This document shows, piece after piece, positions 1-64,000 of a stretch of 64,000 nt of DNA. Below the pieces are notes generated by a model. That model did no database searches. It was not told the origin of the DNA and was given only the letters and a program-made list of their open reading frames with translations. Numbering within the stretch: the first letter of the stretch is position 1; every line of letters starts with the position of its first letter. The translations under genes and the position numbers were made by a program. Origin of the DNA: Roseobacter denitrificans OCh 114 (GTDB taxonomy: Bacteria > Pseudomonadota > Alphaproteobacteria > Rhodobacterales > Rhodobacteraceae); contig NC_008209.1 of NCBI RefSeq assembly GCF_000014045.1, positions 2,999,001 through 3,063,000 of the forward strand, written 5' to 3'.

Positions 1-845
1 CGCAAGACAGCAGCACCAATCAGAACCAGTCGCAGATTTCACCCTTCAGCACCGTGGCGCTGCGGTATCCGATGACCCGCGTGGAGGACAGCGGGGCGAC
101 GCAGTTCCTCGAACCGATTGCGCAACTTGCATGGACAGGCTCCACACAGCTGGACATCCCGAACGAAGAAAGCACGCTGGTGGATTTTGACGACGGCAAC
201 CTGCTGGCGCTGTCCCGTTTCCCCAGCCCGGACCGGCGCGAGCGTGGCGGCGTGGGAGCCTTTGGCGTGAACTGGTCCCGCTTTGCACTGTCCGGATGGG
301 AAAGCGCGCTGACGATGGGTCAGGTGATACGCAACGACGAAGACGAGAATTTCACCGAGGCCTCGGGCCTGTCCGGGCTGCGGTCGGATTATCTGGTGGC
401 TGGGCAGATCAAAACGCTCAACGGCTGGGCCGTGACGGCGCGCACGCTGTTCGATGACAGTTTCAGCTTCAGCAAGGCCGAGGTGCGCGGGTCCTTTGAT
501 CACAGGCTTGGCGATCTCAGCGGCAGTTATCTGTGGCTCACGCGTGACGCGCAGGAAAGCCGCTTCATCAATACCTCCGAACTGTTTCTGGACGGCTCCT
601 ACATCGTGGATCGCAACTGGCGCGCGACAGCGGACTGGCGCTATGACCTGATTGCGGATCGGGCGTCGAACGCGGGTCTTAGCCTGACGTACTTTAACGA
701 ATGCGTGGAAGTCGATTTTTCCGTGCGCCGCCGATATACCTCTTCAACAAGTATTGAGCCTTCCACCAGTTTCGGCTTATCCATCGGGCTGTCGGGCTTT
801 TCGGCCAAACGGGGAACGGACACTTATGCCAAAACATGCGGGTGA
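1..845 (+). CDS. lptD: LPS-assembly protein LptD, C-terminal part (cut by window edge)
   Basis: This is the C-terminal end of the outer-membrane beta-barrel that inserts lipopolysaccharide into the outer leaflet. The reading frame is open from base 3 with no stop, so the gene begins before the window; the GTG at 54 is internal. About 280 residues are visible. They show alternating short aromatic and polar strands typical of a barrel (for example TARTLFDDSFSFSKAEVRG, SGSYLWLTRD, DWRYDLIADRASNAG) and a late Cys (YFNECVEVDFSVRRRY), as in LptD C-terminal domains. The gene continues directly into the chaperone gene surA, which assists LptD folding, and that supports the assignment. The C-terminus is fairly polar, which leaves some doubt about exact family boundaries. 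Confidence 0.82.
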   Translation, partial: QDSSTNQNQSQISPFSTVALRYPMTRVEDSGATQFLEPIAQLAWTGSTQLDIPNEESTLVDFDDGNLLALSRFPSPDRRERGGVGAFGVNWSRFALSGWESALTMGQVIRNDEDENFTEASGLSGLRSDYLVAGQIKTLNGWAVTARTLFDDSFSFSKAEVRGSFDHRLGDLSGSYLWLTRDAQESRFINTSELFLDGSYIVDRNWRATADWRYDLIADRASNAGLSLTYFNECVEVDFSVRRRYTSSTSIEPSTSFGLSIGLSGFSAKRGTDTYAKTCG

Positions 846-2073
846 CAGACAGATGATCCGAATTAAACAGTTTTGCAGCGTCCTTGCGCTTTGTGCTGCA
901 TGCAGCCTTGCCCCGCCCCTTGGCGCGCAAAACCTGTTCAGCCCGGCCATTCAGGTCAATGATGCGGTGATCACAGAATTCGAGATCGAACAACGTCAGC
1001 AATTCCTGACCTTGCTGAACGCGCCCGGCTCAAGCCGTCAGGCCGTGGTTGAGGAATTGATCAACGAGCGCCTGCGCGCGCAGGCGGTTGCAAACGCAGG
1101 TCTCGAACTGTCAGACGCCGCCTTGCAGGAGGGCATGACCGAATTTGCCGGTCGGGTGAACCTTGGCGTTGACGAATTCAAGACGGTGCTTGAGGAAAAC
1201 GGGATCGCCGCCGAAACATTTGAGGATTTCGTGCGCGTGGGCGTATCCTGGCGTGATTTCATCGCGGCCCGCTTTGGCCCGCGCCTGCAGGTCTCCGAAG
1301 AGGAAATTGATCAGGCGCTTGGCAGCACCAACGGGGCGAGCAATATTCAGGTGCTCGTCTCCGAGATCATCATCCCCGCGCCGCCCTCACGCGCGGTGGA
1401 AGTACAGGAAGTGGCCGAACAAATCGCCGTGACAACTTCAACGGAAGAGTTCTCTGAGTATGCGCGCCGCTTTTCGGCCACGGCCACTCGCGATCAGGGC
1501 GGGCGACTGGACTGGCAGCCGCTGAGCAACCTGCCGCCAAGCCTGCGTCCGCTGCTCTTGGGTCTGGCACCGGGAGAAGTGACGGAACCGCTGAACATTC
1601 CCGAAGCCGTGGCGTTGTTCCAGCTGCGTGACATTCGCGAAACCGGTGCGTCAACGCCTGAATTCGCAGCGATTGACTATGCGGTCTATTATATTCCGGG
1701 CGGGCGCAGCCCGGCGGGCCTGCAACAGGCGGCCCGGGTCGAGGCGCAGGTTGATGTCTGTGACGACCTCTACGGTGTGGCGCAGGGCCAGCCGCCCGAG
1801 GTCCTTGAGCGGGGCAGCAAGCCACCCTCCGAAATACCCACCGACATCGCTGTTGAACTCAGCAAGCTGGATCCCGGCGAAACCTCGATTGCCCTGACAC
1901 GGGCCGAGGGGCAAACGCTGCTGTTCCTGATGATGTGTGGGCGCACGGCAGCCGCCAACGAAGATGTGGGCCGGGATGAGGCCGCACGGGCTTTGCGCAG
2001 CAGCAGGCTGAACGCGATTGCAGAGAGCTTTCTGGAACAACTGCGCGCGGATGCCAGAATTCGCATCCAATGA
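826..2073 (+). CDS. surA: Periplasmic chaperone / peptidyl-prolyl isomerase SurA-like
   Basis: The product is a periplasmic foldase for outer-membrane proteins. The N-terminus holds a Sec signal peptide (hydrophobic run FCSVLALCAACSLA, cleavage near GAQ), followed by a SurA N-terminal helical domain (INERLRAQAVANAGLELS) and a parvulin-type rotamase region (VSEIIIPAPPSRAVEVQEVAEQ, then FSATATRDQGGRLDWQP). The start is uncertain. ATG 826 has a weak purine-rich stretch before it and overlaps the lptD stop; ATG 853 starts right at the signal peptide without an obvious ribosome site. At about 406-415 aa it is close to the family length. The stop overlaps the start of pdxA (ATGA), so the two are translationally coupled. 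Coexpression with lptD fits its role, since LptD is a major SurA client. Confidence 0.88.
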   Translation: MPKHAGDRQMIRIKQFCSVLALCAACSLAPPLGAQNLFSPAIQVNDAVITEFEIEQRQQFLTLLNAPGSSRQAVVEELINERLRAQAVANAGLELSDAALQEGMTEFAGRVNLGVDEFKTVLEENGIAAETFEDFVRVGVSWRDFIAARFGPRLQVSEEEIDQALGSTNGASNIQVLVSEIIIPAPPSRAVEVQEVAEQIAVTTSTEEFSEYARRFSATATRDQGGRLDWQPLSNLPPSLRPLLLGLAPGEVTEPLNIPEAVALFQLRDIRETGASTPEFAAIDYAVYYIPGGRSPAGLQQAARVEAQVDVCDDLYGVAQGQPPEVLERGSKPPSEIPTDIAVELSKLDPGETSIALTRAEGQTLLFLMMCGRTAAANEDVGRDEAARALRSSRLNAIAESFLEQLRADARIRIQ

Positions 2074-3050
2074 GCCCTGCAACGGCCCCCGTCCTGATCA
2101 GTTGCGGTGAACCTGCCGGGATCGGCCCCGAAATCGCCGTCGCCGCGTGGGATGCGCTCCAAGGGACAATCCCGCTGGCCTGGGTGGGGGATCCGCGCCA
2201 TTTGCCTGCCAGTACGACGTTTACGGCAATCACCCACCCGCGCGCGGTTGCCGATGTGCCGACAGGTTCGCTGCCCGTTCTGGTCCATGACTTTGCCGCG
2301 CCCAGCACGCCGGGCCACCCCGACCCTGCCAACGCACAAGGCGTGATCGACGTGATCGCGGCTTGCGTCGCTTGGGTTCAGGAGGGCGCCGCCGCAGCCC
2401 TGTGCACAGCGCCCATTCACAAAAAGGCACTGATTGATGGCGCTGATTTCAAACATCCCGGGCATACCGAATACCTGCAAGCCCTGGCGGGTGGCAGGTC
2501 ACGGGCGGTCATGATGCTGGCCAGCGATGCGCTGCGTGTGGTGCCCACAACGATCCATATTGCCCTTGAAGACGTCCCCCGGGTGCTGACACCAGCGTTG
2601 CTGAGGGAGACGATCACGATCACCCACGCTGCCTTGCAGCGGCAATTCGGCATCCAGGCCCCGAGGATCGTCGTTGCCGGCCTGAACCCTCACGCTGGTG
2701 AAGGGGGTGCGATGGGGCTGGAGGAACAGGACTGGATTGCGGATGTGATTTCTGCGCTGGCGGCGAGCGGCATGAACCTGCGCGGCCCCCTGCCCGCCGA
2801 TACCATGTTTCACGCCCGCGCCCGCGAGGGATATGACGCCGCGATTGCCATGTATCATGATCAGGCGCTCATCCCGATCAAGACGCTGGATTTTGATCGC
2901 GGGGTCAATGTGACGCTGGGCCTGCCCTTTATCCGCACATCCCCCGATCACGGCACGGCCTTTGATATTGCGGGCAAGGGCATCGCCAATCCGACCAGCA
3001 TGATCGAGGCGATCAAGCTGGCCGCGCATATGGCGGCCCGGCATGTCTGA
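2070..3050 (+). CDS. pdxA: 4-hydroxythreonine-4-phosphate dehydrogenase
   Basis: PdxA oxidises 4-phosphohydroxy-L-threonine with NAD in the DXP-dependent route to pyridoxal 5'-phosphate. The 326 residues match the usual ~330. The N-terminus ISCGEPAGIGPEIAV, the metal-site segment PGHTEYLQALAG, the stretch GLNPHAGEGGAMG, the MYHDQALIPIKTLDF segment and the end TSPDHGTAFDIAGKG are all characteristic. The start ATG overlaps the surA stop by four bases, and rsmA follows after 27 bp. The order surA-pdxA-rsmA is widely conserved in proteobacteria. Confidence 0.96.
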   Translation: MSPATAPVLISCGEPAGIGPEIAVAAWDALQGTIPLAWVGDPRHLPASTTFTAITHPRAVADVPTGSLPVLVHDFAAPSTPGHPDPANAQGVIDVIAACVAWVQEGAAAALCTAPIHKKALIDGADFKHPGHTEYLQALAGGRSRAVMMLASDALRVVPTTIHIALEDVPRVLTPALLRETITITHAALQRQFGIQAPRIVVAGLNPHAGEGGAMGLEEQDWIADVISALAASGMNLRGPLPADTMFHARAREGYDAAIAMYHDQALIPIKTLDFDRGVNVTLGLPFIRTSPDHGTAFDIAGKGIANPTSMIEAIKLAAHMAARHV

Positions 3051-3077
3051 CGGGACGCCCTGCGGGTGCAGGCGCCC

Positions 3078-3920
3078 ATGAGCACGATCGACCACCTGCC
3101 CCCCTTGCGCAGCGTCATCCGGGATCATGATCTGTCGGCGCGTAAATCCATGGGACAGAACTTTCTGCTGGATTTGAACCTGACGGCCAAGATTGCACGT
3201 CAGGCCGGGGATCTGTCCGCCTGTGATGTGTTGGAGATCGGCCCGGGGCCCGGTGGTCTGACCCGTGGGCTTCTGGCGCAAGGCGCGCGGCGCGTTCTGG
3301 CCATTGAAAAAGACGCCCGTTGCCTGCCCGCTCTTGCCGAGATTGCAGCGGTCTATCCCGGACGGCTGGAGGTCATGAACGGCGACGCGCTGGAGATCGA
3401 CCCGCTGAGCGCCCTGACACCGCCCATCCGGGTCGCTGCCAACCTGCCCTATAACGTGGGGACCGAGCTTTTGGTGCGCTGGTTGACGCCGCAGATATGG
3501 CCACCCTACTGGCAAAGCTTGACGCTCATGTTCCAGCGCGAAGTGGCAGAACGTATCGTGGCCAGACCGGGCAGCAAAGCCTATGGACGCCTTGCCATTC
3601 TGGCGCAATGGCGTGCAGATGCACGGATTGTGATGCAATTGCCGCCAGACGCCTTCACGCCGCCGCCCAAAGTTTCAAGCAGCGTGGTGCAGATCACCGC
3701 CCTGCCCGCACCGCGGTATCCGGCCGACCCGTATGTGCTGAGCAAAGTGGTTGCGATGGCGTTCAATCAGCGCCGCAAGATGCTGCGCGCGGCCCTGAAG
3801 GGCCTTGGCCCGGATATCGAGGATCGGCTTTTGGCAGCCGGTATAGAACCCACCGAACGCGCGGAACGTGTCAGCCTCGAAGGGTTTTGTGCTTTGGCGC
3901 GGGCCGTTGCCGCGACATAG
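3078..3920 (+). CDS. rsmA: 16S rRNA adenine dimethyltransferase
   Basis: RsmA (KsgA) dimethylates two adjacent adenines in helix 45 of 16S rRNA during small-subunit maturation. From ATG 3078 the protein has 280 residues. Visible signatures are KSMGQNFL (24-30), the SAM-binding loop EIGPGPGG (53-60), the acidic residue in AIEKDA, and the catalytic NLPYN motif (122-126). A GTG at 3066 would add four residues and is less likely. It is the last gene of the lptD-surA-pdxA-rsmA run and converges on the DUF4167 gene with only 28 bp between the stops. Confidence 0.96.
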
Positions 3921-3948
3921 CACGCGCGAGCCGACCAGACGTAATCGC

Positions 3949-4512
3949 CTATTCCGCCGCCTTTGGTGCGTCATCCCCGTCGGAGGAAGAAGACGCCGCC
4001 TCGCCGCTCTCTTCTGCGGCTGGTGCGGGTTTTGCACGTGGTTTGCGGCGCGGTGCGCGTTTTGGTTTGGGCTGGCTTTCCGGTGTTTCAACCAGACCGC
4101 TGTCCGCTTCCTGTTCGGGGGTCTCAGTCGCTTGCTGTTGCTCCGCCGCTGCGGCCGCATTTGCCGCCTCGCGTTCCTGACGTTCCGCGCGTTCTCGGTC
4201 CCGTTCGGCCTGCCGTTCCCTGTTCTGACGTTCCTGTTCCTCGCGGCGCGCGTCAATCTCGCGCTGTGCTTCGCTCAGCATGCGGGTGTAGTGTTCCGCG
4301 TGCTGTTGAAAGTTCTCCGCGGCAACACGGTCATTGCTCAATTGTGCATCCCGCGTCAGCTGATTGTATTTTTCGATGATCTGCTGCGGTGTGCCGCGCA
4401 CCTTACCCTCCGGACCAGAGCTGTCAAAGACCCGGTTCACGACGTTTCCGCCCTGATTATTGGACCTGTTGCGGTTGCCCTTTGAACGGGAGCGTGATCG
4501 CGATGATTTCAT
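3949..4512 (-). CDS. DUF4167 domain protein
   Basis: A 187-aa protein of unknown function. The N-terminus is very basic (MKSSRSRSRSKGNRNRSNN) and is followed by the DUF4167 core (residues ~25-75, with GTPQQIIEKYNQLTRDAQL and AAENFQQHAEHYTRML). The middle is a long charged helix rich in Glu, Arg and Gln that should form a coiled coil, and the tail is acidic and Ala/Pro-rich with a stretch of Lys-Pro (PKPKRAPRRKPRAKPAP). A role in RNA binding is often suggested from the charge pattern but is inference. The gene lies downstream of prfA-prmC on the same strand after 223 bp, a neighbourhood I believe is conserved in alphaproteobacteria. Confidence 0.85.
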   Translation of the reverse strand: MKSSRSRSRSKGNRNRSNNQGGNVVNRVFDSSGPEGKVRGTPQQIIEKYNQLTRDAQLSNDRVAAENFQQHAEHYTRMLSEAQREIDARREEQERQNRERQAERDRERAERQEREAANAAAAAEQQQATETPEQEADSGLVETPESQPKPKRAPRRKPRAKPAPAAEESGEAASSSSDGDDAPKAAE

Positions 4513-4735
4513 GAAGCTGGCTCAGCCTTCGTGCTGTTAATCGTAGGGCCGGATATGCTGTTGGCGTGTCTCAAATCCGGGAATTCGACATGTTGGGCAT
4601 AATGCCGCGCGGGACCGCCATGACAAAGCATCCACCGCTGCAACGCCCTTGAATAACCATGCCACGCGCGTCCCTGCAAGAGTAAAACCCGAAAAAGCTA
4701 AAATTTCGTCAGTTTTGCGGCGTTTCCAGCCATCA

Positions 4736-5569
4736 TTATCCGGGTTTTGACGCGCTGACGATCCGGTCACGCCCCCCGAGGTCAGGCAGAATCGACAGCT
4801 CTCCCCACCCCTGTGCCTCGAAAATGTCGCGCACATCAGAGGCTTGTCGCCACCCGGTTTCCACCAGCACGCGGCCATCAGCACTCAGGTAACCTTGCGC
4901 CTCGGCGGCGATCACACGGTATGCCGTCAACCCGTCTGCCTCGTCGGTCAGGGCCAGACGCGGTTCGTGGTCACGCAGTTCGGGCTGGACCTGCGCCATT
5001 TCGCTGGCCGCAAGATAGGGCGGATTGGAAACGATCAGGTCAAACCGCCCTTCAACAGCGTCAAACCAGTCGGATTTCAGCACCTGAACACGATCCGCGA
5101 CCTCATGCAGCACCGCATTCGCGCTGGCCTGCAGGCACGCCGCCTCGCTGAGGTCGACGGCCACGCCCGTGGCATCTGGCCGTTCGGCCAGAAGCGTCAC
5201 GATCAGGCAGCCCGATCCGACGCCAAGATCCAGCACGGTGTTGAAAGGCGCCGACAGCGCCACTTCGATCAGGCTCTCGGTTTCGGGCCTTGGGTCAAGC
5301 ACTTCGCGGGTTATCTCAAAGCGGCGCCCATAAAATTCGCGCCCGCCGATCAATTGCGACACGGGCACGCGCACGGCCCGCAGGGATACCAGATGATTAT
5401 AGCGCTCAATGATATCCGACGCCATGTCTTCCGGTGCGATCAGCGTCACGCGCGCGGCGTCGACCTGTGCGGCATGGGCCAGCAGTATGCGCGCATCCCG
5501 GGCCGGATCGGGCACGCCCGCCGCCCGCAAACGCGCCATCGCAGCCACCATCGCCTCGGCGGCGGTCAT
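4736..5569 (-). CDS. prmC: Release factor glutamine methyltransferase
   Basis: PrmC (HemK) methylates the glutamine of the GGQ motif in release factors RF1 and RF2, which improves peptide release. The 277-aa product has an N-terminal helical domain (1-75), the SAM-binding motif DLGVGSG (114-120) and the catalytic NPPY (182-185). Its start codon overlaps the stop of prfA by four bases, so substrate and modifying enzyme are translated together. The C-terminus [17 protein letters not shown] is typical of the family. Confidence 0.96.
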
Positions 5570-6621
5570 TGTCCCATATCCGCCATCAGCTGCGCCTGCG
5601 CATGGGCTGTCAACGCGTCGATGATTTCATCGAGGTCGCCCTGCAGAACCGCATCGAGCCGATAGAGCGTCAGATTGATCCGATGATCCGTCATGCGCCC
5701 CTGCGGAAAATTATAGGTCCGGATGCGTTCCGAACGATCCCCCGAACCGACCTGTGCGGCCCGGTCCGCGGAGCGTTCATCATCCACGCGGCTGCGTTCA
5801 AGATCATAGAGCCGCGCCTTGAGCACCTGCATCGCGATCTCGCGGTTGCGGTGCTGGGATTTTTCGGAACTGGTCACAACCAGCCCCGTGGGCAGGTGCG
5901 TAATGCGCACGGCAGAATCCGTGGTGTTCACATGCTGCCCCCCCGCACCGGAGGAGCGCATCGTGTCGATCCGCAGATCATTGGCATCGATATGGATATC
6001 GACATCTTCGGCCTCGGGCAGGACAGCGACGGTTGCCGCCGAGGTGTGGATACGCCCGCCGCTTTCCGTGCTGGGCACCCGTTGCACCCGGTGCACCCCG
6101 CTTTCATATTTGAGCCGGGCAAAAACATCCGCCCCCTTGATATGGGCAACCACCTCCTTGATACCGCCAAGCTCGGTTTCCTGCAATTCGATCAAATCGA
6201 CCTTCCAGCCCTGCGTCTCGGCATAGCGTTGGTACATGCGAAACAGATCACCGGCGAACAAGGCCGCCTCATCCCCGCCGGTGCCCGGCCGGATTTCAAG
6301 CATCGCGGGTTTTGCATCCGCCTTGTCCTTGGGCAAAAGCGCCAGTTGCAACGCCGCCTCCGCCTGCGGCAGGGCGGATTTGAGCCGCGGAATTTCCTCT
6401 TCGGCCAGCGGCGCCATATCGGGATCGCCCAGCATTTCGGCCGCGTCTTCAAGATCGCTCAGCAACTGCTGATAGGCGCTGATCTGTTCGACGACAGGGC
6501 GCAGATCGGAATATTCCTTGGCCAGCGCCGCGATGTCAGCGGCCCCATCCCCGGCGGCCATGGCAGCTTCCAGATATTGGAAGCGTTCAGTAATCTGGCG
6601 AAGTCTGTCAAGCGGGATCAT
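5566..6621 (-). CDS. prfA: Peptide chain release factor 1
   Basis: RF1 recognises UAA and UAG stop codons and triggers hydrolysis of peptidyl-tRNA. The 351 residues include the codon-recognition PxT tripeptide (PST, 183-185, in [14 protein letters not shown]) and the catalytic GGQ at 227-229 ([17 protein letters not shown]), the substrate of the PrmC encoded immediately downstream. PxT rather than SPF at the recognition site identifies it as RF1 and not RF2. Confidence 0.97.
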
Positions 6622-6683
6622 CGTGTTGGAATCCGATATTGAATGGTATTGGTCAAGGCCCGATTCCGTGTTAGATTATTGCC

Positions 6684-6971
6684 ATGTTCAGATTTGCCTT
6701 CACACTTGCCTTTTTGGCCCTGCCCGCCGCCGCTGATATCACCTATCCCAGCGGCAAAACAGTGGACTGTTATTGCACGGATCGTGGTGGTTCACGCATT
6801 GAACTGGGCGAGACGATCTGCATGCAGGTCGATGGCCGCATGTTCATGGCGCAATGCCAGATGTCGCTGAATGTGCCGATGTGGCGCGAGGTTGAACAGG
6901 GTTGTTTGTCTTCTTCACTGGAGGGCGGCGATCAACCCCTCCAGTCGGTCGCGATTGACGCCGAGATCTGA
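6684..6971 (+). CDS. Small secreted hypothetical protein
   Basis: A 95-aa protein that I do not recognise. It begins with a clear Sec signal peptide (MFRFAFTLAFLALPAAA, cleavage near AADI) and has a small mature domain with four or five Cys (VDCYCTDRGG, ETICMQVDG, AQCQMSLN, EQGCLSS), which suggests disulfide bonding in the periplasm. Its last 57 bp overlap the 3' end of the convergent DUF1499 gene in antisense, so one or both C-termini may be less constrained. The residues before the overlap look like real coding sequence. Confidence 0.7.
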   Translation: MFRFAFTLAFLALPAAADITYPSGKTVDCYCTDRGGSRIELGETICMQVDGRMFMAQCQMSLNVPMWREVEQGCLSSSLEGGDQPLQSVAIDAEI

Positions 6972-7316
6972 CTGCCCGAACCGCAAGCGCGCATAGGCCT
7001 TGAGCGTGCCATCCGCGTAGTCAAGCGTGGTGTAATCCGGAAAGCCAAAGACCCGCGAGCGCGTGATATAGGTGATGCGCCCTTCGTCCAGTGATCCGGC
7101 GATCACCCTGGTGCGCGGCAGCGACGTCATATAGGCATCTGCGGCGGCAAACACGTCGGGCGTCGCGGCGATCACACGCAGTGCATCCCCCGCCCCGTCA
7201 GCATCCTCGCTGCCAGCCACGGGGACATGCCATTGGCTGATCTCTCCCGGCGACAGGCGCACATAGGCCAGCGCGCTGATAACGATGATCAATCCAATAC
7301 CAAGGAACATGCGCAT
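6915..7316 (-). CDS. DUF1499 family membrane-anchored protein
   Basis: A 133-aa protein with one N-terminal hydrophobic segment (MFLGIGLIIVISALAYV) acting as an anchor or uncleaved signal, then a DUF1499-like domain (RTRVIAGSLDEGRITYITR, FPDYTTLDYADGTLKAYAR, FGQSDLGVNRDRLEGLI). Biochemical function is unknown. It sits 39 bp downstream of the agmatinase-like gene on the same strand and could be the last gene of that transcript. Its 3' end overlaps the facing small secreted gene. Confidence 0.8.
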   Translation of the reverse strand: MRMFLGIGLIIVISALAYVRLSPGEISQWHVPVAGSEDADGAGDALRVIAATPDVFAAADAYMTSLPRTRVIAGSLDEGRITYITRSRVFGFPDYTTLDYADGTLKAYARLRFGQSDLGVNRDRLEGLIAALQ

Positions 7317-7355
7317 GATTTCCCTCTCTCCTGTGTCGGTTAACGCGGTGCCGGC

Positions 7356-8306
7356 TCAGCGATAGGCAACACCCGGCAGAGCACATATAAGCTCGAACAG
7401 GATATTTGCGCCCACCAGCGCGGTATTGCCGCTGGCGTCATAGGGCGGCGACACCTCCACAAGATCAGCGCCAACGATATTCAATCCCTTGAGGGCGCGG
7501 ATCAGTTCCATCGCCTGAGGCGTCGTGAGGCCGCCGATCTCGGGCGTGCCGGTGCCGGGCGCAAAGGCCGGGTCGAGGCTGTCGATGTCATAGCTGACAT
7601 AGACAGGCGTTTTGGACCCGATATCGCGGCGGATTTCACCCCCCAGCCCGGTCAGGCTGCGATGCCAAAGCTCTTGCGCCGGAAACTGCTGAAAGCCCCA
7701 TGCACGCGCCTCGGCAAAGTCGTCTGCCGTGTAGCCCGTGCCCCGCAAGCCCACCTGATAGGTTTTGTCAGGCAGGATCAGCCCTTCCTCATAGGCGCGG
7801 CGAAAGACGGTGCCGTGGGTTTCCTTCTCGCCGAACATCTCATCGTTTACATCCGCATGCGCATCCACATGCACCAGCGCAACAGGGCCGTGACGTTTGT
7901 GCATGGCGCGCAAGATCGGCAGCGTGATCGAATGATCCCCGCCGATGGCCAGCGGCATCGCATCATAATTCAGGATGGCGTGATAGCTTTCCTCGATGAT
8001 CTTGAGGCTCTTGGCCAAGGAAAACGTATTGATGGCCAGATCGCCGATATCTGCCACCTGCAGGCTGTCAAAGGGGGCCGCACCCGTTCCCATGTTATAG
8101 GGCCGTATCATCGCGCTTTCGGCGCGTACCTCTTTGGGGCCGAACCGCGTGCCTGACCGCCAGGACGTGCCAATATCCATCGGAATACCAACAATAGCCA
8201 CATCCAGCCCCTTGAGGTCATTGACCATGGGCAAACGCATGAAACTGTTCGGCCCCGAAAAACGCGCCAGATCATTCCCGCTGATCGGTTGGTTTTTGCC
8301 TGCCAT
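7356..8306 (-). CDS. speB: Agmatinase-family ureohydrolase (copy 1)
   Basis: A binuclear-manganese ureohydrolase that would remove urea from a guanidino compound such as agmatine or guanidinobutyrate. The 316 residues carry the metal-ligand motifs GGDHS (122-126), DAHAD (148-152) and DIDSLD (240-245, followed by PAFAPGTGTP). The start at 8306 is chosen because its ATG overlaps the TGA of the upstream paralogue (TGATG), giving tight coupling; a longer frame starting at 8342 would overlap that gene by 37 bp. Substrate cannot be read from sequence. The symbol is family-level only. Confidence 0.88.
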   Translation of the reverse strand: MAGKNQPISGNDLARFSGPNSFMRLPMVNDLKGLDVAIVGIPMDIGTSWRSGTRFGPKEVRAESAMIRPYNMGTGAAPFDSLQVADIGDLAINTFSLAKSLKIIEESYHAILNYDAMPLAIGGDHSITLPILRAMHKRHGPVALVHVDAHADVNDEMFGEKETHGTVFRRAYEEGLILPDKTYQVGLRGTGYTADDFAEARAWGFQQFPAQELWHRSLTGLGGEIRRDIGSKTPVYVSYDIDSLDPAFAPGTGTPEIGGLTTPQAMELIRALKGLNIVGADLVEVSPPYDASGNTALVGANILFELICALPGVAYR

Positions 8307-9274
8307 CACGCACCCCCTCGCATCTTCCAGCCCAGTAGGCACAGTATTTCTGTTGCCACATGCGCGCCTGCTATAGCGGTTGCCCCTGTGGTGTCAAAGG
8401 GGGGGGAGACCTCGACAATATCGCCGCCCACGATGTTGATCCCCGCCAGATCACGCAGAATGGCGGCCGCCTGCGCCGAGGTCAGCCCCCCCCAGACAGG
8501 CGTGCCCGTGCCCGGCGCAAAGGCCGGATCCAGCGCGTCGATATCGAACGTCAGATAGACAGGGTTGTCCCCCAGCACCGCCTTGATTTTCGCAACGGTC
8601 GCTTCCGGTCCGATGCGGTGAACTTCGCGCGCGTCAATCGTCGTGACCCCAAGCGTGTCTTCATTGGTGGTGCGGATCCCCACCTGCACCGACGTGGCCG
8701 CATCGACGATGCCCTGCTTGATGGCCTTGTAGACGAAGGTGCCGTGGTCAACGCGACTTTCCTCGTCATCCGGCCAGCTGTCTGAATGGGCATCAAACTG
8801 CAACAGGCTGATGGGGCCGTATTTCTCTGCATAGGCCTTGAGGATCGGATAGGTCACATAGTGATCCCCCCCCAGCGTGACCGTTGGCACATCTGCTGCA
8901 AGAATGGTGCTGATATGCGCCTTCAGCGTTTCGGGAAAGGCCGCGACATTCCCATAGTCAAACGCCAAGTCACCGTAATCAATGATCGCAAATTCGCTCA
9001 GTACATCAAACGGCCACCCATAGGGCGGATCGTAGGGTTGCAGCGCGCTCGCCTCACGGATGGCGCGTGGCCCCAGACGGGTGCCTGGGCGATTTGTGAC
9101 CGCCTGATCAAAGGGCACGCCCGTTATTGCAATATCGGCGAGCGACAGATCCTTGGTGTATTTGCGGCGCAGAAATGACGTGGCCCCGCCGAACGTGTTT
9201 TCAAAACTTGGCCCCTTGAGATCGGCGCGCGTAAATGCTTGGTCTACTTCGGTCTTGGCGTCTTCCAGTCCCAT
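8306..9274 (-). CDS. Agmatinase-family ureohydrolase (copy 2)
   Basis: A paralogue of the neighbouring ureohydrolase, 322 aa, with metal-site motifs GGDHY (135-139), DAHSD (161-165) and DIDALD (244-249, then PAFAPGTGTP). The N-terminal region and the residue after the first His (Y rather than S) differ from copy 1, so the pair may use different substrates or form a mixed complex. It lies three bases after an M20 amidohydrolase, and its stop overlaps the start of copy 1. The three genes form an operon for guanidino or N-acyl nitrogen compounds. Confidence 0.87.
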   Translation of the reverse strand: MGLEDAKTEVDQAFTRADLKGPSFENTFGGATSFLRRKYTKDLSLADIAITGVPFDQAVTNRPGTRLGPRAIREASALQPYDPPYGWPFDVLSEFAIIDYGDLAFDYGNVAAFPETLKAHISTILAADVPTVTLGGDHYVTYPILKAYAEKYGPISLLQFDAHSDSWPDDEESRVDHGTFVYKAIKQGIVDAATSVQVGIRTTNEDTLGVTTIDAREVHRIGPEATVAKIKAVLGDNPVYLTFDIDALDPAFAPGTGTPVWGGLTSAQAAAILRDLAGINIVGGDIVEVSPPFDTTGATAIAGAHVATEILCLLGWKMRGGA

Positions 9275-9277
9275 GTG

Positions 9278-10447
9278 TCAGGCACCTGAAACCGGCTGCG
9301 CATGCTCGACAAGGCGCGCAAAGAACGACGCGCCAATCGGGGCGATCTCGTCGTTGAAATTGTACTTGGGGTGATGCACGCCCGCGCCCTCCCCCTGACC
9401 CAGCATGAGGTAGGCACCGGGCCGTTTTTCCAGCATGTAGGAGAAATCCTCCGCCCCCATCACCGGCTCTGTCGCGTCATTCACCGCCCCATCCCTTGCA
9501 ATTTCACGCGCCACATGCGCGGCAAAGGCAGCCTTATCCGCGTCATTGACCGTGGGAGGATAGCCATATTCAAACACAAGCCGTGCCGTGACCCCGAAAC
9601 TGGCCGCCTGCCCCTGCACGATCTCCTCCATACGCTGCACGACCATGGCCTGCACCGCTTTGTCAAAGGTGCGCACCGTCCCGTTTATGTAACACGTCTC
9701 GGGGATCACGTTATCCGTGGTGCCCGTGTGAATCTGCGTCGTGGAAATCACCAGCGAATCGCGCGGGTTGCGGTTCCGGCTGACGATGGTCTGCAGGGCC
9801 TGCACGATGGAACAGGCCGCCACGACAGGATCAACGGAGTCATGCGGGCGCGCGGCATGTCCGCCCTTGCCCTCGATATGGATCGAGAAGGTATCAGCCG
9901 CCGCCATGATCGGCCCCGCGCAGGTGTTAAAACTGCCGAAATCCTTGCCCGGCGCGTTGTGGATCGCATAAACTTGCGCGATGTCGAAAGTCGTCATGAT
10001 GCCCTCTTCGACCATCACCTCACCGCCGCCGCCAAATTCCTCGGCAGGCTGAAAGATCAGCGCGACACGTCCGGAAAAATTCCGTGTCTCGGCGAGATAT
10101 TTCGCCGCCCCCAACAGCATGGCCGTATGCCCGTCGTGACCGCAGGCGTGCATTTTACCCGCATGGGTCGAGGCATAATCAACGCCGGTTTCCTCCTCGA
10201 TCGGCAGCGCATCCATGTCGGCGCGCAACCCGATCGTGGGGCCTTCGCCCTGCCCGTTGATGATGGCGACAATACCCGTCTTGGCGATCCCTTCGTGGAT
10301 TTCATCCATCCCGAATTCGCGCAGCCGCTCCGCCACAAAGGCGGAGGTTTTATGGCATTCCAGCCCCAGTTCGGGAATGGTGTGCAGGTGACGCCGCCAG
10401 GCAGTCATATCCGCGCTCATGTCAGCGATCCGGTTTACGACGGGCAT
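9278..10447 (-). CDS. M20 family amidohydrolase (hippurate hydrolase-like)
   Basis: A 389-aa metallopeptidase-fold enzyme that would cleave N-acyl amino acids or similar amides. Motifs include GLRADMDALPI and the metal-binding segment HACGHDGHTAMLLGAAK (starting near residue 105), the Glu pair in FQPAEEFGGGGEVM, the dimerisation domain with GGHAARPHDSVDP, and MGAEDFSYMLEKRPG near the C-terminus. It starts the ureohydrolase operon and diverges from mazG with 63 bp between start codons. Hippurate hydrolase is a family label; N-acetyl amino acid or indole-acetyl amide substrates are equally possible. Confidence 0.9.
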   Translation of the reverse strand: MPVVNRIADMSADMTAWRRHLHTIPELGLECHKTSAFVAERLREFGMDEIHEGIAKTGIVAIINGQGEGPTIGLRADMDALPIEEETGVDYASTHAGKMHACGHDGHTAMLLGAAKYLAETRNFSGRVALIFQPAEEFGGGGEVMVEEGIMTTFDIAQVYAIHNAPGKDFGSFNTCAGPIMAAADTFSIHIEGKGGHAARPHDSVDPVVAACSIVQALQTIVSRNRNPRDSLVISTTQIHTGTTDNVIPETCYINGTVRTFDKAVQAMVVQRMEEIVQGQAASFGVTARLVFEYGYPPTVNDADKAAFAAHVAREIARDGAVNDATEPVMGAEDFSYMLEKRPGAYLMLGQGEGAGVHHPKYNFNDEIAPIGASFFARLVEHAQPVSGA

Positions 10448-10510
10448 GCTCTGGACTCCTTGTCGAATGTTTTGTCAGGTGCATCTGACACCGAAGCGGG
10501 AGCGGCTGCA

Positions 10511-11326
10511 ATGGCAGATGACCTGATCCACGACCCTGATGGGGGAATTGAACGCCTGCTTGCGATCATGCGCCGCCTGCGTGACCCGGAAACGGGCTGC
10601 CCGTGGGACATCGAGCAGGATTTCGACAGCATCGCCCCCTACACAATCGAAGAGGCCTATGAGGTCGCAGACGCCATCGCACGCAAGGACTGGCGCGATC
10701 TTGAGGGGGAGTTGGGCGATCTGCTGCTGCAAACCGTTTATCATACGGCCATGGGTGCCGAAGGCGGTCACTTCACCTTTCAGTCGGTGGTGCGCAAGAT
10801 CAGCGACAAGATGGTCGCCCGCCACCCGCATGTTTTTGGCGATGAGAGCCGCGACAAGTCAGCGGACCAGCAAACCGCCGATTGGGAAAAGATAAAGGCC
10901 CGCGAACGTGCAGAAAACGCGCAACAGGGCACGCTGGATGGTGTGGCCATTGGCCTGCCCGCGCTGCTGCGCGCGCTCAAGCTGCAAAAACGCGCCGCAC
11001 GGGTCGGATTTGACTGGCCCTCCACCGATGAAGTCCTGGACAAAATCACCGAAGAGGCTGCCGAGTTGGTCGAGGCGCGCGATCGTCTCACGCAAGCAGA
11101 AATCGAAGAGGAGTTCGGCGATCTGCTGTTCGTGATGGCCAATCTGGGCCGTCACCTCGGACTTGATCCCGAAGCCGCCCTGCGCGCTGCCAACGCGAAA
11201 TTCACCCGTCGTTTCGAAGGGGTCGAAGCCAAGCTGGCCGCCATGGGTAAGACCCCCGCCGACAGCGATCTGGCTGAGATGGATGCGCTTTGGGATCAGG
11301 TCAAGGCGGAGAGCCGGAAGCGCTAG
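10511..11326 (+). CDS. mazG: Nucleoside triphosphate pyrophosphohydrolase MazG
   Basis: MazG hydrolyses (d)NTPs to monophosphates and pyrophosphate and serves as a house-cleaning enzyme. From ATG 10511 the product has 271 aa, as usual for the two-domain form. Domain 1 shows LRDPETGCPWDIEQDFDSI and the metal-binding EEAYEVADAI with ELGDLLLQ; domain 2 shows EEAAELVEARD and EEEFGDLLFVMANLGRHL. The C-terminus SDLAEMDALWDQVKAESRK is typical. The frame is open far upstream, but that part is antisense to the M20 gene and is not coding. Confidence 0.94.
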   Translation: MADDLIHDPDGGIERLLAIMRRLRDPETGCPWDIEQDFDSIAPYTIEEAYEVADAIARKDWRDLEGELGDLLLQTVYHTAMGAEGGHFTFQSVVRKISDKMVARHPHVFGDESRDKSADQQTADWEKIKARERAENAQQGTLDGVAIGLPALLRALKLQKRAARVGFDWPSTDEVLDKITEEAAELVEARDRLTQAEIEEEFGDLLFVMANLGRHLGLDPEAALRAANAKFTRRFEGVEAKLAAMGKTPADSDLAEMDALWDQVKAESRKR

Positions 11327-11504
11327 GTCCGCGCCGGTCTTGCAGCGCCTGCTCGCAATTCGGCGCGCACAGTTGCGCCCGCCGGCGTGACGGACGCGGG
11401 GCGGCGCATGTGTATGTCGGTGCATCGGCGCCATCACGCCATGGCAGCACATTTGTCACGCATCCCCGCTGGACTCTCAACCGCCACAGCGTCAAAGAGA
11501 GCAC

Positions 11505-12446
11505 ATGACAGCACGTAAAATCATCATTGATACCGACCCCGGCCAGGACGACGCGGTGGCGATCCTTCTGGCGCTCGCCAGCCCGGAAGAGCTTGATGTT
11601 CTCGGCATTACCTGTGTCGCCGGCAACGTCCCGCTTGACCTGACGGCGCGCAACGCGCGCATTGTCTGTGAACTGGCCAAAAAGACCGATGTGCCGGTTT
11701 TTGCAGGCTGCGACCGCCCCCTTGGCCGCGACCTCGTCACCGCAGAGCATGTGCATGGCAAAACCGGGCTCGATGGGCCTGACCTGCCGGAGCCGGTGAT
11801 GGCTCTGCAGGACCAACACGCCGTTGATTTCATCATCAACACCCTGCGCAACACACCACCCGGCACCGTAACGCTCTGCCCGCTGGGACCGCTGACCAAC
11901 ATCGCCACCGCCTTTGAAAAAGCGCCGGATATCGTGCAGCGCGTGCAACAGATCGTCTTGATGGGCGGGGCGTATTTCGAGGTTGGGAATATCACCCCGA
12001 CCGCGGAATTCAACATTTACGTCGACCCACAAGCCGCTGAAATCACGTTTAAATCCGGCGTGGATATCGTCGTGCTGCCACTGGATGTCACCCACAAGGC
12101 GCTTGTCACTGCCCCGCGCAACGACGCCTTTCGCGCGCTGAACACGCCCGTTGGCATCGCCGTGGCCGAGATGACCGATTTCTTTGAGCGTTTTGACAAG
12201 GAAAAATACGGCTCCGCCGGGGCACCGCTGCATGATCCTTGTGTGACCGCCTATTTGCTGCGCCCTGATCTGTTCACCGGGCGGCACATCAATGTGGAAA
12301 TCGAAACCACGTCTGAGTTGACCATGGGCATGACCGTCGCGGACTGGTGGGGCGTGACGGATCGGCCAAAAAACGCGCTGTTCATCGGCGATCTGGATGC
12401 GGATGGGTTCTTTGAATTGCTGACAGAACGGCTCGCCCGGCTATGA
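11505..12446 (+). CDS. Inosine-uridine preferring nucleoside hydrolase
   Basis: A calcium-dependent N-ribohydrolase that releases bases from ribonucleosides for salvage. The 313-aa protein begins with the family-defining aspartate cluster DTDPGQDD (9-16) and contains LCPLGPLTNIA, VLMGGAYFEVGNITPTAEFN and HDPCVTAYLL, the last supplying the distal Asp ligand. The purine or pyrimidine preference cannot be decided. The stop overlaps the start of the next gene (ATGA). Confidence 0.95.
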   Translation: MTARKIIIDTDPGQDDAVAILLALASPEELDVLGITCVAGNVPLDLTARNARIVCELAKKTDVPVFAGCDRPLGRDLVTAEHVHGKTGLDGPDLPEPVMALQDQHAVDFIINTLRNTPPGTVTLCPLGPLTNIATAFEKAPDIVQRVQQIVLMGGAYFEVGNITPTAEFNIYVDPQAAEITFKSGVDIVVLPLDVTHKALVTAPRNDAFRALNTPVGIAVAEMTDFFERFDKEKYGSAGAPLHDPCVTAYLLRPDLFTGRHINVEIETTSELTMGMTVADWWGVTDRPKNALFIGDLDADGFFELLTERLARL

Positions 12447-12892
12447 GCGCGGCCCTGACCCTTGCAGCCCCCGATCATCTTGAGAAACTCGATGCGCTGG
12501 TGGCGGCGTTTCATCAGGAGGCCGGGATCACCCTCGCAGCGGAGGCGCGGCGCAAGGGCATTGTGCCGCTGCTTGAGGGCAGTCCGCATGGCGCGGCCTA
12601 TCTGATCGGACCACCCCGCGCGCCGATCGGCTATCTGGTGGTGACTTTTGGCTGGTCGCTGGAATTTGGCGGGCTTGACGGTTTCATTGACGAAATCTTC
12701 GTGCGCCCCGGTGTGCGCGGGCGCGGGATCGCGTCGGAAACCCTTCTGGCCCTGCCCCGCGCGCTGGCCAGTGCTGGCCTCAAGGTGCTGCACCTCGAAG
12801 TTGACCGCAGCGCCGAGGACAGACACCGTCTTTATCAGCGCGCCGGGTTCAAACCGCGCGAGAATTACATGCTGATGACCAAAACCTTCTGA
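12443..12892 (+). CDS. GNAT family N-acetyltransferase
   Basis: A 149-aa acetyltransferase of the GNAT fold. The acetyl-CoA binding loop reads RPGVRGRGIASETLL (residues ~90-105), preceded by the beta-4 strand GFIDEIFV and followed by HLEVDRSAEDRHRLYQRAGFKPREN, the usual C-terminal signature. The substrate is unknown. It is translationally coupled to the nucleoside hydrolase through a four-base overlap. Confidence 0.9.
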   Translation: MSAALTLAAPDHLEKLDALVAAFHQEAGITLAAEARRKGIVPLLEGSPHGAAYLIGPPRAPIGYLVVTFGWSLEFGGLDGFIDEIFVRPGVRGRGIASETLLALPRALASAGLKVLHLEVDRSAEDRHRLYQRAGFKPRENYMLMTKTF

Positions 12893-12936
12893 CCGGGCGG
12901 GTGGCACAGGCGCACAAAGCCGCTTATATGCCAGTC

Positions 12937-14349
12937 ATGACAATTACCGCCCCCTTTGATAACAGCTATGCGCGGCTGCCGGCTGTGTTCTACACGCGCC
13001 TCAAGCCGACGCCCGTACGCGACCCGTCGCTGATTGCATATAATGAACCGCTAGGGGATATCTTGGGTATCTCCGCAGCGGATGCGGCCGAACGCGCCGC
13101 CGTCTTTTCGGGTGCGAAACTGCCCGAGGGCGCGGCACCCTTGGCACAGCTTTATGCGGGGCATCAGTTCGGCAATTTCAATCCGCAACTGGGCGATGGC
13201 CGGGCCATTCTGCTGGGCGAGGTCATCGGCACGGACGGCAAGCGCTATGACGTGCAACTGAAAGGGTCCGGCCCCACGCCCTATTCGCGCATGGGCGACG
13301 GGCGCGCATGGCTCGGTCCGGTGCTGCGAGAATACGTTGTGTCCGAGGCGATGCATGCGCTTGGCGTACCCACCACGCGCGCGCTGGCGGCAACGCTGAC
13401 GGGTGAAGACGTCCTGCGCGAAACGGTTCTGCCCGGCGCGGTGCTGACGCGCGTGGCCGCCAGCCACCTGCGGGTTGGTACCTTTCAGATCTTTGCCCAC
13501 CGGCGGCAGATTGATGCGCTGAAAGAACTGACAGATTACGCGATCGCGCGCCACGCACCGGATGCGGACGGACCGCTCGGACTCTTGCGCGCGGTCTGTG
13601 CCGCGCAGGCTGAACTCGTGGCCGGCTGGATGTCGCTCGGCTTTATTCACGGCGTGATGAATACCGACAACAGCGCAATATCGGGGGAGACCATCGACTA
13701 TGGCCCCTGCGCCTTTATGGATGTCTATCATCCCGACACGGTGTTCAGTTCTATTGATCAGACCGGGCGCTATGCCTATTCCAACCAACCGCGGATCGCG
13801 GTATGGAACATGGCGCAGCTGGCAACCGCCCTTTTGCAGCAGATGGACGACCCGGAAGCAGCCGTTGAAGAAGCCACGCAGATCGTGCACGCCATGCCCA
13901 CGCAGATCGAGGCCGCATGGCTGGATCGCATGGGCAAAAAGATCGGCATAGCCAAGGCCACGCCCGAAGACACCCCCCTGATCGAGGGTCTGTTGAAGCT
14001 CATGCAGGAGCAAAAGGCCGATTTCACCAATACATTCGATGCGCTGGCGCGGTCTGACGCGCGCGATCAGTTTCTGGATCGGGATGCCTTTGACGAATGG
14101 TGCGCGCAGTGGCGCGCGCGCCTTTCAACGCAAAGCAACCCAAGCGCTGTGATGCAGGCCGCATCGCCCCGCGTCATCCCGCGCAACCATCGGGTCGAAG
14201 AGATGATTGCCGCTGCCGTGCAGGGTGATTACGCGCCTTTTGAACGCCTGCTGAAGGCTTGCACAGACCCGTTCAACACCGATGACACGGACCTGATGCG
14301 GCCGCCGACCAAGGACGAAATCGTACCCGCCACTTTCTGTGGCACCTAA
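12937..14349 (+). CDS. selO: Protein adenylyltransferase SelO (YdiU/UPF0061)
   Basis: SelO is a pseudokinase-fold enzyme that transfers AMP from ATP to protein Ser, Thr and Tyr, with a role in redox homeostasis. The ~470 residues show YAGHQFGNFNPQLGDGRAILLGE, QLKGSGPTPYSRMGDGRAWLGPVLREYVVSEAM, SHLRVGTFQIF, HGVMNTDNSAISGETIDYGPCAFMD in order, all diagnostic of the family. Bacterial forms lack the selenocysteine of the animal enzyme, and the end PATFCGT has a normal Cys. The start could be ATG 12928, ATG 12937 or GTG 12901; 12937 gives the N-terminus most like the family. The gene converges with a DMT permease, overlapping it by four bases. Confidence 0.93.
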   Translation: MTITAPFDNSYARLPAVFYTRLKPTPVRDPSLIAYNEPLGDILGISAADAAERAAVFSGAKLPEGAAPLAQLYAGHQFGNFNPQLGDGRAILLGEVIGTDGKRYDVQLKGSGPTPYSRMGDGRAWLGPVLREYVVSEAMHALGVPTTRALAATLTGEDVLRETVLPGAVLTRVAASHLRVGTFQIFAHRRQIDALKELTDYAIARHAPDADGPLGLLRAVCAAQAELVAGWMSLGFIHGVMNTDNSAISGETIDYGPCAFMDVYHPDTVFSSIDQTGRYAYSNQPRIAVWNMAQLATALLQQMDDPEAAVEEATQIVHAMPTQIEAAWLDRMGKKIGIAKATPEDTPLIEGLLKLMQEQKADFTNTFDALARSDARDQFLDRDAFDEWCAQWRARLSTQSNPSAVMQAASPRVIPRNHRVEEMIAAAVQGDYAPFERLLKACTDPFNTDDTDLMRPPTKDEIVPATFCGT

Positions 14350-15233
14350 GCTGCGCGCGGTTTTCGGTTGATGAGATAGATGCCAAGCGAGACCAGAACC
14401 AAAGCTGCCCAGACCTGAAGCCCGACGTCTTCATTCAGCAAAAGCCAGCCAAGGATGACGGCAAAAACCGGCGACAAAAAGCTGAAGGAGGCGACAGAAG
14501 ACGCCGGATAAATCGTAAGCAGCCAGAACCACGCCAGAAACCCGAGGCTCGCCACGGCGACGATCTGAAACAGCAGCCCGGCGTAGTGGATCGGCTGCGG
14601 GTCGCGCATCAGATCCCCTGTCAGCAGCGCCACAAACAACAGGATCGGTGCGGAGATCGCCACCTGAAACATCAACTGCTGGGCAGGTTTTACTGCACTC
14701 AGCGGTGTGATCTTGACGCAAAGCGCGATCCCGGCCCAACAAATCGCCGATGTCAGCGCCATCAGATCCCCCACCAGACTGGCGGTAGCATCACTGCGAT
14801 CAAGCAGCGCCAGCGCCACGCCCGACATGGCCAGCACCAGCCCCACTGCCTTGAGCCGTGTCATCGGATCACCGGGCAGCAGAAAGTGGCTCGCAATTGC
14901 CAACCAGACGGGCATGGAATAGAAAATGACCGACGCCCGGCTCACCGTGGTGAAATCGAGCGCGGTGAAAAGCACCATGAACTCCAGCGCGAACAACAGA
15001 CCGCAAACGATACCCGCCGGAATGGCCGCGCGTGGCACGCTCAACGGGATCGCCCGCCACCGCATCCAGATCAGCAGCACCACCACAGCACCGGCCGACC
15101 TGAGACCCGCCGCAAAAACCGGGCCAAAACCATCGACCGTGACCTTGATCACGACCTGATTGAAGGCCAGATGCAGCGCAAAAGCGATCAGCGCCGCAGC
15201 CCCAATCGCATCCATGTTTGATTTACGGTCCAT
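14346..15233 (-). CDS. EamA/DMT family transporter
   Basis: A 295-aa inner-membrane protein with about ten hydrophobic segments arranged as two EamA repeats (for example ALIAFALHLAFNQVVIKV, GIVCGLLFALEFMVLFTAL, ASLGFLAWFWLLTIYPAS, SFLSPVFAVILGWLLLNEDV). The family exports metabolites or amino acids; the substrate cannot be predicted. The motif SFLSPVFAVILGWLLLNE is the usual end of the second repeat. Confidence 0.9.
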   Translation of the reverse strand: MDRKSNMDAIGAAALIAFALHLAFNQVVIKVTVDGFGPVFAAGLRSAGAVVVLLIWMRWRAIPLSVPRAAIPAGIVCGLLFALEFMVLFTALDFTTVSRASVIFYSMPVWLAIASHFLLPGDPMTRLKAVGLVLAMSGVALALLDRSDATASLVGDLMALTSAICWAGIALCVKITPLSAVKPAQQLMFQVAISAPILLFVALLTGDLMRDPQPIHYAGLLFQIVAVASLGFLAWFWLLTIYPASSVASFSFLSPVFAVILGWLLLNEDVGLQVWAALVLVSLGIYLINRKPRAA

Positions 15234-15296
15234 CCGCGCACAAAGCCGCGCGGATCAGCGGATGTCAATCTGACGTTTAAGTAAGCCTGAGGGAGT

Positions 15297-16598
15297 TCAG
15301 CGGTTTGCGCCACCCGAAGCCGCGGGTTTGCCACGGCGGTTGCGTGCGCCGGCGCGCTTGCGTGGCCCCCCGGGTCTGCCGCCTGCGGGTTTACCTGCCT
15401 GCGGCGGGCGACCGCCGCGTCCGCGACCCCGGCCCTTTGTCTTGTCGCCGGGCGGAATATCCGCAGCCTCCCAAGGCCTGCCGGAGCCGACCGGGATCGA
15501 GATCCCCATGGTTTTCTGGATCGCCTTCAACTCGCCCATCTCATCGGGCGCACAAAACGCGATGGCCGCACCATCCTTGCCCGCCCGCGCTGTGCGCCCG
15601 ATGCGGTGAACGTAATTGTCAGGCACATTCGGCAGATCATAGTTGTAGACATGTTTCACGTCCGGAATGTCGAGACCCCGCGCGGCCACATCCGTCGCCA
15701 CCAGAACCTTGATCTCCCCGGATTTGAAGGCTGCGATGGCGCGGTCGCGCTGGCCCTGACTTTTGTTGCCGTGAATGGAGCCTGCCGCGTAGCCCGCCTT
15801 GACCAGCGATTTCATCAGCTTTTCAGAGCCGTGTTTCGTACGGCCGAAAACCAGTGCGCGTTCGTCGCGGTGTTTGTCCAGCATCTCGATCAACAGGCCG
15901 GGTTTTTCGGATTTGGCGATGAAATGGACTTCCTGCGTGACCTTGTCGGCGGCCTTGCCCGGCGGGGAGACCTCAACCCGGATGGGGCTGCGCAGATAGC
16001 TATTGGCCAGTTCGTTCATCTGTTTCGGCATCGTGGCGGAAAACAGCATCGTCTGACGCTCTTTGGGGATCACGCTGGCGATCTTGCGCAGATCATGGAT
16101 GAACCCCATGTCCAGCATCTGGTCCGCTTCATCCAGCACCAGAAAAACCGCCTCATCCAGCCGCACGGCGCGGCGGTCCATCAGGTCCAGCAACCGCCCG
16201 GGCGTTGCAACCAATAGATCAACACCGCGCTCTAACCGTTTGATTTGGTTGTTTATCGACTGGCCACCAACCACCATCGCAACCTTCACCTTGGTGTTTT
16301 CGGCAAAGGAGCGCAGATTGACGCTGATCTGCGTGGCCAATTCACGCGTCGGCGCCAGAACCAGCCCGCGCACGGATTTGGGCGCGGGCCGCCCGTCGAG
16401 TTCCAGCATCTGCGCCACCAGCGGCACGCCAAAGGCGGCCGTTTTACCGGTGCCCGTTTGCGCAAGGCCCATCACATCGCGCCCGTTCATCGCATGCGGT
16501 ATCGCCTGTTTCTGGATCGGAGTCGGATCCTTCAGACCCATGCGGCCCAGTCGTGCCACCAGTTCCGGTGGCAGGTTCATCATTTCGAAATCGCTCAT
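15297..16598 (-). CDS. DEAD-box ATP-dependent RNA helicase (RhlE-like)
   Basis: A 433-aa RNA helicase likely involved in ribosome assembly or RNA turnover. Motifs appear in order: Q motif (PTPIQKQAIP), motif I AQTGTGKT, Ia PTRELA, II DEAD, III SAT, and the C-terminal helicase domain with ATDVAARGLDIPDV and HRIGRTARAGKDG. After residue ~370 the tail is Gly/Arg/Pro-rich and strongly basic (KGRGRGRGGRPPQAG, RGKPAASGG), as in RhlE-type proteins, and would bind RNA without sequence specificity. Confidence 0.94.
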   Translation of the reverse strand: MSDFEMMNLPPELVARLGRMGLKDPTPIQKQAIPHAMNGRDVMGLAQTGTGKTAAFGVPLVAQMLELDGRPAPKSVRGLVLAPTRELATQISVNLRSFAENTKVKVAMVVGGQSINNQIKRLERGVDLLVATPGRLLDLMDRRAVRLDEAVFLVLDEADQMLDMGFIHDLRKIASVIPKERQTMLFSATMPKQMNELANSYLRSPIRVEVSPPGKAADKVTQEVHFIAKSEKPGLLIEMLDKHRDERALVFGRTKHGSEKLMKSLVKAGYAAGSIHGNKSQGQRDRAIAAFKSGEIKVLVATDVAARGLDIPDVKHVYNYDLPNVPDNYVHRIGRTARAGKDGAAIAFCAPDEMGELKAIQKTMGISIPVGSGRPWEAADIPPGDKTKGRGRGRGGRPPQAGKPAGGRPGGPRKRAGARNRRGKPAASGGANR

Positions 16599-16935
16599 TC
16601 TTACCCTCTCGCAGGCTCTTGCCTACGCAAAATCGCAGCCGCCCAACAAGACGGCCATCGCAGGATGCACTCGGGATCACAGGCGCAGGCAACATACCTG
16701 CCACTGTCCTTTGCGCTCGCACCCACGCGTGATTTTGGGAACATAGGTGGGCCTTATCGGTCACAGCGCGCGCCCTGAACGACGTCCCGCGGCAACTCTG
16801 CTCACGCGGCAGAAGGCATCACCAGACACTCACATGCGCCTTGCTGGTGCAGAAGTCAACCGAAACACAAAAACTTGGCTGGAACCCCTGCGCAAAGGCG
16901 GCTAAAAACTCGGCCTACGTCACGGGGGCCATCGC
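16599..16935. other. Intergenic region between the helicase and fur/mur genes
   Basis: This 337-bp region between divergent genes must hold both promoters. I see no open frame with coding character, no clear long inverted repeat and no repeat family member. A Mur or Irr operator could lie here but none was recognised by eye. Confidence 0.6.
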
Positions 16936-17349
16936 ATGAGCAAACCAATCATCAAACGCTGCGAGGCGAAGGGGCTGCGCATGACCGGCCAGAGGCGTGT
17001 CATCGCGCAGGTCCTCGAAGACAGCGCGGATCACCCGGATGTCGAGGAGCTTTATGCGCGTGCCGTGACCATCGACGGCGGCATTTCCATCGCGACGGTG
17101 TACCGAACGGTCAAGCTTTTCGAGGAAGCGGGCATTCTGGACAAGCTCGAATTCGGCGACGGGCGCGCGCGCTACGAGGACGCCGAACGCGACCATCATG
17201 ATCATCTGATTGATATGAATTCAGGCGAGGTTATTGAATTCGTAGACGCCGAAATCGAAGCCTTGCAGGAGCGGATCGCCAACAAGCTGGGATATGAGTT
17301 ACGCGGGCACCGTCTGGAACTCTATGGTGTGCCGCTGAAAAAAGAGTGA
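16936..17349 (+). CDS. mur: Fur family regulator, Mur-like
   Basis: A 137-aa metal-dependent repressor. The N-terminal winged helix is clear (GLRMTGQRRVIAQVL, DVEELYARA, GISIATVYRTVKLFEEAGIL), and the dimerisation domain contains the HHDH metal cluster (ERDHHDHLIDMNSGEVIEF). Fur and Zur proteins of enterobacteria carry CxxC zinc motifs right after this cluster; here that position reads DMNSG with no Cys, which is the pattern of the alphaproteobacterial Fur/Mur branch that senses manganese. The name Mur is inferred from this pattern and lineage; iron-responsive Fur remains possible. Confidence 0.85.
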   Translation: MSKPIIKRCEAKGLRMTGQRRVIAQVLEDSADHPDVEELYARAVTIDGGISIATVYRTVKLFEEAGILDKLEFGDGRARYEDAERDHHDHLIDMNSGEVIEFVDAEIEALQERIANKLGYELRGHRLELYGVPLKKE

Positions 17350-17424
17350 TGCAAGCGCGCGGCGTGGACATCTGCAACGGCGCGGCCTAAGGGACTGGCA
17401 TCCCTTTTGGCAGGAAAACCCCCG

Positions 17425-18297
17425 ATGGATAATTTGCGCGGCGCGGCCCTCATGGTTCTGGCGATGCTTCTTTTCGCGCTGGAAGATATGCTGATCAAAC
17501 TGCTGGCCGTTGATCTGCCCATCGGCCAGATCGTGGGCATGCTGGGTCTGGGCAGTGCGCTGCTGCTGGCCATCGTGCTCAAGACGCAGCGTCAGGCGCT
17601 GTTTACCGCCGCCCTGCTCACCCCCGCGATCATGCTGCGCGCTTTTGGCGAGTTGGTCGGCACCATCGGGTTTGTAACGGCCATCGCCCTTACTCCGCTG
17701 TCGACGGCTTCGGCGATCCTGCAGGCGACGCCACTGTTTGTTACGCTGGGAGCGGCGCTGTTTTTGCAGGAATCCGTTGGATGGCGGCGCTGGACGGCGA
17801 TTATCGTGGGCTTTTTCGGGGTAATGCTGATCATCCGGCCCGGGCTTGAGGGGTTCAGCTGGCTGTCGCTCTTTGCGGTGCAGGGGGTCATTGGCCTTGG
17901 CATTCGCGATCTGGCAACCCGGCGCGTACCGCCAGAGACATCCTCGCTGCAGCTCAGCTTCTGGGCTTTCCTCGTGCTGATCCCGGCGGCGGGGTTGATG
18001 ATGTGGTTCAACCAGACCAGCCCGATCACGCCACCGCCCTCTACGCTGCTCTATTTTATTGCCGCGCTGTTGATCGGAATTTTCGCTTATTACTGCATTG
18101 TCGCAGCCATGCGCGTGGGCGAAATCAGCTTCGTCACACCTTTTCGCTATTCCCGCATTCTCTTTGCGCTGGTCATCGGCATCAGTATCTTTGGCGAGCG
18201 CCCTGATGCGCTGACCTTGCTGGGGGCTGCGATCATCGTCGCCTCCGGTCTTTATACGTTGTGGCGCGAACGCCGGGTCCGGGGCGGGGCGCACTAG
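17425..18297 (+). CDS. EamA/DMT family transporter
   Basis: A 290-aa multi-spanning inner-membrane protein with two EamA repeats (ALMVLAMLLFALEDMLIKLLA opens the first, LLYFIAALLIGIFAYYCIV lies in the second). The conserved end of repeat 1 reads ATPLFVTLGAALFLQESVGW and of repeat 2 SRILFALVIGISIFGERPD. It resembles riboflavin or S-adenosylmethionine-type carriers of this superfamily, but the substrate is unknown. The start ATG 17425 is preferred over an upstream TTG. Confidence 0.9.
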   Translation: MDNLRGAALMVLAMLLFALEDMLIKLLAVDLPIGQIVGMLGLGSALLLAIVLKTQRQALFTAALLTPAIMLRAFGELVGTIGFVTAIALTPLSTASAILQATPLFVTLGAALFLQESVGWRRWTAIIVGFFGVMLIIRPGLEGFSWLSLFAVQGVIGLGIRDLATRRVPPETSSLQLSFWAFLVLIPAAGLMMWFNQTSPITPPPSTLLYFIAALLIGIFAYYCIVAAMRVGEISFVTPFRYSRILFALVIGISIFGERPDALTLLGAAIIVASGLYTLWRERRVRGGAH

Positions 18298-18313
18298 GCC
18301 TTTCCATCCTTGA

Positions 18314-20137
<1,824 letters not shown>

Positions 20138-20148
<11 letters not shown>

Positions 20149-21214
20149 AGCGCTGCGGCCTGTAGGGTGCAATCAGCGAGGCTTCTTCATTGCTGAGCGC
20201 CTGCGCCAAGACCTCTTTCGCCGCGATTTCAGACACCAGAGGCGCAAGTGTCGCGCCGGAGTGCATCGTGCTGACGTAAAGGCCCGCCAAATCACTTGCC
20301 CCGACCACCGGCAGCCCGTCCTGAGGCACGGGGCGATGCGCCAGCGTGACCTGCTCCCACGTCAGCGACTGACCCAGCAGGTCAGATACCCGCGCGACCG
20401 CCCGGTCGGCGAGCACTTGCGGGTTTTCATCAATCGCTTCGGCACTGTCGCTTTGATGCGACGCCGAGGTAGGTGCCAGTATCCGCCCGGACGTATCCTG
20501 ACGCACCTCCTGCCCCGGCGTGACCAGAATATGCGAAATGACCAGCGCGATCGGCGCGGACCTGACAATAAGTGCCGGACGCGTCAGCATCGGCAAGGAC
20601 TGCCCCACATCCGCCAACAAGCCCTGCGTCGCCACGCCCGTCGCCAAAAGAACCGCGTCAGCGGGGATCGTGCCCCCTGACCAACGCACGCCCTGCACAT
20701 GCTCGCCCTTGTGCTCAAGCCTCGTGACGGCAACGCCGGCGATGACGCGCGCGCCAAGCGCTGTGGCCGCTGTCAGAGCGTCATGGGCAAGTGTCGCCAG
20801 ATCCACTGCGCCTTCGCGGTGCATATGCAAGGCGCGTGGGGGAGCGGCGATAGACGGCTCCAACGCCGCGATTTCTTTCTGTTCAAGGATCGACACCGCA
20901 TAGCCATAGCTTTTGAGCATATCATACTGAGCCGCGATGCCCGCGTCGTCTTCCCAGGACAGGCAGCCCTGCCAGACCGTAGCCCGTGAGGCGAGGATAT
21001 CCGCCAGACGCCGATGCGCGGACATGGCCGCAAAGCGCAGATCGAAATGGTTGCGGTCATGGAAGAAACTGGCGTTGATCCACCCGAAAGAAGCCCCGGA
21101 GGCGGCATTCGCCGGTTGCCCCGCCTCGATCACCGTGACATCCGCGCCGCGCCGCGCAAGGTGGAAGGCGCTCAGCGCGCCGATGATGCCTGCCCCGACG
21201 ATAACGACTTTCAC
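20138..21214 (-). CDS. FAD-dependent amino acid oxidoreductase (DAO family)
   Basis: A 358-aa flavoprotein of the DAO/DadA family that would oxidise an amino or imino acid. The N-terminal dinucleotide motif is VVIVGAGIIGALSAFHLARRGADVTVIE. The sequence RVIAGVAVTRLEHKGEHVQGVRW and the C-terminal RPVPQDGLPVVGASDLAGLYVSTMHSGATLAPLV are typical. GTG 21214 is taken as start because a strong purine run (GGGAGAG) stands just before it and the FAD motif starts at residue 2; the upstream in-frame ATG at 21274 has no such support. It converges with the GNAT gene and overlaps it by 11 bases. Confidence 0.88.
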
Positions 21215-21321
21215 CGGCTCTCTCCCTCTCGCGGATGTTTGGGGGCAGATTACCTTGCTGCGGGGGCAGCGCAAGAGATGAGCGGCGCGCGCAGCTTGGG
21301 GTGCCTCCAGATCGCGAAAGC

Positions 21322-22455
21322 CTAGCCGGTTTGCGCAGCCATGGCGGCGGTGCCCGGATAGCTGATCCGCCCGCCCCCGACCGGTGCCCGCACCCCAGTC
21401 GTGCCCGGACAGGATGTGGGCAGACCGCGCGCCACACGCACGCCAAGATAGGCAAACGCCTGCGCCTCAAGCATGTCGCCATCAAGGCCGACGTCTTCCA
21501 CCGGCTTGACCGGGCATGCGAGCATGCTCTGCAACATCTCCATCAAGACAGGGTTCTTGCGCCCACCCCCCGTCACCAGAACCTGTTGCGGCACTTGCGG
21601 GCAGTGACGCACCCCCTGCGATACGGCTGCCGCTGACAGGGCCGTCAAAGTGGCCACAGCATCTGCGTCCGGCAAGGTGTCGACCAGATCGACGATCTGG
21701 GAAAAGTCATTCCTGTCCAGTGATTTGGGCGGGATACGCGCAAAGTAAGGCGCCGTCAGAGCCCGCTCAAGCACGCGTTGACAAACAGTGCCCTCGCGCG
21801 CGACCTGCCCGTCCCGGTCATAGGCCAGCCCAAGGCGCGCCTGCACCAGATCATTCACGGGCGCATTCGCCGGGCCGGTATCAAAGGCCAGCAGTGCGCC
21901 AACCTCTTCGGGGCGCGCAAAGGACGGATCGACATAGGTCAGATTGCCCACCCCGCCGAGGTTCAGAAACGCGAGCGGCTGCGTCGCACCGATGTACTTC
22001 GCACAGGCGAAATGGAAAAACGGGGCGAGCGGCGCGCCCTCTCCGCCCATTTCCACATCCCTGGTGCGGAAATCCCAGATCACGGGCCGATCCAAAGCGG
22101 TTGCAAGCCACGCCCCGTCGCCCACCTGCAAGGTGCCTTGGGTGTGGGGGGCATGTGCCAGAGTCTGGCCGTGAAAGCCGATCAACCGCGCCTGCTGAAA
22201 CCGCGCGAGGACGGTGCGGTGCACCTGTTCGATCACCCCTGTCGCAGCCTCGACATCAGCGCCTTGCCATTGACCCAGCGCTTTGGCCAGGACCGCGCGT
22301 TGGGCGTCGCTATAGGGTTCATAGGCTGACGCGCCGAAACCATCTATCGCCACACCATCCGTGACAACGATCGCGGCATCCACACCGTCGAGCGATGTGC
22401 CACTCATCGCCCCCAGCGCAGTGATCGGTCCCGTTTTTGCGATGGCGCTTTCCAA
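21322..22455 (-). CDS. anmK: Anhydro-N-acetylmuramic acid kinase
   Basis: AnmK phosphorylates and opens 1,6-anhydro-MurNAc released during cell-wall recycling, giving MurNAc-6-phosphate. The phosphate-binding motif [14 protein letters not shown] lies at the N-terminus, and [38 protein letters not shown] and [12 protein letters not shown] follow as in characterised kinases. The start is uncertain: TTG 22455 follows AAGGAAAAGGC at good spacing, while an ATG at 22503 and a GTG at 22476 are also in frame. It is divergent from tyrS. NagZ, another recycling enzyme, is encoded at 35.8 kb. Confidence 0.9.
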
Positions 22456-22519
22456 AGCCTTTTCCTTTGTCTGCACAGCACCTATAGAGTGGGCGCATTG
22501 CAAGCAGAGAGCAAGACCA

Positions 22520-23770
22520 ATGACCTACATCCCGAAATCCGATTTCATGGCAGTGATGATGGCGCGCGGCTTCATGGCCGATTGCACCGATTATCAAGGG
22601 CTGGATGAAGCCCTGCTGAAGGGTGTTCAACCTGCCTACATCGGTTTTGATGCGACGGCCAAATCCCTGCATGTGGGATCGCTGATCCAGATCATGATGC
22701 TGCGCTGGTTCCAGAAAACCGGGCACAAACCGCTGACGCTCATGGGGGGTGGGACCACCAAAGTGGGCGATCCGAGTTTTCGCGCGGACGAACGCCCGCT
22801 GTTGGGGCCAGAGGCGATTGACGACAACATCGCCGGAATCAAACAGGTGTTCTCCGCCTATATTGATTATTCGGATGCGCCCACCGGGGCCTTGATGCTG
22901 AACAATGCCGAATGGCTGGACAATCTCAACTACCTCGACTTCCTGCGCGACATCGGGCGGCATTTCTCGATCAACCGGATGCTCAGTTTTGAGAGCGTTA
23001 AATCGCGGCTCGACCGGGAACAATCGCTGTCGTTTCTGGAATTCAACTACATGATCCTGCAGGCCTATGATTTCATGGAACTGTATCGCCGCTACGGTTG
23101 CATCCTGCAACTTGGCGGATCGGATCAATGGGGCAATATCGTCAACGGTATTGATCTGACCCGCCGTGTCATTGATGGCGAGGTCTATGGGCTGACTTCG
23201 CCCCTGCTGACGACATCGGACGGCAAGAAGATGGGTAAATCCCAATCCGGCGCGGTTTGGCTGAATGCCGATATGTTCTCCCCTTATGAATTCTGGCAGT
23301 TCTGGCGCAATACGACGGATGCGGATGTCGGGCGGTTTCTGAAACTCTATACCGAGTTGCCCTTGGATGAATGTGAGCGTCTGGGCGCGCTCGCAGGCTC
23401 CGAGATCAATGCCGCCAAGATCACGCTGGCCAACGAAGTCACAACGCTTTTGCACGGCGCAGAGGCGGCGGCGACGGCTGCACAGACCGCGCGTGACGTC
23501 TTTGAAAAAGGCGGGGTTGGGGATGACCTGCCCACCCTGACGCTAAGTGCCGAAGACGTCGCACAGGGCATTTCCATCGTTCAGCTGATCGTCAAATCGG
23601 GTCTGGCCAATTCGGGCAAGGAAGCCAAGCGTCTAATCGCGGAGAATGGTGCCAAGATGGATGATGCACCCTTGACCAACGCGGGGTTGATGATCGACGC
23701 CGCCGCGTTACAGTCACCGATCAAGCTGAGTGCTGGCAAAAAGCGTCACGCGATGGTGCAACTGGGCTAA
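22520..23770 (+). CDS. tyrS: Tyrosyl-tRNA synthetase
   Basis: A class I synthetase that charges tRNA-Tyr. The 416-aa protein shows [16 protein letters not shown] (the HIGH-equivalent HVGS), the tyrosine pocket ([29 protein letters not shown]), and a KMSKS-type loop reading KKMGKS. The C-terminal S4-like RNA-binding domain contains [21 protein letters not shown]. The start ATG 22520 matches the family N-terminus; the in-frame region upstream is antisense to anmK. Confidence 0.97.
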
Positions 23771-23789
23771 GGACGAGGAACCCGCAGCA

Positions 23790-24545
23790 ATGAAACTCGC
23801 TACAACCAATGCGGTGATTACCGGTGCCGCCTCTGGCCTTGGCGAAGCGACGGCACGCCACTTTGCACAGCACGGCGCACAGGTGACCCTGCTGGACCGC
23901 GATGCGGACCGGGGACAGGCCGTCGCGCGTGAGATCGGTATGCATTTTGTTGAAACGGATGTGACAGATGAGGCTTCGGTCAAGGCCGCCATCGCCACCG
24001 CCAAGGAACAGATGAACGGCATCACGGCAGCGGTGAACTGTGCCGGGATCGTCTATGGAATCAAGACCGTGGGCCGGGATGGCCCCCACCCGCTTGCGCC
24101 GTTTTCGCGCACGCTCGATGTGAACCTTGTCGGGACCTTCAACGTGGCTCGGCTGGCCGCTGAGGCGATGGCCGAAAACGACCCTGAACTGGATGGCGCA
24201 CGCGGTGTCATCATCAACACCGCCTCGATTGCCGCATTTGACGGGCAGAAGGGTCAGGCTGCCTATGCCGCGTCCAAGGGCGGCGTGGTGGGGATGTGTT
24301 TGCCGATGGCGCGCGATCTGGCGCAGGTTGGCGTGCGTGTCATGACAATTGCCCCGGGTATCTTCATGACGCCGATGCTGGCCGGGCTCAGCGACGAGAT
24401 CCAGGCCGAGCTTGCTGCGGATGTGCCATGCCCCCGCAGGCTGGGCGAGCCCGCAGAATTCGCGCAACTGGCGGGTTTTATCGTCGAGGCCGGGTATCTG
24501 AACGGCGAAGTCATCCGCATTGATGGCGCGCTGCGGATGCGCTGA
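23790..24545 (+). CDS. SDR family dehydrogenase, 3-hydroxyacyl-CoA dehydrogenase type 2-like
   Basis: A 251-aa short-chain dehydrogenase. The cofactor motif [16 protein letters not shown] is near the N-terminus, Asp follows the second strand (LLDRDAD) so NAD is the likely cofactor, NCAG is the structural motif, and the catalytic set is Ser ([11 protein letters not shown]), Tyr and Lys (AAYAASKGG). The insert [22 protein letters not shown] closely resembles mitochondrial HSD10-like enzymes, which oxidise 3-hydroxyacyl-CoAs. AGGACGAGGA provides a ribosome site. The stop shares a base with the next start codon. Confidence 0.9.
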
Positions 24546-25144
24546 TGCCGCTGCAAAACCGCGTGCAACCCACAGGAGAGATCATCGCTCACCCGGCGCG
24601 GGGTCAATTCATGGGCAATCGCGGCGTTTTACATGACTCAGACCAGCGTCTGGGCAAAGCGCGCTGGCGGCACAAGGCATGGGTGACTTGCGTGCTGTCT
24701 TTCAAAAACCGCCGGCGCGCATTGATGAGCCCCCGCCGCTATACCGAGCTGTTCTTTCTGGACGAGGCCGTCGCCTTTGCCGCCGGGCACCGCCCCTGTG
24801 GGGAATGTCGCCGTGCGGATTACAACCGGTTCCGTACAGCTGCGGGAATAACGACACCCATTGCTGCTTATGACAGTATGCTGCACGCCCAACGCGTCGT
24901 GCCACGCCGCTATGAACACCTGCGCTACACCGCTGACATCGCGGAGTTACCGGATGGCGCGTTTATCCTGTCCGAATCCGGTGCTGCGCATCTGGCCTGG
25001 GGCGATGCTCTGTTGCCCTATAGCCCCTCGGGATATGGCCCGCCAATCCGCCGGCCCGCGCAAGGGAGCGTCACTGTCCTGACACCTAAGCCCCTCGTGG
25101 ACGTCCTGCATGCGGGATATGCCCTGCAGGTGGCGCAGCCCTAG
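24545..25144 (+). CDS. Conserved hypothetical protein with CxxC motif
   Basis: A 199-aa soluble protein whose function I do not recognise. Notable segments are GQFMGNRGVLH near the N-terminus, and FAAGHRPCGECRRADYNRF at residues ~78-97, where a CxxC next to His and basic residues resembles a zinc-binding or Ada-type metal site. The C-terminal half contains LSESGAAHLAWGDALLPYSPSGYGPP and VLTPKPLVDVLHAGY. It is coupled to the SDR gene (TGATG) and converges with the ABC-F gene, overlapping by four bases. Confidence 0.75.
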   Translation: MPLQNRVQPTGEIIAHPARGQFMGNRGVLHDSDQRLGKARWRHKAWVTCVLSFKNRRRALMSPRRYTELFFLDEAVAFAAGHRPCGECRRADYNRFRTAAGITTPIAAYDSMLHAQRVVPRRYEHLRYTADIAELPDGAFILSESGAAHLAWGDALLPYSPSGYGPPIRRPAQGSVTVLTPKPLVDVLHAGYALQVAQP

Positions 25145-26949
25145 ACTTGCGCCTTTTCCTCAAGCATCAGCCATTCTTCTTCGGCTTCTTCCAGCAGTGC
25201 TTGCCGCGCAACCAGAGCATCCGTTGCTTTCTGAAATTTGACGGGGTTCTCCGTGAAAAGGGTCGCGTCGCTGAGAAGCTCAACCAGTTTTGCAATCTCT
25301 GCTTCAAGGCGCGCCATCTCCTCCGGCAGGGCATCGAGCCTGTGTTGTTCCGTGAAACTCAGCCCCGTCTTGGGCTTGGGTTTACCCTTGGCGGCGGGCG
25401 TTTCGCTTGTCTTGGGTTTTGCAGCCTCCGGGGCGCCGTCGGTGCGACGTTGCGAGACATAGTCGCTCCACCCGCCAGCATAGACCGTAGCACGGCCATC
25501 GCCTTCCATCGCGATTGTCGTGGCGGCGACCCGGTCGAGAAAATCGCGGTCGTGACTGACGAGAAGAACCGTGCCGTCATAAGTTTCCAGCAGTTCCTGC
25601 AACAGATCGAGGCTTTCCACATCCAGATCGTTCGTCGGCTCATCCAGCACCAAAAGGTTGCTCGGGCGCGCCATCAGCTTGGCCAGCAGCAGACGCGCCT
25701 TTTCACCGCCAGACAGTGAGCGGACCGGTGCGCGCGCCTGTGCCTCGTCAAAAAGGAATTCCTTGAGATACCCGACCACATGTTTGGGCTGCCCGCGCAC
25801 CATGACCTGATCCGCCTTGCCTGAAACGCGCATCTCCGGATCGCCCGTCAGACTGTCCCACAGGCTCATATCCCCATCAAGCTGCGCGCGCGCCTGATCA
25901 AACAGCGCAATGTCCAGATTGGTGCCCAGTTTGACATCGCCCGCATCCGGGGTCTCGCGCCCGATCAGCATATTGAGCAAGGTCGTCTTGCCCACGCCGT
26001 TCGGCCCGACAAAGGCGATACGGTCCCCCCGCTGGATGGTCAGCGAGAAAGGCGTCAGAATGGTTCTGTCCCCGAAGGCCTTGGTGATATTGGTCGCCTC
26101 GATGACCTTGCGCCCGGACTTCGGACCGGCCTCAAAGGCCATGGCGGCGGTGCCCTGGCGCTTGATCTGCGCGGCGCGCTGCGCGCGCAGGTCCTGCAGG
26201 GCGCGCACACGGCCCTGATTGCGCTTGCGCCGCGCGGATATCCCCTCGACCGCCCAACGGGCCTCGGCCTTGATCTTGCGGTTGAGCTTGTGGCGCTGCG
26301 TGTCTTCTTCTTCCCAGACGGTGTCGCGCCATGCCTCAAAGGCATCAAAACCCTTTTCCTGCCGCCGCACCACGCCGCGATCAATCCAGAGCGTGGCCCG
26401 CGTCAGCGCGCGCAGAAAGGCGCGGTCGTGGCTTATGATGATGTAACTTTTACGGCTCTGCCGCAGTTCCTCTTCGAGCCATGCAATCGCCTCGATATCA
26501 AGGTGGTTCGTGGGCTCGTCGAGCAGCATCAGGTCCGGTTCATCCGCCATGATGCGCGCCAAAGCCGCGCGCCGCCGCTCCCCCCCGCTGGCGGTGGCAA
26601 CCGGGCGCGCGGGATCAAACTTGAGCCCCGCCCCCGCACGTTCCACCTTATACATCTCGGATGGATCAAGACCGTGGGACGCAAACTCACCCAAAGTGTC
26701 AAAACCGCTCAGGTCGGGGTCCTGCTCCATATACCCCACGGATATGCCGGGACCGGTGATCACATCACCCCGGTCGACGTCAACAGTGCCGGCCATGACC
26801 TTCATCAGGGTCGATTTGCCCGACCCATTGCGCCCCACCAACGCCACACGGTCACCGGGCTGCGTCACAAGGCTCAGCCCGTCAAAAACTGGATCGCCCC
26901 CAAAGGTCAGCGAGATTTCATTGAGTTGTAAAAGAGGAACACGGGCCAT
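25141..26949 (-). CDS. uup: ABC-F family ATPase (Uup-like)
   Basis: A soluble 602-aa protein with two ABC ATPase domains and no membrane segment, as in ABC-F factors that act on ribosomes or, for Uup, reduce precise excision of transposons and resolve stalled ribosomes. Domain 1 has Walker A GRNGSGKST, signature SGGERRR and Walker B LMLLDEPTNHLD. Domain 2 has GPNGVGKTT, LSGGEKARLLLAKL and LLVLDEPTNDLD. The linker is basic (RRKRNQGRVRALQDLRAQR), and a C-terminal coiled coil (residues ~530-600) is the Uup-like extension. Confidence 0.92.
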   Translation of the reverse strand: MARVPLLQLNEISLTFGGDPVFDGLSLVTQPGDRVALVGRNGSGKSTLMKVMAGTVDVDRGDVITGPGISVGYMEQDPDLSGFDTLGEFASHGLDPSEMYKVERAGAGLKFDPARPVATASGGERRRAALARIMADEPDLMLLDEPTNHLDIEAIAWLEEELRQSRKSYIIISHDRAFLRALTRATLWIDRGVVRRQEKGFDAFEAWRDTVWEEEDTQRHKLNRKIKAEARWAVEGISARRKRNQGRVRALQDLRAQRAAQIKRQGTAAMAFEAGPKSGRKVIEATNITKAFGDRTILTPFSLTIQRGDRIAFVGPNGVGKTTLLNMLIGRETPDAGDVKLGTNLDIALFDQARAQLDGDMSLWDSLTGDPEMRVSGKADQVMVRGQPKHVVGYLKEFLFDEAQARAPVRSLSGGEKARLLLAKLMARPSNLLVLDEPTNDLDVESLDLLQELLETYDGTVLLVSHDRDFLDRVAATTIAMEGDGRATVYAGGWSDYVSQRRTDGAPEAAKPKTSETPAAKGKPKPKTGLSFTEQHRLDALPEEMARLEAEIAKLVELLSDATLFTENPVKFQKATDALVARQALLEEAEEEWLMLEEKAQV

Positions 26950-27015
26950 GACGCGCAGCTATGCTGCCCACCCGATCACGTCAATGCTGAAAGCGGCAGG
27001 AGATGCAGATTGCGC

Positions 27016-27741
27016 TCACTGCGTCCCCACCAGATAGCGCAGCGCCCTTTTGCGCGCGGGTGGGATCAGCGCCACCTCAACCCCGGTAAAGACATGCATC
27101 GTGTCCATCTGCCGGTCGATCACCGCGTGATCGCTGACCCAGGCACCAAGGCCGAGATAGCTGCGCAACAGGGGCGGCGTCTGCGTCATGGCCCGTTTGT
27201 GATCCGGGCCTGCACTATCATTGCACGCCAGCGCCACATGCTCGGCCACTTTGACGCCGGGCAACCATTGGCACGGCGCGATATGGCGATGGGCCAGCAG
27301 CGCAAAGCAGGCGTCATAAAGTGCCGGAACCGTCCCCTGAAAAGACGAACAGCCAAACAGAAACGCAACCCCAAGAGCATCCACCCGCGCCGTCAACACC
27401 GCCCATGCAAGGCGCAGCACATCCGGATCAACGCAGCCGGGCCGCAGGCAAAACCGCCCGACCTCCAGCATATCTCCACAGTAACGTTCAAGCGGTGACA
27501 GGTCATAAAACTGCGCGGAATAGCTCTGCGTTATGTCCGACGGGGTCAGGTGCAACATGCGAAAACAGCACACCGCCGCGCCGCTGTCTGTCTCTGTGAT
27601 CAGGACGTGAATGCAGCGTGGGTCATAGGCATCGCGGTCATGCGTCGCCTGCACGCCAAAACACGCGGCGCGAAAGATCTGCGCACGCGCAACCACAGCT
27701 CCATCATGCACCAGCGTAGCCCGGTACCGACCGCGTTCCAT
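27016..27741 (-). CDS. olsB: Ornithine-acyl-ACP N-acyltransferase (OlsB-like)
   Basis: A GNAT-fold acyltransferase of about 241 aa that would attach 3-hydroxyacyl chains from ACP to ornithine, the first step to ornithine lipids, phosphate-free membrane lipids used under phosphate limitation. The N-terminus ERGRYRATLVHDGAVVARAQIFRAACF, the segment LEVGRFCLRPG and the C-terminal YLGLGAWVSDHAVIDRQMDTMHVFTGVEV match OlsB-like proteins. The partner olsA is not adjacent and is not in this window. The start ATG 27741 fits the family N-terminus; a GTG two codons upstream is possible. Confidence 0.85.
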   Translation of the reverse strand: MERGRYRATLVHDGAVVARAQIFRAACFGVQATHDRDAYDPRCIHVLITETDSGAAVCCFRMLHLTPSDITQSYSAQFYDLSPLERYCGDMLEVGRFCLRPGCVDPDVLRLAWAVLTARVDALGVAFLFGCSSFQGTVPALYDACFALLAHRHIAPCQWLPGVKVAEHVALACNDSAGPDHKRAMTQTPPLLRSYLGLGAWVSDHAVIDRQMDTMHVFTGVEVALIPPARKRALRYLVGTQ

Positions 27742-27763
27742 CAGCACGCCCTCATGTCGTGAT

Positions 27764-28240
27764 CTACAGGCCGAGACCACTCGGTGTAAAACTGCCGATA
27801 TTCCCCACAAGCTGACGCAGGAAGGATTTGCCTGCGACACTGGAATCAGTCACGCGGCGGGTCAGACTGACGATCTGTCCCCGCTCCAGCCCGAAACTCT
27901 CCACGTTTTCGACGATGCCATTGTCATCGAAACTCACCGCGACCACCTGCCGTTCGACGACTTCCGGGTCCAGCATGGCGACCGTGCGCATGCGGCTGCG
28001 CACAAAGTAGAGTGCGTCATCTTCCAGCACCGATGTTGATCCGGATGTGCCAAGCGTCTCTTCCACGGACGAGCGCGTGTCGATGCCCACCACGATCTGA
28101 TCCAGGTCTTCCTGCGGGGGCACATATCCATGATTGCGATAGGTCGGACCGCAGGCCACAAGCGCGACCAGAACACCCGCCAAGGCGACGCAACGCGCCG
28201 TTTTGGAAAACCGGTATCCCTGCGGTATTCGCATACTCAT
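27764..28240 (-). CDS. bamE: Outer-membrane assembly lipoprotein BamE
   Basis: BamE is a lipoprotein subunit of the BAM complex that inserts beta-barrels. The 158-aa product has a lipoprotein signal peptide with lipobox LVAC (residues ~27-30), then the SmpA/OmlA domain (QIVVGIDTRSSVEETLGTSGSTSVLEDDALYFVRSR, then VVERQVVAVSFDDNGIVENVESFGLERG). Expected length for alphaproteobacteria. It is divergent from the yceD gene across 87 bp and lies 22 bp before olsB. Confidence 0.93.
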   Translation of the reverse strand: MSMRIPQGYRFSKTARCVALAGVLVALVACGPTYRNHGYVPPQEDLDQIVVGIDTRSSVEETLGTSGSTSVLEDDALYFVRSRMRTVAMLDPEVVERQVVAVSFDDNGIVENVESFGLERGQIVSLTRRVTDSSVAGKSFLRQLVGNIGSFTPSGLGL

Positions 28241-28327
28241 AACGCTGGCCCTTGCCCTTGTGCTCTGTGGCTTCTATCTCGCTTACACCATGCACGTGCT
28301 ATGGTTCAAGAAACGAAAGCATGATCA

Positions 28328-28873
28328 ATGACGCAATCACCGCCCTCGCCGACCGCTTTGCGCGTCAGTGGCTTGTCACAGAACGCGCCCACACCCTTTG
28401 AGCTGCGCCCGCCCAAGGCCCGGCTGGCTGAATTGGCCACGGAACTGGACCTGCTGGGCCTGCGCAAATTGTCGTTTGTCGGGCAAATTTCGGCACTTGG
28501 GACTGCAGACTGGCAGCTTGATGCAACTCTGGGGGCAACGGTTGTGCAGCCATGCGCCGTTACGGTTGAACCGGTGACAACGCGAATCGATGTGCCCGTC
28601 CGGCGCGCCTATCAAAAGGACTTTGTCGAGGTAGACGCGCCCGAGGCGGAAATTCTGGAAGATGACACCGTAGAGCCGCTATCAATGTGGATCGACCCGG
28701 CAGAGGTCATGATCGAGGCGCTCCTGCTGAACCTGCCGCTTTACCCGCGCGCGCCCGGTGCGGAACTCGGCGCGCTCAGCGTGAGTGAACCCGGCGTGCG
28801 CCCAATGACGGATGAGGATGCACGCCCCTTTGCCGGTCTGGCAGGGCTCAAGGAACAACTTAAAGACGACTGA
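28328..28873 (+). CDS. yceD: DUF177 / YceD family protein
   Basis: A 181-aa protein of the DUF177 family, which in most bacteria lies just upstream of rpmF and contributes to 23S rRNA and ribosome accumulation. The core GADWQLDATLGATVVQPC-like strand pattern, FVEVDAPEAEILEDDTVEPLSMWIDPAEVMIEALLLNLPLYPRAPG and a final GLAGLKEQLKDD are characteristic. The context, rpmF 230 bp downstream on the same strand, is the classic arrangement. Confidence 0.9.
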   Translation: MTQSPPSPTALRVSGLSQNAPTPFELRPPKARLAELATELDLLGLRKLSFVGQISALGTADWQLDATLGATVVQPCAVTVEPVTTRIDVPVRRAYQKDFVEVDAPEAEILEDDTVEPLSMWIDPAEVMIEALLLNLPLYPRAPGAELGALSVSEPGVRPMTDEDARPFAGLAGLKEQLKDD

Positions 28874-28928
28874 CGCGCTGCAAAGGCTGCACGCGCGCAC
28901 CCCGCACCCGAGCCGGGCCAAAAAGAGC

Positions 28929-28956
28929 TTGCACGCGCGGCGGATCACAGTATTTT
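28929..28956 (+). promoter_or_regulatory. Possible sigma70-type promoter for rpmF-plsX-fabH
   Basis: TTGCAC at 28929-28934 and TATTTT at 28951-28956 are separated by 16 bp and lie about 150 bp before rpmF, in the longest non-coding gap of this gene cluster. The match is by eye only. Confidence 0.3.
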
Positions 28957-29103
28957 CCGTGGCTCTTCCAAATAGGGTTGGACAAAGCGACGGCTTGCGC
29001 CTAAACGCACGTCACACCCTTGATTGGGACATCTATTCACGAAACTCGGCTTCTTGCGCGATACCTCCGGCGCAAAGCCCCGAACGACAAAAGGCCCAAG
29101 ACA

Positions 29104-29310
29104 ATGGCTGTTCAACAGAACAAAGTCTCCAAATCGCGCCGCAACAACCGTCGCGCGCACGATTCGCTGGTCGCAGCAAACCCGAATGAATGCACCAACT
29201 GTGGCGAGCTGAAACGCCCCCACCATATCTGTGCCGCCTGCGGACACTATGACGATAAAGAAGTCGTGGCGCTGACAGAAGAGATTGATCTGGAAGACGA
29301 CGCAGCCTAA
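29104..29310 (+). CDS. rpmF: Ribosomal protein L32
   Basis: Large-subunit protein bL32, 68 aa, with the invariant N-terminus [19 protein letters not shown] and a four-Cys zinc ribbon (CTNC near residue 30, CAAC near residue 44, in [20 protein letters not shown]). It is followed by plsX after 49 bp, the usual order yceD-rpmF-plsX-fabH. Confidence 0.97.
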
Positions 29311-29359
29311 ACCTGTGCCTTAACGAATACGGGCAGCAGGGTTTGGGGGCAGTCGCTTT

Positions 29360-30433
29360 ATGACGGCGCAGACCGGTCAGACGCAATCACAGGACGCGCG
29401 CATCATCATCTCGGTAGATGCGATGGGGGGGGATGAAGGTCCCGCCGCCGTTATTGCGGGCTGCGATGTGTCAGCGCGCAAGAATCCGGATGTGTTTTTC
29501 ATCCTGCACGGGCCAGAGGCGGAGATCACGGCACTCGTGAACCGCCGCAAATCATTGCAAGGCCGATGCGAAGTCCGCGATGCAACCGGTGTCGTCACGA
29601 TGGACGACAAGCCCAGTCAGGTTGTGCGCAACAGCAAGGGCACCTCCATGTGGTCCGCCATAGAGGCCGTGCGCGATGGCAGTGCGTCAGTCGCCGTTTC
29701 CTGCGGGAATACCGGCGCGCTCATGGCGCTGTCCATGATCCGGCTGCGCAAACTGCCCGGTGTGAACCGTCCCGCGATTGCCGTGCTTTATCCTTCTTCC
29801 AATCAACAGGGCTTCAATGTGCTGCTTGACGTGGGTGCGGACATCAAGGCGGATGCCGATGATTTGCTGCGCTATGCGCTGATGGGTATGTCCTATGCGC
29901 GCAACGGTCTGGACCTGCCCCGCCCCCGGGTTGGATTGCTCAATGTGGGAACAGAGGAACACAAGGGCCGCACCGAACTCAAGGAAGCCTTTGACCTGAT
30001 CAAGGAACAGCAGGAGCCGGCGGGATTTGATTTTGTCGGCTTCGTGGAAGGCGGCGATATTTCGGGTGATCTGTGTGATGTGATCGTGACAGACGGTTTC
30101 ACCGGCAACGTCGCGATCAAGACCGGCGAAGGCACGGCGAACCTTGTGGGCAACCGTCTGCGCGAGGCTTTCCGCTACACGCCCCTGTCGCGACTGGCCT
30201 CGCTGCTGGCCTATCCGTCGCTGCGCCGTCTGAAGAAAAAGATCGACCCCCGCCGTGTGAATGGCGGCGTTTTTCTGGGGCTGAACGGCACGGTCGTGAA
30301 ATCCCACGGGGCCGCCGATGCTACCGGCGTGTCATCCGCAATCAAACTCGCGGCACAACTGGCGCATATCCAGTTCACCGACAAACTTGCGGCCCGCGTT
30401 GCCGGTCTGCCCGCAGAGGAGAAAACCCAGTGA
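29360..30433 (+). CDS. plsX: Phosphate acyltransferase PlsX
   Basis: PlsX converts acyl-ACP to acyl-phosphate, the donor for the first glycerol-3-phosphate acylation in phospholipid synthesis. The 357 residues include the N-terminal SVDAMGGDEGPAAVIAGCD, MDDKPSQVVRNSKGTSMWSA, SCGNTGALMALSM, LLNVGTEEHKG and VIVTDGFTGNVAIKTGEG. The stop overlaps the GTG start of fabH by four bases. Confidence 0.97.
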   Translation: MTAQTGQTQSQDARIIISVDAMGGDEGPAAVIAGCDVSARKNPDVFFILHGPEAEITALVNRRKSLQGRCEVRDATGVVTMDDKPSQVVRNSKGTSMWSAIEAVRDGSASVAVSCGNTGALMALSMIRLRKLPGVNRPAIAVLYPSSNQQGFNVLLDVGADIKADADDLLRYALMGMSYARNGLDLPRPRVGLLNVGTEEHKGRTELKEAFDLIKEQQEPAGFDFVGFVEGGDISGDLCDVIVTDGFTGNVAIKTGEGTANLVGNRLREAFRYTPLSRLASLLAYPSLRRLKKKIDPRRVNGGVFLGLNGTVVKSHGAADATGVSSAIKLAAQLAHIQFTDKLAARVAGLPAEEKTQ

Positions 30434-31401
30434 CGCTGCGTGCCGTTGTAACGGGTGTCGGACATTACCTGCCCGACCGTATCGTGCCCAATTCCGAGTT
30501 CGAAAAGACGCTGGATACCAATGACGAATGGATTCGCGCACGCTCCGGCATTGAACGTCGGCATTTCGCCGCCGAGGGTGAGACAACCGCGAGCATGGCC
30601 GCCGCCGCCAGCCGCGCCGCACTCAGCATGGCAGGGGCAGAGGCGCAGGATGTGGATGCGATCATCGTCGCAACCTCGACGGCGGATCTGACCTTTCCCT
30701 CCGCGGCAACCATGGTGCAGGCCGAGCTTGGCATGACGCGCGGGTTTGCCTTTGACGTGCAGGCCGTCTGCGCAGGCTTTGTCTTCGCGCTGAGCAATGC
30801 CAATGCGCTGATCCTCTCCGGTCAGGCCAGACGGGTGCTGGTAATTGGTGCCGAGGCCTTCAGCCGCATCATGGACTGGACGGATCGCTCGACCTGCGTG
30901 CTCTTTGGCGACGGCGCGGGCGCTGTGCTGCTCGAAGCGCAGGACGGCACGGGCACCTCTGCGGATCGTGGTATTCTGTCTACCGATCTGAATTCCGACG
31001 GGCGACACAAGGATTTGCTCTATGTGGATGGCGGTGTCTCGACGGGCACGACCGGATATCTGCGCATGCAGGGCAATCAGGTGTTCCGCCATGCGGTTGA
31101 AAAACTGGCCGCCACCGCGACCACAGCGCTTGAGCGCGCAGGCGTGAGCGCGTCAGATGTGGACTGGGTCGTGCCGCATCAGGCGAACATCCGCATCATT
31201 CAGGGCACCGCCAAAAAACTTGGCGTGTCCATGGATCGGGTCGTGGTCACCGTGCAGGATCACGGTAATACCTCTGCCGCATCGATTCCCCTTGCCCTGT
31301 CGGTGGGCCATGCACGCGGGCAGATCAAACAGGGCGATCTGGTGGTCACCGAAGCCATTGGCGGAGGATTGGCCTGGGGTGCGGTTGTCCTGCGCTGGTA
31401 A
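30430..31401 (+). CDS. fabH: 3-oxoacyl-ACP synthase III
   Basis: FabH condenses acetyl-CoA with malonyl-ACP to start fatty-acid synthesis. The 323-aa product starts with GTG overlapping plsX (GTGA). The catalytic triad is visible: Cys in FDVQAVCAGFVFA, His in WVVPHQANIRI and Asn in QDHGNTSAASIPLAL. The C-terminal GGGLAWGAVVLRW is the normal end of KAS III. Confidence 0.97.
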   Translation: MTLRAVVTGVGHYLPDRIVPNSEFEKTLDTNDEWIRARSGIERRHFAAEGETTASMAAAASRAALSMAGAEAQDVDAIIVATSTADLTFPSAATMVQAELGMTRGFAFDVQAVCAGFVFALSNANALILSGQARRVLVIGAEAFSRIMDWTDRSTCVLFGDGAGAVLLEAQDGTGTSADRGILSTDLNSDGRHKDLLYVDGGVSTGTTGYLRMQGNQVFRHAVEKLAATATTALERAGVSASDVDWVVPHQANIRIIQGTAKKLGVSMDRVVVTVQDHGNTSAASIPLALSVGHARGQIKQGDLVVTEAIGGGLAWGAVVLRW

Positions 31402-31498
31402 AGCGGGTTATTTTCGCTCATCCGCCTTTGAGCAAGTCATTGATATTGACTCGTAAAAATGCATGGACGTACAGTCGCTGAAAAAGAAAGGGACGGAG

Positions 31499-31801
31499 AT
31501 GGCCGAGAAAACACTGACCAGAATGGACTTGAGTGAGGCGGTTTTTCGCGAGGTCGGGTTGTCTCGAAACGAAAGCGCGCAGTTGGTGGAATCAGTGTTG
31601 GAGCACCTCTCCGATGCGCTGGTGAATGGCGAACAGGTCAAGATTTCATCCTTCGGCACCTTTTCGGTGCGCGATAAATCAGCCCGTGTCGGGCGCAATC
31701 CCAAGACCGGCGAAGAGGTTCCGATCAACCCGCGCCGCGTGCTAACGTTCAGGCCCTCTCACCTGATGAAAGACCGCGTAGCCAACGGCAACAAGTCCTG
31801 A
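31499..31801 (+). CDS. ihfA: Integration host factor alpha subunit
   Basis: A 100-aa HU/IHF-family protein that bends DNA at specific sites as a heterodimer with IHF-beta. The IHF-alpha type is indicated by [23 protein letters not shown] and the DNA-contacting arm [31 protein letters not shown]. The ribosome site GGGACGGAG lies just before ATG 31499; an upstream in-frame ATG at 31463 would add 12 residues not found in the family. The merR-type gene follows after 4 bp. Confidence 0.95.
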
Positions 31802-31805
31802 CAAC

Positions 31806-33023
31806 ATGCCAAAATCGCCTGACGCGTTCCGCACGATCTCAGAGGTCGCAGACTGGTTGGGCGTTCAGGCCCATGTTCTGCGGTTCTGGGAAAGCAAATT
31901 CAGCCAGGTCAAACCGGTCAAACGTGCGGGCGGCAGGCGCTATTACAGACCCGCGGACATGCTGCTGCTTGGTGGGATCAAACAATTGCTGCATGAGGAT
32001 GGCCTGACCATCAAGGGCGCGCAGAAAATGCTGCGCGAACACGGGGTGTCCTACGTCGCGGATATGTCGCAACCGCTGGATGATCTGACCATTGCCGTGA
32101 TCGAAGGGAATGCCGCCGGACCCGAAGACGACACGGTCGATCTGACAGAGCCAGCGATCGAAAGTGCAGCCCACGAAGAAGCTGCTGCGCCGCAAGAAGC
32201 CGAGGCGTTTGATGCCCCGCCTGCTGCGCAAACTGCCGAAGTATTTGATGACCCCCCCGCCGCGCCCGACGCGACGCCGCTGCCGGAACCAGAGGTGCGT
32301 GATGTGACACCGCCTGAGCCGCAGGATATGGCCGGCCTGTCGCAACCCGATCTGCCGCCCGAGACGCCCGAAGCCATCCCGCCTGAGGCGTCTGACCCTG
32401 AACCCGCGGTGCAGCACGCCGAACCAGAGGCCGCACCTGCCCCCGCTCCTGATCCGGCACCAACGATGCAGCCTGCCGAACCGGTTGAAGCCCCCGCACC
32501 GCAGGATCCCACGCCTGCGCCGATGGAAACCATCCCGGAGGCAGCGACACCGCAAAGCGACGCGGTCAACGCGGAACCCGAGCAGCCAACAGAGGAGCCG
32601 CAGGAAACAGCGCCGGCCATGCCGAGCTTTCGCGCACGCCCACGTACAGCCGAAGCCACGCCGCCCGCCACGCCAGAACCGAGCGCTGTTGCACCAACCC
32701 CGGCGGCTGCGGAAAATGTACCACCCACAGACCCCACCCCCGCCGCGCCCCAGGACAGCGGCGAAGCCGAACCGGCGCCTGCCGACACCACCGCGCCCGC
32801 GCCCACGCCTGAGGCCCCGGTGGCGCGTAAACCGAAGGTCGTCGATCTGCCGCCCATACCGCTGCTTTCGCAGATCGCGGTCGACCCCTCAGCGCTGGCC
32901 GCGCTGACGAAGGTCAAGGCGCTGACCCCGGCACAGGCGCAAGAGATCAAACCGCTTGTCGCGCGACTGACCCGATTGCACGCGAGCATGGCAAACCCGC
33001 TCAAAGACATGCACAAAGACTAA
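31806..33023 (+). CDS. MerR family regulator with long Pro/Ala/Glu-rich tail
   Basis: A 405-aa protein. Residues ~8-75 form a MerR winged helix ([46 protein letters not shown]). A few further residues keep helical character ([18 protein letters not shown]), after which residues ~110-335 are low-complexity acidic Pro/Ala/Glu sequence. The last ~70 residues are ordered again ([52 protein letters not shown]). MerR proteins are normally 110-160 aa, so the tail is unusual, although ihfA-merR adjacency is common in alphaproteobacteria. The effector and targets are unknown. Confidence 0.88.
32120..32830 (+). repeat. Low-complexity Pro/Ala/Glu coding tract
   Basis: This part of the merR-family gene encodes more than 200 residues dominated by P, A, E and T (for example [15 protein letters not shown] and [15 protein letters not shown]). 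It is imperfectly repetitive, should be disordered, and gives long open shadow frames on both strands. Confidence 0.8.
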
Positions 33024-33079
33024 GCGGTGGTATTTCTCTCTTGCCACGACGCCCAGATCGGGTATGTAGCGCGTCAAGT

Positions 33080-33156
33080 CGGGCTATGGCGCAGCCTGGT
33101 AGCGCGTCCGTCTGGGGGACGGAAGGTCGCAGGTTCGAGTCCTGCTAGCCCGACCA
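33080..33156 (+). tRNA. tRNA-Pro (anticodon GGG)
   Basis: A 77-nt cloverleaf: acceptor CGGGCTA pairs with TAGCCCG, D-arm GCGC/GCGC around AGCCTGGTA, anticodon stem TCCGT/ACGGA with loop CTGGGGG giving anticodon GGG, T-arm GCAGG/CCTGC around TTCGAGT, and an encoded CCA end after A73. It decodes CCC and CCU. Confidence 0.96.
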
Positions 33157-33223
33157 AAATACAGCCGACACCAAGCGCCCGTACTGTTGCAGTGCGGGCC
33201 TTTGTGTTTGAGGGAGCGGATAG

Positions 33224-34300
33224 ATGAGCGGTGTGCTGCCAAACCAGACCATCGAACGGATGGTCGCGCAAAACCAGATCGCCGCAACGCGTACCCTCGT
33301 GGACGGGCAAATCCAGCCAGCAAGCCTCGATTTGCGCCTTGGCAGCGTCGCCTATCGGGTGCGCGCCTCCTTTCTGGCCGGTCACGGCGCGCGGGTCATG
33401 GATCGGTTGCGCGAATTTGAGATGCACCGCGTGGACCTCTCGCCGGGGGCCGTTCTGGAAAAGGGCTGCGTTTATGTCGTCCCGCTGATGGAATCGCTCG
33501 CCCTGCCCGACGAGGTTCAGGCGGTGGCGAATGCCAAAAGCTCCACCGGGCGTCTTGACCTGCTGACCCGGACGATCACCGATGGCGGCACCGAATTTGA
33601 CCGGGTGGCGGCAGGGTATCACGGCCCGCTTTATGCCGAGATATGCCCTCGCTCTTTTTCCGTTCTGGTGCGGCCCGGCATGCGGCTCAACCAGATCCGT
33701 TTTCGCGCCGGTCATGCGGTGCTGGATGATACGGCGCTGAAGCGCCTGCACCACGATATCCCGCTGGTGGACGGCGATGCGGTCATCGACGACGGGCTGG
33801 GGTTTTCGGTCGATCTGAAGCTGAAAGACACCACGCTGGTCGGCTTCCGCGCCAAACCGCATACGGGCGTGATTGATCTGGAACAGATCAACCGATACGA
33901 CGCGTCCGAGTATTGGGAAGAAGTCCACACCCAGAACGGGCAGATCATTCTGGACCCCGGCGCCTTCTATATCCTCGTCAGCCGCGAAGCGGTGACGATC
34001 CCGCCCAATTACGCCGCTGAAATGGCTCCTTATCTGGCGATGGTGGGAGAATTCCGTGTGCATTATGCCGGCTTTTTCGATCCCGGGTTCGGCTATGCAG
34101 CGGCAGGCGGGGCCGGGTCACGCGGGGTGCTTGAGGTGCGCTGCCACGAAGCACCCTTCGTGCTTGAACATGGACAGGTTGTTGGCCGGCTTGTCTATGA
34201 GCGCATGGAAGAGGCCCCGACGCAGCTTTATGGGGCGGGCATCGCTTCCAACTATCAGGGACAAGGTCTGAAACTGTCCAAACACTTCAAAACGCCATAA
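33224..34300 (+). CDS. dcd: dCTP deaminase, long alphaproteobacterial form
   Basis: The enzyme deaminates dCTP to dUTP, feeding dTMP synthesis. At 358 aa it is nearly twice the ~190 aa of enterobacterial Dcd and matches the long DCD form found in alphaproteobacteria, which looks like two dUTPase-like folds. The N-terminal half has QPASLDLRLGSVAYRV and NAKSSTGRLDLLTRTITDGG; the C-terminal half has LVSREAVTIPPNYAAEMAPY and the conserved ending NYQGQGLKLSKHFK. Start ATG follows GGAGCGGATAG, a weak ribosome site. Confidence 0.9.
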   Translation: MSGVLPNQTIERMVAQNQIAATRTLVDGQIQPASLDLRLGSVAYRVRASFLAGHGARVMDRLREFEMHRVDLSPGAVLEKGCVYVVPLMESLALPDEVQAVANAKSSTGRLDLLTRTITDGGTEFDRVAAGYHGPLYAEICPRSFSVLVRPGMRLNQIRFRAGHAVLDDTALKRLHHDIPLVDGDAVIDDGLGFSVDLKLKDTTLVGFRAKPHTGVIDLEQINRYDASEYWEEVHTQNGQIILDPGAFYILVSREAVTIPPNYAAEMAPYLAMVGEFRVHYAGFFDPGFGYAAAGGAGSRGVLEVRCHEAPFVLEHGQVVGRLVYERMEEAPTQLYGAGIASNYQGQGLKLSKHFKTP

Positions 34301-34351
34301 TCGCTGCATCCAGGGCTCTGCAGGAAACGCCAGCCCGTTTGCATCCGCTGC

Positions 34352-35023
34352 TTAGTCTTCGAAAAGCTCGCTTTGCCCTTCGGTGCTCTCTTCGGGCTCG
34401 TCTTCGTCCGAGGTCAGAGCCAAGGCTCCCGGCGGAGCCCGGTTTTCAAGCAATCCAGCGGCGCGCAGCTCCTTCAGGCCCGGCAGATCACGCGCGTTCT
34501 CAAGTCCGAAATGGTCCAGAAACTCAGCCGTCACGACAAAGGTCACGGGACGACCCGGTGTCATCTTGCGACGCCCGAAGCGAATCCATTCCATTTCAAG
34601 CAGTTGATCCACCGTACCACGCGACACCGACACGCCGCGGATCTCTTCGATCTCGGCGCGGGTCACAGGCTGGTGGTAGGCGATGATCGCCAGCGTTTCG
34701 ACAGCGGCGCGGCTGAGTTTGCGCGTCTCGATGGTTTCGCGCTGCATCAGAAAGCCAAGATCCGGTGCTGTGCGCATCGCCCAGGCATCACCGATACGGC
34801 ACAGTCTGACCCCCCTGCCCTCGTATCTCTTGCGCAGGTGAACCAAAGCCTCCGACGGGTCGGAACCATGCGGCATGCGCGCGCTCAACTCCTTGACCGA
34901 CACAGGCTCTGCCGAAGCAAAGAGGATCGCTTCGACCATACGCTCCTGCTCTCCCATGGGCGGGGCCTCGAACAGGCTTTGTTCACCCTCGTCGGGCGCG
35001 GTGGGGTCGGTCTGATCATTCAC
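34352..35023 (-). CDS. scpB: Segregation and condensation protein B
   Basis: ScpB binds ScpA as part of the SMC-ScpAB condensin complex that organises and segregates chromosomes. The 223-aa protein has two winged-helix domains (VEAILFASAEPVSVKELSARM; LAIIAYHQPVTRAEIEEIRGVSVSRGTVDQLLE) and the conserved GRPVTFVVTAEFLDHFGL. Its start overlaps the scpA stop by four bases. Confidence 0.95.
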   Translation of the reverse strand: MNDQTDPTAPDEGEQSLFEAPPMGEQERMVEAILFASAEPVSVKELSARMPHGSDPSEALVHLRKRYEGRGVRLCRIGDAWAMRTAPDLGFLMQRETIETRKLSRAAVETLAIIAYHQPVTRAEIEEIRGVSVSRGTVDQLLEMEWIRFGRRKMTPGRPVTFVVTAEFLDHFGLENARDLPGLKELRAAGLLENRAPPGALALTSDEDEPEESTEGQSELFED

Positions 35024-35811
35024 TGGGGTCTGTCCCTTTTGCGCAATTCGATCGGCGCGAATGTGTCGGATTGACGTATCTCAAGGTGCCCCTCTTTCAC
35101 AAGCTCCAGCGACGCGGCAAAGGTCGCTGCCGTTGCGGATCTGCGGCGCACCGGGTCAAGCTCCCAACCTTCGGGCAGATAGCTTGATATATTCGTCCAC
35201 TCGCCCGCATAGCCAATCAGACCACGCATCCGTTCCAACGCCTGTTCCATGGTGAAAACGGCGTCGCGGTCCATGACAAAGGGGCGGAATTCATCGCGCG
35301 TTCGGATGCGCGCATAGCCCTGCATCAGGTCCAGCAAGGTGGCCGTGTATCGGATGTTGCGGGTGCGCGTGACCTCCTGTGTCTGGCCGCGCGCAAAGAA
35401 ATCACGCCCAAGCCGGTCGCGCCCCATCAGCCGGGCCGCCGCATCACGCATCGCCTGCAACCGCTCAAGCTGGAAGGCCAGATGCGCTGCAAGCTCCTCG
35501 CCGCTTGGCCCCTCTTCCGTGGGGTCAGGGGGCAGCAGCAGGCGCGATTTGAGGAAGGCAAGCCACGCCGCCATCACCAGATAATCCGCCGCCAGTTCGA
35601 GGCGCAGAGCCTTTGCCCGCTCCACAAAGGCCAGATACTGTTTGGCCAATGCCAGAACGGATATTTTGCGCAGATCGACCTTTTGTGTGCGGCTGAGCGT
35701 CAACAAAACGTCCAGCGGGCCCTCAAACCCATCAACATCCACGATCAGCGCTTCGGCGGCCATGCGATCGGCAACAGACAGCTTGTCCTCTTCAAAGGGA
35801 ATTTCAGCCAT
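35020..35811 (-). CDS. scpA: Segregation and condensation protein A
   Basis: ScpA is the kleisin that bridges SMC heads. The 263-aa product has the N-terminal GFEGPLDVLLTLSRTQKVDL and AADYLVMAAWLAFLKSRLLLP, and a C-terminal winged-helix region (VRRRSATAATFAASLELVKEGHLEIRQ). It is coupled to scpB and follows nagZ after 15 bp. Confidence 0.95.
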   Translation of the reverse strand: MAEIPFEEDKLSVADRMAAEALIVDVDGFEGPLDVLLTLSRTQKVDLRKISVLALAKQYLAFVERAKALRLELAADYLVMAAWLAFLKSRLLLPPDPTEEGPSGEELAAHLAFQLERLQAMRDAAARLMGRDRLGRDFFARGQTQEVTRTRNIRYTATLLDLMQGYARIRTRDEFRPFVMDRDAVFTMEQALERMRGLIGYAGEWTNISSYLPEGWELDPVRRRSATAATFAASLELVKEGHLEIRQSDTFAPIELRKRDRPQ

Positions 35812-35826
35812 GCCCGTTCCTGACTT

Positions 35827-36825
35827 TCACGCCTGGTTCAACAGCGTCTCAAGCTGAGCCTGCGCGGCGGGAATGTCAATATCGTCAGGGGCGATCCGCG
35901 CATTCAGGGCGCGCAACGCACGGGTCTGGGCGGCAAAACGCATCTCGCCTGCCGCATCGGCGACGGCGTGGCGCTGCGCAAGCGTTCCGTTGCAATGCAA
36001 CACCACATCGCACCCGGCAGCGAGCGCGGATTTTGCGATGTCAGGTAGCGACCCCGACAGCGCCTTCATCGAGATGTCATCCGTCATGATCAGGTTGTCA
36101 AACCCGATGTCCTCACGGATGGTTTGCATGACCTTGGGCGAGAGCGTCGCGGGCGCGCCGTCAAGCGCCTCATAGACCAGATGCGCGGTCATCCCCATGG
36201 GCAGATCGTTCAGCGCTTTGAAGGGGGCAAAATCATGTGCATGCAAATCAGCCGCCGAGGCCGTGACCCGCGGCAGATCATAGTGACTGTCCAAGGTTGC
36301 ACGCCCGTGTCCGGGGATGTGTTTGAGCACCGGGATAACCCCGCCTGCCAGCATCCCATCCGCCGCCGCGCGGCCCAGCATCGCCACACTGTCGGCATCC
36401 GTGCCATAACACCGGTTGCGCAGGAATTCATGGGTATCGGCACTCGCGATATCGACCATTGGGGCGCAATTGCAGTCGATGCCAAGATCATGCAACTCCG
36501 CCGCGATCAGGCGATAGCGCAGATACATCGCCTCTTTGGCGCGCGAACCCGCCCTCGCTACGAAATCCAGCGGGGGCAGCCATTCTGTCCAGACCGGGCC
36601 GCGCAACCGCTGCACGCGCCCGCCTTCCTGATCAATGGTGATAGGGGCATCGCGCCCGACGCAGGCGCGCATCTCCGCACAAAGCGCGCGCACCTGATCC
36701 GGCGTGTCAATGTTGCGGGCAAAGAGGATAAATCCATAAGGGTTGGCGGCCCGAAAGAACGCCTTTTCATCCGCCGTCAGGCGTAGCCCTTCAGCGTCAA
36801 GAATAGTGGCTCCGAACCGCGCCAC
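35827..36825 (-). CDS. nagZ: Beta-N-acetylhexosaminidase
   Basis: NagZ removes GlcNAc from GlcNAc-anhydroMurNAc peptides during cytoplasmic cell-wall recycling. The 332-aa family-3 glycosidase shows ITIDQEGGRVQRLRG, KHIPGHGRATLDSH with the catalytic His-Asp dyad type loop, and NLIMTDDISMKAL carrying the nucleophilic Asp. The SPOR protein upstream and AnmK elsewhere in the window belong to the same peptidoglycan theme. Confidence 0.95.
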   Translation of the reverse strand: MARFGATILDAEGLRLTADEKAFFRAANPYGFILFARNIDTPDQVRALCAEMRACVGRDAPITIDQEGGRVQRLRGPVWTEWLPPLDFVARAGSRAKEAMYLRYRLIAAELHDLGIDCNCAPMVDIASADTHEFLRNRCYGTDADSVAMLGRAAADGMLAGGVIPVLKHIPGHGRATLDSHYDLPRVTASAADLHAHDFAPFKALNDLPMGMTAHLVYEALDGAPATLSPKVMQTIREDIGFDNLIMTDDISMKALSGSLPDIAKSALAAGCDVVLHCNGTLAQRHAVADAAGEMRFAAQTRALRALNARIAPDDIDIPAAQAQLETLLNQA

Positions 36826-36828
36826 CGC

Positions 36829-37797
36829 CTATTTGACCTGTACCGGGATGCAATCGACACCCTCGGCCTTGATGGCCGCGCAAAAGCGCCGCGTATCACT
36901 CAGGCCCACGAACCCCATGGCGCGCAGACGATAGAACGTGCGCCCGCTCGATTGCACTTCCTGCACCACGCGCGATTTACCCGCGAGCATCTCGCCGAAT
37001 TTGGCCTGAATACGGGTCCATTCCGCGCGCGCCACTTGGGGGCTGTCAAAAGCGCCAAGCTGGGCGAGACGTGTTCCGGACGGAATATCGGCGGCGGCAA
37101 CCTCAACACTTTGCGCAGGCGTATAGGCGACGCGCTGCACGGTGTTTTGAATGTCCGCCGGGCGAATGCGGGGGCGCAGGGAGGCCCGTGCACCGGGGGC
37201 ATCAATCGCCTCGGTCACCAGCACCGCAGGTTGCGGCGTCAGCGCGTCCGGGGCCTGCGTGACTTTGGAACTTTCCCCGGTCAACTCCGCCACAACCGCG
37301 TCGATGGCAACCTGCTGCGCACGATCCGTGGCCGGCACATCACCAGCCGCGGCCGTGTCGAGCGATTTATCCGCCGCAACAAGCGGTTCGGGCTGTACCA
37401 CGGGTGCGTGCCGTTGAGTGATGACGGGCTGATCCTCATCGGTCAGTTCTGTTGCTGGTGGTGCAAGCACCACGCGGTCCACCGGACCCGATGCAGAACC
37501 GCGCGCGGCAATTTCATTGACCGCAAGGCCCTGATGGCGGGCCAGTTGCCCGCCGGGGTCTTCGGGGCGCACGCGCATCTCACCCTCTGCCGCGCGCACA
37601 ACAGGGATGCCACTGACATCGCGCACCATGAGCTTATAGCCCCAGACACCGATGCCAGCGATCAACGCGATTGAAACAACCGCGCCCGCGAGGTTTGTGA
37701 GCGTTGCAATTGAAACCGATTGTGCGCCTGCGGGGTCTTGCCCCTGCGCGCCATGACCATAGTCGCCCCCATGATAGGAGCGTTGAAAATCCGCCAT
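36829..37797 (-). CDS. SPOR domain membrane protein
   Basis: A 322-aa protein with a short cytoplasmic N-terminus, one transmembrane segment (LAGAVVSIALIAGIGVWGYKLMV, near residues 35-57), a long disordered periplasmic linker and a C-terminal SPOR domain (TRLAQLGAFDSPQVARAEWTRIQAKFGEML, TFYRLRAMGFVGLSDTRRFC). SPOR domains bind denuded septal peptidoglycan, so a role at the division site is likely. It lies between argS and nagZ, three bases from the latter. Confidence 0.92.
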   Translation of the reverse strand: MADFQRSYHGGDYGHGAQGQDPAGAQSVSIATLTNLAGAVVSIALIAGIGVWGYKLMVRDVSGIPVVRAAEGEMRVRPEDPGGQLARHQGLAVNEIAARGSASGPVDRVVLAPPATELTDEDQPVITQRHAPVVQPEPLVAADKSLDTAAAGDVPATDRAQQVAIDAVVAELTGESSKVTQAPDALTPQPAVLVTEAIDAPGARASLRPRIRPADIQNTVQRVAYTPAQSVEVAAADIPSGTRLAQLGAFDSPQVARAEWTRIQAKFGEMLAGKSRVVQEVQSSGRTFYRLRAMGFVGLSDTRRFCAAIKAEGVDCIPVQVK

Positions 37798-37878
37798 TTG
37801 TGCCTCACCGCCTTTGGGATACGTTGCCCCAAAAGTCTGTCTTACGAATTACTGCTCAGGCACGGGGCGCGTTTTATA

Positions 37879-39621
37879 TCAACGCATTTCCTGTGCCGGT
37901 GTGACGCCGAGAATACCAAGACCGGCCGCAATTACAACGCTGCAGGCACGCGCGAGGGCAATTTTCGCTTGTGTGACTTTTGGATCATCCTGCACGAAAC
38001 GCAATTCCGGCACATCATTGCCCCGGTTCCACAGCCCGTGAAACACGCCCGACAGCTCATAAAGGTAGAAGGCCACGCGGTGCGGTTCATTGCTGCGCGC
38101 CGCTGTTTCCACCAGACGCGGCCATTCGGACAGTTTGGCAATGAGACCCAGTTCAGCCTCATGGTTCAGCAGCGACAAATCCGCCGCCTTCAACGTGTCC
38201 ATGTCCACAGCAATACCGGCCGCTTCGGCCTTGCGCATGACTGAGGCGACCCTCGCATGGGCGTATTGCACGTAAAACACCGGGTTTTCGCGGCTCTGCT
38301 CCATCACCTTGTCGAAATCGAAGTCGAGCATGGCGTCGTTTTTACGTGTCAGCATGACAAAGCGCGCCACATCCGGTCCGACCTGATCCACCACATCGCG
38401 CAGGGTCACAAAAGTCCCTGCCCGCTTGGACATCTTGAAAGGCTCACCGTTCTTGAACAGTTTCACCAGCTGCGTCAGCTTGATATCGAGCGGCACCTTG
38501 CCGTCCGACAGCGCGGAGACCGCCGCCTTCATCCGTTTGACATAGCCGCCGTGGTCTGCACCAAAGACGTCAATCAACGCGTCATACCCCCGACTGACCT
38601 TGTCGTAGTGATAGGCGATATCGGGTGCGAAATAGGTCCAGCTGCCGTCGGATTTCATCACCGGACGGTCGACGTCATCACCATGTTCAGTCGATTTGAA
38701 CAGCGTTTGTTCGCGCGGCTCCCAATCTTCGGGCTTTTTGCCCTTCGGCGGCTCCAGCACACCGTCATAGATCAACCCCTTGCTTTTGAGGTCCTCGATC
38801 GCGGCTTCGATCCGCCCCGTGCCATAGAGCGATTTTTCCGAGTAGAACACATCCATCTCGACACCGAGCGATTTCAGATCAGCCCGGATCAAATCCATCA
38901 TCGCATCGGTGGCAAATGTGCGAATGTCCTGCAGCCATGCCTCTTCGGGCTGGCCCACATAGCTGTCGCCCTTGAGGTCTTTCAGCTGTTGCCCCACCGG
39001 GATGAGATAGTCGCCGGGATAGGTGCCATCAGGGAAGGCCACCTCCTGCCCGTGCGCTTCGAGGTAGCGCAGGTACACGGACCGCGCGAGCACATCGACC
39101 TGCGCACCGCCGTCGTTGATGTAGTATTCGCGCGTCACATCAAAGCCAGCGTAATCAAGCAAGGAGGCCAAAGCATCCCCGAAGACCGCGCCCCGGGTAT
39201 GGCCGACATGCAATGGTCCCGTCGGGTTGGCCGATACGTACTCCACGTTAACCTTCTGACCGGCCCCGATGTCCGCACGGCCAAAATCCGTGCCCTTGTC
39301 GAGCACCGAGAGCAACACCGCGCGCCAGGCCGTTGGCGCGATCCGCAGGTTCAGAAACCCCGGCCCCGCCACCTCAGCAGATGCAATGCGCGCGTCGGCG
39401 GCCAGCAGTTGCGCAAGCGCCTCGGCGATATCGCGCGGTTTCTTGCCTGCAGGCTTGGCCAGAACCATCGCAGCATTGGTCGCCATATCGCCATGCGCCG
39501 CATCACGCGGCGGCTCAACCGTCACGTTGGTCATGTTCAGGTCAGCAGGCAACTGCCCGGCAGTCACCATCTGGTCAACACACTCAAGCACAAGCGCGCG
39601 CATTTCGGCAAAAAGGTTCAT
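37879..39621 (-). CDS. argS: Arginyl-tRNA synthetase
   Basis: A class I synthetase of 580 aa. The N-terminal Add1 domain precedes the HIGH-type site in [20 protein letters not shown], and the signature [13 protein letters not shown] stands in place of KMSKS as is common in ArgRS. The C-terminal DALR anticodon-binding domain ends [38 protein letters not shown]. It begins the argS-SPOR-nagZ-scpA-scpB transcript. Confidence 0.97.
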
Positions 39622-39813
39622 CAGGCGGTCCTATCTCAGAGCATAGGCGGGGTGTATCACGCCCGAAAGCCGGGTCAACCTTTGCCCACTGTCAAGGGGC
39701 AGAACGACCCGCGTGCTACCGCAGAAAGACAAACAACACGCCGCGATACACCAGACGAAAGAGGAATATAAGCGAGATCAGGAAAAGGCCCGCGTCAAAA
39801 TAGAAATCGCCTA

Positions 39814-39920
39814 ACGCGTCTGACGAAACACCTGAAACATCAAGTATCACGTAACGCGTTGAAGTCTCTGATTTCAGGCAGCATTAAGTGATTCAGGTTT
39901 TTCGCATGACGCTTTAGCGT
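39814..39920. repeat. Dispersed ~100-bp hairpin repeat, copy A
   Basis: One of three related copies in the window. The ends are imperfect inverted repeats (GCGTCTGACGAAA at the left; the right end reads GCGTCATGCGAAA on the other strand), with inner arms ACCTG...ATCACGTAACGC and GCAGCATTAAGTGAT...CAGGT also pairing, so the whole unit folds into one long hairpin. Its right end touches the dgt stop codon. No open frame lies inside. It resembles MITE- or REP-like intergenic elements. Confidence 0.85.
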
Positions 39921-41077
39921 TCCGTTTCTGTTGGCGTGGTGCCATGGATCAGGCGCGCATGTTCCTGCAGCGCAAAGCGATCCGTCATGCCGGAAATATA
40001 ATCGGACACGATCCGCGCCAGTTCCGTTTCAGAGCTGATCGCCTCGACGTCCTTGCGCCACTGCTTGGGCAATTGGTCCGGGTGGGCCATGAAATGGGGG
40101 AAAAGTTCTTCGACGACCCGGGTGACCTGCGCGCGCATCACAACCACGCTGGGCGCGCGGTACATGCGATCAAACAGAAAGCTGCGGATCACTTTAAGAT
40201 CATCGAAAACATCGTCTGAAAACCGGATAATCGCACGGTCTGCCGCGCGGATATCCGTCACGGTTTTCGGCTGCAACGTCATCAGCCGCGCCTGCGCGAG
40301 TTGGATGACATCTTCGACCAGAACGCCAAAGAACCGCCGCAAGGCCTCATGCCGCCGCCGGTAGTAGTTCAGCCCGGGATAGAGCCGGTCGACCTCGGCA
40401 AAGCACATGTTCAGAATGGGCAATTCGGCCAGTTCATCGGTGGAAAACAACTCCGCACGCAGACCATCATGCAAATCATGGTGGTTATAGGCCACGTCAT
40501 CCGCGATGGCCGCAACCTGCGCCTCGGCACTGGCGAAAGTGCCGAGTTCAAGGTCATGCGTGTCGTTATAGGCCTTGAGCGCCCAGGGAATGTCGCCAGT
40601 GACAGGGCCGTTGTGCTTGGCCAGCCCCTCAAGGGTTTCCCACGTCAGGTTCAGCCCGTCGAAATCCGCATAATGCCGTTCCAGATGCGTCACGATGCGG
40701 ATCGCCTGCGCGTTGTGATCAAAGCCGCCATAGGGCGCCATCATATCCGACAGCGCATCCTCGCCGGTGTGGCCGAATGGTGTGTGACCCAAGTCATGTG
40801 CAAGGGCCACCGCTTCGGTCAGTTCCTGATTGAGGTTGAGCGCGCCCGCGATTGTCCGCGCCACCTGCGCGACCTCTATGGAATGCGTCAGCCGCGTGCG
40901 GTAATAATCGCCCTCATGCTCAATAAAAACCTGCGTCTTGTGTTTGAGGCGGCGAAACGCACTGGCGTGAATGATCCTGTCGCGGTCGCGCTGAAATGAC
41001 GAGCGAAAGGTGCTTTCCTCCTCCTTTACGCGCCGCCCTCGGGCGCGTTGTGGATCGGAGGCATAGGGTGCTGTCAT
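39914..41077 (-). CDS. dgt: dGTP triphosphohydrolase-like protein
   Basis: A 387-aa HD-domain nucleotide hydrolase of the dGTPase-like group, which controls dNTP pools. Metal ligands are in RTRLTHSIEVAQVARTIA and VALAHDLGHTPFGHTGED, with further Asp in DDVAYNHHDLHDGL. The N-terminal SDPQRARGRRVKEEESTFRSSFQRDRDRIIHASAFRRLKHKTQV is typical. The facing IscA-type gene starts 81 bp away on the other strand. Confidence 0.94.
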   Translation of the reverse strand: MTAPYASDPQRARGRRVKEEESTFRSSFQRDRDRIIHASAFRRLKHKTQVFIEHEGDYYRTRLTHSIEVAQVARTIAGALNLNQELTEAVALAHDLGHTPFGHTGEDALSDMMAPYGGFDHNAQAIRIVTHLERHYADFDGLNLTWETLEGLAKHNGPVTGDIPWALKAYNDTHDLELGTFASAEAQVAAIADDVAYNHHDLHDGLRAELFSTDELAELPILNMCFAEVDRLYPGLNYYRRRHEALRRFFGVLVEDVIQLAQARLMTLQPKTVTDIRAADRAIIRFSDDVFDDLKVIRSFLFDRMYRAPSVVVMRAQVTRVVEELFPHFMAHPDQLPKQWRKDVEAISSETELARIVSDYISGMTDRFALQEHARLIHGTTPTETER

Positions 41078-41158
41078 GTCGCCGGTCCTTGTCGCCTGTC
41101 ATGAGAAGTTATATATTCATCCCAACAGATTAATAAACCCGTTTGACGGAGTACTGCG

Positions 41159-41482
41159 ATGCAACTTCCACCCAAAGTCACCCCGCGCGCTTTTGAACGA
41201 CTCGCAGAGATCGGTGCATCTGATGACGGTAAGGCCCTGCGCGTTGCGGTTGAGGGCGGGGGATGTTCAGGGTTTCAATACGAGATCGATCTGGACGAGC
41301 CAAAGGAGGACGACCTCGTTCTGGAAGGTGCCGGGCAAAAAGTGGTGATCGACACGGTGTCGCTGCCGTTTCTGGCAGACGCTGTCATCGACTTTACCGA
41401 AGAGTTGATCGGCGCACGTTTTGTCATCAACAATCCGAACGCCTCCAGTTCCTGCGGCTGTGGGACGTCATTCTCGATGTAG
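41159..41482 (+). CDS. erpA: A-type iron-sulfur carrier (ErpA/IscA-like)
   Basis: A 107-aa A-type carrier that passes iron-sulfur clusters to target proteins. The three conserved Cys are present: one in EGGGCSGFQYEIDL and two in the C-terminal SSCGCGTSFSM. ErpA and IscA cannot be told apart safely; the symbol is the more likely choice because no isc operon is nearby. Confidence 0.88.
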   Translation: MQLPPKVTPRAFERLAEIGASDDGKALRVAVEGGGCSGFQYEIDLDEPKEDDLVLEGAGQKVVIDTVSLPFLADAVIDFTEELIGARFVINNPNASSSCGCGTSFSM

Positions 41483-41518
41483 GATGAGCATCGCACTTTA
41501 GCGTTCTGTTTTAAAAAA

Positions 41519-42568
41519 CTAATTCGATCTGGAGAACCGTTCGAAAAAACGGTCGAAATGCGGGCAGGACTGCGCTGCCCCCTCAAGGATTGCATTTTGA
41601 TCGTGCTCCAGTGACCGCGCAAAAATGGCGCGCATATGGGACCAGTCGCCGCTGCGCGCAGGCCCAAGTTGATAGAGGAGCGAGGATATCGCCCGCAACG
41701 GACCCGGCCCCGCAGGCGATCTGAGGATTTCGATATTCCCCGCCGGCGGGCGCCCGGTAAACCCGGCCATGCCGGCAACCCCTGCCCACCAACTGGTGAC
41801 CAGATATTCGTGATAGGCGTCACTCACCGGTCCGTTCTGGGCCGGCACCAGCGTAAATGATCCGATCTCGCGGGCCAGCCAGTCCTCCCAGATCTCGCTC
41901 GGGCTTTGGCCGGCAAAACGCAGGGCGACGCAAACCTCTGCCAGCAGGTCCACGTCCTGATCCAGAAACGCCATAAGTCCTGCGTATTCGAGGCTGATCA
42001 CGGTGGTTTGCGGCAGTTCTGCCTGCATCCTGCCGTAGCTTGTGAGGTAAAAGACGATGTGCGTCAGCTCATAGGCCGCTTTCTTGTTCGGCACCGAAAA
42101 GATGTGCGGCTCAGCCGTGAAATCCAGCAAACGACCCCGCACCGCTGGGCAGAGCGTGCCAACACCACGACGCGCCAGAAGGTATTGCGCTTCGGCACGC
42201 TGCAGATCGGACAACTCACACGCCGCAAGATCGCCCAATTGCACCGCTTCGCAGAGCTTTCGGCCCGTATCGCCGCCGAGTCCGAGGTCTTCAAGATCAA
42301 GACATATCGACAAAAGGAAGCGGTAATACTGCGGAAAAAACCGCATCCGTTCTTCCAGACTTTCGTAGAAGCCGCTATACACATCCAGCGCATGGGGGGG
42401 CAGCAGTGCGCCACTGTTTGCCAGAATATTCAGAAGCTCAGCATTTTCCTTGAGCCAGAACACGTCATCCGTCGCGCGCCGCTGCGTGGCGAAACTGTTC
42501 AACAACAACGCTTGGCGTTGGGACAGGTTTGGCCGTTTAGGCGCGCCGAGTGAGATGACATTTGACAT
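41519..42568 (-). CDS. Uncharacterised 349-aa protein downstream of repeat peptide
   Basis: A mostly helical cytoplasmic protein with no signal peptide or membrane segment that I cannot assign to a characterised family. Segments of note are LYRY-free aromatic patches (RFFPQYYRFLLSICLDLEDL, residues ~76-95), and AYELTHIVFYLTSYGR (165-180) with a central His. This last motif reminds me of helical proteins found beside peptide-maturation genes, but that is recollection, not a match. A C-terminal region has GDWSHMRAIFARSLEHDQNAILEG. Start ATG 42568 (MSNVISLGAP) is chosen; the frame extends upstream but that part overlaps the next gene. It follows the four-repeat protein gene by 76 bp across a hairpin and probably works with it. 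Confidence 0.72.
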   Translation of the reverse strand: MSNVISLGAPKRPNLSQRQALLLNSFATQRRATDDVFWLKENAELLNILANSGALLPPHALDVYSGFYESLEERMRFFPQYYRFLLSICLDLEDLGLGGDTGRKLCEAVQLGDLAACELSDLQRAEAQYLLARRGVGTLCPAVRGRLLDFTAEPHIFSVPNKKAAYELTHIVFYLTSYGRMQAELPQTTVISLEYAGLMAFLDQDVDLLAEVCVALRFAGQSPSEIWEDWLAREIGSFTLVPAQNGPVSDAYHEYLVTSWWAGVAGMAGFTGRPPAGNIEILRSPAGPGPLRAISSLLYQLGPARSGDWSHMRAIFARSLEHDQNAILEGAAQSCPHFDRFFERFSRSN

Positions 42569-42601
42569 GATGGAGCCGTTTATGAATGCGAAGGGTGCAC
42601 G

Positions 42602-42634
42602 GATGGCCCACCATGCGAAAGCTGGCGGGCCATC
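42602..42634 (-). promoter_or_regulatory. Hairpin between repeat-peptide gene and 349-aa gene
   Basis: GATGGCCCACC at 42602-42612 and GGCGGGCCATC at 42624-42634 pair over 11 bp with one wobble, leaving an 11-nt loop. There is no T-run, so it is not a simple terminator. A position between the two genes suits partial termination or mRNA protection, which would make more of the upstream peptide than of the downstream protein. Confidence 0.6.
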
Positions 42635-42644
42635 GCGCCGAGGA

Positions 42645-42938
42645 TCAGACTTTGGGCGACATGCTGGTGGTGAAGAGGCCTGTCGCTTCACCGGAATGGG
42701 CATTTTTGCCAGTCGTCATGCTCGTGGTGTAAAGACCCGTGTGGCCCCCTGACAGCGTGGAGCCTTCGGGCGCCATCGACGTCGTAAAGAGCGCCGTCTG
42801 TTCCCCCGTGAGCATGTCGCCGCGCTGCGAAGTCATCGACGTGGTAAACAGCCCGGTTGCATCACCGCCGTGAATGTCGGCGAAGTCCTGATGTTCATCG
42901 GCTGCGGTCTGGGTGGAAATTTGCGTAGTCGTTTTCAT
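42645..42938 (-). CDS. Repeat peptide: four copies of T[GA]L[FY]TTSM
   Basis: A 97-aa protein with no signal peptide by the usual rules and no Cys. The first ~27 residues (rich in Thr, Gln, Asp and His) are unrelated to the rest and could be a leader. Then come four motif copies: TGLFTTSM 28-35, TALFTTSM 48-55, TGLYTTSM 67-74 and TGLFTTSM 86-93, spaced 20, 19 and 19 residues, separated by Gly-rich variable spacers. The stop follows the last copy by four residues. Codons differ between copies (Ser is TCG in copies 1 and 2, AGC in copies 3 and 4), so the amino-acid motif is under selection. ATG 42938 is taken; an in-frame ATG at 42977 adds 13 residues. Function is unknown. A multi-core peptide precursor is the leading idea; a surface or structural repeat protein is the alternative. 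Confidence 0.78.
   Translation of the reverse strand: MKTTTQISTQTAADEHQDFADIHGGDATGLFTTSMTSQRGDMLTGEQTALFTTSMAPEGSTLSGGHTGLYTTSMTTGKNAHSGEATGLFTTSMSPKV
42660..42857 (-). repeat. Four tandem coding repeats (about 57-60 bp period)
   Basis: Within the repeat-peptide gene, the four 24-bp motif units recur at a 57-60 bp period. They share amino acids but differ in several synonymous positions, which argues against very recent duplication. Confidence 0.9.
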
Positions 42939-43282
42939 GGTGTATCCCGTCCATTTGGAAATTTTGTTCACCCTCAAACGCTCACCCTTTCAGGTAGAAT
43001 TTTAAAGAAAAATTCATGTTAATAATGCTTTAACCATGGATTATCCACAGGGTGTCCGCGGTAAATTTCGCGTCGATACAATCTGCAGCCAATCGGTAAT
43101 CTTTCTTAAAAAAACATTTATCCACAAAGGATAACTCTGTGGATATTAACCATTCACGCCCCTTTCCGGAAAAAGGGTTAACGAGAATCACACGCCCGTA
43201 GCGACGGGCACAGCGCCACAACGCCCTTGCCCCGGGACGTCACATCAGGGATATCAGAGGCGTTCAGCACGCGGGGGCCTTC
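42939..43282. other. AT-rich intergenic region between repeat peptide and xthA
   Basis: A 344-bp gap between two divergent genes, clearly richer in A and T than the surroundings around 42995-43155. It contains three DnaA-box-like sites (listed separately) and must hold the promoters of both neighbours. No tRNA or coding frame with support was found. Confidence 0.7.
43041..43146. promoter_or_regulatory. Cluster of three DnaA-box-like sequences
   Basis: TTATCCACA occurs exactly at 43041-43049 and 43118-43126 on the + strand, and TGTGGATAT at 43138-43146 gives the same site (8 of 9) on the other strand. The last two are 11 bp apart in opposite orientation. The flanks are AT-rich. Possible roles are DnaA-controlled transcription of a neighbour, DnaA titration, or part of an origin. 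Confidence 0.6.
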
Positions 43283-44065
43283 ATGAAAATTGCAACATTC
43301 AACATCAACGGCATCAAGGCACGCATCGACGCCCTGCCCGCCTGGTTGAAAGAAGCCCAGCCCGACGTGGCCCTCTTGCAGGAGATCAAATCCGTCGACG
43401 AGGCCTTTCCACGCACGGTGTTCGAGGACATGGGCTACAATCTGGAAACCCATGGTCAGAAGAGTTTCAACGGGGTTGCGATCCTGTCCAAACTGCCGCT
43501 GGAGGATGTCACACGGGGCCTGCCCGGCGATGAAACTGATGAACAGGCGCGCTACATTGAGGCGACAGTCATGGGGGATACGGCGCCGGTGCGGGTCTGC
43601 GGTTTGTATCTGCCCAACGGCAACCCGGCACCCGGACCGAAATACGATTACAAACTGGACTGGATGGCGCGGCTATATGACCGTGCCAAAGCGCTATTGG
43701 CCGATGAGACCACCTTTGTGATGGCGGGGGATTACAACATCATCCCGCAAGCCGAAGATGCGGCCAAACCGGAGAGCTGGCGCGAGGATGCGCTGTTTCG
43801 TCTGGAAAGCCGGACGGCGTTTCGCAGGCTGCTCAACCTCGGGCTGACCGAAGCCTTCCGCGCAAGGACGCAGGGCCCGGGTCACTACAGTTTCTGGGAC
43901 TATCAGGCGGGGGCGTGGAACCGCAACAACGGCATCCGCATCGACCATTTGCTGCTGAGCCCGCAAGCGGCGGACATGCTGGTGGATTGCCAGATCGACA
44001 AGGAGGTGCGCGGACGGGACAAGCCTTCGGACCACGTGCCCGTTTGGGTCGATCTGGCCGCCTGA
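43283..44065 (+). CDS. xthA: Exodeoxyribonuclease III
   Basis: A 260-aa AP endonuclease and 3'-5' exonuclease for base-excision repair. Motifs are MKIATFNINGIKARI at the N-terminus, ALLQEIKSVDEAF (metal-binding Glu), GLYLPNGNPAPGPKYDYK, AGDYNIIPQAED, YSFWDYQAGAWNRNNGIRIDHLLLS and the catalytic SDHVPVWVDL at the end. It converges directly with the DUF533 gene without any gap. Confidence 0.96.
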   Translation: MKIATFNINGIKARIDALPAWLKEAQPDVALLQEIKSVDEAFPRTVFEDMGYNLETHGQKSFNGVAILSKLPLEDVTRGLPGDETDEQARYIEATVMGDTAPVRVCGLYLPNGNPAPGPKYDYKLDWMARLYDRAKALLADETTFVMAGDYNIIPQAEDAAKPESWREDALFRLESRTAFRRLLNLGLTEAFRARTQGPGHYSFWDYQAGAWNRNNGIRIDHLLLSPQAADMLVDCQIDKEVRGRDKPSDHVPVWVDLAA

Positions 44066-44794
44066 TCAATTGTAAAGACGCGGCATCCCAAGGCTGTCGT
44101 GTATTTGATTGACGGTGTCCGGCTTCATGCTCAGACCCTGCGCCAGGGCATGGAGGTACTGCCCCTCCGCCTGATTGTCTGGGCTGATCGCGTTGAGCGA
44201 CATTGTGTACACTTGGGTTTCAAGGCCCCGTGGCGTGTCAGCCGCGAGCGCCTGCGCACTGACCGGTTCTGCCAGAATTTTCTGCACCACTTCCATGTCA
44301 GACGGATCACCATCTTGCAGCGCGTCCAGCAGCTTGGCTTTTTCCTCGGCGTCAATATCCCCATCGGCGCGGGCCGCCTGCGTCATGGCCCGCAACATCA
44401 GGCGCGCGACCTCTTCTTCGTCCGGCTCCGTTGCGGGGTTGTCCTGATTGATCAGGTTTTCGAAGCCACCAGCCGCATCACCGCCGCGCGCGCCCGCCAG
44501 ACTGCCCAGCAGACCACCCAAGCCCCCTAACCCACCGGCAGCACCAGCGGCCGACGCGCCACCACCTCCCGTCAGTTGACCCAGAATATCCCCAAGGCCG
44601 CCCGCTGCGCTGCCCGATGCACCGCGACCGCCCAGTTGGCCCAACAGGTCCCCCAAACCGCCCGCATTATGCGCGCCACCGCCGCCAAGGTTTTTCATAA
44701 CGGATCCGATACCGCCTTGTTTTTGCACCGCTTCCATCCCCTTCGCGACGGCAAAGCCGATGGCTATTTTCATGACCGTGTTCATCAAAGACAT
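44066..44794 (-). CDS. DUF533 (YebE-like) protein
   Basis: A 242-aa protein. The N-terminus has a short amphipathic or hydrophobic region (NTVMKIAIGFAVAKGMEAV), followed by a long Gly/Ala-rich low-complexity stretch (residues ~35-110) with repeated GGLGDLLGQL-type units. The C-terminal half (residues ~125-240) is a helical TerB/DUF533-type domain (EVARLMLRAMTQAARADGDIDAEEKAKLLDAL). The function is unknown. Confidence 0.85.
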   Translation of the reverse strand: MSLMNTVMKIAIGFAVAKGMEAVQKQGGIGSVMKNLGGGGAHNAGGLGDLLGQLGGRGASGSAAGGLGDILGQLTGGGGASAAGAAGGLGGLGGLLGSLAGARGGDAAGGFENLINQDNPATEPDEEEVARLMLRAMTQAARADGDIDAEEKAKLLDALQDGDPSDMEVVQKILAEPVSAQALAADTPRGLETQVYTMSLNAISPDNQAEGQYLHALAQGLSMKPDTVNQIHDSLGMPRLYN

Positions 44795-44928
44795 TAGATA
44801 CTCCCACCTTGATTACTGCATTTGCAATAAAACCATCATGCAGAGAACGCCTTCCTGCGTCCACTGGCATCGCCCAACCGGCCCGGCGGAGCATGGCACA
44901 TCTATTTCATCGCAGTTTGGAAAGCGCG

Positions 44929-45513
44929 TCAGGCCTGCAATTCGGCATCCCAATAGAGGAAATCCATCCAGCTTTCATGCAGGTGGTTCGGTGGGAATTT
45001 GCGGCCCATGTTGCGCAACTCTTCGGCGCCGGGCTGGCGCGGTGGTTTGCGCAGGGACAGCCCCGTGCGATGCAGCGGTTTCGCCCCTTTTTTCAGGTTG
45101 CACGGGCTGCAGGCGGCCACCACATTCTGCCAGCTTGTCACCCCACCGGAGGCGCGCGGCACCACGTGATCAAAGGTCAGATCGCCACGCGCACCGCAAT
45201 ACTGGCACCTGAATTCATCCCTCAAAAATAAATTAAAGCGCGTGAAGGCCACGCGCTTTTGAGGTTTCACATAGTCTTTGAGGACCACGACGGAGGGAAT
45301 GCGTATTTCGGTACTCGGCGATCTGACGATGTCTTCGTATTCGGCCACGATATCGACGCGATCCAGCCACGCCGCTTTCACAGCATCCTGCCAAGGCCAG
45401 AGCGACAGCGGATAATAGCTGAGCGGTCGGTAATCCGCATTGAGCACCAATGCTGGCCTGTGTTTGAGGCTCGCCGGGTTACGTGTGAATTCTACTCTGA
45501 AATCGCCGTCCAT
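44929..45513 (-). CDS. HNH endonuclease family protein
   Basis: A 194-aa protein with an HNH nuclease module: FRCQYCGARGDLTFDHVVPRASGG then TSWQNVVAACSPCNLKKG, including both CxxC zinc pairs and the catalytic DH. The N-terminal half (ALVLNADYRPLSYYPLSLWPWQDAVKAAWLDRVDIVAEYE) is conserved in a widespread chromosomal family not linked to restriction. Its target is unknown. The stop has no phage genes nearby. Confidence 0.92.
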   Translation of the reverse strand: MDGDFRVEFTRNPASLKHRPALVLNADYRPLSYYPLSLWPWQDAVKAAWLDRVDIVAEYEDIVRSPSTEIRIPSVVVLKDYVKPQKRVAFTRFNLFLRDEFRCQYCGARGDLTFDHVVPRASGGVTSWQNVVAACSPCNLKKGAKPLHRTGLSLRKPPRQPGAEELRNMGRKFPPNHLHESWMDFLYWDAELQA

Positions 45514-45776
45514 ATTTAACTGTACCTTTGCCGTTCCGCGTCCGGTCCGGCAGGTCCAGTCCCACCGATAGGCTGACTATATCTCGTGGTTTTAGTCTGA
45601 CAAGCCCTGTTATCACCACAAGATGTCGCAGAGTTCGCAGATGCCCGGAGCTTGGGCAAAAGCTGCGCGCACAGGTTTTCGCATGGCTTGCACCCAAGGG
45701 GGCGGTCCAGCGTGCCCTTGGGTCAGGTCCTGTATCGGGTACGCTTGATCCCGAGACGTAAACAAAGCGGCAGGAT

Positions 45777-46121
45777 ATGATGGAAAACGACGCGCGCGTG
45801 ACGCTGGATTACATTGAATTCACATCGCCCGAGTTGGAAAAGACGCAGGCGTTTTTCGCGGATGCCTTCGGGTGGCAGTTTGTGGATTACGGTGATGATT
45901 ACCGCGATATCCAAGGGGCCGGGATCGGCGGCGGCCTTGAGCGGGGCGCTTTGCGCGCGCCTCTGCCGGTGCTCAAGACCGATGACCTTGAGGGTATGTT
46001 GGCGGTGGTCAGAAAGGCGGGTGCTCAAATCACCGCCGATATTTTCGCTTTTCCCGGCGGACGCCGATTTCAGTTCATTGAACCCGGCGGCAGCGAAATG
46101 GCGATCTGGAGCGAGTCCTAG
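45777..46121 (+). CDS. VOC family (glyoxalase-like) protein
   Basis: A 114-aa single-module VOC protein (RVTLDYIEFTSPELEKTQAFFADAFGWQFVDYG, DDLEGMLAVVRKAGAQITADIFAFPGGRRFQFIEPGGSEMAIWSE). Such proteins bind a metal and small ligands; the substrate is unknown. Two ATG codons stand in tandem at 45777 and 45780, after GGCAGGA. It abuts the facing esterase gene. Confidence 0.9.
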   Translation: MMENDARVTLDYIEFTSPELEKTQAFFADAFGWQFVDYGDDYRDIQGAGIGGGLERGALRAPLPVLKTDDLEGMLAVVRKAGAQITADIFAFPGGRRFQFIEPGGSEMAIWSES

Positions 46122-46787
46122 CTAGAGGTTCAGCTTGTCGCGCATGAACGCCAAGGCCACCGACAGACCATCCGGCGCGATGCCATGGCCTGTGCCTTTC
46201 ATGATATGGGCGAAGACATCTTTCCACCCGGCCTCCTGAAGGGCTTCGGCAGCCTGTGGCAGGGATTGCGGCGGCACAACGTCATCCGCATCGCCATGCA
46301 CCAACAGCACCGGCGGGCGCACCAGCGCCTCGTCTGCGAGTGTCTCAGGGGCCAGCAAGCGACCGGAAAAGGCGACAATGCCCGCGATCTCGTCTTCCCT
46401 GCGCGGGGCCACGTGCAGCGCCATCATGGTGCCTTGCGAAAATCCGAACAGCACCACCTGTTCAGGCAGCACGTCTTCATCCACCATCAGCGCATCGAGA
46501 AACGCGTTCAAATCCTCGACAGCCTGCGCCATCCCGCGCATCGATTCCTCTTCGGAAGACCCATCGATCCAAGGAATCGGAAACCACTGAAACCCGAAAG
46601 GTGCACCCGCGCAGGCCTCGGGCGCATCCGGCGCGACAAAGAGCGTATCTGGCAAGTGCTCGCCCAGCGGATCGGCCAGCCCCAAAAGGTCTGCGCCATT
46701 GGCCCCGTAGCCGTGTAGGAAGACCACGATTGAGCGTGTCTCGCCCGAGGCGGCGGCGCGGCGTTCTGCGTTTAAAACCCGTGTCAT
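46122..46787 (-). CDS. Alpha/beta hydrolase (phospholipase/carboxylesterase type)
   Basis: A 221-aa serine hydrolase of the PF02230 type. The oxyanion region is VVFLHGYGANGADLLGLADPL, the nucleophile elbow GFSQGTMMALHVA, the Asp in LLVHGDADDVVPPQSLP and the His in GTGHGIAPDGL. The start overlaps the stop of the AlkA-like gene by four bases. Confidence 0.93.
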   Translation of the reverse strand: MTRVLNAERRAAASGETRSIVVFLHGYGANGADLLGLADPLGEHLPDTLFVAPDAPEACAGAPFGFQWFPIPWIDGSSEEESMRGMAQAVEDLNAFLDALMVDEDVLPEQVVLFGFSQGTMMALHVAPRREDEIAGIVAFSGRLLAPETLADEALVRPPVLLVHGDADDVVPPQSLPQAAEALQEAGWKDVFAHIMKGTGHGIAPDGLSVALAFMRDKLNL

Positions 46788-47413
46788 GTGATCCCTTCAC
46801 GTTGCTTGACCACGCGGTAGTACGCAAACAGGAGCCGCGCTGCAACCGACCGCCAGGGCGACCACGCAACTGCCATCTCGCGCAGCGCGCTTTCCTTGGG
46901 GCGCGCATCCAGAGCATACAGGCTGCGCGCCGCTTCCTGCAGGGCCAGATCGCCCGGCGCAAAGACATCCGCGCGCCCAAGACTGAACATCGCGTAGATT
47001 TCCGCCGTCCAGTTCCCGATGCCCGGCACCGCCACAAGCGTCTTGATCACCTCCCCGTCGGGCAAGCTGCGCAGGCCGGCATAGTCAATATCAGCAGCGA
47101 CCAGCGCATGGGCATAGCGGATTTTCTGGCGGCTGAGACCAAGCGCGCGCAGATCATCTTCGCAAGCGGCCCGCACCGTGGCCGGATCAACCATGCCCGC
47201 CGCCTCAAGTTTTGCCCAGATCGCGCGGGCAGAGGCGACGCTGACCTGCTGGCTGACAATCGCGCTGAGCAATTGCGCAAACCCATCGGGGCGGCGTCGC
47301 AGCGGCAAGGGGCCGGTTTGATCAAAGGCATAGGCCAGACGCGGGCAGGTCTGTGACAGCCATTGGGCACCCTCCCTCACGTCGCCGTCGGTTTCAATCA
47401 ATCGGCCCGTCAT
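46784..47413 (-). CDS. alkA: DNA-3-methyladenine glycosylase II (AlkA-like)
   Basis: A 209-aa helix-hairpin-helix DNA glycosylase that removes alkylated bases. The hairpin is LVAVPGIGNWTAEIYAMFSLGRADVFAPGD with the catalytic Asp in the last segment. It lacks the large N-terminal domain of E. coli AlkA, as do many alphaproteobacterial forms. It overlaps cobK upstream and the esterase downstream by four bases each, forming one operon. Confidence 0.9.
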   Translation of the reverse strand: MTGRLIETDGDVREGAQWLSQTCPRLAYAFDQTGPLPLRRRPDGFAQLLSAIVSQQVSVASARAIWAKLEAAGMVDPATVRAACEDDLRALGLSRQKIRYAHALVAADIDYAGLRSLPDGEVIKTLVAVPGIGNWTAEIYAMFSLGRADVFAPGDLALQEAARSLYALDARPKESALREMAVAWSPWRSVAARLLFAYYRVVKQREGIT

Positions 47414-48156
47414 CCCTGATCCGCCTCCCACGCCAGCGCCTCTACGACGGTTTCGACCTGTGGGAGATGTTCAGGGCAGGCGCGACGTTCGATCATCAGA
47501 ACCGGCAGGCTGCGGGCGCGGGCCGCCAGCAATTTGGACATGCTGGCCGCGCCCCCGACGTTGCGACACATCAAATGCGTGATGCGCAACTCGGCAAACT
47601 GGTTTTCCTCTTCGAACTGGGAAAACGGCGGGCTGCCCGGAACCAACGTCACGAACCCAAAGGGCGGCTGTGCCGAAACACTATGCGTCTGGCGCATGTA
47701 AAGCCTGCGCCCGCTGAACTTTGCATAGTCAGGCAGGCTCAGCCAGCCGGTGTTGCTGAAGACCCTTGCTGTGGCCGGAACAGAAGCCGCCGCCGCCTCA
47801 ATGGAGGGGAAAGACAGCCAGCGGTCCCGCAGGGTTGCGCGCCAGGGGGGGCGCAAGAGGCGCAGATACCTGATCCCTTTGGCCGTGCACAGACCACTGA
47901 CCATGGCGGTGACGTCATCATCAAAGGCATGGCTTGCGTCAATGACCGTGCGAACGTCCTGCTCCTGCATCCATGTCCACATGGCATCCTCGTTCTTGAA
48001 CCGGCCCAACCGGGTCGGCGTGCGCAAGGCGTCGAACATGCGTTCTTCTTCCGGCAGGCTTGCGACCACCCGCCGCCCGCGCGCCAAAAGGCCGTTAACA
48101 ACAACGTGCGCTTCACGCGCACCGGCCATCACGAGTGTGGTCGATTCAGCTCTCAT
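47410..48156 (-). CDS. cobK: Precorrin-6A reductase CobK/CbiJ-like
   Basis: CobK reduces precorrin-6A with NADPH in cobalamin ring synthesis. The 248-aa protein shows VIDASHAFDDDVTAMVSGLC, GIRYLRLLRPPW, RVFSNTGWLSLPDYAKF and a C-terminal LRITHLMCRNVGGAASMSKLLAARARSLPVLMIERR. ATG 48156 (MRAESTT) is preferred. It is separated from any other cob gene in this window, although nrdJ at 58.6 kb is B12-dependent. Confidence 0.88.
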   Translation of the reverse strand: MRAESTTLVMAGAREAHVVVNGLLARGRRVVASLPEEERMFDALRTPTRLGRFKNEDAMWTWMQEQDVRTVIDASHAFDDDVTAMVSGLCTAKGIRYLRLLRPPWRATLRDRWLSFPSIEAAAASVPATARVFSNTGWLSLPDYAKFSGRRLYMRQTHSVSAQPPFGFVTLVPGSPPFSQFEEENQFAELRITHLMCRNVGGAASMSKLLAARARSLPVLMIERRACPEHLPQVETVVEALAWEADQG

Positions 48157-48232
48157 GGCTGCGACTTTACGACTATGGCGCAGGTGAGCAAGGGGCTTGC
48201 CCAAGGCAATGATTTAGCAGTACGCAAGGGTC

Positions 48233-49444
48233 ATGGAAGCCACATTGGAAAGCCGCGCAAAGCGCAATGTCGTTGTGCTGGTACTGGCGCAAGCCGTGCT
48301 TGGTGCGCAGATGCCCATGCTGTTCATCATCGGTGGGCTGGCCGGGCAATCGCTGGCGTCCAACGTCTGTTTTGCAACCTTGCCGATCACGCTGATCGTG
48401 CTCGGCTCGATGGTCGCTGCGACGCCGATTTCCGGCATCATGCAACGATACGGGCGGCGCGCCGGTTTCATGGTCGGGGCCTGTGCAGGGGCGGCGGGCG
48501 GTGCCATCGGGGCCTATGGCCTTTACACCGCGTCCTTTCCGATTTTCCTGCTGGGCAGTTTTGTCACCGGTTTTTATATGTCGGCACATGGGTTTTACCG
48601 CTTTGCGGCGGCGGATACGGCCTCGGATGAATACCGCCCCAAGGCGATTTCCTACGTGATGGCGGGCGGGTTGGCCGCAGCGGTCATCGGGCCGCAACTG
48701 GTCAAACTCACAGCGGACGCCTATGTCATTCCCTTCATGGGCACCTATGGCGCGATCATCGTGTTGAACGTGGTCGGATCGCTGCTGTTTTTCGCCCTTG
48801 ATATCCCCACACCCCCTGCCCCGCGCGCAGACAGCCCCGCGGGCCGCACAAGATGGCAGTTGATCACAACACCGCGGATCGCGGTGGCGGTCATCTGTGC
48901 CACGGTGACCTATGCGCTGATGAACCTTGTGATGACATCCACGCCGCTTGCGGTGGTCGGCTGCGGGTATACGACGGGCAATGCGGCCGATGTGGTCACG
49001 GCGCATGTGCTGGCGATGTATGTGCCCTCGTTCTTTACCGGTCACCTGATCGCGCGTTTTGGCACGCAGCGGATCATGGCGATCGGGTTGTTCATTCTGG
49101 CGGTTGCCGGTGGCGTGGCCCTTGCGGGTGTGGCGCTTGAGAACTTCTTTGTCGCGCTCATCCTGTTGGGGCTGGGCTGGAATTTCGGCTTTATCGGCGC
49201 GACCACGATGCTCTCTGAAGAGCACAGCGTGGAGGAGCGCGGCCGAATGCAGGGATTGAATGACCTGATCCTCTTTGGCGGGGTCACCCTGGCGTCGCTG
49301 TCCTCGGGCGGGTTGATGAACTGCTCGGGCGGGTCGCCACAGGAAGGCTGGATGGCGGTCAATATCGCGATGGTCCCGTTCATTGCGCTGGCGGGCGCAT
49401 CCCTGATCTGGCTGATGCTGCGCCCCAAGGCCCAAACCGCCTGA
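48233..49444 (+). CDS. MFS transporter
   Basis: A 403-aa inner-membrane protein with 12 predicted spans. The N-terminal half has LVLAQAVLGAQMPMLFIIGGLAG and, between TM2 and TM3, QRYGRRAGFMVGACAGAAGGAIGAYG; the C-terminal half has SFFTGHLIARFGTQRIMAIGLFILA. Substrate and direction are unknown. It diverges from cobK across 76 bp. Confidence 0.92.
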   Translation: MEATLESRAKRNVVVLVLAQAVLGAQMPMLFIIGGLAGQSLASNVCFATLPITLIVLGSMVAATPISGIMQRYGRRAGFMVGACAGAAGGAIGAYGLYTASFPIFLLGSFVTGFYMSAHGFYRFAAADTASDEYRPKAISYVMAGGLAAAVIGPQLVKLTADAYVIPFMGTYGAIIVLNVVGSLLFFALDIPTPPAPRADSPAGRTRWQLITTPRIAVAVICATVTYALMNLVMTSTPLAVVGCGYTTGNAADVVTAHVLAMYVPSFFTGHLIARFGTQRIMAIGLFILAVAGGVALAGVALENFFVALILLGLGWNFGFIGATTMLSEEHSVEERGRMQGLNDLILFGGVTLASLSSGGLMNCSGGSPQEGWMAVNIAMVPFIALAGASLIWLMLRPKAQTA

Positions 49445-49461
49445 GCGCGCCTCTGGTTAAA

Positions 49462-50241
49462 TCACGACCAGCGCCATAAGAGTGCCGCGCGCCGCATCGG
49501 GTGGACCTGCAATTGCCCGGACGCCACGCGGCGCGGATCCTGTACCACCTGTTTCAGAAGGCTCCGGGTCAAAAACGCCTCCGTGATGGCCGGTTTCGCC
49601 GCCTCCCCCAAGGTGCGTTTCAGCAGCTTTGGGGCAGGCAGCGCATTGAGTGCCGTGCGCGCAAGATCGGCGATGGCCTCCGCGCGGCCATCAACCAAGG
49701 GAATGCGATTGTGGGCTTCCAACGCGGGCACGGCCTGCAAAAACCGTGCAAGCCCCGTTGCGCGACCGCAGGCCCGTACCATGGCTTCCACCGTGCCCTG
49801 CGGGGTCAGGTCCGGGTCGAGCGCGCAGGCCGCAACCCACATCAAACCGGCGGCTGTTTCATTGAGGTAATTGTCAAAATGTGCAGCGTCCTCAAAGGCA
49901 TCCTTGTAGATGTCCCATCGCCGGGCCGCGACGAGCCGGTCAAGCACCTGCGTTGCCGGCTCTGACAGAAAACGGCTCAGCGGGGTGACGACCTCGTGGC
50001 GGCGGGCCTGCCCGCCCTGCCCGATTTCCTCAAGCGCATCGCGCCACCATTGCAGGCGCATCTCGGCAATCATCGTCTCTTGTGTGAGCCAAGGGGCACG
50101 CGAAACCTCCACGTTGAAGGCATAAAGCACAAAGAGAACAGGGCGCGCCGCAACCGGGCTGGCCATGACGGCGGCGAACCGGTCCGGGTCTGCCTTTTCC
50201 ACGATTGCGGCGCAGGCGGTCACATCCGCATCAAAGCTCAT
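49462..50241 (-). CDS. Squalene/phytoene synthase family protein
   Basis: A 259-aa protein of the squalene/phytoene synthase superfamily (ARPVLFVLYAFNVEVSRAPWLTQETMIAEMRLQWWRDALEEI, CGRATGLARFLQAVPALEAHNRIPLVD). The paired Asp-rich motifs of true synthases are weak: the first helix lacks a clear DxxxD and the second region reads VDGRAEAIADLAR. It resembles the eukaryotic complex I assembly factor NDUFAF6 group and may not make a terpenoid. Its start overlaps the upstream small remnant by four bases. Confidence 0.82.
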   Translation of the reverse strand: MSFDADVTACAAIVEKADPDRFAAVMASPVAARPVLFVLYAFNVEVSRAPWLTQETMIAEMRLQWWRDALEEIGQGGQARRHEVVTPLSRFLSEPATQVLDRLVAARRWDIYKDAFEDAAHFDNYLNETAAGLMWVAACALDPDLTPQGTVEAMVRACGRATGLARFLQAVPALEAHNRIPLVDGRAEAIADLARTALNALPAPKLLKRTLGEAAKPAITEAFLTRSLLKQVVQDPRRVASGQLQVHPMRRAALLWRWS

Positions 50242-50396
50242 CGCGGGCGCACCACTGACAGCAAATAGCCAAATTCATGTCTTGCCCCGCGCCACAGCGC
50301 CGCTTCGGCCTCTGCTTCATCCAGCACCTCACCCGGTCCTTCGCGGGGCAGGCCCCGGTGCAATTCGAAGAACGCATCCCAACAGGCCCGCGTCAT
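50238..50396 (-). pseudogene. Remnant of a SAM-dependent methyltransferase (internal deletion)
   Basis: A 52-codon frame in an operon position between cimA and the squalene/phytoene-like gene, with ATGA overlaps on both sides. The first ~17 residues (TRACWDAFFELHRGLPREGPG) look like the N-terminus of class I methyltransferases of this lineage, and the last ~25 (EAALWRGARHEFGYLLSVVRPR) like their C-terminus. The whole SAM-binding core is missing, yet the frame stays open. It looks like an in-frame deletion kept because both overlaps preserve translational coupling. The family identity is from memory of the flanks and could be wrong. Confidence 0.5.
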
Positions 50397-52012
50397 GCGG
50401 CTTTCCAGTCGCGCGTCAGTTTCCAGCGGATCGCATCCAGCAAGGCCTCGAACGATGCATCCACTATGTTTGCCGAAACACCGACCGTGGACCAACGCCG
50501 CCCCTCGCCATCTTCGCTGTCGATGATCACGCGGGTGACAGCCTCGGTGCCGCCCTGCGTGATTCTGACTTTGAAATCAACGAGGCGCATGTCATCAATG
50601 ATCGCCTGATACGGGCCAAGGTCCTTGGACAGCGCCTTGGCCAATGCGTTGACGGGGCCACGATCGCTGCCCGTTTCATCCATCGATTCAGAGACGGAGA
50701 GTTTTTTGGTGCCCCCCACTTTAACGACCACGACGGCCTCGGAGAGGCTGACCATCTGGTCGTATTTGTTCTTGCGCCGCTCGACCGTCACCCGGTAGCG
50801 TTTGACCTCGAAAAAGGCGGGCATCTGGCCCAGAGCGTCGCGCGCCAGCAGTTCGAAACTGGCCTGCGCGGTGTCATAGGAATAGCCCAAAGCCTCACGT
50901 TCCTTGATGCGATCGAGGATCAGACCCAAGGCCGGATCGCCCTTTTTCACCACTAGCCCGGCCCCTTGCAACCGTTCGCGCAGATTGGATTGCCCCGCTT
51001 GGTTGGACATCGGAATTATCCTTGTATTTCCGACGGTTGCGGGGTCGATATGTTCGTAGGTGGAGGGGTCCTTGAGGATGGCGGAAGCATGCAGCCCGGC
51101 CTTATGCGCAAAGGCCGAGGAACCCACGAAAGCGGCCTGCCGAAACGGCACGCGGTTGAGGATTTCATCGAGCATCCGGCTGGTGCGGGTCAGCGTCTTG
51201 AGGGCTGTGTGGGTGATACCCGTTTCATAGGTGCTGGCGTAGGGTTCCTTGAGCAGCAGGATCGGGATCAGCGTGGTCAGGTTGGCGTTGCCGCAGCGTT
51301 CGCCCAGCCCGTTCAGCGTGCCCTGAATTTGCCGCGCGCCAGCATCCACGGCGGCGAGACTGCAGGCGACGGCGTTTTCGGTGTCGTTATGGGTGTGAAT
51401 GCCGAGGTAATCCCCCGGAATGCCTGCCGCGATTGTCTCGGTCGTGATGCGGCGCACCTCTTCGGGCATCGTCCCGCCATTGGTGTCACACAGCACCACC
51501 CAGCGCGCGCCAGCGTCATAGGCCGCGCGCACGGCCTGCAGCGCATAATCAGGGTTGGCGCGGTAGCCGTCAAAGTAGTGTTCGGCATCAAACAGCGCCT
51601 CACGACCCATGTTTCTAAGGTGTTTGACGGATTTCGAGATATTGTCGAGGTTGTCCTCAAGGCTGATCCCGAGGGCGGCGCGCACGTGGAAATCATGGGT
51701 TTTGCCGACCAGACAGACGGCGGATGTGCCCGCGTTCAAAACGGCGGCGAGCACGTCGTCGTTTTCAGCCGAGAGGCCCGCGCGCTTGGTCATGCCAAAG
51801 GCGGTCATGGTCGCGCGGGTCTTGGGGGCGGTGTCGAAAAACGCGCTGTCGGTGGGGTTGGCACCGGGCCAGCCGCCCTCGATATAATCCACGCCCAGCG
51901 CGTCGAGGCTTTCGGCGATGGTGCGTTTTTCCTCGGTCGAGAACTGCACGCCCTGCGTCTGCTGCCCGTCGCGCAGGGTGGTGTCATAGAGGTAAAGGCG
52001 CTCACGGGTCAT
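50393..52012 (-). CDS. cimA: (R)-citramalate synthase
   Basis: CimA condenses acetyl-CoA and pyruvate to citramalate, starting a threonine-independent route to isoleucine. The 539-aa product has the HMGL-like catalytic domain (LYDTTLRDGQQTQGVQFS, YIEGGWPGANPTDSAFF, LCDTNGGTMPEE, IHTHNDTENAVACS) and a C-terminal LeuA-type allosteric domain (residues ~400-530, ending WSTVGVSANIVDASFEALLDAIRWKL). A 2-isopropylmalate synthase would differ in the N-terminal signature; TTLRDGQQ and the length favour CimA. Confidence 0.93.
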   Translation of the reverse strand: MTRERLYLYDTTLRDGQQTQGVQFSTEEKRTIAESLDALGVDYIEGGWPGANPTDSAFFDTAPKTRATMTAFGMTKRAGLSAENDDVLAAVLNAGTSAVCLVGKTHDFHVRAALGISLEDNLDNISKSVKHLRNMGREALFDAEHYFDGYRANPDYALQAVRAAYDAGARWVVLCDTNGGTMPEEVRRITTETIAAGIPGDYLGIHTHNDTENAVACSLAAVDAGARQIQGTLNGLGERCGNANLTTLIPILLLKEPYASTYETGITHTALKTLTRTSRMLDEILNRVPFRQAAFVGSSAFAHKAGLHASAILKDPSTYEHIDPATVGNTRIIPMSNQAGQSNLRERLQGAGLVVKKGDPALGLILDRIKEREALGYSYDTAQASFELLARDALGQMPAFFEVKRYRVTVERRKNKYDQMVSLSEAVVVVKVGGTKKLSVSESMDETGSDRGPVNALAKALSKDLGPYQAIIDDMRLVDFKVRITQGGTEAVTRVIIDSEDGEGRRWSTVGVSANIVDASFEALLDAIRWKLTRDWKAA

Positions 52013-52037
52013 GGGTGAAATTCCGCTGCTTTGGCAC

Positions 52038-52081
52038 GTCGGCAGGGCGTCGGTATCGTGTCGGTATCACGTCGGTGCGCG
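52038..52081. repeat. Four 11-bp direct repeats starting GTCGG
   Basis: GTCGG recurs at 52038, 52049, 52060 and 52071, an exact 11-bp period. The two central units share GTCGGTATC. They lie 26-70 bp upstream of the cimA start codon, so one face of the helix is presented, as in operator arrays. Confidence 0.55.
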
Positions 52082-52157
52082 GCGCGCGGTCGGGTGACAC
52101 TGTGGTAACCGTCACAGCATCGCGCATCAGGCGGTGTCGTGACGGTTTTGAACGGCC

Positions 52158-52258
52158 CCGGTGCGGTCTGCACCGGTCCGGGTCGCTTGCGGCCCGGACA
52201 GCGCCCGACCCTCCCCCCGGGAGGGCGCTTCACGCCCCCCCAGGCTCGGGCGCTGTCC
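52158..52258. repeat. GC-rich inverted repeats between cimA and cysS
   Basis: A 7-bp hairpin (CCGGTGC at 52158-52164, GCACCGG at 52170-52176) is followed by a perfect 13-bp inverted repeat (GGACAGCGCCCGA at 52196-52208, TCGGGCGCTGTCC at 52246-52258) that encloses a third stem, CCCTCCC/GGGAGGG. It sits just after the cysS stop and may be its termination or mRNA-stability structure. Confidence 0.6.
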
Positions 52259-52274
52259 TGTGTTGGGAACCGGG

Positions 52275-53696
52275 TCATTTGAGGGCTTCCAGTTTGGCTG
52301 GGTCGAAACTTGGGCCCCTTTCCCAAGAAACACCGTCTTTTGATATCTGCACCTTCACACCGGCAGATTCTAGCCCATCGCGTGTTCGATCCGACGTCGC
52401 CCAGTCCTTTTGGGCGCGCGCCTTTTCTATGCTTTCGATGAGTGCTTCGATGAGTGAAACGGTTTGGAAGGCCTCCTCGACGGCAACATCAACGCCGTCA
52501 CGCCACGTTTCGCCGATACCCAGTAATAACAGCGTGCTGAGAAACCTATTTTTGTCGTCGTCTGATTTTGCTTCGGCAAACTTTCTGTGGAGAATGCTTA
52601 TCGCCAACGGGGTGTTCAAATCGTCCTTCAGCGCCGCTATAATTTCCAAGTGCGGACGCCGCGAACTTTCCGCCCCATCTGTCAGTTTCTTCCATTTCCA
52701 GAGTGTTTCCTCCGCCTCTTCCCGCTTCTTCTCGGTCCAATCCATCGGTTTGCGGTAGTGGGTGCTGAGCATCACGAAACGGATCACCTCTCCCGGCACG
52801 CCTTGGTCGAGCAGATCGCGGACGGTGAAGAAATTGCCCAAGGACTTGGACATCTTCTTGCCTTCGACCTGCAGCATCTCGTTGTGCATCCAGACGTTGG
52901 CGAAATTATGGCCCGCGCAGGTGCTTTGGGCGATTTCATTTTCGTGATGGGGGAACATCAGGTCGTTGCCGCCGCCGTGTATATCAAACGTTGCGCCCAG
53001 CAGATCATGCGCCATGGCGGAGCATTCGATGTGCCAGCCGGGACGGCCCCTGCCAATACTTTTGCCTCCCACGACCGGCCCGGCCCAGCCCGGTGTCGCA
53101 TCATCAGAGGGCTTCCACAGCACAAAATCCATGGGGTTGCGTTTGTAGGGGGCGACCTCGACCCGCGCGCCGGCAATCATGTCATCAATCGACCGGCCCG
53201 AGAGCGCGCCATATTTCGAATAACTCTCCACCGCAAAGAGCACATGACCCTCGGCGGCATAGGCGTGCCCCTTGGCGATCAGGTCTTCGATCATCGTGAC
53301 CATCTGCGCGATATACTGCGTGGCGCGGGGCATCGCGCGTTGATGATCCCTGTCCTTGATGGAGGGTTCCAGCGCGCCGACCGCCGCCATGTCATCGAGA
53401 AACCACTGCGTCGTCTCGGCGGTGATCTCGGCGATGGAACGCCCGCTTTCGGCGGCGCGCGCGTTGATCTTGTCATCCACATCCGTGAAATTGCGCACAT
53501 AGGTCACGTGATCCGGCCCATATGTGTGGCGCAGCAACCGATAGAGCACGTCAAAGACGATCACGGGCCGCGCATTGCCCAGATGCGCGCGGTCATAGAC
53601 CGTGGGGCCGCAGACATACATGCGCACGTCGTCCTTGTTGATCGGCTCAAAGTCCTCTTTGCGGCGGGTCTTGGTGTTGTAGAGTTTGATCGTCAT
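52275..53696 (-). CDS. cysS: Cysteinyl-tRNA synthetase
   Basis: A class I synthetase of 473 aa. The zinc site and HIGH-equivalent are in [19 protein letters not shown], the tRNA-facing segment [14 protein letters not shown] with Cys and His zinc ligands, [22 protein letters not shown], and the KMSKS loop [16 protein letters not shown] 53696 (MTIKLYNT) is the family start; the 13-residue extension upstream is unlikely. Confidence 0.97.
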
Positions 53697-53917
53697 GACG
53701 GGCGTCCTTGCGCGGGGATGGCGCGGGCATAGCAATCTCGATCAGGGATGAAAACGACCTAAGTGCGCCCGCAGTTGGGGATCAGCAGATAATACAGCAA
53801 AGGGGCGATATATGGGTCATGGGGCAGACCTACGCCGTTGTGGCGCGTGGCGTCAAGGGCGATTGACGAATCAGGTGCCCTCTGGCCTCTGTGCGGCGCA
53901 GCAGCAAAGGACAGATC

Positions 53918-55108
53918 ATGCAACTCTCCGAGCGGATCATGGGCATCACGGGCGGCGGCTCAGACGGCTGGGACGTATTCCTGAAGGCACGGCGGATGAT
54001 CGCGCAAGGGGTCGCGGTCACGGAGCTGACCATTGGCGAGCATGACATCCGCACCGCAGCCCCCGTTCTGCAAGAGATGCACCGCACAGCGCTGGCGGGA
54101 CATACCGGATATGCTGCCGTGCCCGGCACCGATGCGCTGCGCGATCGTGTTGCCGCGCGGGTGCACGCGCGCACCGGTGTTGAGACGCACCGCGAGAATG
54201 TGCTGATCACGCCCGGCGGTCAGGCGGCGCTGTTTGCGGCCCATACGGCGGTCTGTGATCCCGGGGATATGGCACTTTATATTGACCCCTATTATGCCAC
54301 TTATCCGGGGACGCTGCGCGGTGCGGGGGCGGTGCCACAGGCCATCGGCGCGCGCGCGGAAAACGCCTTTCAGCCGCGCGTTGAGGATATCGCACCCCAT
54401 GCGGGCAAGGCGCAGTCGCTGTTGATCAACACGCCCAATAATCCCACCGGTGTGGTCTATGGGCGTGACACATTGCAGGGGATCGCCGATCTGTGCATCG
54501 CAGAGGATATGTGGCTGATTTCGGATGAGGTTTATGACACGCAGGTCTGGGAAGGCACCCATCTGAGCCCGCGCGCCCTGCCCGGCATGGCCGGGCGGAC
54601 CCTGGTGGTCGGGTCGATGTCGAAATCCCATGCGATGACCGGGTCGCGCTGCGGCTGGATCATCGGCCCCGAAGAGGCGATTGCGCATCTCACGAATCTG
54701 GCGACCCATACGACCTATGGTGTGCCGGGGTTCATTCAGGACGCCGCCTGCTTTGCGCTGGCGCAGGGCGATGCCTTTGAGGAAGAGGTTGCCGCCCCGT
54801 TCCGGCGGCGCCGCGCGCTGGCGCAGCAGATCCTTGCGGGGCAGGATGTCGTGGGCCTCGTCCCGGCGCAGGGGGCGATGTATCTGATGCTGGATATGCG
54901 CGCCACGGGGATGACCGGCGAGGCGTTTGCCAATGACCTGCTGGACGCCCATCATATCGCCGTCATGCCCGGAGAGAGCTTTGGCGGCTGCGCCCCGGGA
55001 CATATCCGGGTCGCGATGACAGTGGCGGATGATGTCTTTGCCAAGGCGCTGCAAACGGTACTGGATCATGCGGTGGCGCGTTGCACCGCGCGGGCAGCGG
55101 CGCAGTAG
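53918..55108 (+). CDS. Class I/II PLP-dependent aminotransferase
   Basis: A 396-aa fold-type I aminotransferase. PLP contacts include NTPNNPTGVVYG, SDEVYDTQVWEG and the Schiff-base Lys in SMSKSHAMTGSRCGWIIG. The ribosome site AAAGGA lies before ATG 53918. Substrate specificity cannot be given, but it resembles aspartate/aromatic transaminases. The mttB homologue follows on the same strand after a 324-bp gap that holds repeat copy C. Confidence 0.92.
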   Translation: MQLSERIMGITGGGSDGWDVFLKARRMIAQGVAVTELTIGEHDIRTAAPVLQEMHRTALAGHTGYAAVPGTDALRDRVAARVHARTGVETHRENVLITPGGQAALFAAHTAVCDPGDMALYIDPYYATYPGTLRGAGAVPQAIGARAENAFQPRVEDIAPHAGKAQSLLINTPNNPTGVVYGRDTLQGIADLCIAEDMWLISDEVYDTQVWEGTHLSPRALPGMAGRTLVVGSMSKSHAMTGSRCGWIIGPEEAIAHLTNLATHTTYGVPGFIQDAACFALAQGDAFEEEVAAPFRRRRALAQQILAGQDVVGLVPAQGAMYLMLDMRATGMTGEAFANDLLDAHHIAVMPGESFGGCAPGHIRVAMTVADDVFAKALQTVLDHAVARCTARAAAQ

Positions 55109-55123
55109 ACCCGACACCGGCGT

Positions 55124-55226
55124 AAAAGCGTCATGCGAGGAACTGACTCACGTAACGCTGCCTGACATCAGAGATTTCAACGCGTTACGTGATACGTGAT
55201 ATCTCAGGTATTTCGCCAGACGCTCT
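55124..55226. repeat. Dispersed ~100-bp hairpin repeat, copy C (inverted)
   Basis: Read on the minus strand this matches copies A and B closely (AGCGTCTGGCGAAATACCTG at one end, GCATGACGCTTT at the other; GTATCACGTAACGCGTTGAA is shared exactly with copy A in the middle). It begins about 15 bp after the aminotransferase stop codon and is inverted relative to copy B. Confidence 0.85.
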
Positions 55227-55306
55227 GGTTCGAAAGCGACCCTGCGTCGCAAACGGGACAGACGCGCGCGCCCGCCCTGCGCAGCATTGCAGGTAACGGA
55301 GGGCGC

Positions 55307-55399
55307 ATGAAAGCAGACCGGATCAAGATAAATCTGGTAATTCGCACAATCGGTGCGGAGCGTGGACGTGCGGCGCGCGGGCGACCTGAACGGCAATAG
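55307..55399 (+). CDS. Possible 30-codon leader frame before mttB homologue
   Basis: A short frame of 30 codons, rich in Arg and Gly, starts 4-5 bases after a strong GGAGGG ribosome site and ends 33 bp before the mttB start. No relative is known to me. It could be a leader peptide affecting mttB translation or a chance frame. Confidence 0.25.
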   Translation: MKADRIKINLVIRTIGAERGRAARGRPERQ

Positions 55400-55432
55400 G
55401 CCCCTCATTATTGCTTTTTCAGGACATGGAAC

Positions 55433-56971
55433 ATGACACAGACAACAAAGACCCGTGCTGGTGGCCGCTCTGCCCGGCGTGCGGCACGCGCGGCACCGCT
55501 GGCCGATCACCTGCGCCCCATACGCCCCGGTATGGAGGGCGGGCGCTATGCGCCGCTGACCCCGGCGGACGTTGAGCGCATTCACGATGCCGCCCTTGAG
55601 GCGCTGGAAACCATCGGCCTTGCGGATGCCCCGGCGAGCGGGGTTGAGGTGCTGAGCAAGGCGGGCGCGGTTCAGGGCGCGGATGGGCGCATCCGCTTTC
55701 CCCGCGCGCTGATCGAAGACGTGATTGCCGGTGCGAACCGGAGCGTCACGCTGTGCGCGCGCGACCCGGCGCACGATCTGGATCTGACAGGCACGCGGGT
55801 GCATTACGGCACGGCCGGCGCAGCGGTGCATCTAGTGGATGCAGAGGGGCGGAATTACCGCGAATGCGGTGTGCAGGACCTGCATGACGCGGCACGGATC
55901 ACGGATGTATTGCCCAATATCCATTTCCTGCAACGCCCCATGGTGTGCCGCGATATTGCCGACAACCTTGAGATGGACCTCAACACGATCTACGCCACCT
56001 GTTCGGGCACGACGAAACATATCGGCACGTCTTTCAGCGATCCGGCGCATGTGGCCCCGGCTATCGAAATGCTGCATATGATCGCCGGGGACGAGGCGGC
56101 ATGGCGCGCGCGCCCCTTCGTGCTGAATTCGAACTGTTTTGTCGTCCCCCCGATGAAATTCGCGACCGAATCCTGCCAGGTGATGGAGGAATGCATCAAG
56201 CACGGCATGCCGGTCCTGCTGCTCTCTGCGGGGATGGCGGGGGCGACGGCCCCATCAACCATTGCGGGGGCGATCGTTCAGGCCACGGCGGAATGTCTGG
56301 CCGGTCTGGCCTATGTGCACGCGATCAAACCGGGTCATCCGGTGGTCTTTGGCACATGGCCTTTCGGGCTTGATCTGCGCAGTGGCGCGATGACGGGCGG
56401 GTCGGGGGAACAGGCCCTGCTGACGGCGGGCTGCGCGCAGATGCACAGGTTTTACAACCTGCCCGGCGGGGCCGCTGCGGGGATTGCGGACAGCAAACTG
56501 CCCGACATGCAGGCGGGCTGGGAGCAGATGTGCTCAAACGTGATGGCCGGGCTTGCGGGGTTGAACATGGTCTATGAGGCGGCGGGCATGCATGCCTCGC
56601 TGCTGGGGTTCTGTCACGAATCGCTGATCCTCGGGGATGATCTGCTGGGACAGGCCATGCGCTGCGTGCGCGGGATCGAGGTCACCGACGAAACCATGGC
56701 GCTGGATCAGATGCGCACGGTTTGCATGGGCGGTCCGGGGCACTATCTGGGCACTGAGCAGACGCTGGGCCGGATGGAGGCGGATCACGTCTACCCCGCC
56801 CTTGGCGATCGCAGTTCCCCCAAGGAGTGGGAGGAGAAGGGGAAACCGGACCTGATCGCCAAGGCGCGCGCGCGCAAGGAAGAGATTCTTGCCCAACGCT
56901 CGGCGGCACGGTTCGACCCGGAACTGGACGCCCGGATCAGGGCGCGCTTTACCATCCACCTGCCCGCCTGA
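55433..56971 (+). CDS. MttB-family methyltransferase without pyrrolysine
   Basis: A 512-aa corrinoid-dependent methyltransferase of the MttB superfamily. Archaeal MttB carries an amber-encoded pyrrolysine; here the frame has no in-frame TAG and reads through as in glycine betaine methyltransferase (MtgB) and many marine homologues. Recognisable segments are ALEALETIGLADAPASGVEVL, HYGTAGAAVHLVDAEGRNYRE, MELDLNT-like EMDLNTIYATCSGTTKH, FATESCQVMEECIKHGMPVLLLSAGMAGATAPSTIAGA and LGFCHESLILGDDLLG. The substrate could be a quaternary amine. No cognate corrinoid protein is in the window. The gene is bracketed by inverted repeat copies C and B. Confidence 0.9.
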   Translation: MTQTTKTRAGGRSARRAARAAPLADHLRPIRPGMEGGRYAPLTPADVERIHDAALEALETIGLADAPASGVEVLSKAGAVQGADGRIRFPRALIEDVIAGANRSVTLCARDPAHDLDLTGTRVHYGTAGAAVHLVDAEGRNYRECGVQDLHDAARITDVLPNIHFLQRPMVCRDIADNLEMDLNTIYATCSGTTKHIGTSFSDPAHVAPAIEMLHMIAGDEAAWRARPFVLNSNCFVVPPMKFATESCQVMEECIKHGMPVLLLSAGMAGATAPSTIAGAIVQATAECLAGLAYVHAIKPGHPVVFGTWPFGLDLRSGAMTGGSGEQALLTAGCAQMHRFYNLPGGAAAGIADSKLPDMQAGWEQMCSNVMAGLAGLNMVYEAAGMHASLLGFCHESLILGDDLLGQAMRCVRGIEVTDETMALDQMRTVCMGGPGHYLGTEQTLGRMEADHVYPALGDRSSPKEWEEKGKPDLIAKARARKEEILAQRSAARFDPELDARIRARFTIHLPA

Positions 56972-57079
56972 AAGCGTCTGACGAAATATCCGAAACATCA
57001 AACATCACGTGAGGCGTTGAAACCCTTGATGTCAGACAGCGTTAGGTGATCGCGGTTTTTCGCGTGACGCGTCAGAGCG
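56972..57079. repeat. Dispersed ~100-bp hairpin repeat, copy B
   Basis: This copy reads in the same direction as copy A (AGCGTCTGACGAAATATCCG at the left, TTTTTCGCGTGACGC at the right) and starts immediately after the mttB stop codon. Together with copy C it brackets the gene in inverted orientation. Confidence 0.85.
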
Positions 57080-57204
57080 TCGCGCGCACTTTGGGAAGAC
57101 CGCATGCCAACGCACGCGATGAATCCTCTGATTTCGGCTGGTATTGGGTGTTGCTGGGTTTGTGCGAAATCCCCTAGGTATGGATGCGCCCAAATGACAG
57201 CTGT

Positions 57205-57239
57205 GCCTGAGCGGCGCCAGGGCATTGCCCCGCTCAGGC
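57205..57239 (-). terminator. Stem-loop after EF-hand gene
   Basis: GCCTGAGCGG at 57205-57214 and CCGCTCAGGC at 57230-57239 form a perfect 10-bp stem, eight bases beyond the stop of the EF-hand gene. There is no T-run, so it may stop transcription weakly or only protect the mRNA end. Confidence 0.5.
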
Positions 57240-57247
57240 GGGGGACG

Positions 57248-57481
57248 TTAGGCTGGCATCAGCCCTGCGTCCTGGGCGGATTGCACTTCCGCTTCATCCA
57301 GCGCGCCATCGGAGTTCAGATCCATCGCGCTGAAGGCTTCGGCGGTGATGTCGGGCATCACGGCCTGCACCTCGTCGAGGGTCAGAACGCCATCGCCGTT
57401 CGAATCCGCAGCCGTGGCGGCCGAGACGGCACCGGCAAAAGCAACAGTGAAGAGAATTGCTGGTAGGCTTACTTTCGTCAT
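57248..57481 (-). CDS. Small secreted EF-hand protein
   Basis: A 77-aa protein with a signal peptide (MTKVSLPAILFTVAFAGAVSAATA) and two calcium-binding EF-hand loops, DSNGDGVLTLDE and DLNSDGALDEAE, with the expected acidic residues at positions 1, 3, 5, 9 (Thr in loop 1) and 12. Its function is probably periplasmic calcium binding. ATG 57481 follows GGGAG; a longer frame upstream is not supported. Confidence 0.88.
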   Translation of the reverse strand: MTKVSLPAILFTVAFAGAVSAATAADSNGDGVLTLDEVQAVMPDITAEAFSAMDLNSDGALDEAEVQSAQDAGLMPA

Positions 57482-57742
57482 TTTCTTACTCCCAAGTAAA
57501 AGCGGAACATCTCCGCGATCACAGGGATGACATGGCAACAAACAAAAGCCATCAGCGATCAAAGCAAGGGCGCGAAACGGGCGTTTCAACGCACAAAAGG
57601 GGCGTTTTCGTCGGCTCAACTCTGCCGGGCAAAATCCCGCCGAGGGCGATTTCGGCAATCCGCGACCGATCCGCCGATGAATAAGGCACGATACCGCCGA
57701 TCTTGGCCGCACGGCATTTTATGCGGGCCACAGGTGGCTTTC

Positions 57743-58201
57743 TCACACGGGCTTTTCAAAAAAGACACGATCGAATCCGTCTTCATGTCTGCGTTCTGTT
57801 TCGCGATATCCCAGATGGGGGTAGAGCGACAGGTTCGCCGTCATTTTCGCGTTTGTGTAAAGCCTGACGGATGTCATACCTGCGTGTTTTGCCATGCGCT
57901 CACAAAACAGGATCAATTGTTTTCCGGCACCCTTGCCGGCCATGTCCGGGTGCACGGCCACATTTTCCAGAAAGAAACAGTCGTCCTGTTCATAAAAGAC
58001 AATGAAACCGCAAAAGCGGTCTTTGGCATCTATCGCAACATGCACCCGGCCCAACGTGATCAAAGAGGCAAAATCCGCAACCATCGGCGCAGGCTTCTTT
58101 CCGATGGCCGCCACATATTGTGCATAAGCGTGGTGCGCACAGTGTCGGACAGCGGTTTCATCTTCTTTGCGCGCTTTCCTGATGACAAACTGGCTGATCA
58201 C
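57743..58201 (-). CDS. GNAT family N-acetyltransferase
   Basis: A 152-aa acetyltransferase (IRKARKEDETAVRHCAHHAYAQY at the N-terminus; FLENVAVHPDMAGKGAGKQLILFCERMAKHAGMTSVRLYTNAKMTANLSLYPHLGYRETERR at the C-terminus, containing the acetyl-CoA loop). Its last residues before the stop, DGFDRVFFEKPV, match the DR-x-FFEK ending of many such proteins. The substrate is unknown. Confidence 0.88.
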   Translation of the reverse strand: MISQFVIRKARKEDETAVRHCAHHAYAQYVAAIGKKPAPMVADFASLITLGRVHVAIDAKDRFCGFIVFYEQDDCFFLENVAVHPDMAGKGAGKQLILFCERMAKHAGMTSVRLYTNAKMTANLSLYPHLGYRETERRHEDGFDRVFFEKPV

Positions 58202-58623
58202 TGTTTTTCCCCCGCCCGGCCGCGCGAGGGTAGTCCCGCTGTACTTCGATGGTCAACGCATGCGTTACCGTGCAGGCCGACAGAAAAAAGGGGCCCCGAA
58301 GGACCCCTGTGAGTTTCGATGTTCAGGCTCAGTATGTTAACCGCTCGGTATTTTTCTGCCTGCGGCCTGAACGTCGTCTGGAACGAACGCATCCGTCCCG
58401 GATATCAGAGAGGCCAAGGTCCCACCCTGCCCGTCCCCAATTTCGTTGGAAATCCTGTGGATTTCCGACGCGTGAGACAGAGCGGAAAACATCTTTGTTT
58501 TCTGCGGAGTCTCACCCGCTTGTTTTTGAGAAGCCGGTACATCCGGCGGCTCGCTGTCTCGTCGGGGTGCGGCCTGCCTGAGCAGACCGCGACCCCTACA
58601 CGCCCCGTGGGGGCGCGTTTTCC
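58202..58623. other. Hairpin-dense gap between nrdJ and GNAT gene
   Basis: This 422-bp region has no supported gene. It holds a minus-strand terminator at 58284-58308 and four further inverted repeats: 58444-58470 (CGT-GGAAATCC/GGATTTCC-ACG), 58472-58515 (GTGAGAC/GTCTCAC enclosing GAAAAC/GTTTTC), 58564-58596 (GGGGTGCGG...CCGCGACCCC) and 58601-58615 followed by CGTTTT on the + strand. The density suggests a structured 3' UTR or a small RNA. Confidence 0.6.
58284..58308 (-). terminator. Rho-independent terminator, minus strand
   Basis: On the minus strand the sequence AGGGGTCC, loop TTCG, GGGCCCCT is followed by six T residues, an 8-bp stem and U-tract. It lies about 315 bases beyond the nrdJ stop and would end that transcript before the GNAT gene. 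Confidence 0.75.
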
Positions 58624-61600
58624 TCAGCTACAGCCGCTTGTGCCGCCGCAGGTGTTGCATTTCATGCAGGTGCCGTTGCGCACGAGGGTGTAGTTGCCGC
58701 ATTCGCCGCAGGCTTCGCCCTCGTAGCCTTGCATCTTGGCCTTGGTGCGCGCGTCCATTTCGACCGTGCCGGAGGTCACGGAGGTTGAGGCCATAGCCAC
58801 CGCGACGTTCCCGCCGCCTTCAAGGGGCGCGATGTTGTCATAGGCGATGGCCGAGGTTTGACCGCCCTGCAGCACCACCAGTTCCTGTGGCATGCGGTTG
58901 CGCAGATAGCCGGTGGAGCTGATTTGTTTCAGCACTTCGAGGGATTTGGAAGCCGCCGTTTCGCTCAGTTCAGAGACATCGCCGACGCCTTCCTTCTCGC
59001 CCGCGCCCAGATCGTCAAAGCTGTGACCTGCCGGCTGGACATGTGCGAGGTCCGTGCGGTCGAGATAGGACACGGCCAACTCGCGGAACACATAATCAAG
59101 GATCGAGGTTGCGTTCTTGATCGTCTCGTTGCCCTGCACCATGCCTGCGGGTTCGAATTTGGTGAAGGTGAAGGCATCCACGAATTCCTCCAGCGGGACA
59201 CCATATTGCAGACCGACCGACACCGCGATGGCGAAGTTGTTCATCATCGCCCGGAAGCCCGCACCTTCCTTGTGCATGTCGATGAAGATTTCGCCGATCT
59301 TGCCGTCTTCGTACTCGCCGGTGCGCAGATAGACCTTGTGGCCCCCTACGGTCGCCTTTTGGGTATAGCCCTTGCGCCGTTGTGGCATCTTTTCCCGGTG
59401 CGATTTGACGATCTCCTTGACGATGATCTTCTCGACGACCTTTTCCGCCAGCACTTGCGCCTTTTCATGGGCCGTGCCGCTTTCCAGTGTCTCGGCGGCG
59501 TCCTCGTCGTCCTCGACCAGCGATGCGGCCAGCGGTTGGCTGAGTTTCGAGCCGTCACGATAGAGCGCGTTGGCTTTCACCCCGAGCGACCAGCTGAGTT
59601 CGTAGGCTTTCTGGCAGTCCTCGATGGTGGCATCATTGGGCATGTTGATCGTTTTGGAGATCGCACCCGAGATGAAGGATTGTGCCGCCGCCATCATGTG
59701 GATGTGGCTGTCCACCGACAGGAAGCGTTTGCCTTTCTTGCCGCAGGGGTTGGCACAGTCGAAGATCGACAGATGCTCGTCCTTCAGGAAAGGCGCCCCT
59801 TCGAGGGTCATGGTGCCGCAGACGTGATCATTGGCCGCCTCGATGTCCTTTTTCGAGTACCCGAGGTGACGAAGCAGATCAAAGGATGGATCATTCAGCT
59901 TTTCCGCCGGGATGCCCAGAACCTGCGTGCAGAACTCCTCGCCCAGCGTCCACTGGTTGAAGACAAAGCGGATGTCAAAGGCCGAGGCCAGTGCCGCGTC
60001 GATCTTGGCCAGCTCGTTCGGACCAAACCCGTGACCCGCAAGCGAGGTGTGGTTGATGCCGGGTGCGTTGCCGATGGTGGCGTGACCGACCGCATAGGAC
60101 ACGATTTCCTCGATCTGGGCTGAACCGTAGCCGAGTTTTTCAAGCGCGCCGGGGACGGATTGGTTGATGATCTTGAAGTATCCGCCGCCCGCGAGTTTCT
60201 TGAATTTCACCAGCGCGAAATCAGGCTCGATGCCGGTGGTATCGCAATCCATCACCAGACCGATGGTGCCTGTCGGTGCAATCACCGTGGCCTGCGCGTT
60301 GCGATAGCCGTGCCGTTGACCCAGTTCCAGCGCCTGATCCCAGGCCCCGCGTGCGACCTCGATCATCCGCGCATCCGGGCAGCTTTTGTAATCCAGCGGC
60401 ACGGGGTTGACAGACAGGTCTTCGTAACCGCCGACCTTGCCATAGGCCGCGTGCCGGTGATTGCGGATCACCCGCAGCATGTTGTCGGCGTTTTTCGCAT
60501 AGCCCGGGAAAGGTCCAAGCTCGCCCGCCATTTCGGCGGAGGTCGCATAGGACACGCCGGTCATGATCGCGGTCAGCGCCCCGCAAATGGCCCGGCCCTC
60601 GGCGCTGTCATAGCTGTGACCCATGTTCATCAGCAAACCGCCGATATTGGCATAGCCCAGACCGAGCGTGCGGAAGTCATAGGAGCGCTGTGCGATTTCC
60701 TTGGAGGGGAATTGCGCCATCATCACCGAGATTTCCAGCGTCACGGTCCAGAGCCGCGCGGCGTGCATGTAGTCTTCGATCTGGAACTCACCGTCCTTGA
60801 GGAAGGTCAGCAGGTTCATCGACGCGAGGTTACAGGCCGTATCATCAAGGAACATATATTCCGAGCACGGGTTGGAGCCGCGAATTTCGCCATCCGCCGG
60901 GCAGGTGTGCCAGTCGTTGACGGTGTCGTGGTACTGGATGCCCGGATCGGCACAGGCCCATGCCGCGTGGCCGACTTTTTCCCACAGATCGCGTGCCTTG
61001 ATGGTCTTGGTGACCTTGCCATCCACGCGGTTGATCAAGTCCCAGTCGGCGTCTTCCTCGACCGCCTTGAGGAAGGCGTTGGTGACGCGAATGGAGTTGT
61101 TGGAGTTCTGACCGGAGACGGAGCTATAGGCCTCCGAATCCCAGTCGGTGTCATAGGTCGGGAATTCGATCGACGTGTGGCCCTGTTTTGCGTAATCGAG
61201 CACGCGTTTGACGTAGGTTTCCGGGATCGCGACCTTTTTGGCCTCGCGGATGGCCTGCTTGAGGGCAGCGTTCTTGCTTGGGTCGTAGGCGTCTTCCTCG
61301 GCGCCGTCCCATGTCTTGATCGCCTCAAACAGCAGGTTGAGTTTCTGTTCGTGCATCTTGGAGCCTGCGACGATGCTGGCCACCTTCTGCTCTTCAACCA
61401 CTTTCCAGTTGATGAAATCCTCGATGTCAGGGTGGTCCGCATCGACGATCACCATCTTGGCCGCACGCCGTGTGGTGCCGCCGGATTTGATCGCACCGGC
61501 CGCGCGGTCACCGATTTTCAGAAAGCCCATGAGCCCCGAGGATCTGCCGCCACCGGAAAGCCCCTCGCCCTCACCGCGCAGGGACGAGAAATTCGTGCCC

Positions 61601-62268
61601 GTGCCGGAGCCGTATTTGAACAGACGCGCCTCACGCACCCAGAGGTCCATGATGCCGCCCTCATTCACCAGATCATCAGAGACGGACTGGATGAAGCAGG
61701 CGTGCGGCTGCGGATGCTCGTAGGAGGATTTCGACCGCGTCAGCTTGCCGGTCTTGTAATCCACATAGTGGTGCCCCTGCGCCGGGCCGTCAATGCCGTA
61801 AGCCCAGTGCAGACCGGTGTTGAACCACTGCGGGCTGTTGGGGGCGGCGCGCTGGCTGGCCAGCATGTGGCGCATTTCGTCGAAATAGGCGCTCGCGTCT
61901 TCTTCGGTTGAGAAATAGCCACCCTTCCAGCCCCAGTAGGTCCAGGCACCGGCCAGACGGTCAAAGACCTGTTTGGAGGAGGTTTCGCCGATCATCTCTG
62001 CCCCTTCCGCCGGGACGGAGCGCCACAGGAATTCGGGGACACCCTTTTCTTTTACCTTGCGGGTCTTGGTGGGCACGCCGGCTTTGCGGAAATATTTCTG
62101 CGCGATGACGTCGCTGGCGACCTGACTCCATGAATTGGGCACTTCGACATTGTCCAGCTTGAACACGACAGTGCCGTCCGGGTTGCGGATTTCCGACACG
62201 GTGGTGATAAAGTCGAGGTCGGCGTAGGCGTCCTGACCGGCTTTGGTGAATTTGCGTTCAATTTTCAT
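58624..62268 (-). CDS. nrdJ: Vitamin B12-dependent ribonucleotide reductase (class II)
   Basis: NrdJ reduces ribonucleotides to deoxyribonucleotides using adenosylcobalamin, independent of oxygen. The 1214-aa product has the conserved cysteine and finger-loop region ([26 protein letters not shown]), [50 protein letters not shown], and a C-terminal Cys-rich zinc-binding tail ([23 protein letters not shown]) typical of the long NrdJ subtype. An NrdR-like box lies about 200 bp upstream. Confidence 0.97.
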
Positions 62269-62464
62269 TTTCGCTGCCTCATATTCAGCTTTGTCACTTC
62301 TGAAGCAGACTGTCTGTGCAGCACCGCCCCCGCTACTTGCCTTGGGTCAAAGAGCAATATGCGTATGTGAAAACCGCGTTTGCGCCTTTCACATCTGCAT
62401 TCGGATCCTACTGTGTGACCGTCTTTTGCCTTTGCCCCGTCACGACGCCCTTTCGCGTGTTTGT

Positions 62465-62480
62465 CCACTACATCTTGTGG
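62465..62480 (-). promoter_or_regulatory. Putative NrdR box
   Basis: CCACAAGATGTAGTGG on the minus strand matches 12 of 16 positions of the palindromic NrdR consensus ACACWATATATWGTGT. NrdR represses ribonucleotide reductase genes when dATP is high. The box is about 200 bp before the nrdJ start. A second box at the typical ~31-bp spacing was not seen, which lowers confidence. Confidence 0.5.
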
Positions 62481-62613
62481 CGTCATCGTCGGCTCATACA
62501 AAGTGACGTATTTCCCCCTATCCGGTCAACGATGTTTTTATTCTTTTTTTACCGATGATCGTCTTGACGCATGGGGATTTTTCAAGGCCGTCCTGTGCTG
62601 GGTGATTCAAGAG

Positions 62614-62637
62614 ATTAACGCAGCGTTAATATCCACA
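62614..62637. promoter_or_regulatory. Perfect palindrome with adjacent DnaA-box-like site
   Basis: ATTAACGC and GCGTTAAT (62614-62630) are perfect inverted arms around a single A. The DnaA-like ATATCCACA (8 of 9) at 62629-62637 overlaps the right arm. The pair looks like an operator, but the regulator is unknown. DnaA control of ribonucleotide reductase genes is known in E. coli. Confidence 0.45.
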
Positions 62638-63014
62638 GGCGGGCGCGAAATGCGCTGCGCCGCCGCGATACCTGAAACATGAATGGATTGAGGAATTTAC
62701 GCAGCAGACCTGAGGTGCCACGCGAGAATTCATAAAGATTAACGCCACTGCGTGGTCCTGAAATCAACCGCCCGCCCGCGTGGTGAATATTTTTCAAAGG
62801 ATGGATACCGCGCGGCTGTAACGCCTCTCCAAGAGTGCAACAGCATCGCTATATATGGGGAGGAAGCGGCCCGACCTGGCAAATGCGCCACAAAATGTAG
62901 TGGGTGATAGAGCGCACCGAAACACAGAAGATGGTGTAGGGCGCGACTCAGCTTTGATGAGACAATCTATGCGACCCGCCGGGCCGCACGTGATCAAGGT
63001 GAACTTGTTGAAAG

Positions 63015-63091
63015 TGGTCGGAGCGAGAGGATTCGAACCTCCGACCCCCTGTACCCAAAACAGGTGCGCTACCAGGCTGCGCCACGCTCCG
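63015..63091 (-). tRNA. tRNA-Pro (anticodon TGG)
   Basis: A 77-nt cloverleaf on the minus strand: acceptor CGGAGCG/CGCTCCG, D-arm GCGC/GCGC, anticodon stem CCTGT/ACAGG with loop TTTGGGT giving anticodon TGG, T-arm GGAGG/CCTCT and an encoded CCA. It decodes CCA and CCG. The D-arm region AGCCTGGTA is identical to that of the tRNA-Pro(GGG) at 33 kb. Confidence 0.96.
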
Positions 63092-63133
63092 ACTGGCGTC
63101 TCTTTAGACCGCCTTTTTCGGTTTGAAAACCCC

Positions 63134-63595
63134 TTAACAGGGCCAAGCGGCCTCAGCTTGTGAAAAACTTGAGTGTTTGAGCACCGTTCCGGTGTCAATT
63201 CCGAGTTTTTCCGACAGGCCACCGTTGATTTCCAGCACATGCGTCAGATCGCGCCCGCCAAAAACAGGGGTTTCATCCAGCGGCTGGGCACGGTGATGGA
63301 TGTGTTGCACGACCCCCTGGGGATCTATGAACAACATGTCCAATTCGATCAGGGTGTTGCGCATCCAGAACGACAGCGATTGCGGGTGCGGGTAGATAAA
63401 GAGCATTCCGGCTGAGCTGGCCATTTCGGTGCGATGCATCAGGCCGCGCGCGCGTTCGTCGGCGTCATCGGCGATTTCCACTGAAAACCGCGCCTGCCCC
63501 CAATCGCCCTTGAGGTAGACCGCGTTTTCATCACAGCTTTGGGCAACAGCTCCCTGCGCGAAGACGGCAAGAACGACGCCCAGCAGCGCCTTCAT
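63134..63595 (-). CDS. DUF192 family secreted protein
   Basis: A 153-aa protein with a signal peptide (MKALLGVVLAVFAQGAVAQ) and a DUF192 domain (FSVEIADDADERARGLMHRTEMASSAGMLFIY, FWMRNTLIELDMLFIDPQGVVQHIHH, DLTHVLEINGGLSEKLGIDTGTVL). Its function is unknown; the family is exported or envelope-associated. The start ATG 63595 overlaps the stop of the cold-shock gene by four bases. Confidence 0.92.
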   Translation of the reverse strand: MKALLGVVLAVFAQGAVAQSCDENAVYLKGDWGQARFSVEIADDADERARGLMHRTEMASSAGMLFIYPHPQSLSFWMRNTLIELDMLFIDPQGVVQHIHHRAQPLDETPVFGGRDLTHVLEINGGLSEKLGIDTGTVLKHSSFSQAEAAWPC

Positions 63596-64000
63596 GCGTC
63601 CTGAGGATCGAGTGCGGCTTCCCATGCAAAGACCTCCGCCGCCATATGGCCGCGTTTTCCCTCGATCACACGCAAGGCCAGCGCCTCACCCGGCGCCAGA
63701 TCAGACAGACCCGAGCGGCGCAGCACTTCCATATGCAGGAAAATGTCGTCCCGACGCCCGAACACATTCGCAAAGCCAAATCCCTTGCCCTTGTCGAACC
63801 ATTTCACGCGCGCCGGTTCCAGAGGTGCCTCGGCGACGACCTTCGGGTCCAGTGCCGCAATGTCTGACAGGCCAACGGAATCATCGCTTTCCGGGGGCAG
63901 CAATGACAAGACCTGCGTTGCCTGAACACCCCGCTCCGTGCGCTGCACTTCCAGCTCGACCCGCGCGCCGTCTGCGACCGAGCTTTGCCCAAAATTTCGC
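63592..64000 (-). CDS. Double cold-shock domain protein (5' end beyond window)
   Basis: The frame is open to the right edge, so the N-terminus is missing. The visible part begins at the end of a first cold-shock domain (FGQSSVADGARVELEVQRTERGVQATQVL), has a linker (PPESDDSVGLSDIAALDP), and then a complete second cold-shock domain with the nucleic-acid motifs VKWFDKGKGFGFAN and DIFLHMEVL. Such proteins bind RNA or single-stranded DNA. The pairing with DUF192 is common in alphaproteobacteria, in my recollection. Confidence 0.9.
   Translation of the reverse strand, partial: RNFGQSSVADGARVELEVQRTERGVQATQVLSLLPPESDDSVGLSDIAALDPKVVAEAPLEPARVKWFDKGKGFGFANVFGRRDDIFLHMEVLRRSGLSDLAPGEALALRVIEGKRGHMAAEVFAWEAALDPQDA

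Follow-up and report, generated by a model that had tools for sequence, protein, structure and literature searches.

In the window, the 64,000-nucleotide stretch of Roseobacter denitrificans OCh 114 DNA that was analysed, a gene for a small repeat peptide stands 5' of a gene for a protein of the Pfam family DUF6902. There is good support for the two being a precursor and its dedicated partner. We think it probable (about 0.6) that the pair is a RiPP-like two-gene system, in which a multi-core precursor is served by a dedicated partner, likely an alpha/alpha-toroid metal enzyme, that acts on each core. If this is right, a peptide system has been overlooked in about a quarter of the sampled Rhodobacteraceae-type genera (55/198), and it would contain a modifying enzyme with relatives in other phyla. 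The function of two Pfam DUFs, DUF6902 and DUF6895, is then testable with two genes. The system also poses a puzzle: as many as 20 copies, often old and diverged, have the same four residues in common, yet from lineage to lineage this set has changed over 50 times.

A repeat peptide gene and its DUF6902 neighbour

The peptide gene (42645..42938, minus strand, ATG start, stop codon included) encodes 97 residues that start with MKTTTQISTQTAADEHQDFADIHGGDATGLFTTSM and end in SPKV. Its N-terminus, residues 1-27 (42858..42938), is non-repetitive and may be a short leader. Four copies of T[GA]L[FY]TTSM follow on the same strand, with first residues 28, 48, 67 and 86 and spacings of 20, 19 and 19: TGLFTTSM (42834..42857), TALFTTSM (42774..42797), TGLYTTSM (42717..42740) and TGLFTTSM (42660..42683), the last of them four residues ahead of the stop. 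Their serine codons are, in this order, TCG, TCG, AGC and AGC. A preliminary description of this DNA had listed the copies, their spacing, the four-residue tail and the serine codons, together with a 349-aa partner 76 nt on in the same strand, and a recount agreed with it throughout. Repeats of the same plan recur 5' of nearly all homologous partner genes, and the window repeat is thus confirmed as real, beyond chance. In a repeat-finder, 10 of 705 other ORFs reach a score of 8, and these may include other frames of the same arrays.

Searches with the 97-aa peptide returned nothing up to E = 1 in Pfam and NCBIfam, and nothing up to E 0.01 in PADLOC (anti-phage defence) and PHROG. Judged by eye, the repeat peptides carry no obvious hydrophobic secretion signal. 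The window peptide has no Cys among its 97 residues to supply the thioether of a lanthipeptide, and a lanthipeptide was rejected on this ground. The earlier exclusion of thioether rings holds for the window peptide but does not extend to its relatives, where Cys is present in 8 of 37 core types and absent from 29.

The partner gene (41519..42568, minus strand) encodes a 349-aa protein that had been described as belonging to no recognised family. In fact, its residues 1-348 lie on positions 1-351 of the DUF6902 profile (PF21843) at 445 bits, against a cut-off of 27, and DUF6902 is a recognised Pfam family to which no function is assigned. The protein also exceeds the DUF6895 cut-off (74.9 bits vs 23.8). 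These are its only Pfam matches; NCBIfam gave none, and no known modifying-enzyme family was matched. Likewise, no known maturase, protease or exporter adjoins the pair, as had been noted before.

We collected 157 DUF6902 loci, which reduce to 135 distinct genes by identity of the first 200 residues. Two of these lie at contig ends with 32 and 85 nt of upstream DNA (L081 and L123) and were left out. A repeat peptide stands 5' on the same strand in 132 of the remaining 133 genes, and the only exception is L079. The gap between peptide and partner has a median of 64.5 nt, with 123 of 129 measured gaps at 25-150 nt, and is 76 nt in the window. Four gaps are longer than 150 nt; three result from mis-set partner starts (L048, L055 and L130), and that of L036 is truly 342 nt.

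Genome surveys of the window's family gave the same picture. A profile of two peptide units matches 52 of 55 genomes with DUF6902 and 0 of 143 without it (Fisher p about 1e-44, with related genomes counted as independent). The DUF6902 and peptide-profile surveys, in which 123 and 126 negatives are unlisted, were taken as one set of 198 genomes because size, positives and listed negatives agree. Three genomes have DUF6902 without a profile match. One is the genome of L079 (G081). Another, G141, does contain a peptide, the divergent L072 (MMCCS), which the profile missed; other divergent peptides could therefore be missed as well. In the third, G181, a piece of DUF6902 lies at a contig end, and the peptide was not found on any contig. 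A candidate orphan, the second peptide locus of G095, was rejected, as its array stops at a contig end and is read as one array over two contigs. Two of the points that the preliminary description had raised for checking, co-occurrence of the genes and occurrence of the repeat protein without its partner, both came out in favour of the pairing.

DUF6902 occurs in all 18 other genomes of the genus that were compared and in 55 of 198 genomes of the family, taken one per genus. In a class-wide draw of 385 genomes four matches exceed the cut-off, all from the window's family. A contig scan, of which the best 80 of 372 relatives were kept, includes among these 80 Roseobacter, Roseovarius, Ruegeria, Sulfitobacter and Tateyamaria, as well as MAGs placed at family or class level. 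No DUF6902 relative was found in phage and plasmid records. The pair is flanked by an xthA-like gene on one side and by erpA-like and dGTPase-like genes on the other, which we take to be housekeeping genes. Of 69 full-length loci, 66 contain the xthA motif and 58 the erpA-like motif, with both present in 55, showing that the locus is largely kept in place.

The gap between the two window genes contains a G+C-rich hairpin without a T run (42597..42638, minus strand); folded alone, the gap reaches -33 kcal/mol (z -2.4). Stems of at least 10 pairs occur in 14 of 19 Roseobacter gaps vs 24 of 104 gaps elsewhere, and the Roseobacter hairpins differ in sequence. The hairpin is not a general trait, since the median z over 123 gaps is only -0.6. 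It could set the ratio of peptide to partner product.

Units, cores and their joint change

Across relatives, the repeated unit is GxxxxxF plus four residues, found 779 times in 129 peptides. F is replaced by Y in 27 of these units; D or E follows the G in 665, and V or T stands three residues ahead of F in 710. The 129 are the peptides with cores found by pattern; three others (L049, L072 and L169) were scored as peptide-bearing by eye. Counted copies range from 1 to 20 per peptide, with a median of 6; the count is too low where units depart from the G...F pattern, as at L105 and L106. In 90 of the 129 peptides the stop comes directly after a core of the filtered set, and in 95 directly after some stretch of F or Y plus four residues.

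A loose N-terminal start pattern is present in 82 of the 129 peptides, and in 73 of them it lies 20-28 residues ahead of the first unit. Residue 3 is A in 73 of the 82, and residue 6 is K in 73. The window peptide and the other Roseobacter peptides, L005 apart, do not fit this pattern.

The four residues after F take 37 forms. TTSM is the form of Roseobacter; others include SSGS, TSSL, TSGS, TSWS, TTSC and TSGL. Within a genome the copies are nearly alike: the commonest four-mer makes up 94.8% of copies per genome on average (mean 0.948, unfiltered), and cores are fully uniform in 110 of 118 filtered loci with at least three copies, or 95 of 121 unfiltered. The filter, applied to core counts and to pN/pS, kept only copies that match the commonest core at two of its four residues, and thereby raises uniformity. 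Between genomes the core four-mer is identical in 6.7% of pairs. On a tree of 126 DUF6902 proteins (FastTree, 126 rows, without bootstrap) it changes at least 53 times. The motif had been expected to stay fixed while repeat number varies; the number does vary, but the motif changes by species.

We compared copy with copy inside each genome at the codon level, using 127 distinct loci with at least two copies. Core copies have pS 0.543 and pN 0.063, a ratio of 0.12, and the corresponding pN/pS is 0.39 for the recognition stretch and 0.84 for the spacer. The earlier suggestion that the motif is selected at the peptide level is borne out by the core ratio. Recent duplication does not account for the uniform cores, because synonymous sites of the core have diverged and nonsynonymous sites hardly have. 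Thus, old copies hold one form and switch together. Gene conversion over short stretches could contribute to uniform cores; it should also level synonymous sites, and on average these are not levelled. One reader common to all copies would be the simplest cause of the joint change.

Some lineages depart from this pattern in detail. Within the genus Roseobacter, 2 of 19 genomes deviate from the TTSM core (L017 and L018). The L017 peptide (2635-2844 of that locus) has two core types, two copies of FTSAS and one of FTTSM, and its lineage may have been caught midway in a switch between core forms. Recent near-identical copies are present in some species, for example at L135.

The partner fold and a residue signature common to DUF6895

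The partner looks like an alpha/alpha toroid, as judged from its high-confidence AlphaFold2 model (pLDDT 94.9, pTM 0.92) and VIA-align rows. By sequence it has no match in the PDB, and Foldseek of the model against the PDB and viral models gave nothing at E <= 0.001. LanC is absent from 50 structural rows for the partner, an absence that is uninformative. A Pfam scan matched no DNA-binding or TPR domain in the partner, and no LanC or dehydratase in either protein of the pair.

Seven positions are common to DUF6902 and DUF6895: Y166, H170, G179, D207, E211, Y252 and H253. In the window, on the minus strand, they include Y166-x3-H170 (42059..42073), D207-x3-E211 (41936..41950) and Y252-H253 (41810..41815). 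The signature is intact in all 10 DUF6895 rows and in 128 of 131 DUF6902 rows, a count that omits the four of 135 partners with 250 aa or less (L080, L081, L105 and L130). Two further DUF6902 rows retain it with one Y changed to F. The remaining one, L079, has lost six of the seven residues and has no peptide 5'. This DUF6902-like ORF (2923-3996 of its locus) is also the most divergent row, at 26% identity, and is possibly a repurposed or decaying copy.

We examined 11 loci of the DUF6895 type, five from Pseudomonadota (L100, L101, L102, L107 and L108) and six from plasmids (L189-L194) of Pseudalkalibacillus, Streptomyces, Gemmatirosa and Kitasatospora. Together they span Pseudomonadota, Bacillota, Actinomycetota and Gemmatimonadota. 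Six proteins from four plasmid records and those of L192 and L194 were scanned, and all lie far over the DUF6895 cut-off; the assignment of L193 was made by tblastn and the signature. L093 and L094, under the cut-off, gave no profile match. When the families of three genomes were surveyed (4, 151 and 144 genomes), the known member was the only DUF6895 protein each time. Against the PDB, DUF6895 gave sequence rows at E 0.31 and worse, and its structure model, with a mean pLDDT of 61.8, was left unused.

A small gene that resembles a leader plus core stands 5' in 9 of the 11 DUF6895-type loci. Its product has an LxxSGIINxxxTxxxL-like part followed by an aromatic stretch, for example GPWYAY, DWTFVSPNYVYKG, YVLAWDKYVLVV or AWAFIVKGKFVFK. 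There are two precursor-like genes at L100 and two modules within one gene at L101 and L102. No precursor-like gene was seen at L191 or at L107, whose frame is short (228 aa) and whose signature is not complete. In an alignment of 11 precursor-like pieces, L108 excluded, identity with the first row is 15-68%, and the N-terminal part of L193 fits poorly; what they display is thus a resemblance of plan and not proven homology. From their sequences, the DUF6895 small genes look like a leader and core, a likeness found independently of the Roseobacter repeats.

Several of these loci have features of their own. L108 (in G037, from another family of the class), a distant relative encoded on the minus strand, has the full signature and, just 5' of it, a small ORF of leader-plus-core type with the core AWAFIVKGKFVFK. 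On the Streptomyces chartreusis plasmid of L191, a DUF6895 gene pair lies in tandem (6973-8900). Some DUF6895 relatives are plasmid-borne and have polyketide or transposition genes as neighbours; L189:5602-7521 (Pseudalkalibacillus) and L192:7548-9674 (Streptomyces) lie a few kb from genes for a ketosynthase or a type I polyketide synthase. In the region L100:3577-8576, DUF6895 is accompanied by two precursor-like genes in tandem and by another ORF that looks helical and has no Pfam match; genes for a C70/C39-like cysteine peptidase and for an O-methyltransferase lie close by. This region could be a more complete cluster of this type.

Proposed mechanism, alternatives and known systems

In the reading we favour, the small gene would encode a multi-core precursor, with a short N-terminus followed by units of about 19-21 residues, in each of which a recognition stretch (G[DE]x[VT]xx) precedes a core of F or Y plus four residues. 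DUF6902 would be the dedicated partner and most likely an alpha/alpha-toroid enzyme, with a putative metal site formed by H170, D207 or E211, and H253, and with Y166 and Y252 near it. It would act on every core in turn, and mature peptides would be cut from the precursor. We infer the enzyme role of DUF6902, its metal binding, the use of the core as substrate and the excision of mature peptides. This reading is favoured mainly because the polar signature is kept across phyla and because L079, a lone instance, has lost both signature and peptide. Of the DUF6895-type loci, L107 speaks against it and L108 for it, and the two together leave the odds as they were. The pair has a small precursor gene whose product combines a recognition stretch with a selected core, as well as a dedicated, co-inherited neighbour, but that neighbour lies outside known modifying-enzyme families. 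The pair is therefore built like a RiPP system, and membership of the class would need a core modification. The preliminary description had likewise proposed a multi-core peptide with a dedicated partner; co-occurrence and variable copy number uphold that plan, while the modification of the peptide is something we still only infer.

A wider reading, which we hold tentatively and put somewhat under even odds, is that DUF6895 and DUF6902 represent two branches within a single alpha/alpha-toroid metalloenzyme superfamily, marked by H170, D207/E211, H253 and the two Tyr, that defines a new RiPP class in at least four phyla. The Roseobacter group would be its many-core form, a largely vertical two-gene locus with xthA on one side and an erpA-like gene on the other, in which each lineage rewrites its cores in concert to yield near-identical small modified peptides of the species' own.

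The joint change of the copies could also come about if DUF6902 were a binding protein and not an enzyme, the repeats being multivalent ligands, a tethering scaffold or sensed internal signals. The copies would then follow one binding specificity common to all, and that they change together is as expected with a single recogniser. RRNPP receptors sense short peptides from the ends of small precursors, and some pheromone precursors likewise end in the active peptide, much as the protein here ends at a core in 90 of 129 cases (95 of 129 for any F/Y-plus-four stretch). The predicted helical fold and the absence of a maturase or protease nearby also suit a binding role. We regard it as the main rival but as unlikely, at perhaps a quarter of the weight. 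Six polar residues (Y, H, D, E, Y and H) are conserved from phylum to phylum even though DUF6895 and DUF6902 systems have entirely different peptides, a pattern that looks catalytic rather than specificity-setting; furthermore, Pfam matched no DNA-binding domain, and the peptides have no secretion signal obvious to the eye.

The wide range of repeat number, 1-20 counted copies, would fit a structural or surface protein (a fibre, an adhesin or a disordered linker) with DUF6902 as its chaperone or anchor. This is improbable, given that no secretion signal was seen by eye, that selection on the protein holds the cores alike as the spacers drift, and that the peptide profile is found in none of the 143 genomes without DUF6902. 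We give almost no credence to a functionless repeat arising by chance, by mutation or by recent tandem duplication. The near-identical copies at loci such as L135 do look recent, but core copies in general differ at about half of their synonymous sites and hardly at nonsynonymous ones, and the pattern returns in dozens of genera; a chance repeat was rejected on the codon data.

Among known systems, RRNPP pairs are alike in having a helical protein of similar size beside a small gene that ends in a short peptide. They differ from the present pair in its multi-copy core, its conserved polar site, its lack of a matched DNA-binding domain and of an export signal visible by eye, and in gene order, which in RRNPP systems is opposite to the peptide-then-partner order seen here. 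Rows for the protein prenyltransferase beta subunit and class II terpene cyclases have 7-13% identity, with Z in the ambiguous range for helical proteins; unlike these enzymes, the partner has no corresponding Pfam or PDB sequence match and no second subunit gene adjoining it. LanC is an alpha/alpha toroid that acts on a ribosomal peptide, and the likeness of our pair to LanC cyclases is in way of working only, a predicted toroid together with a ribosomal peptide. Unlike LanC systems, the pair has no LanC Pfam match and no dehydratase, and most of the core types (29/37) lack Cys.

Multi-core RiPP precursors, for example those of the cyanobactin type, carry repeated short cores in one small protein. 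The repeat peptides resemble them in the conserved stretch before each core, in the dedicated partner gene and in a core that is variable between species. Unlike those systems, no known RiPP enzyme, protease or exporter is adjacent, the partner is DUF6902, the N-terminus is short and weakly conserved, and modification of the cores is putative. With DUF6895 (PF21836) systems the pair has in common the seven signature residues and a small peptide gene 5', the latter in 9 of 11 DUF6895-type loci. The peptides themselves differ: in DUF6895 systems their N-terminal part looks helical (LxxSGIINxxxT) and they have one or two aromatic cores, such as GPWYAY, whereas those of DUF6902 carry many short cores.
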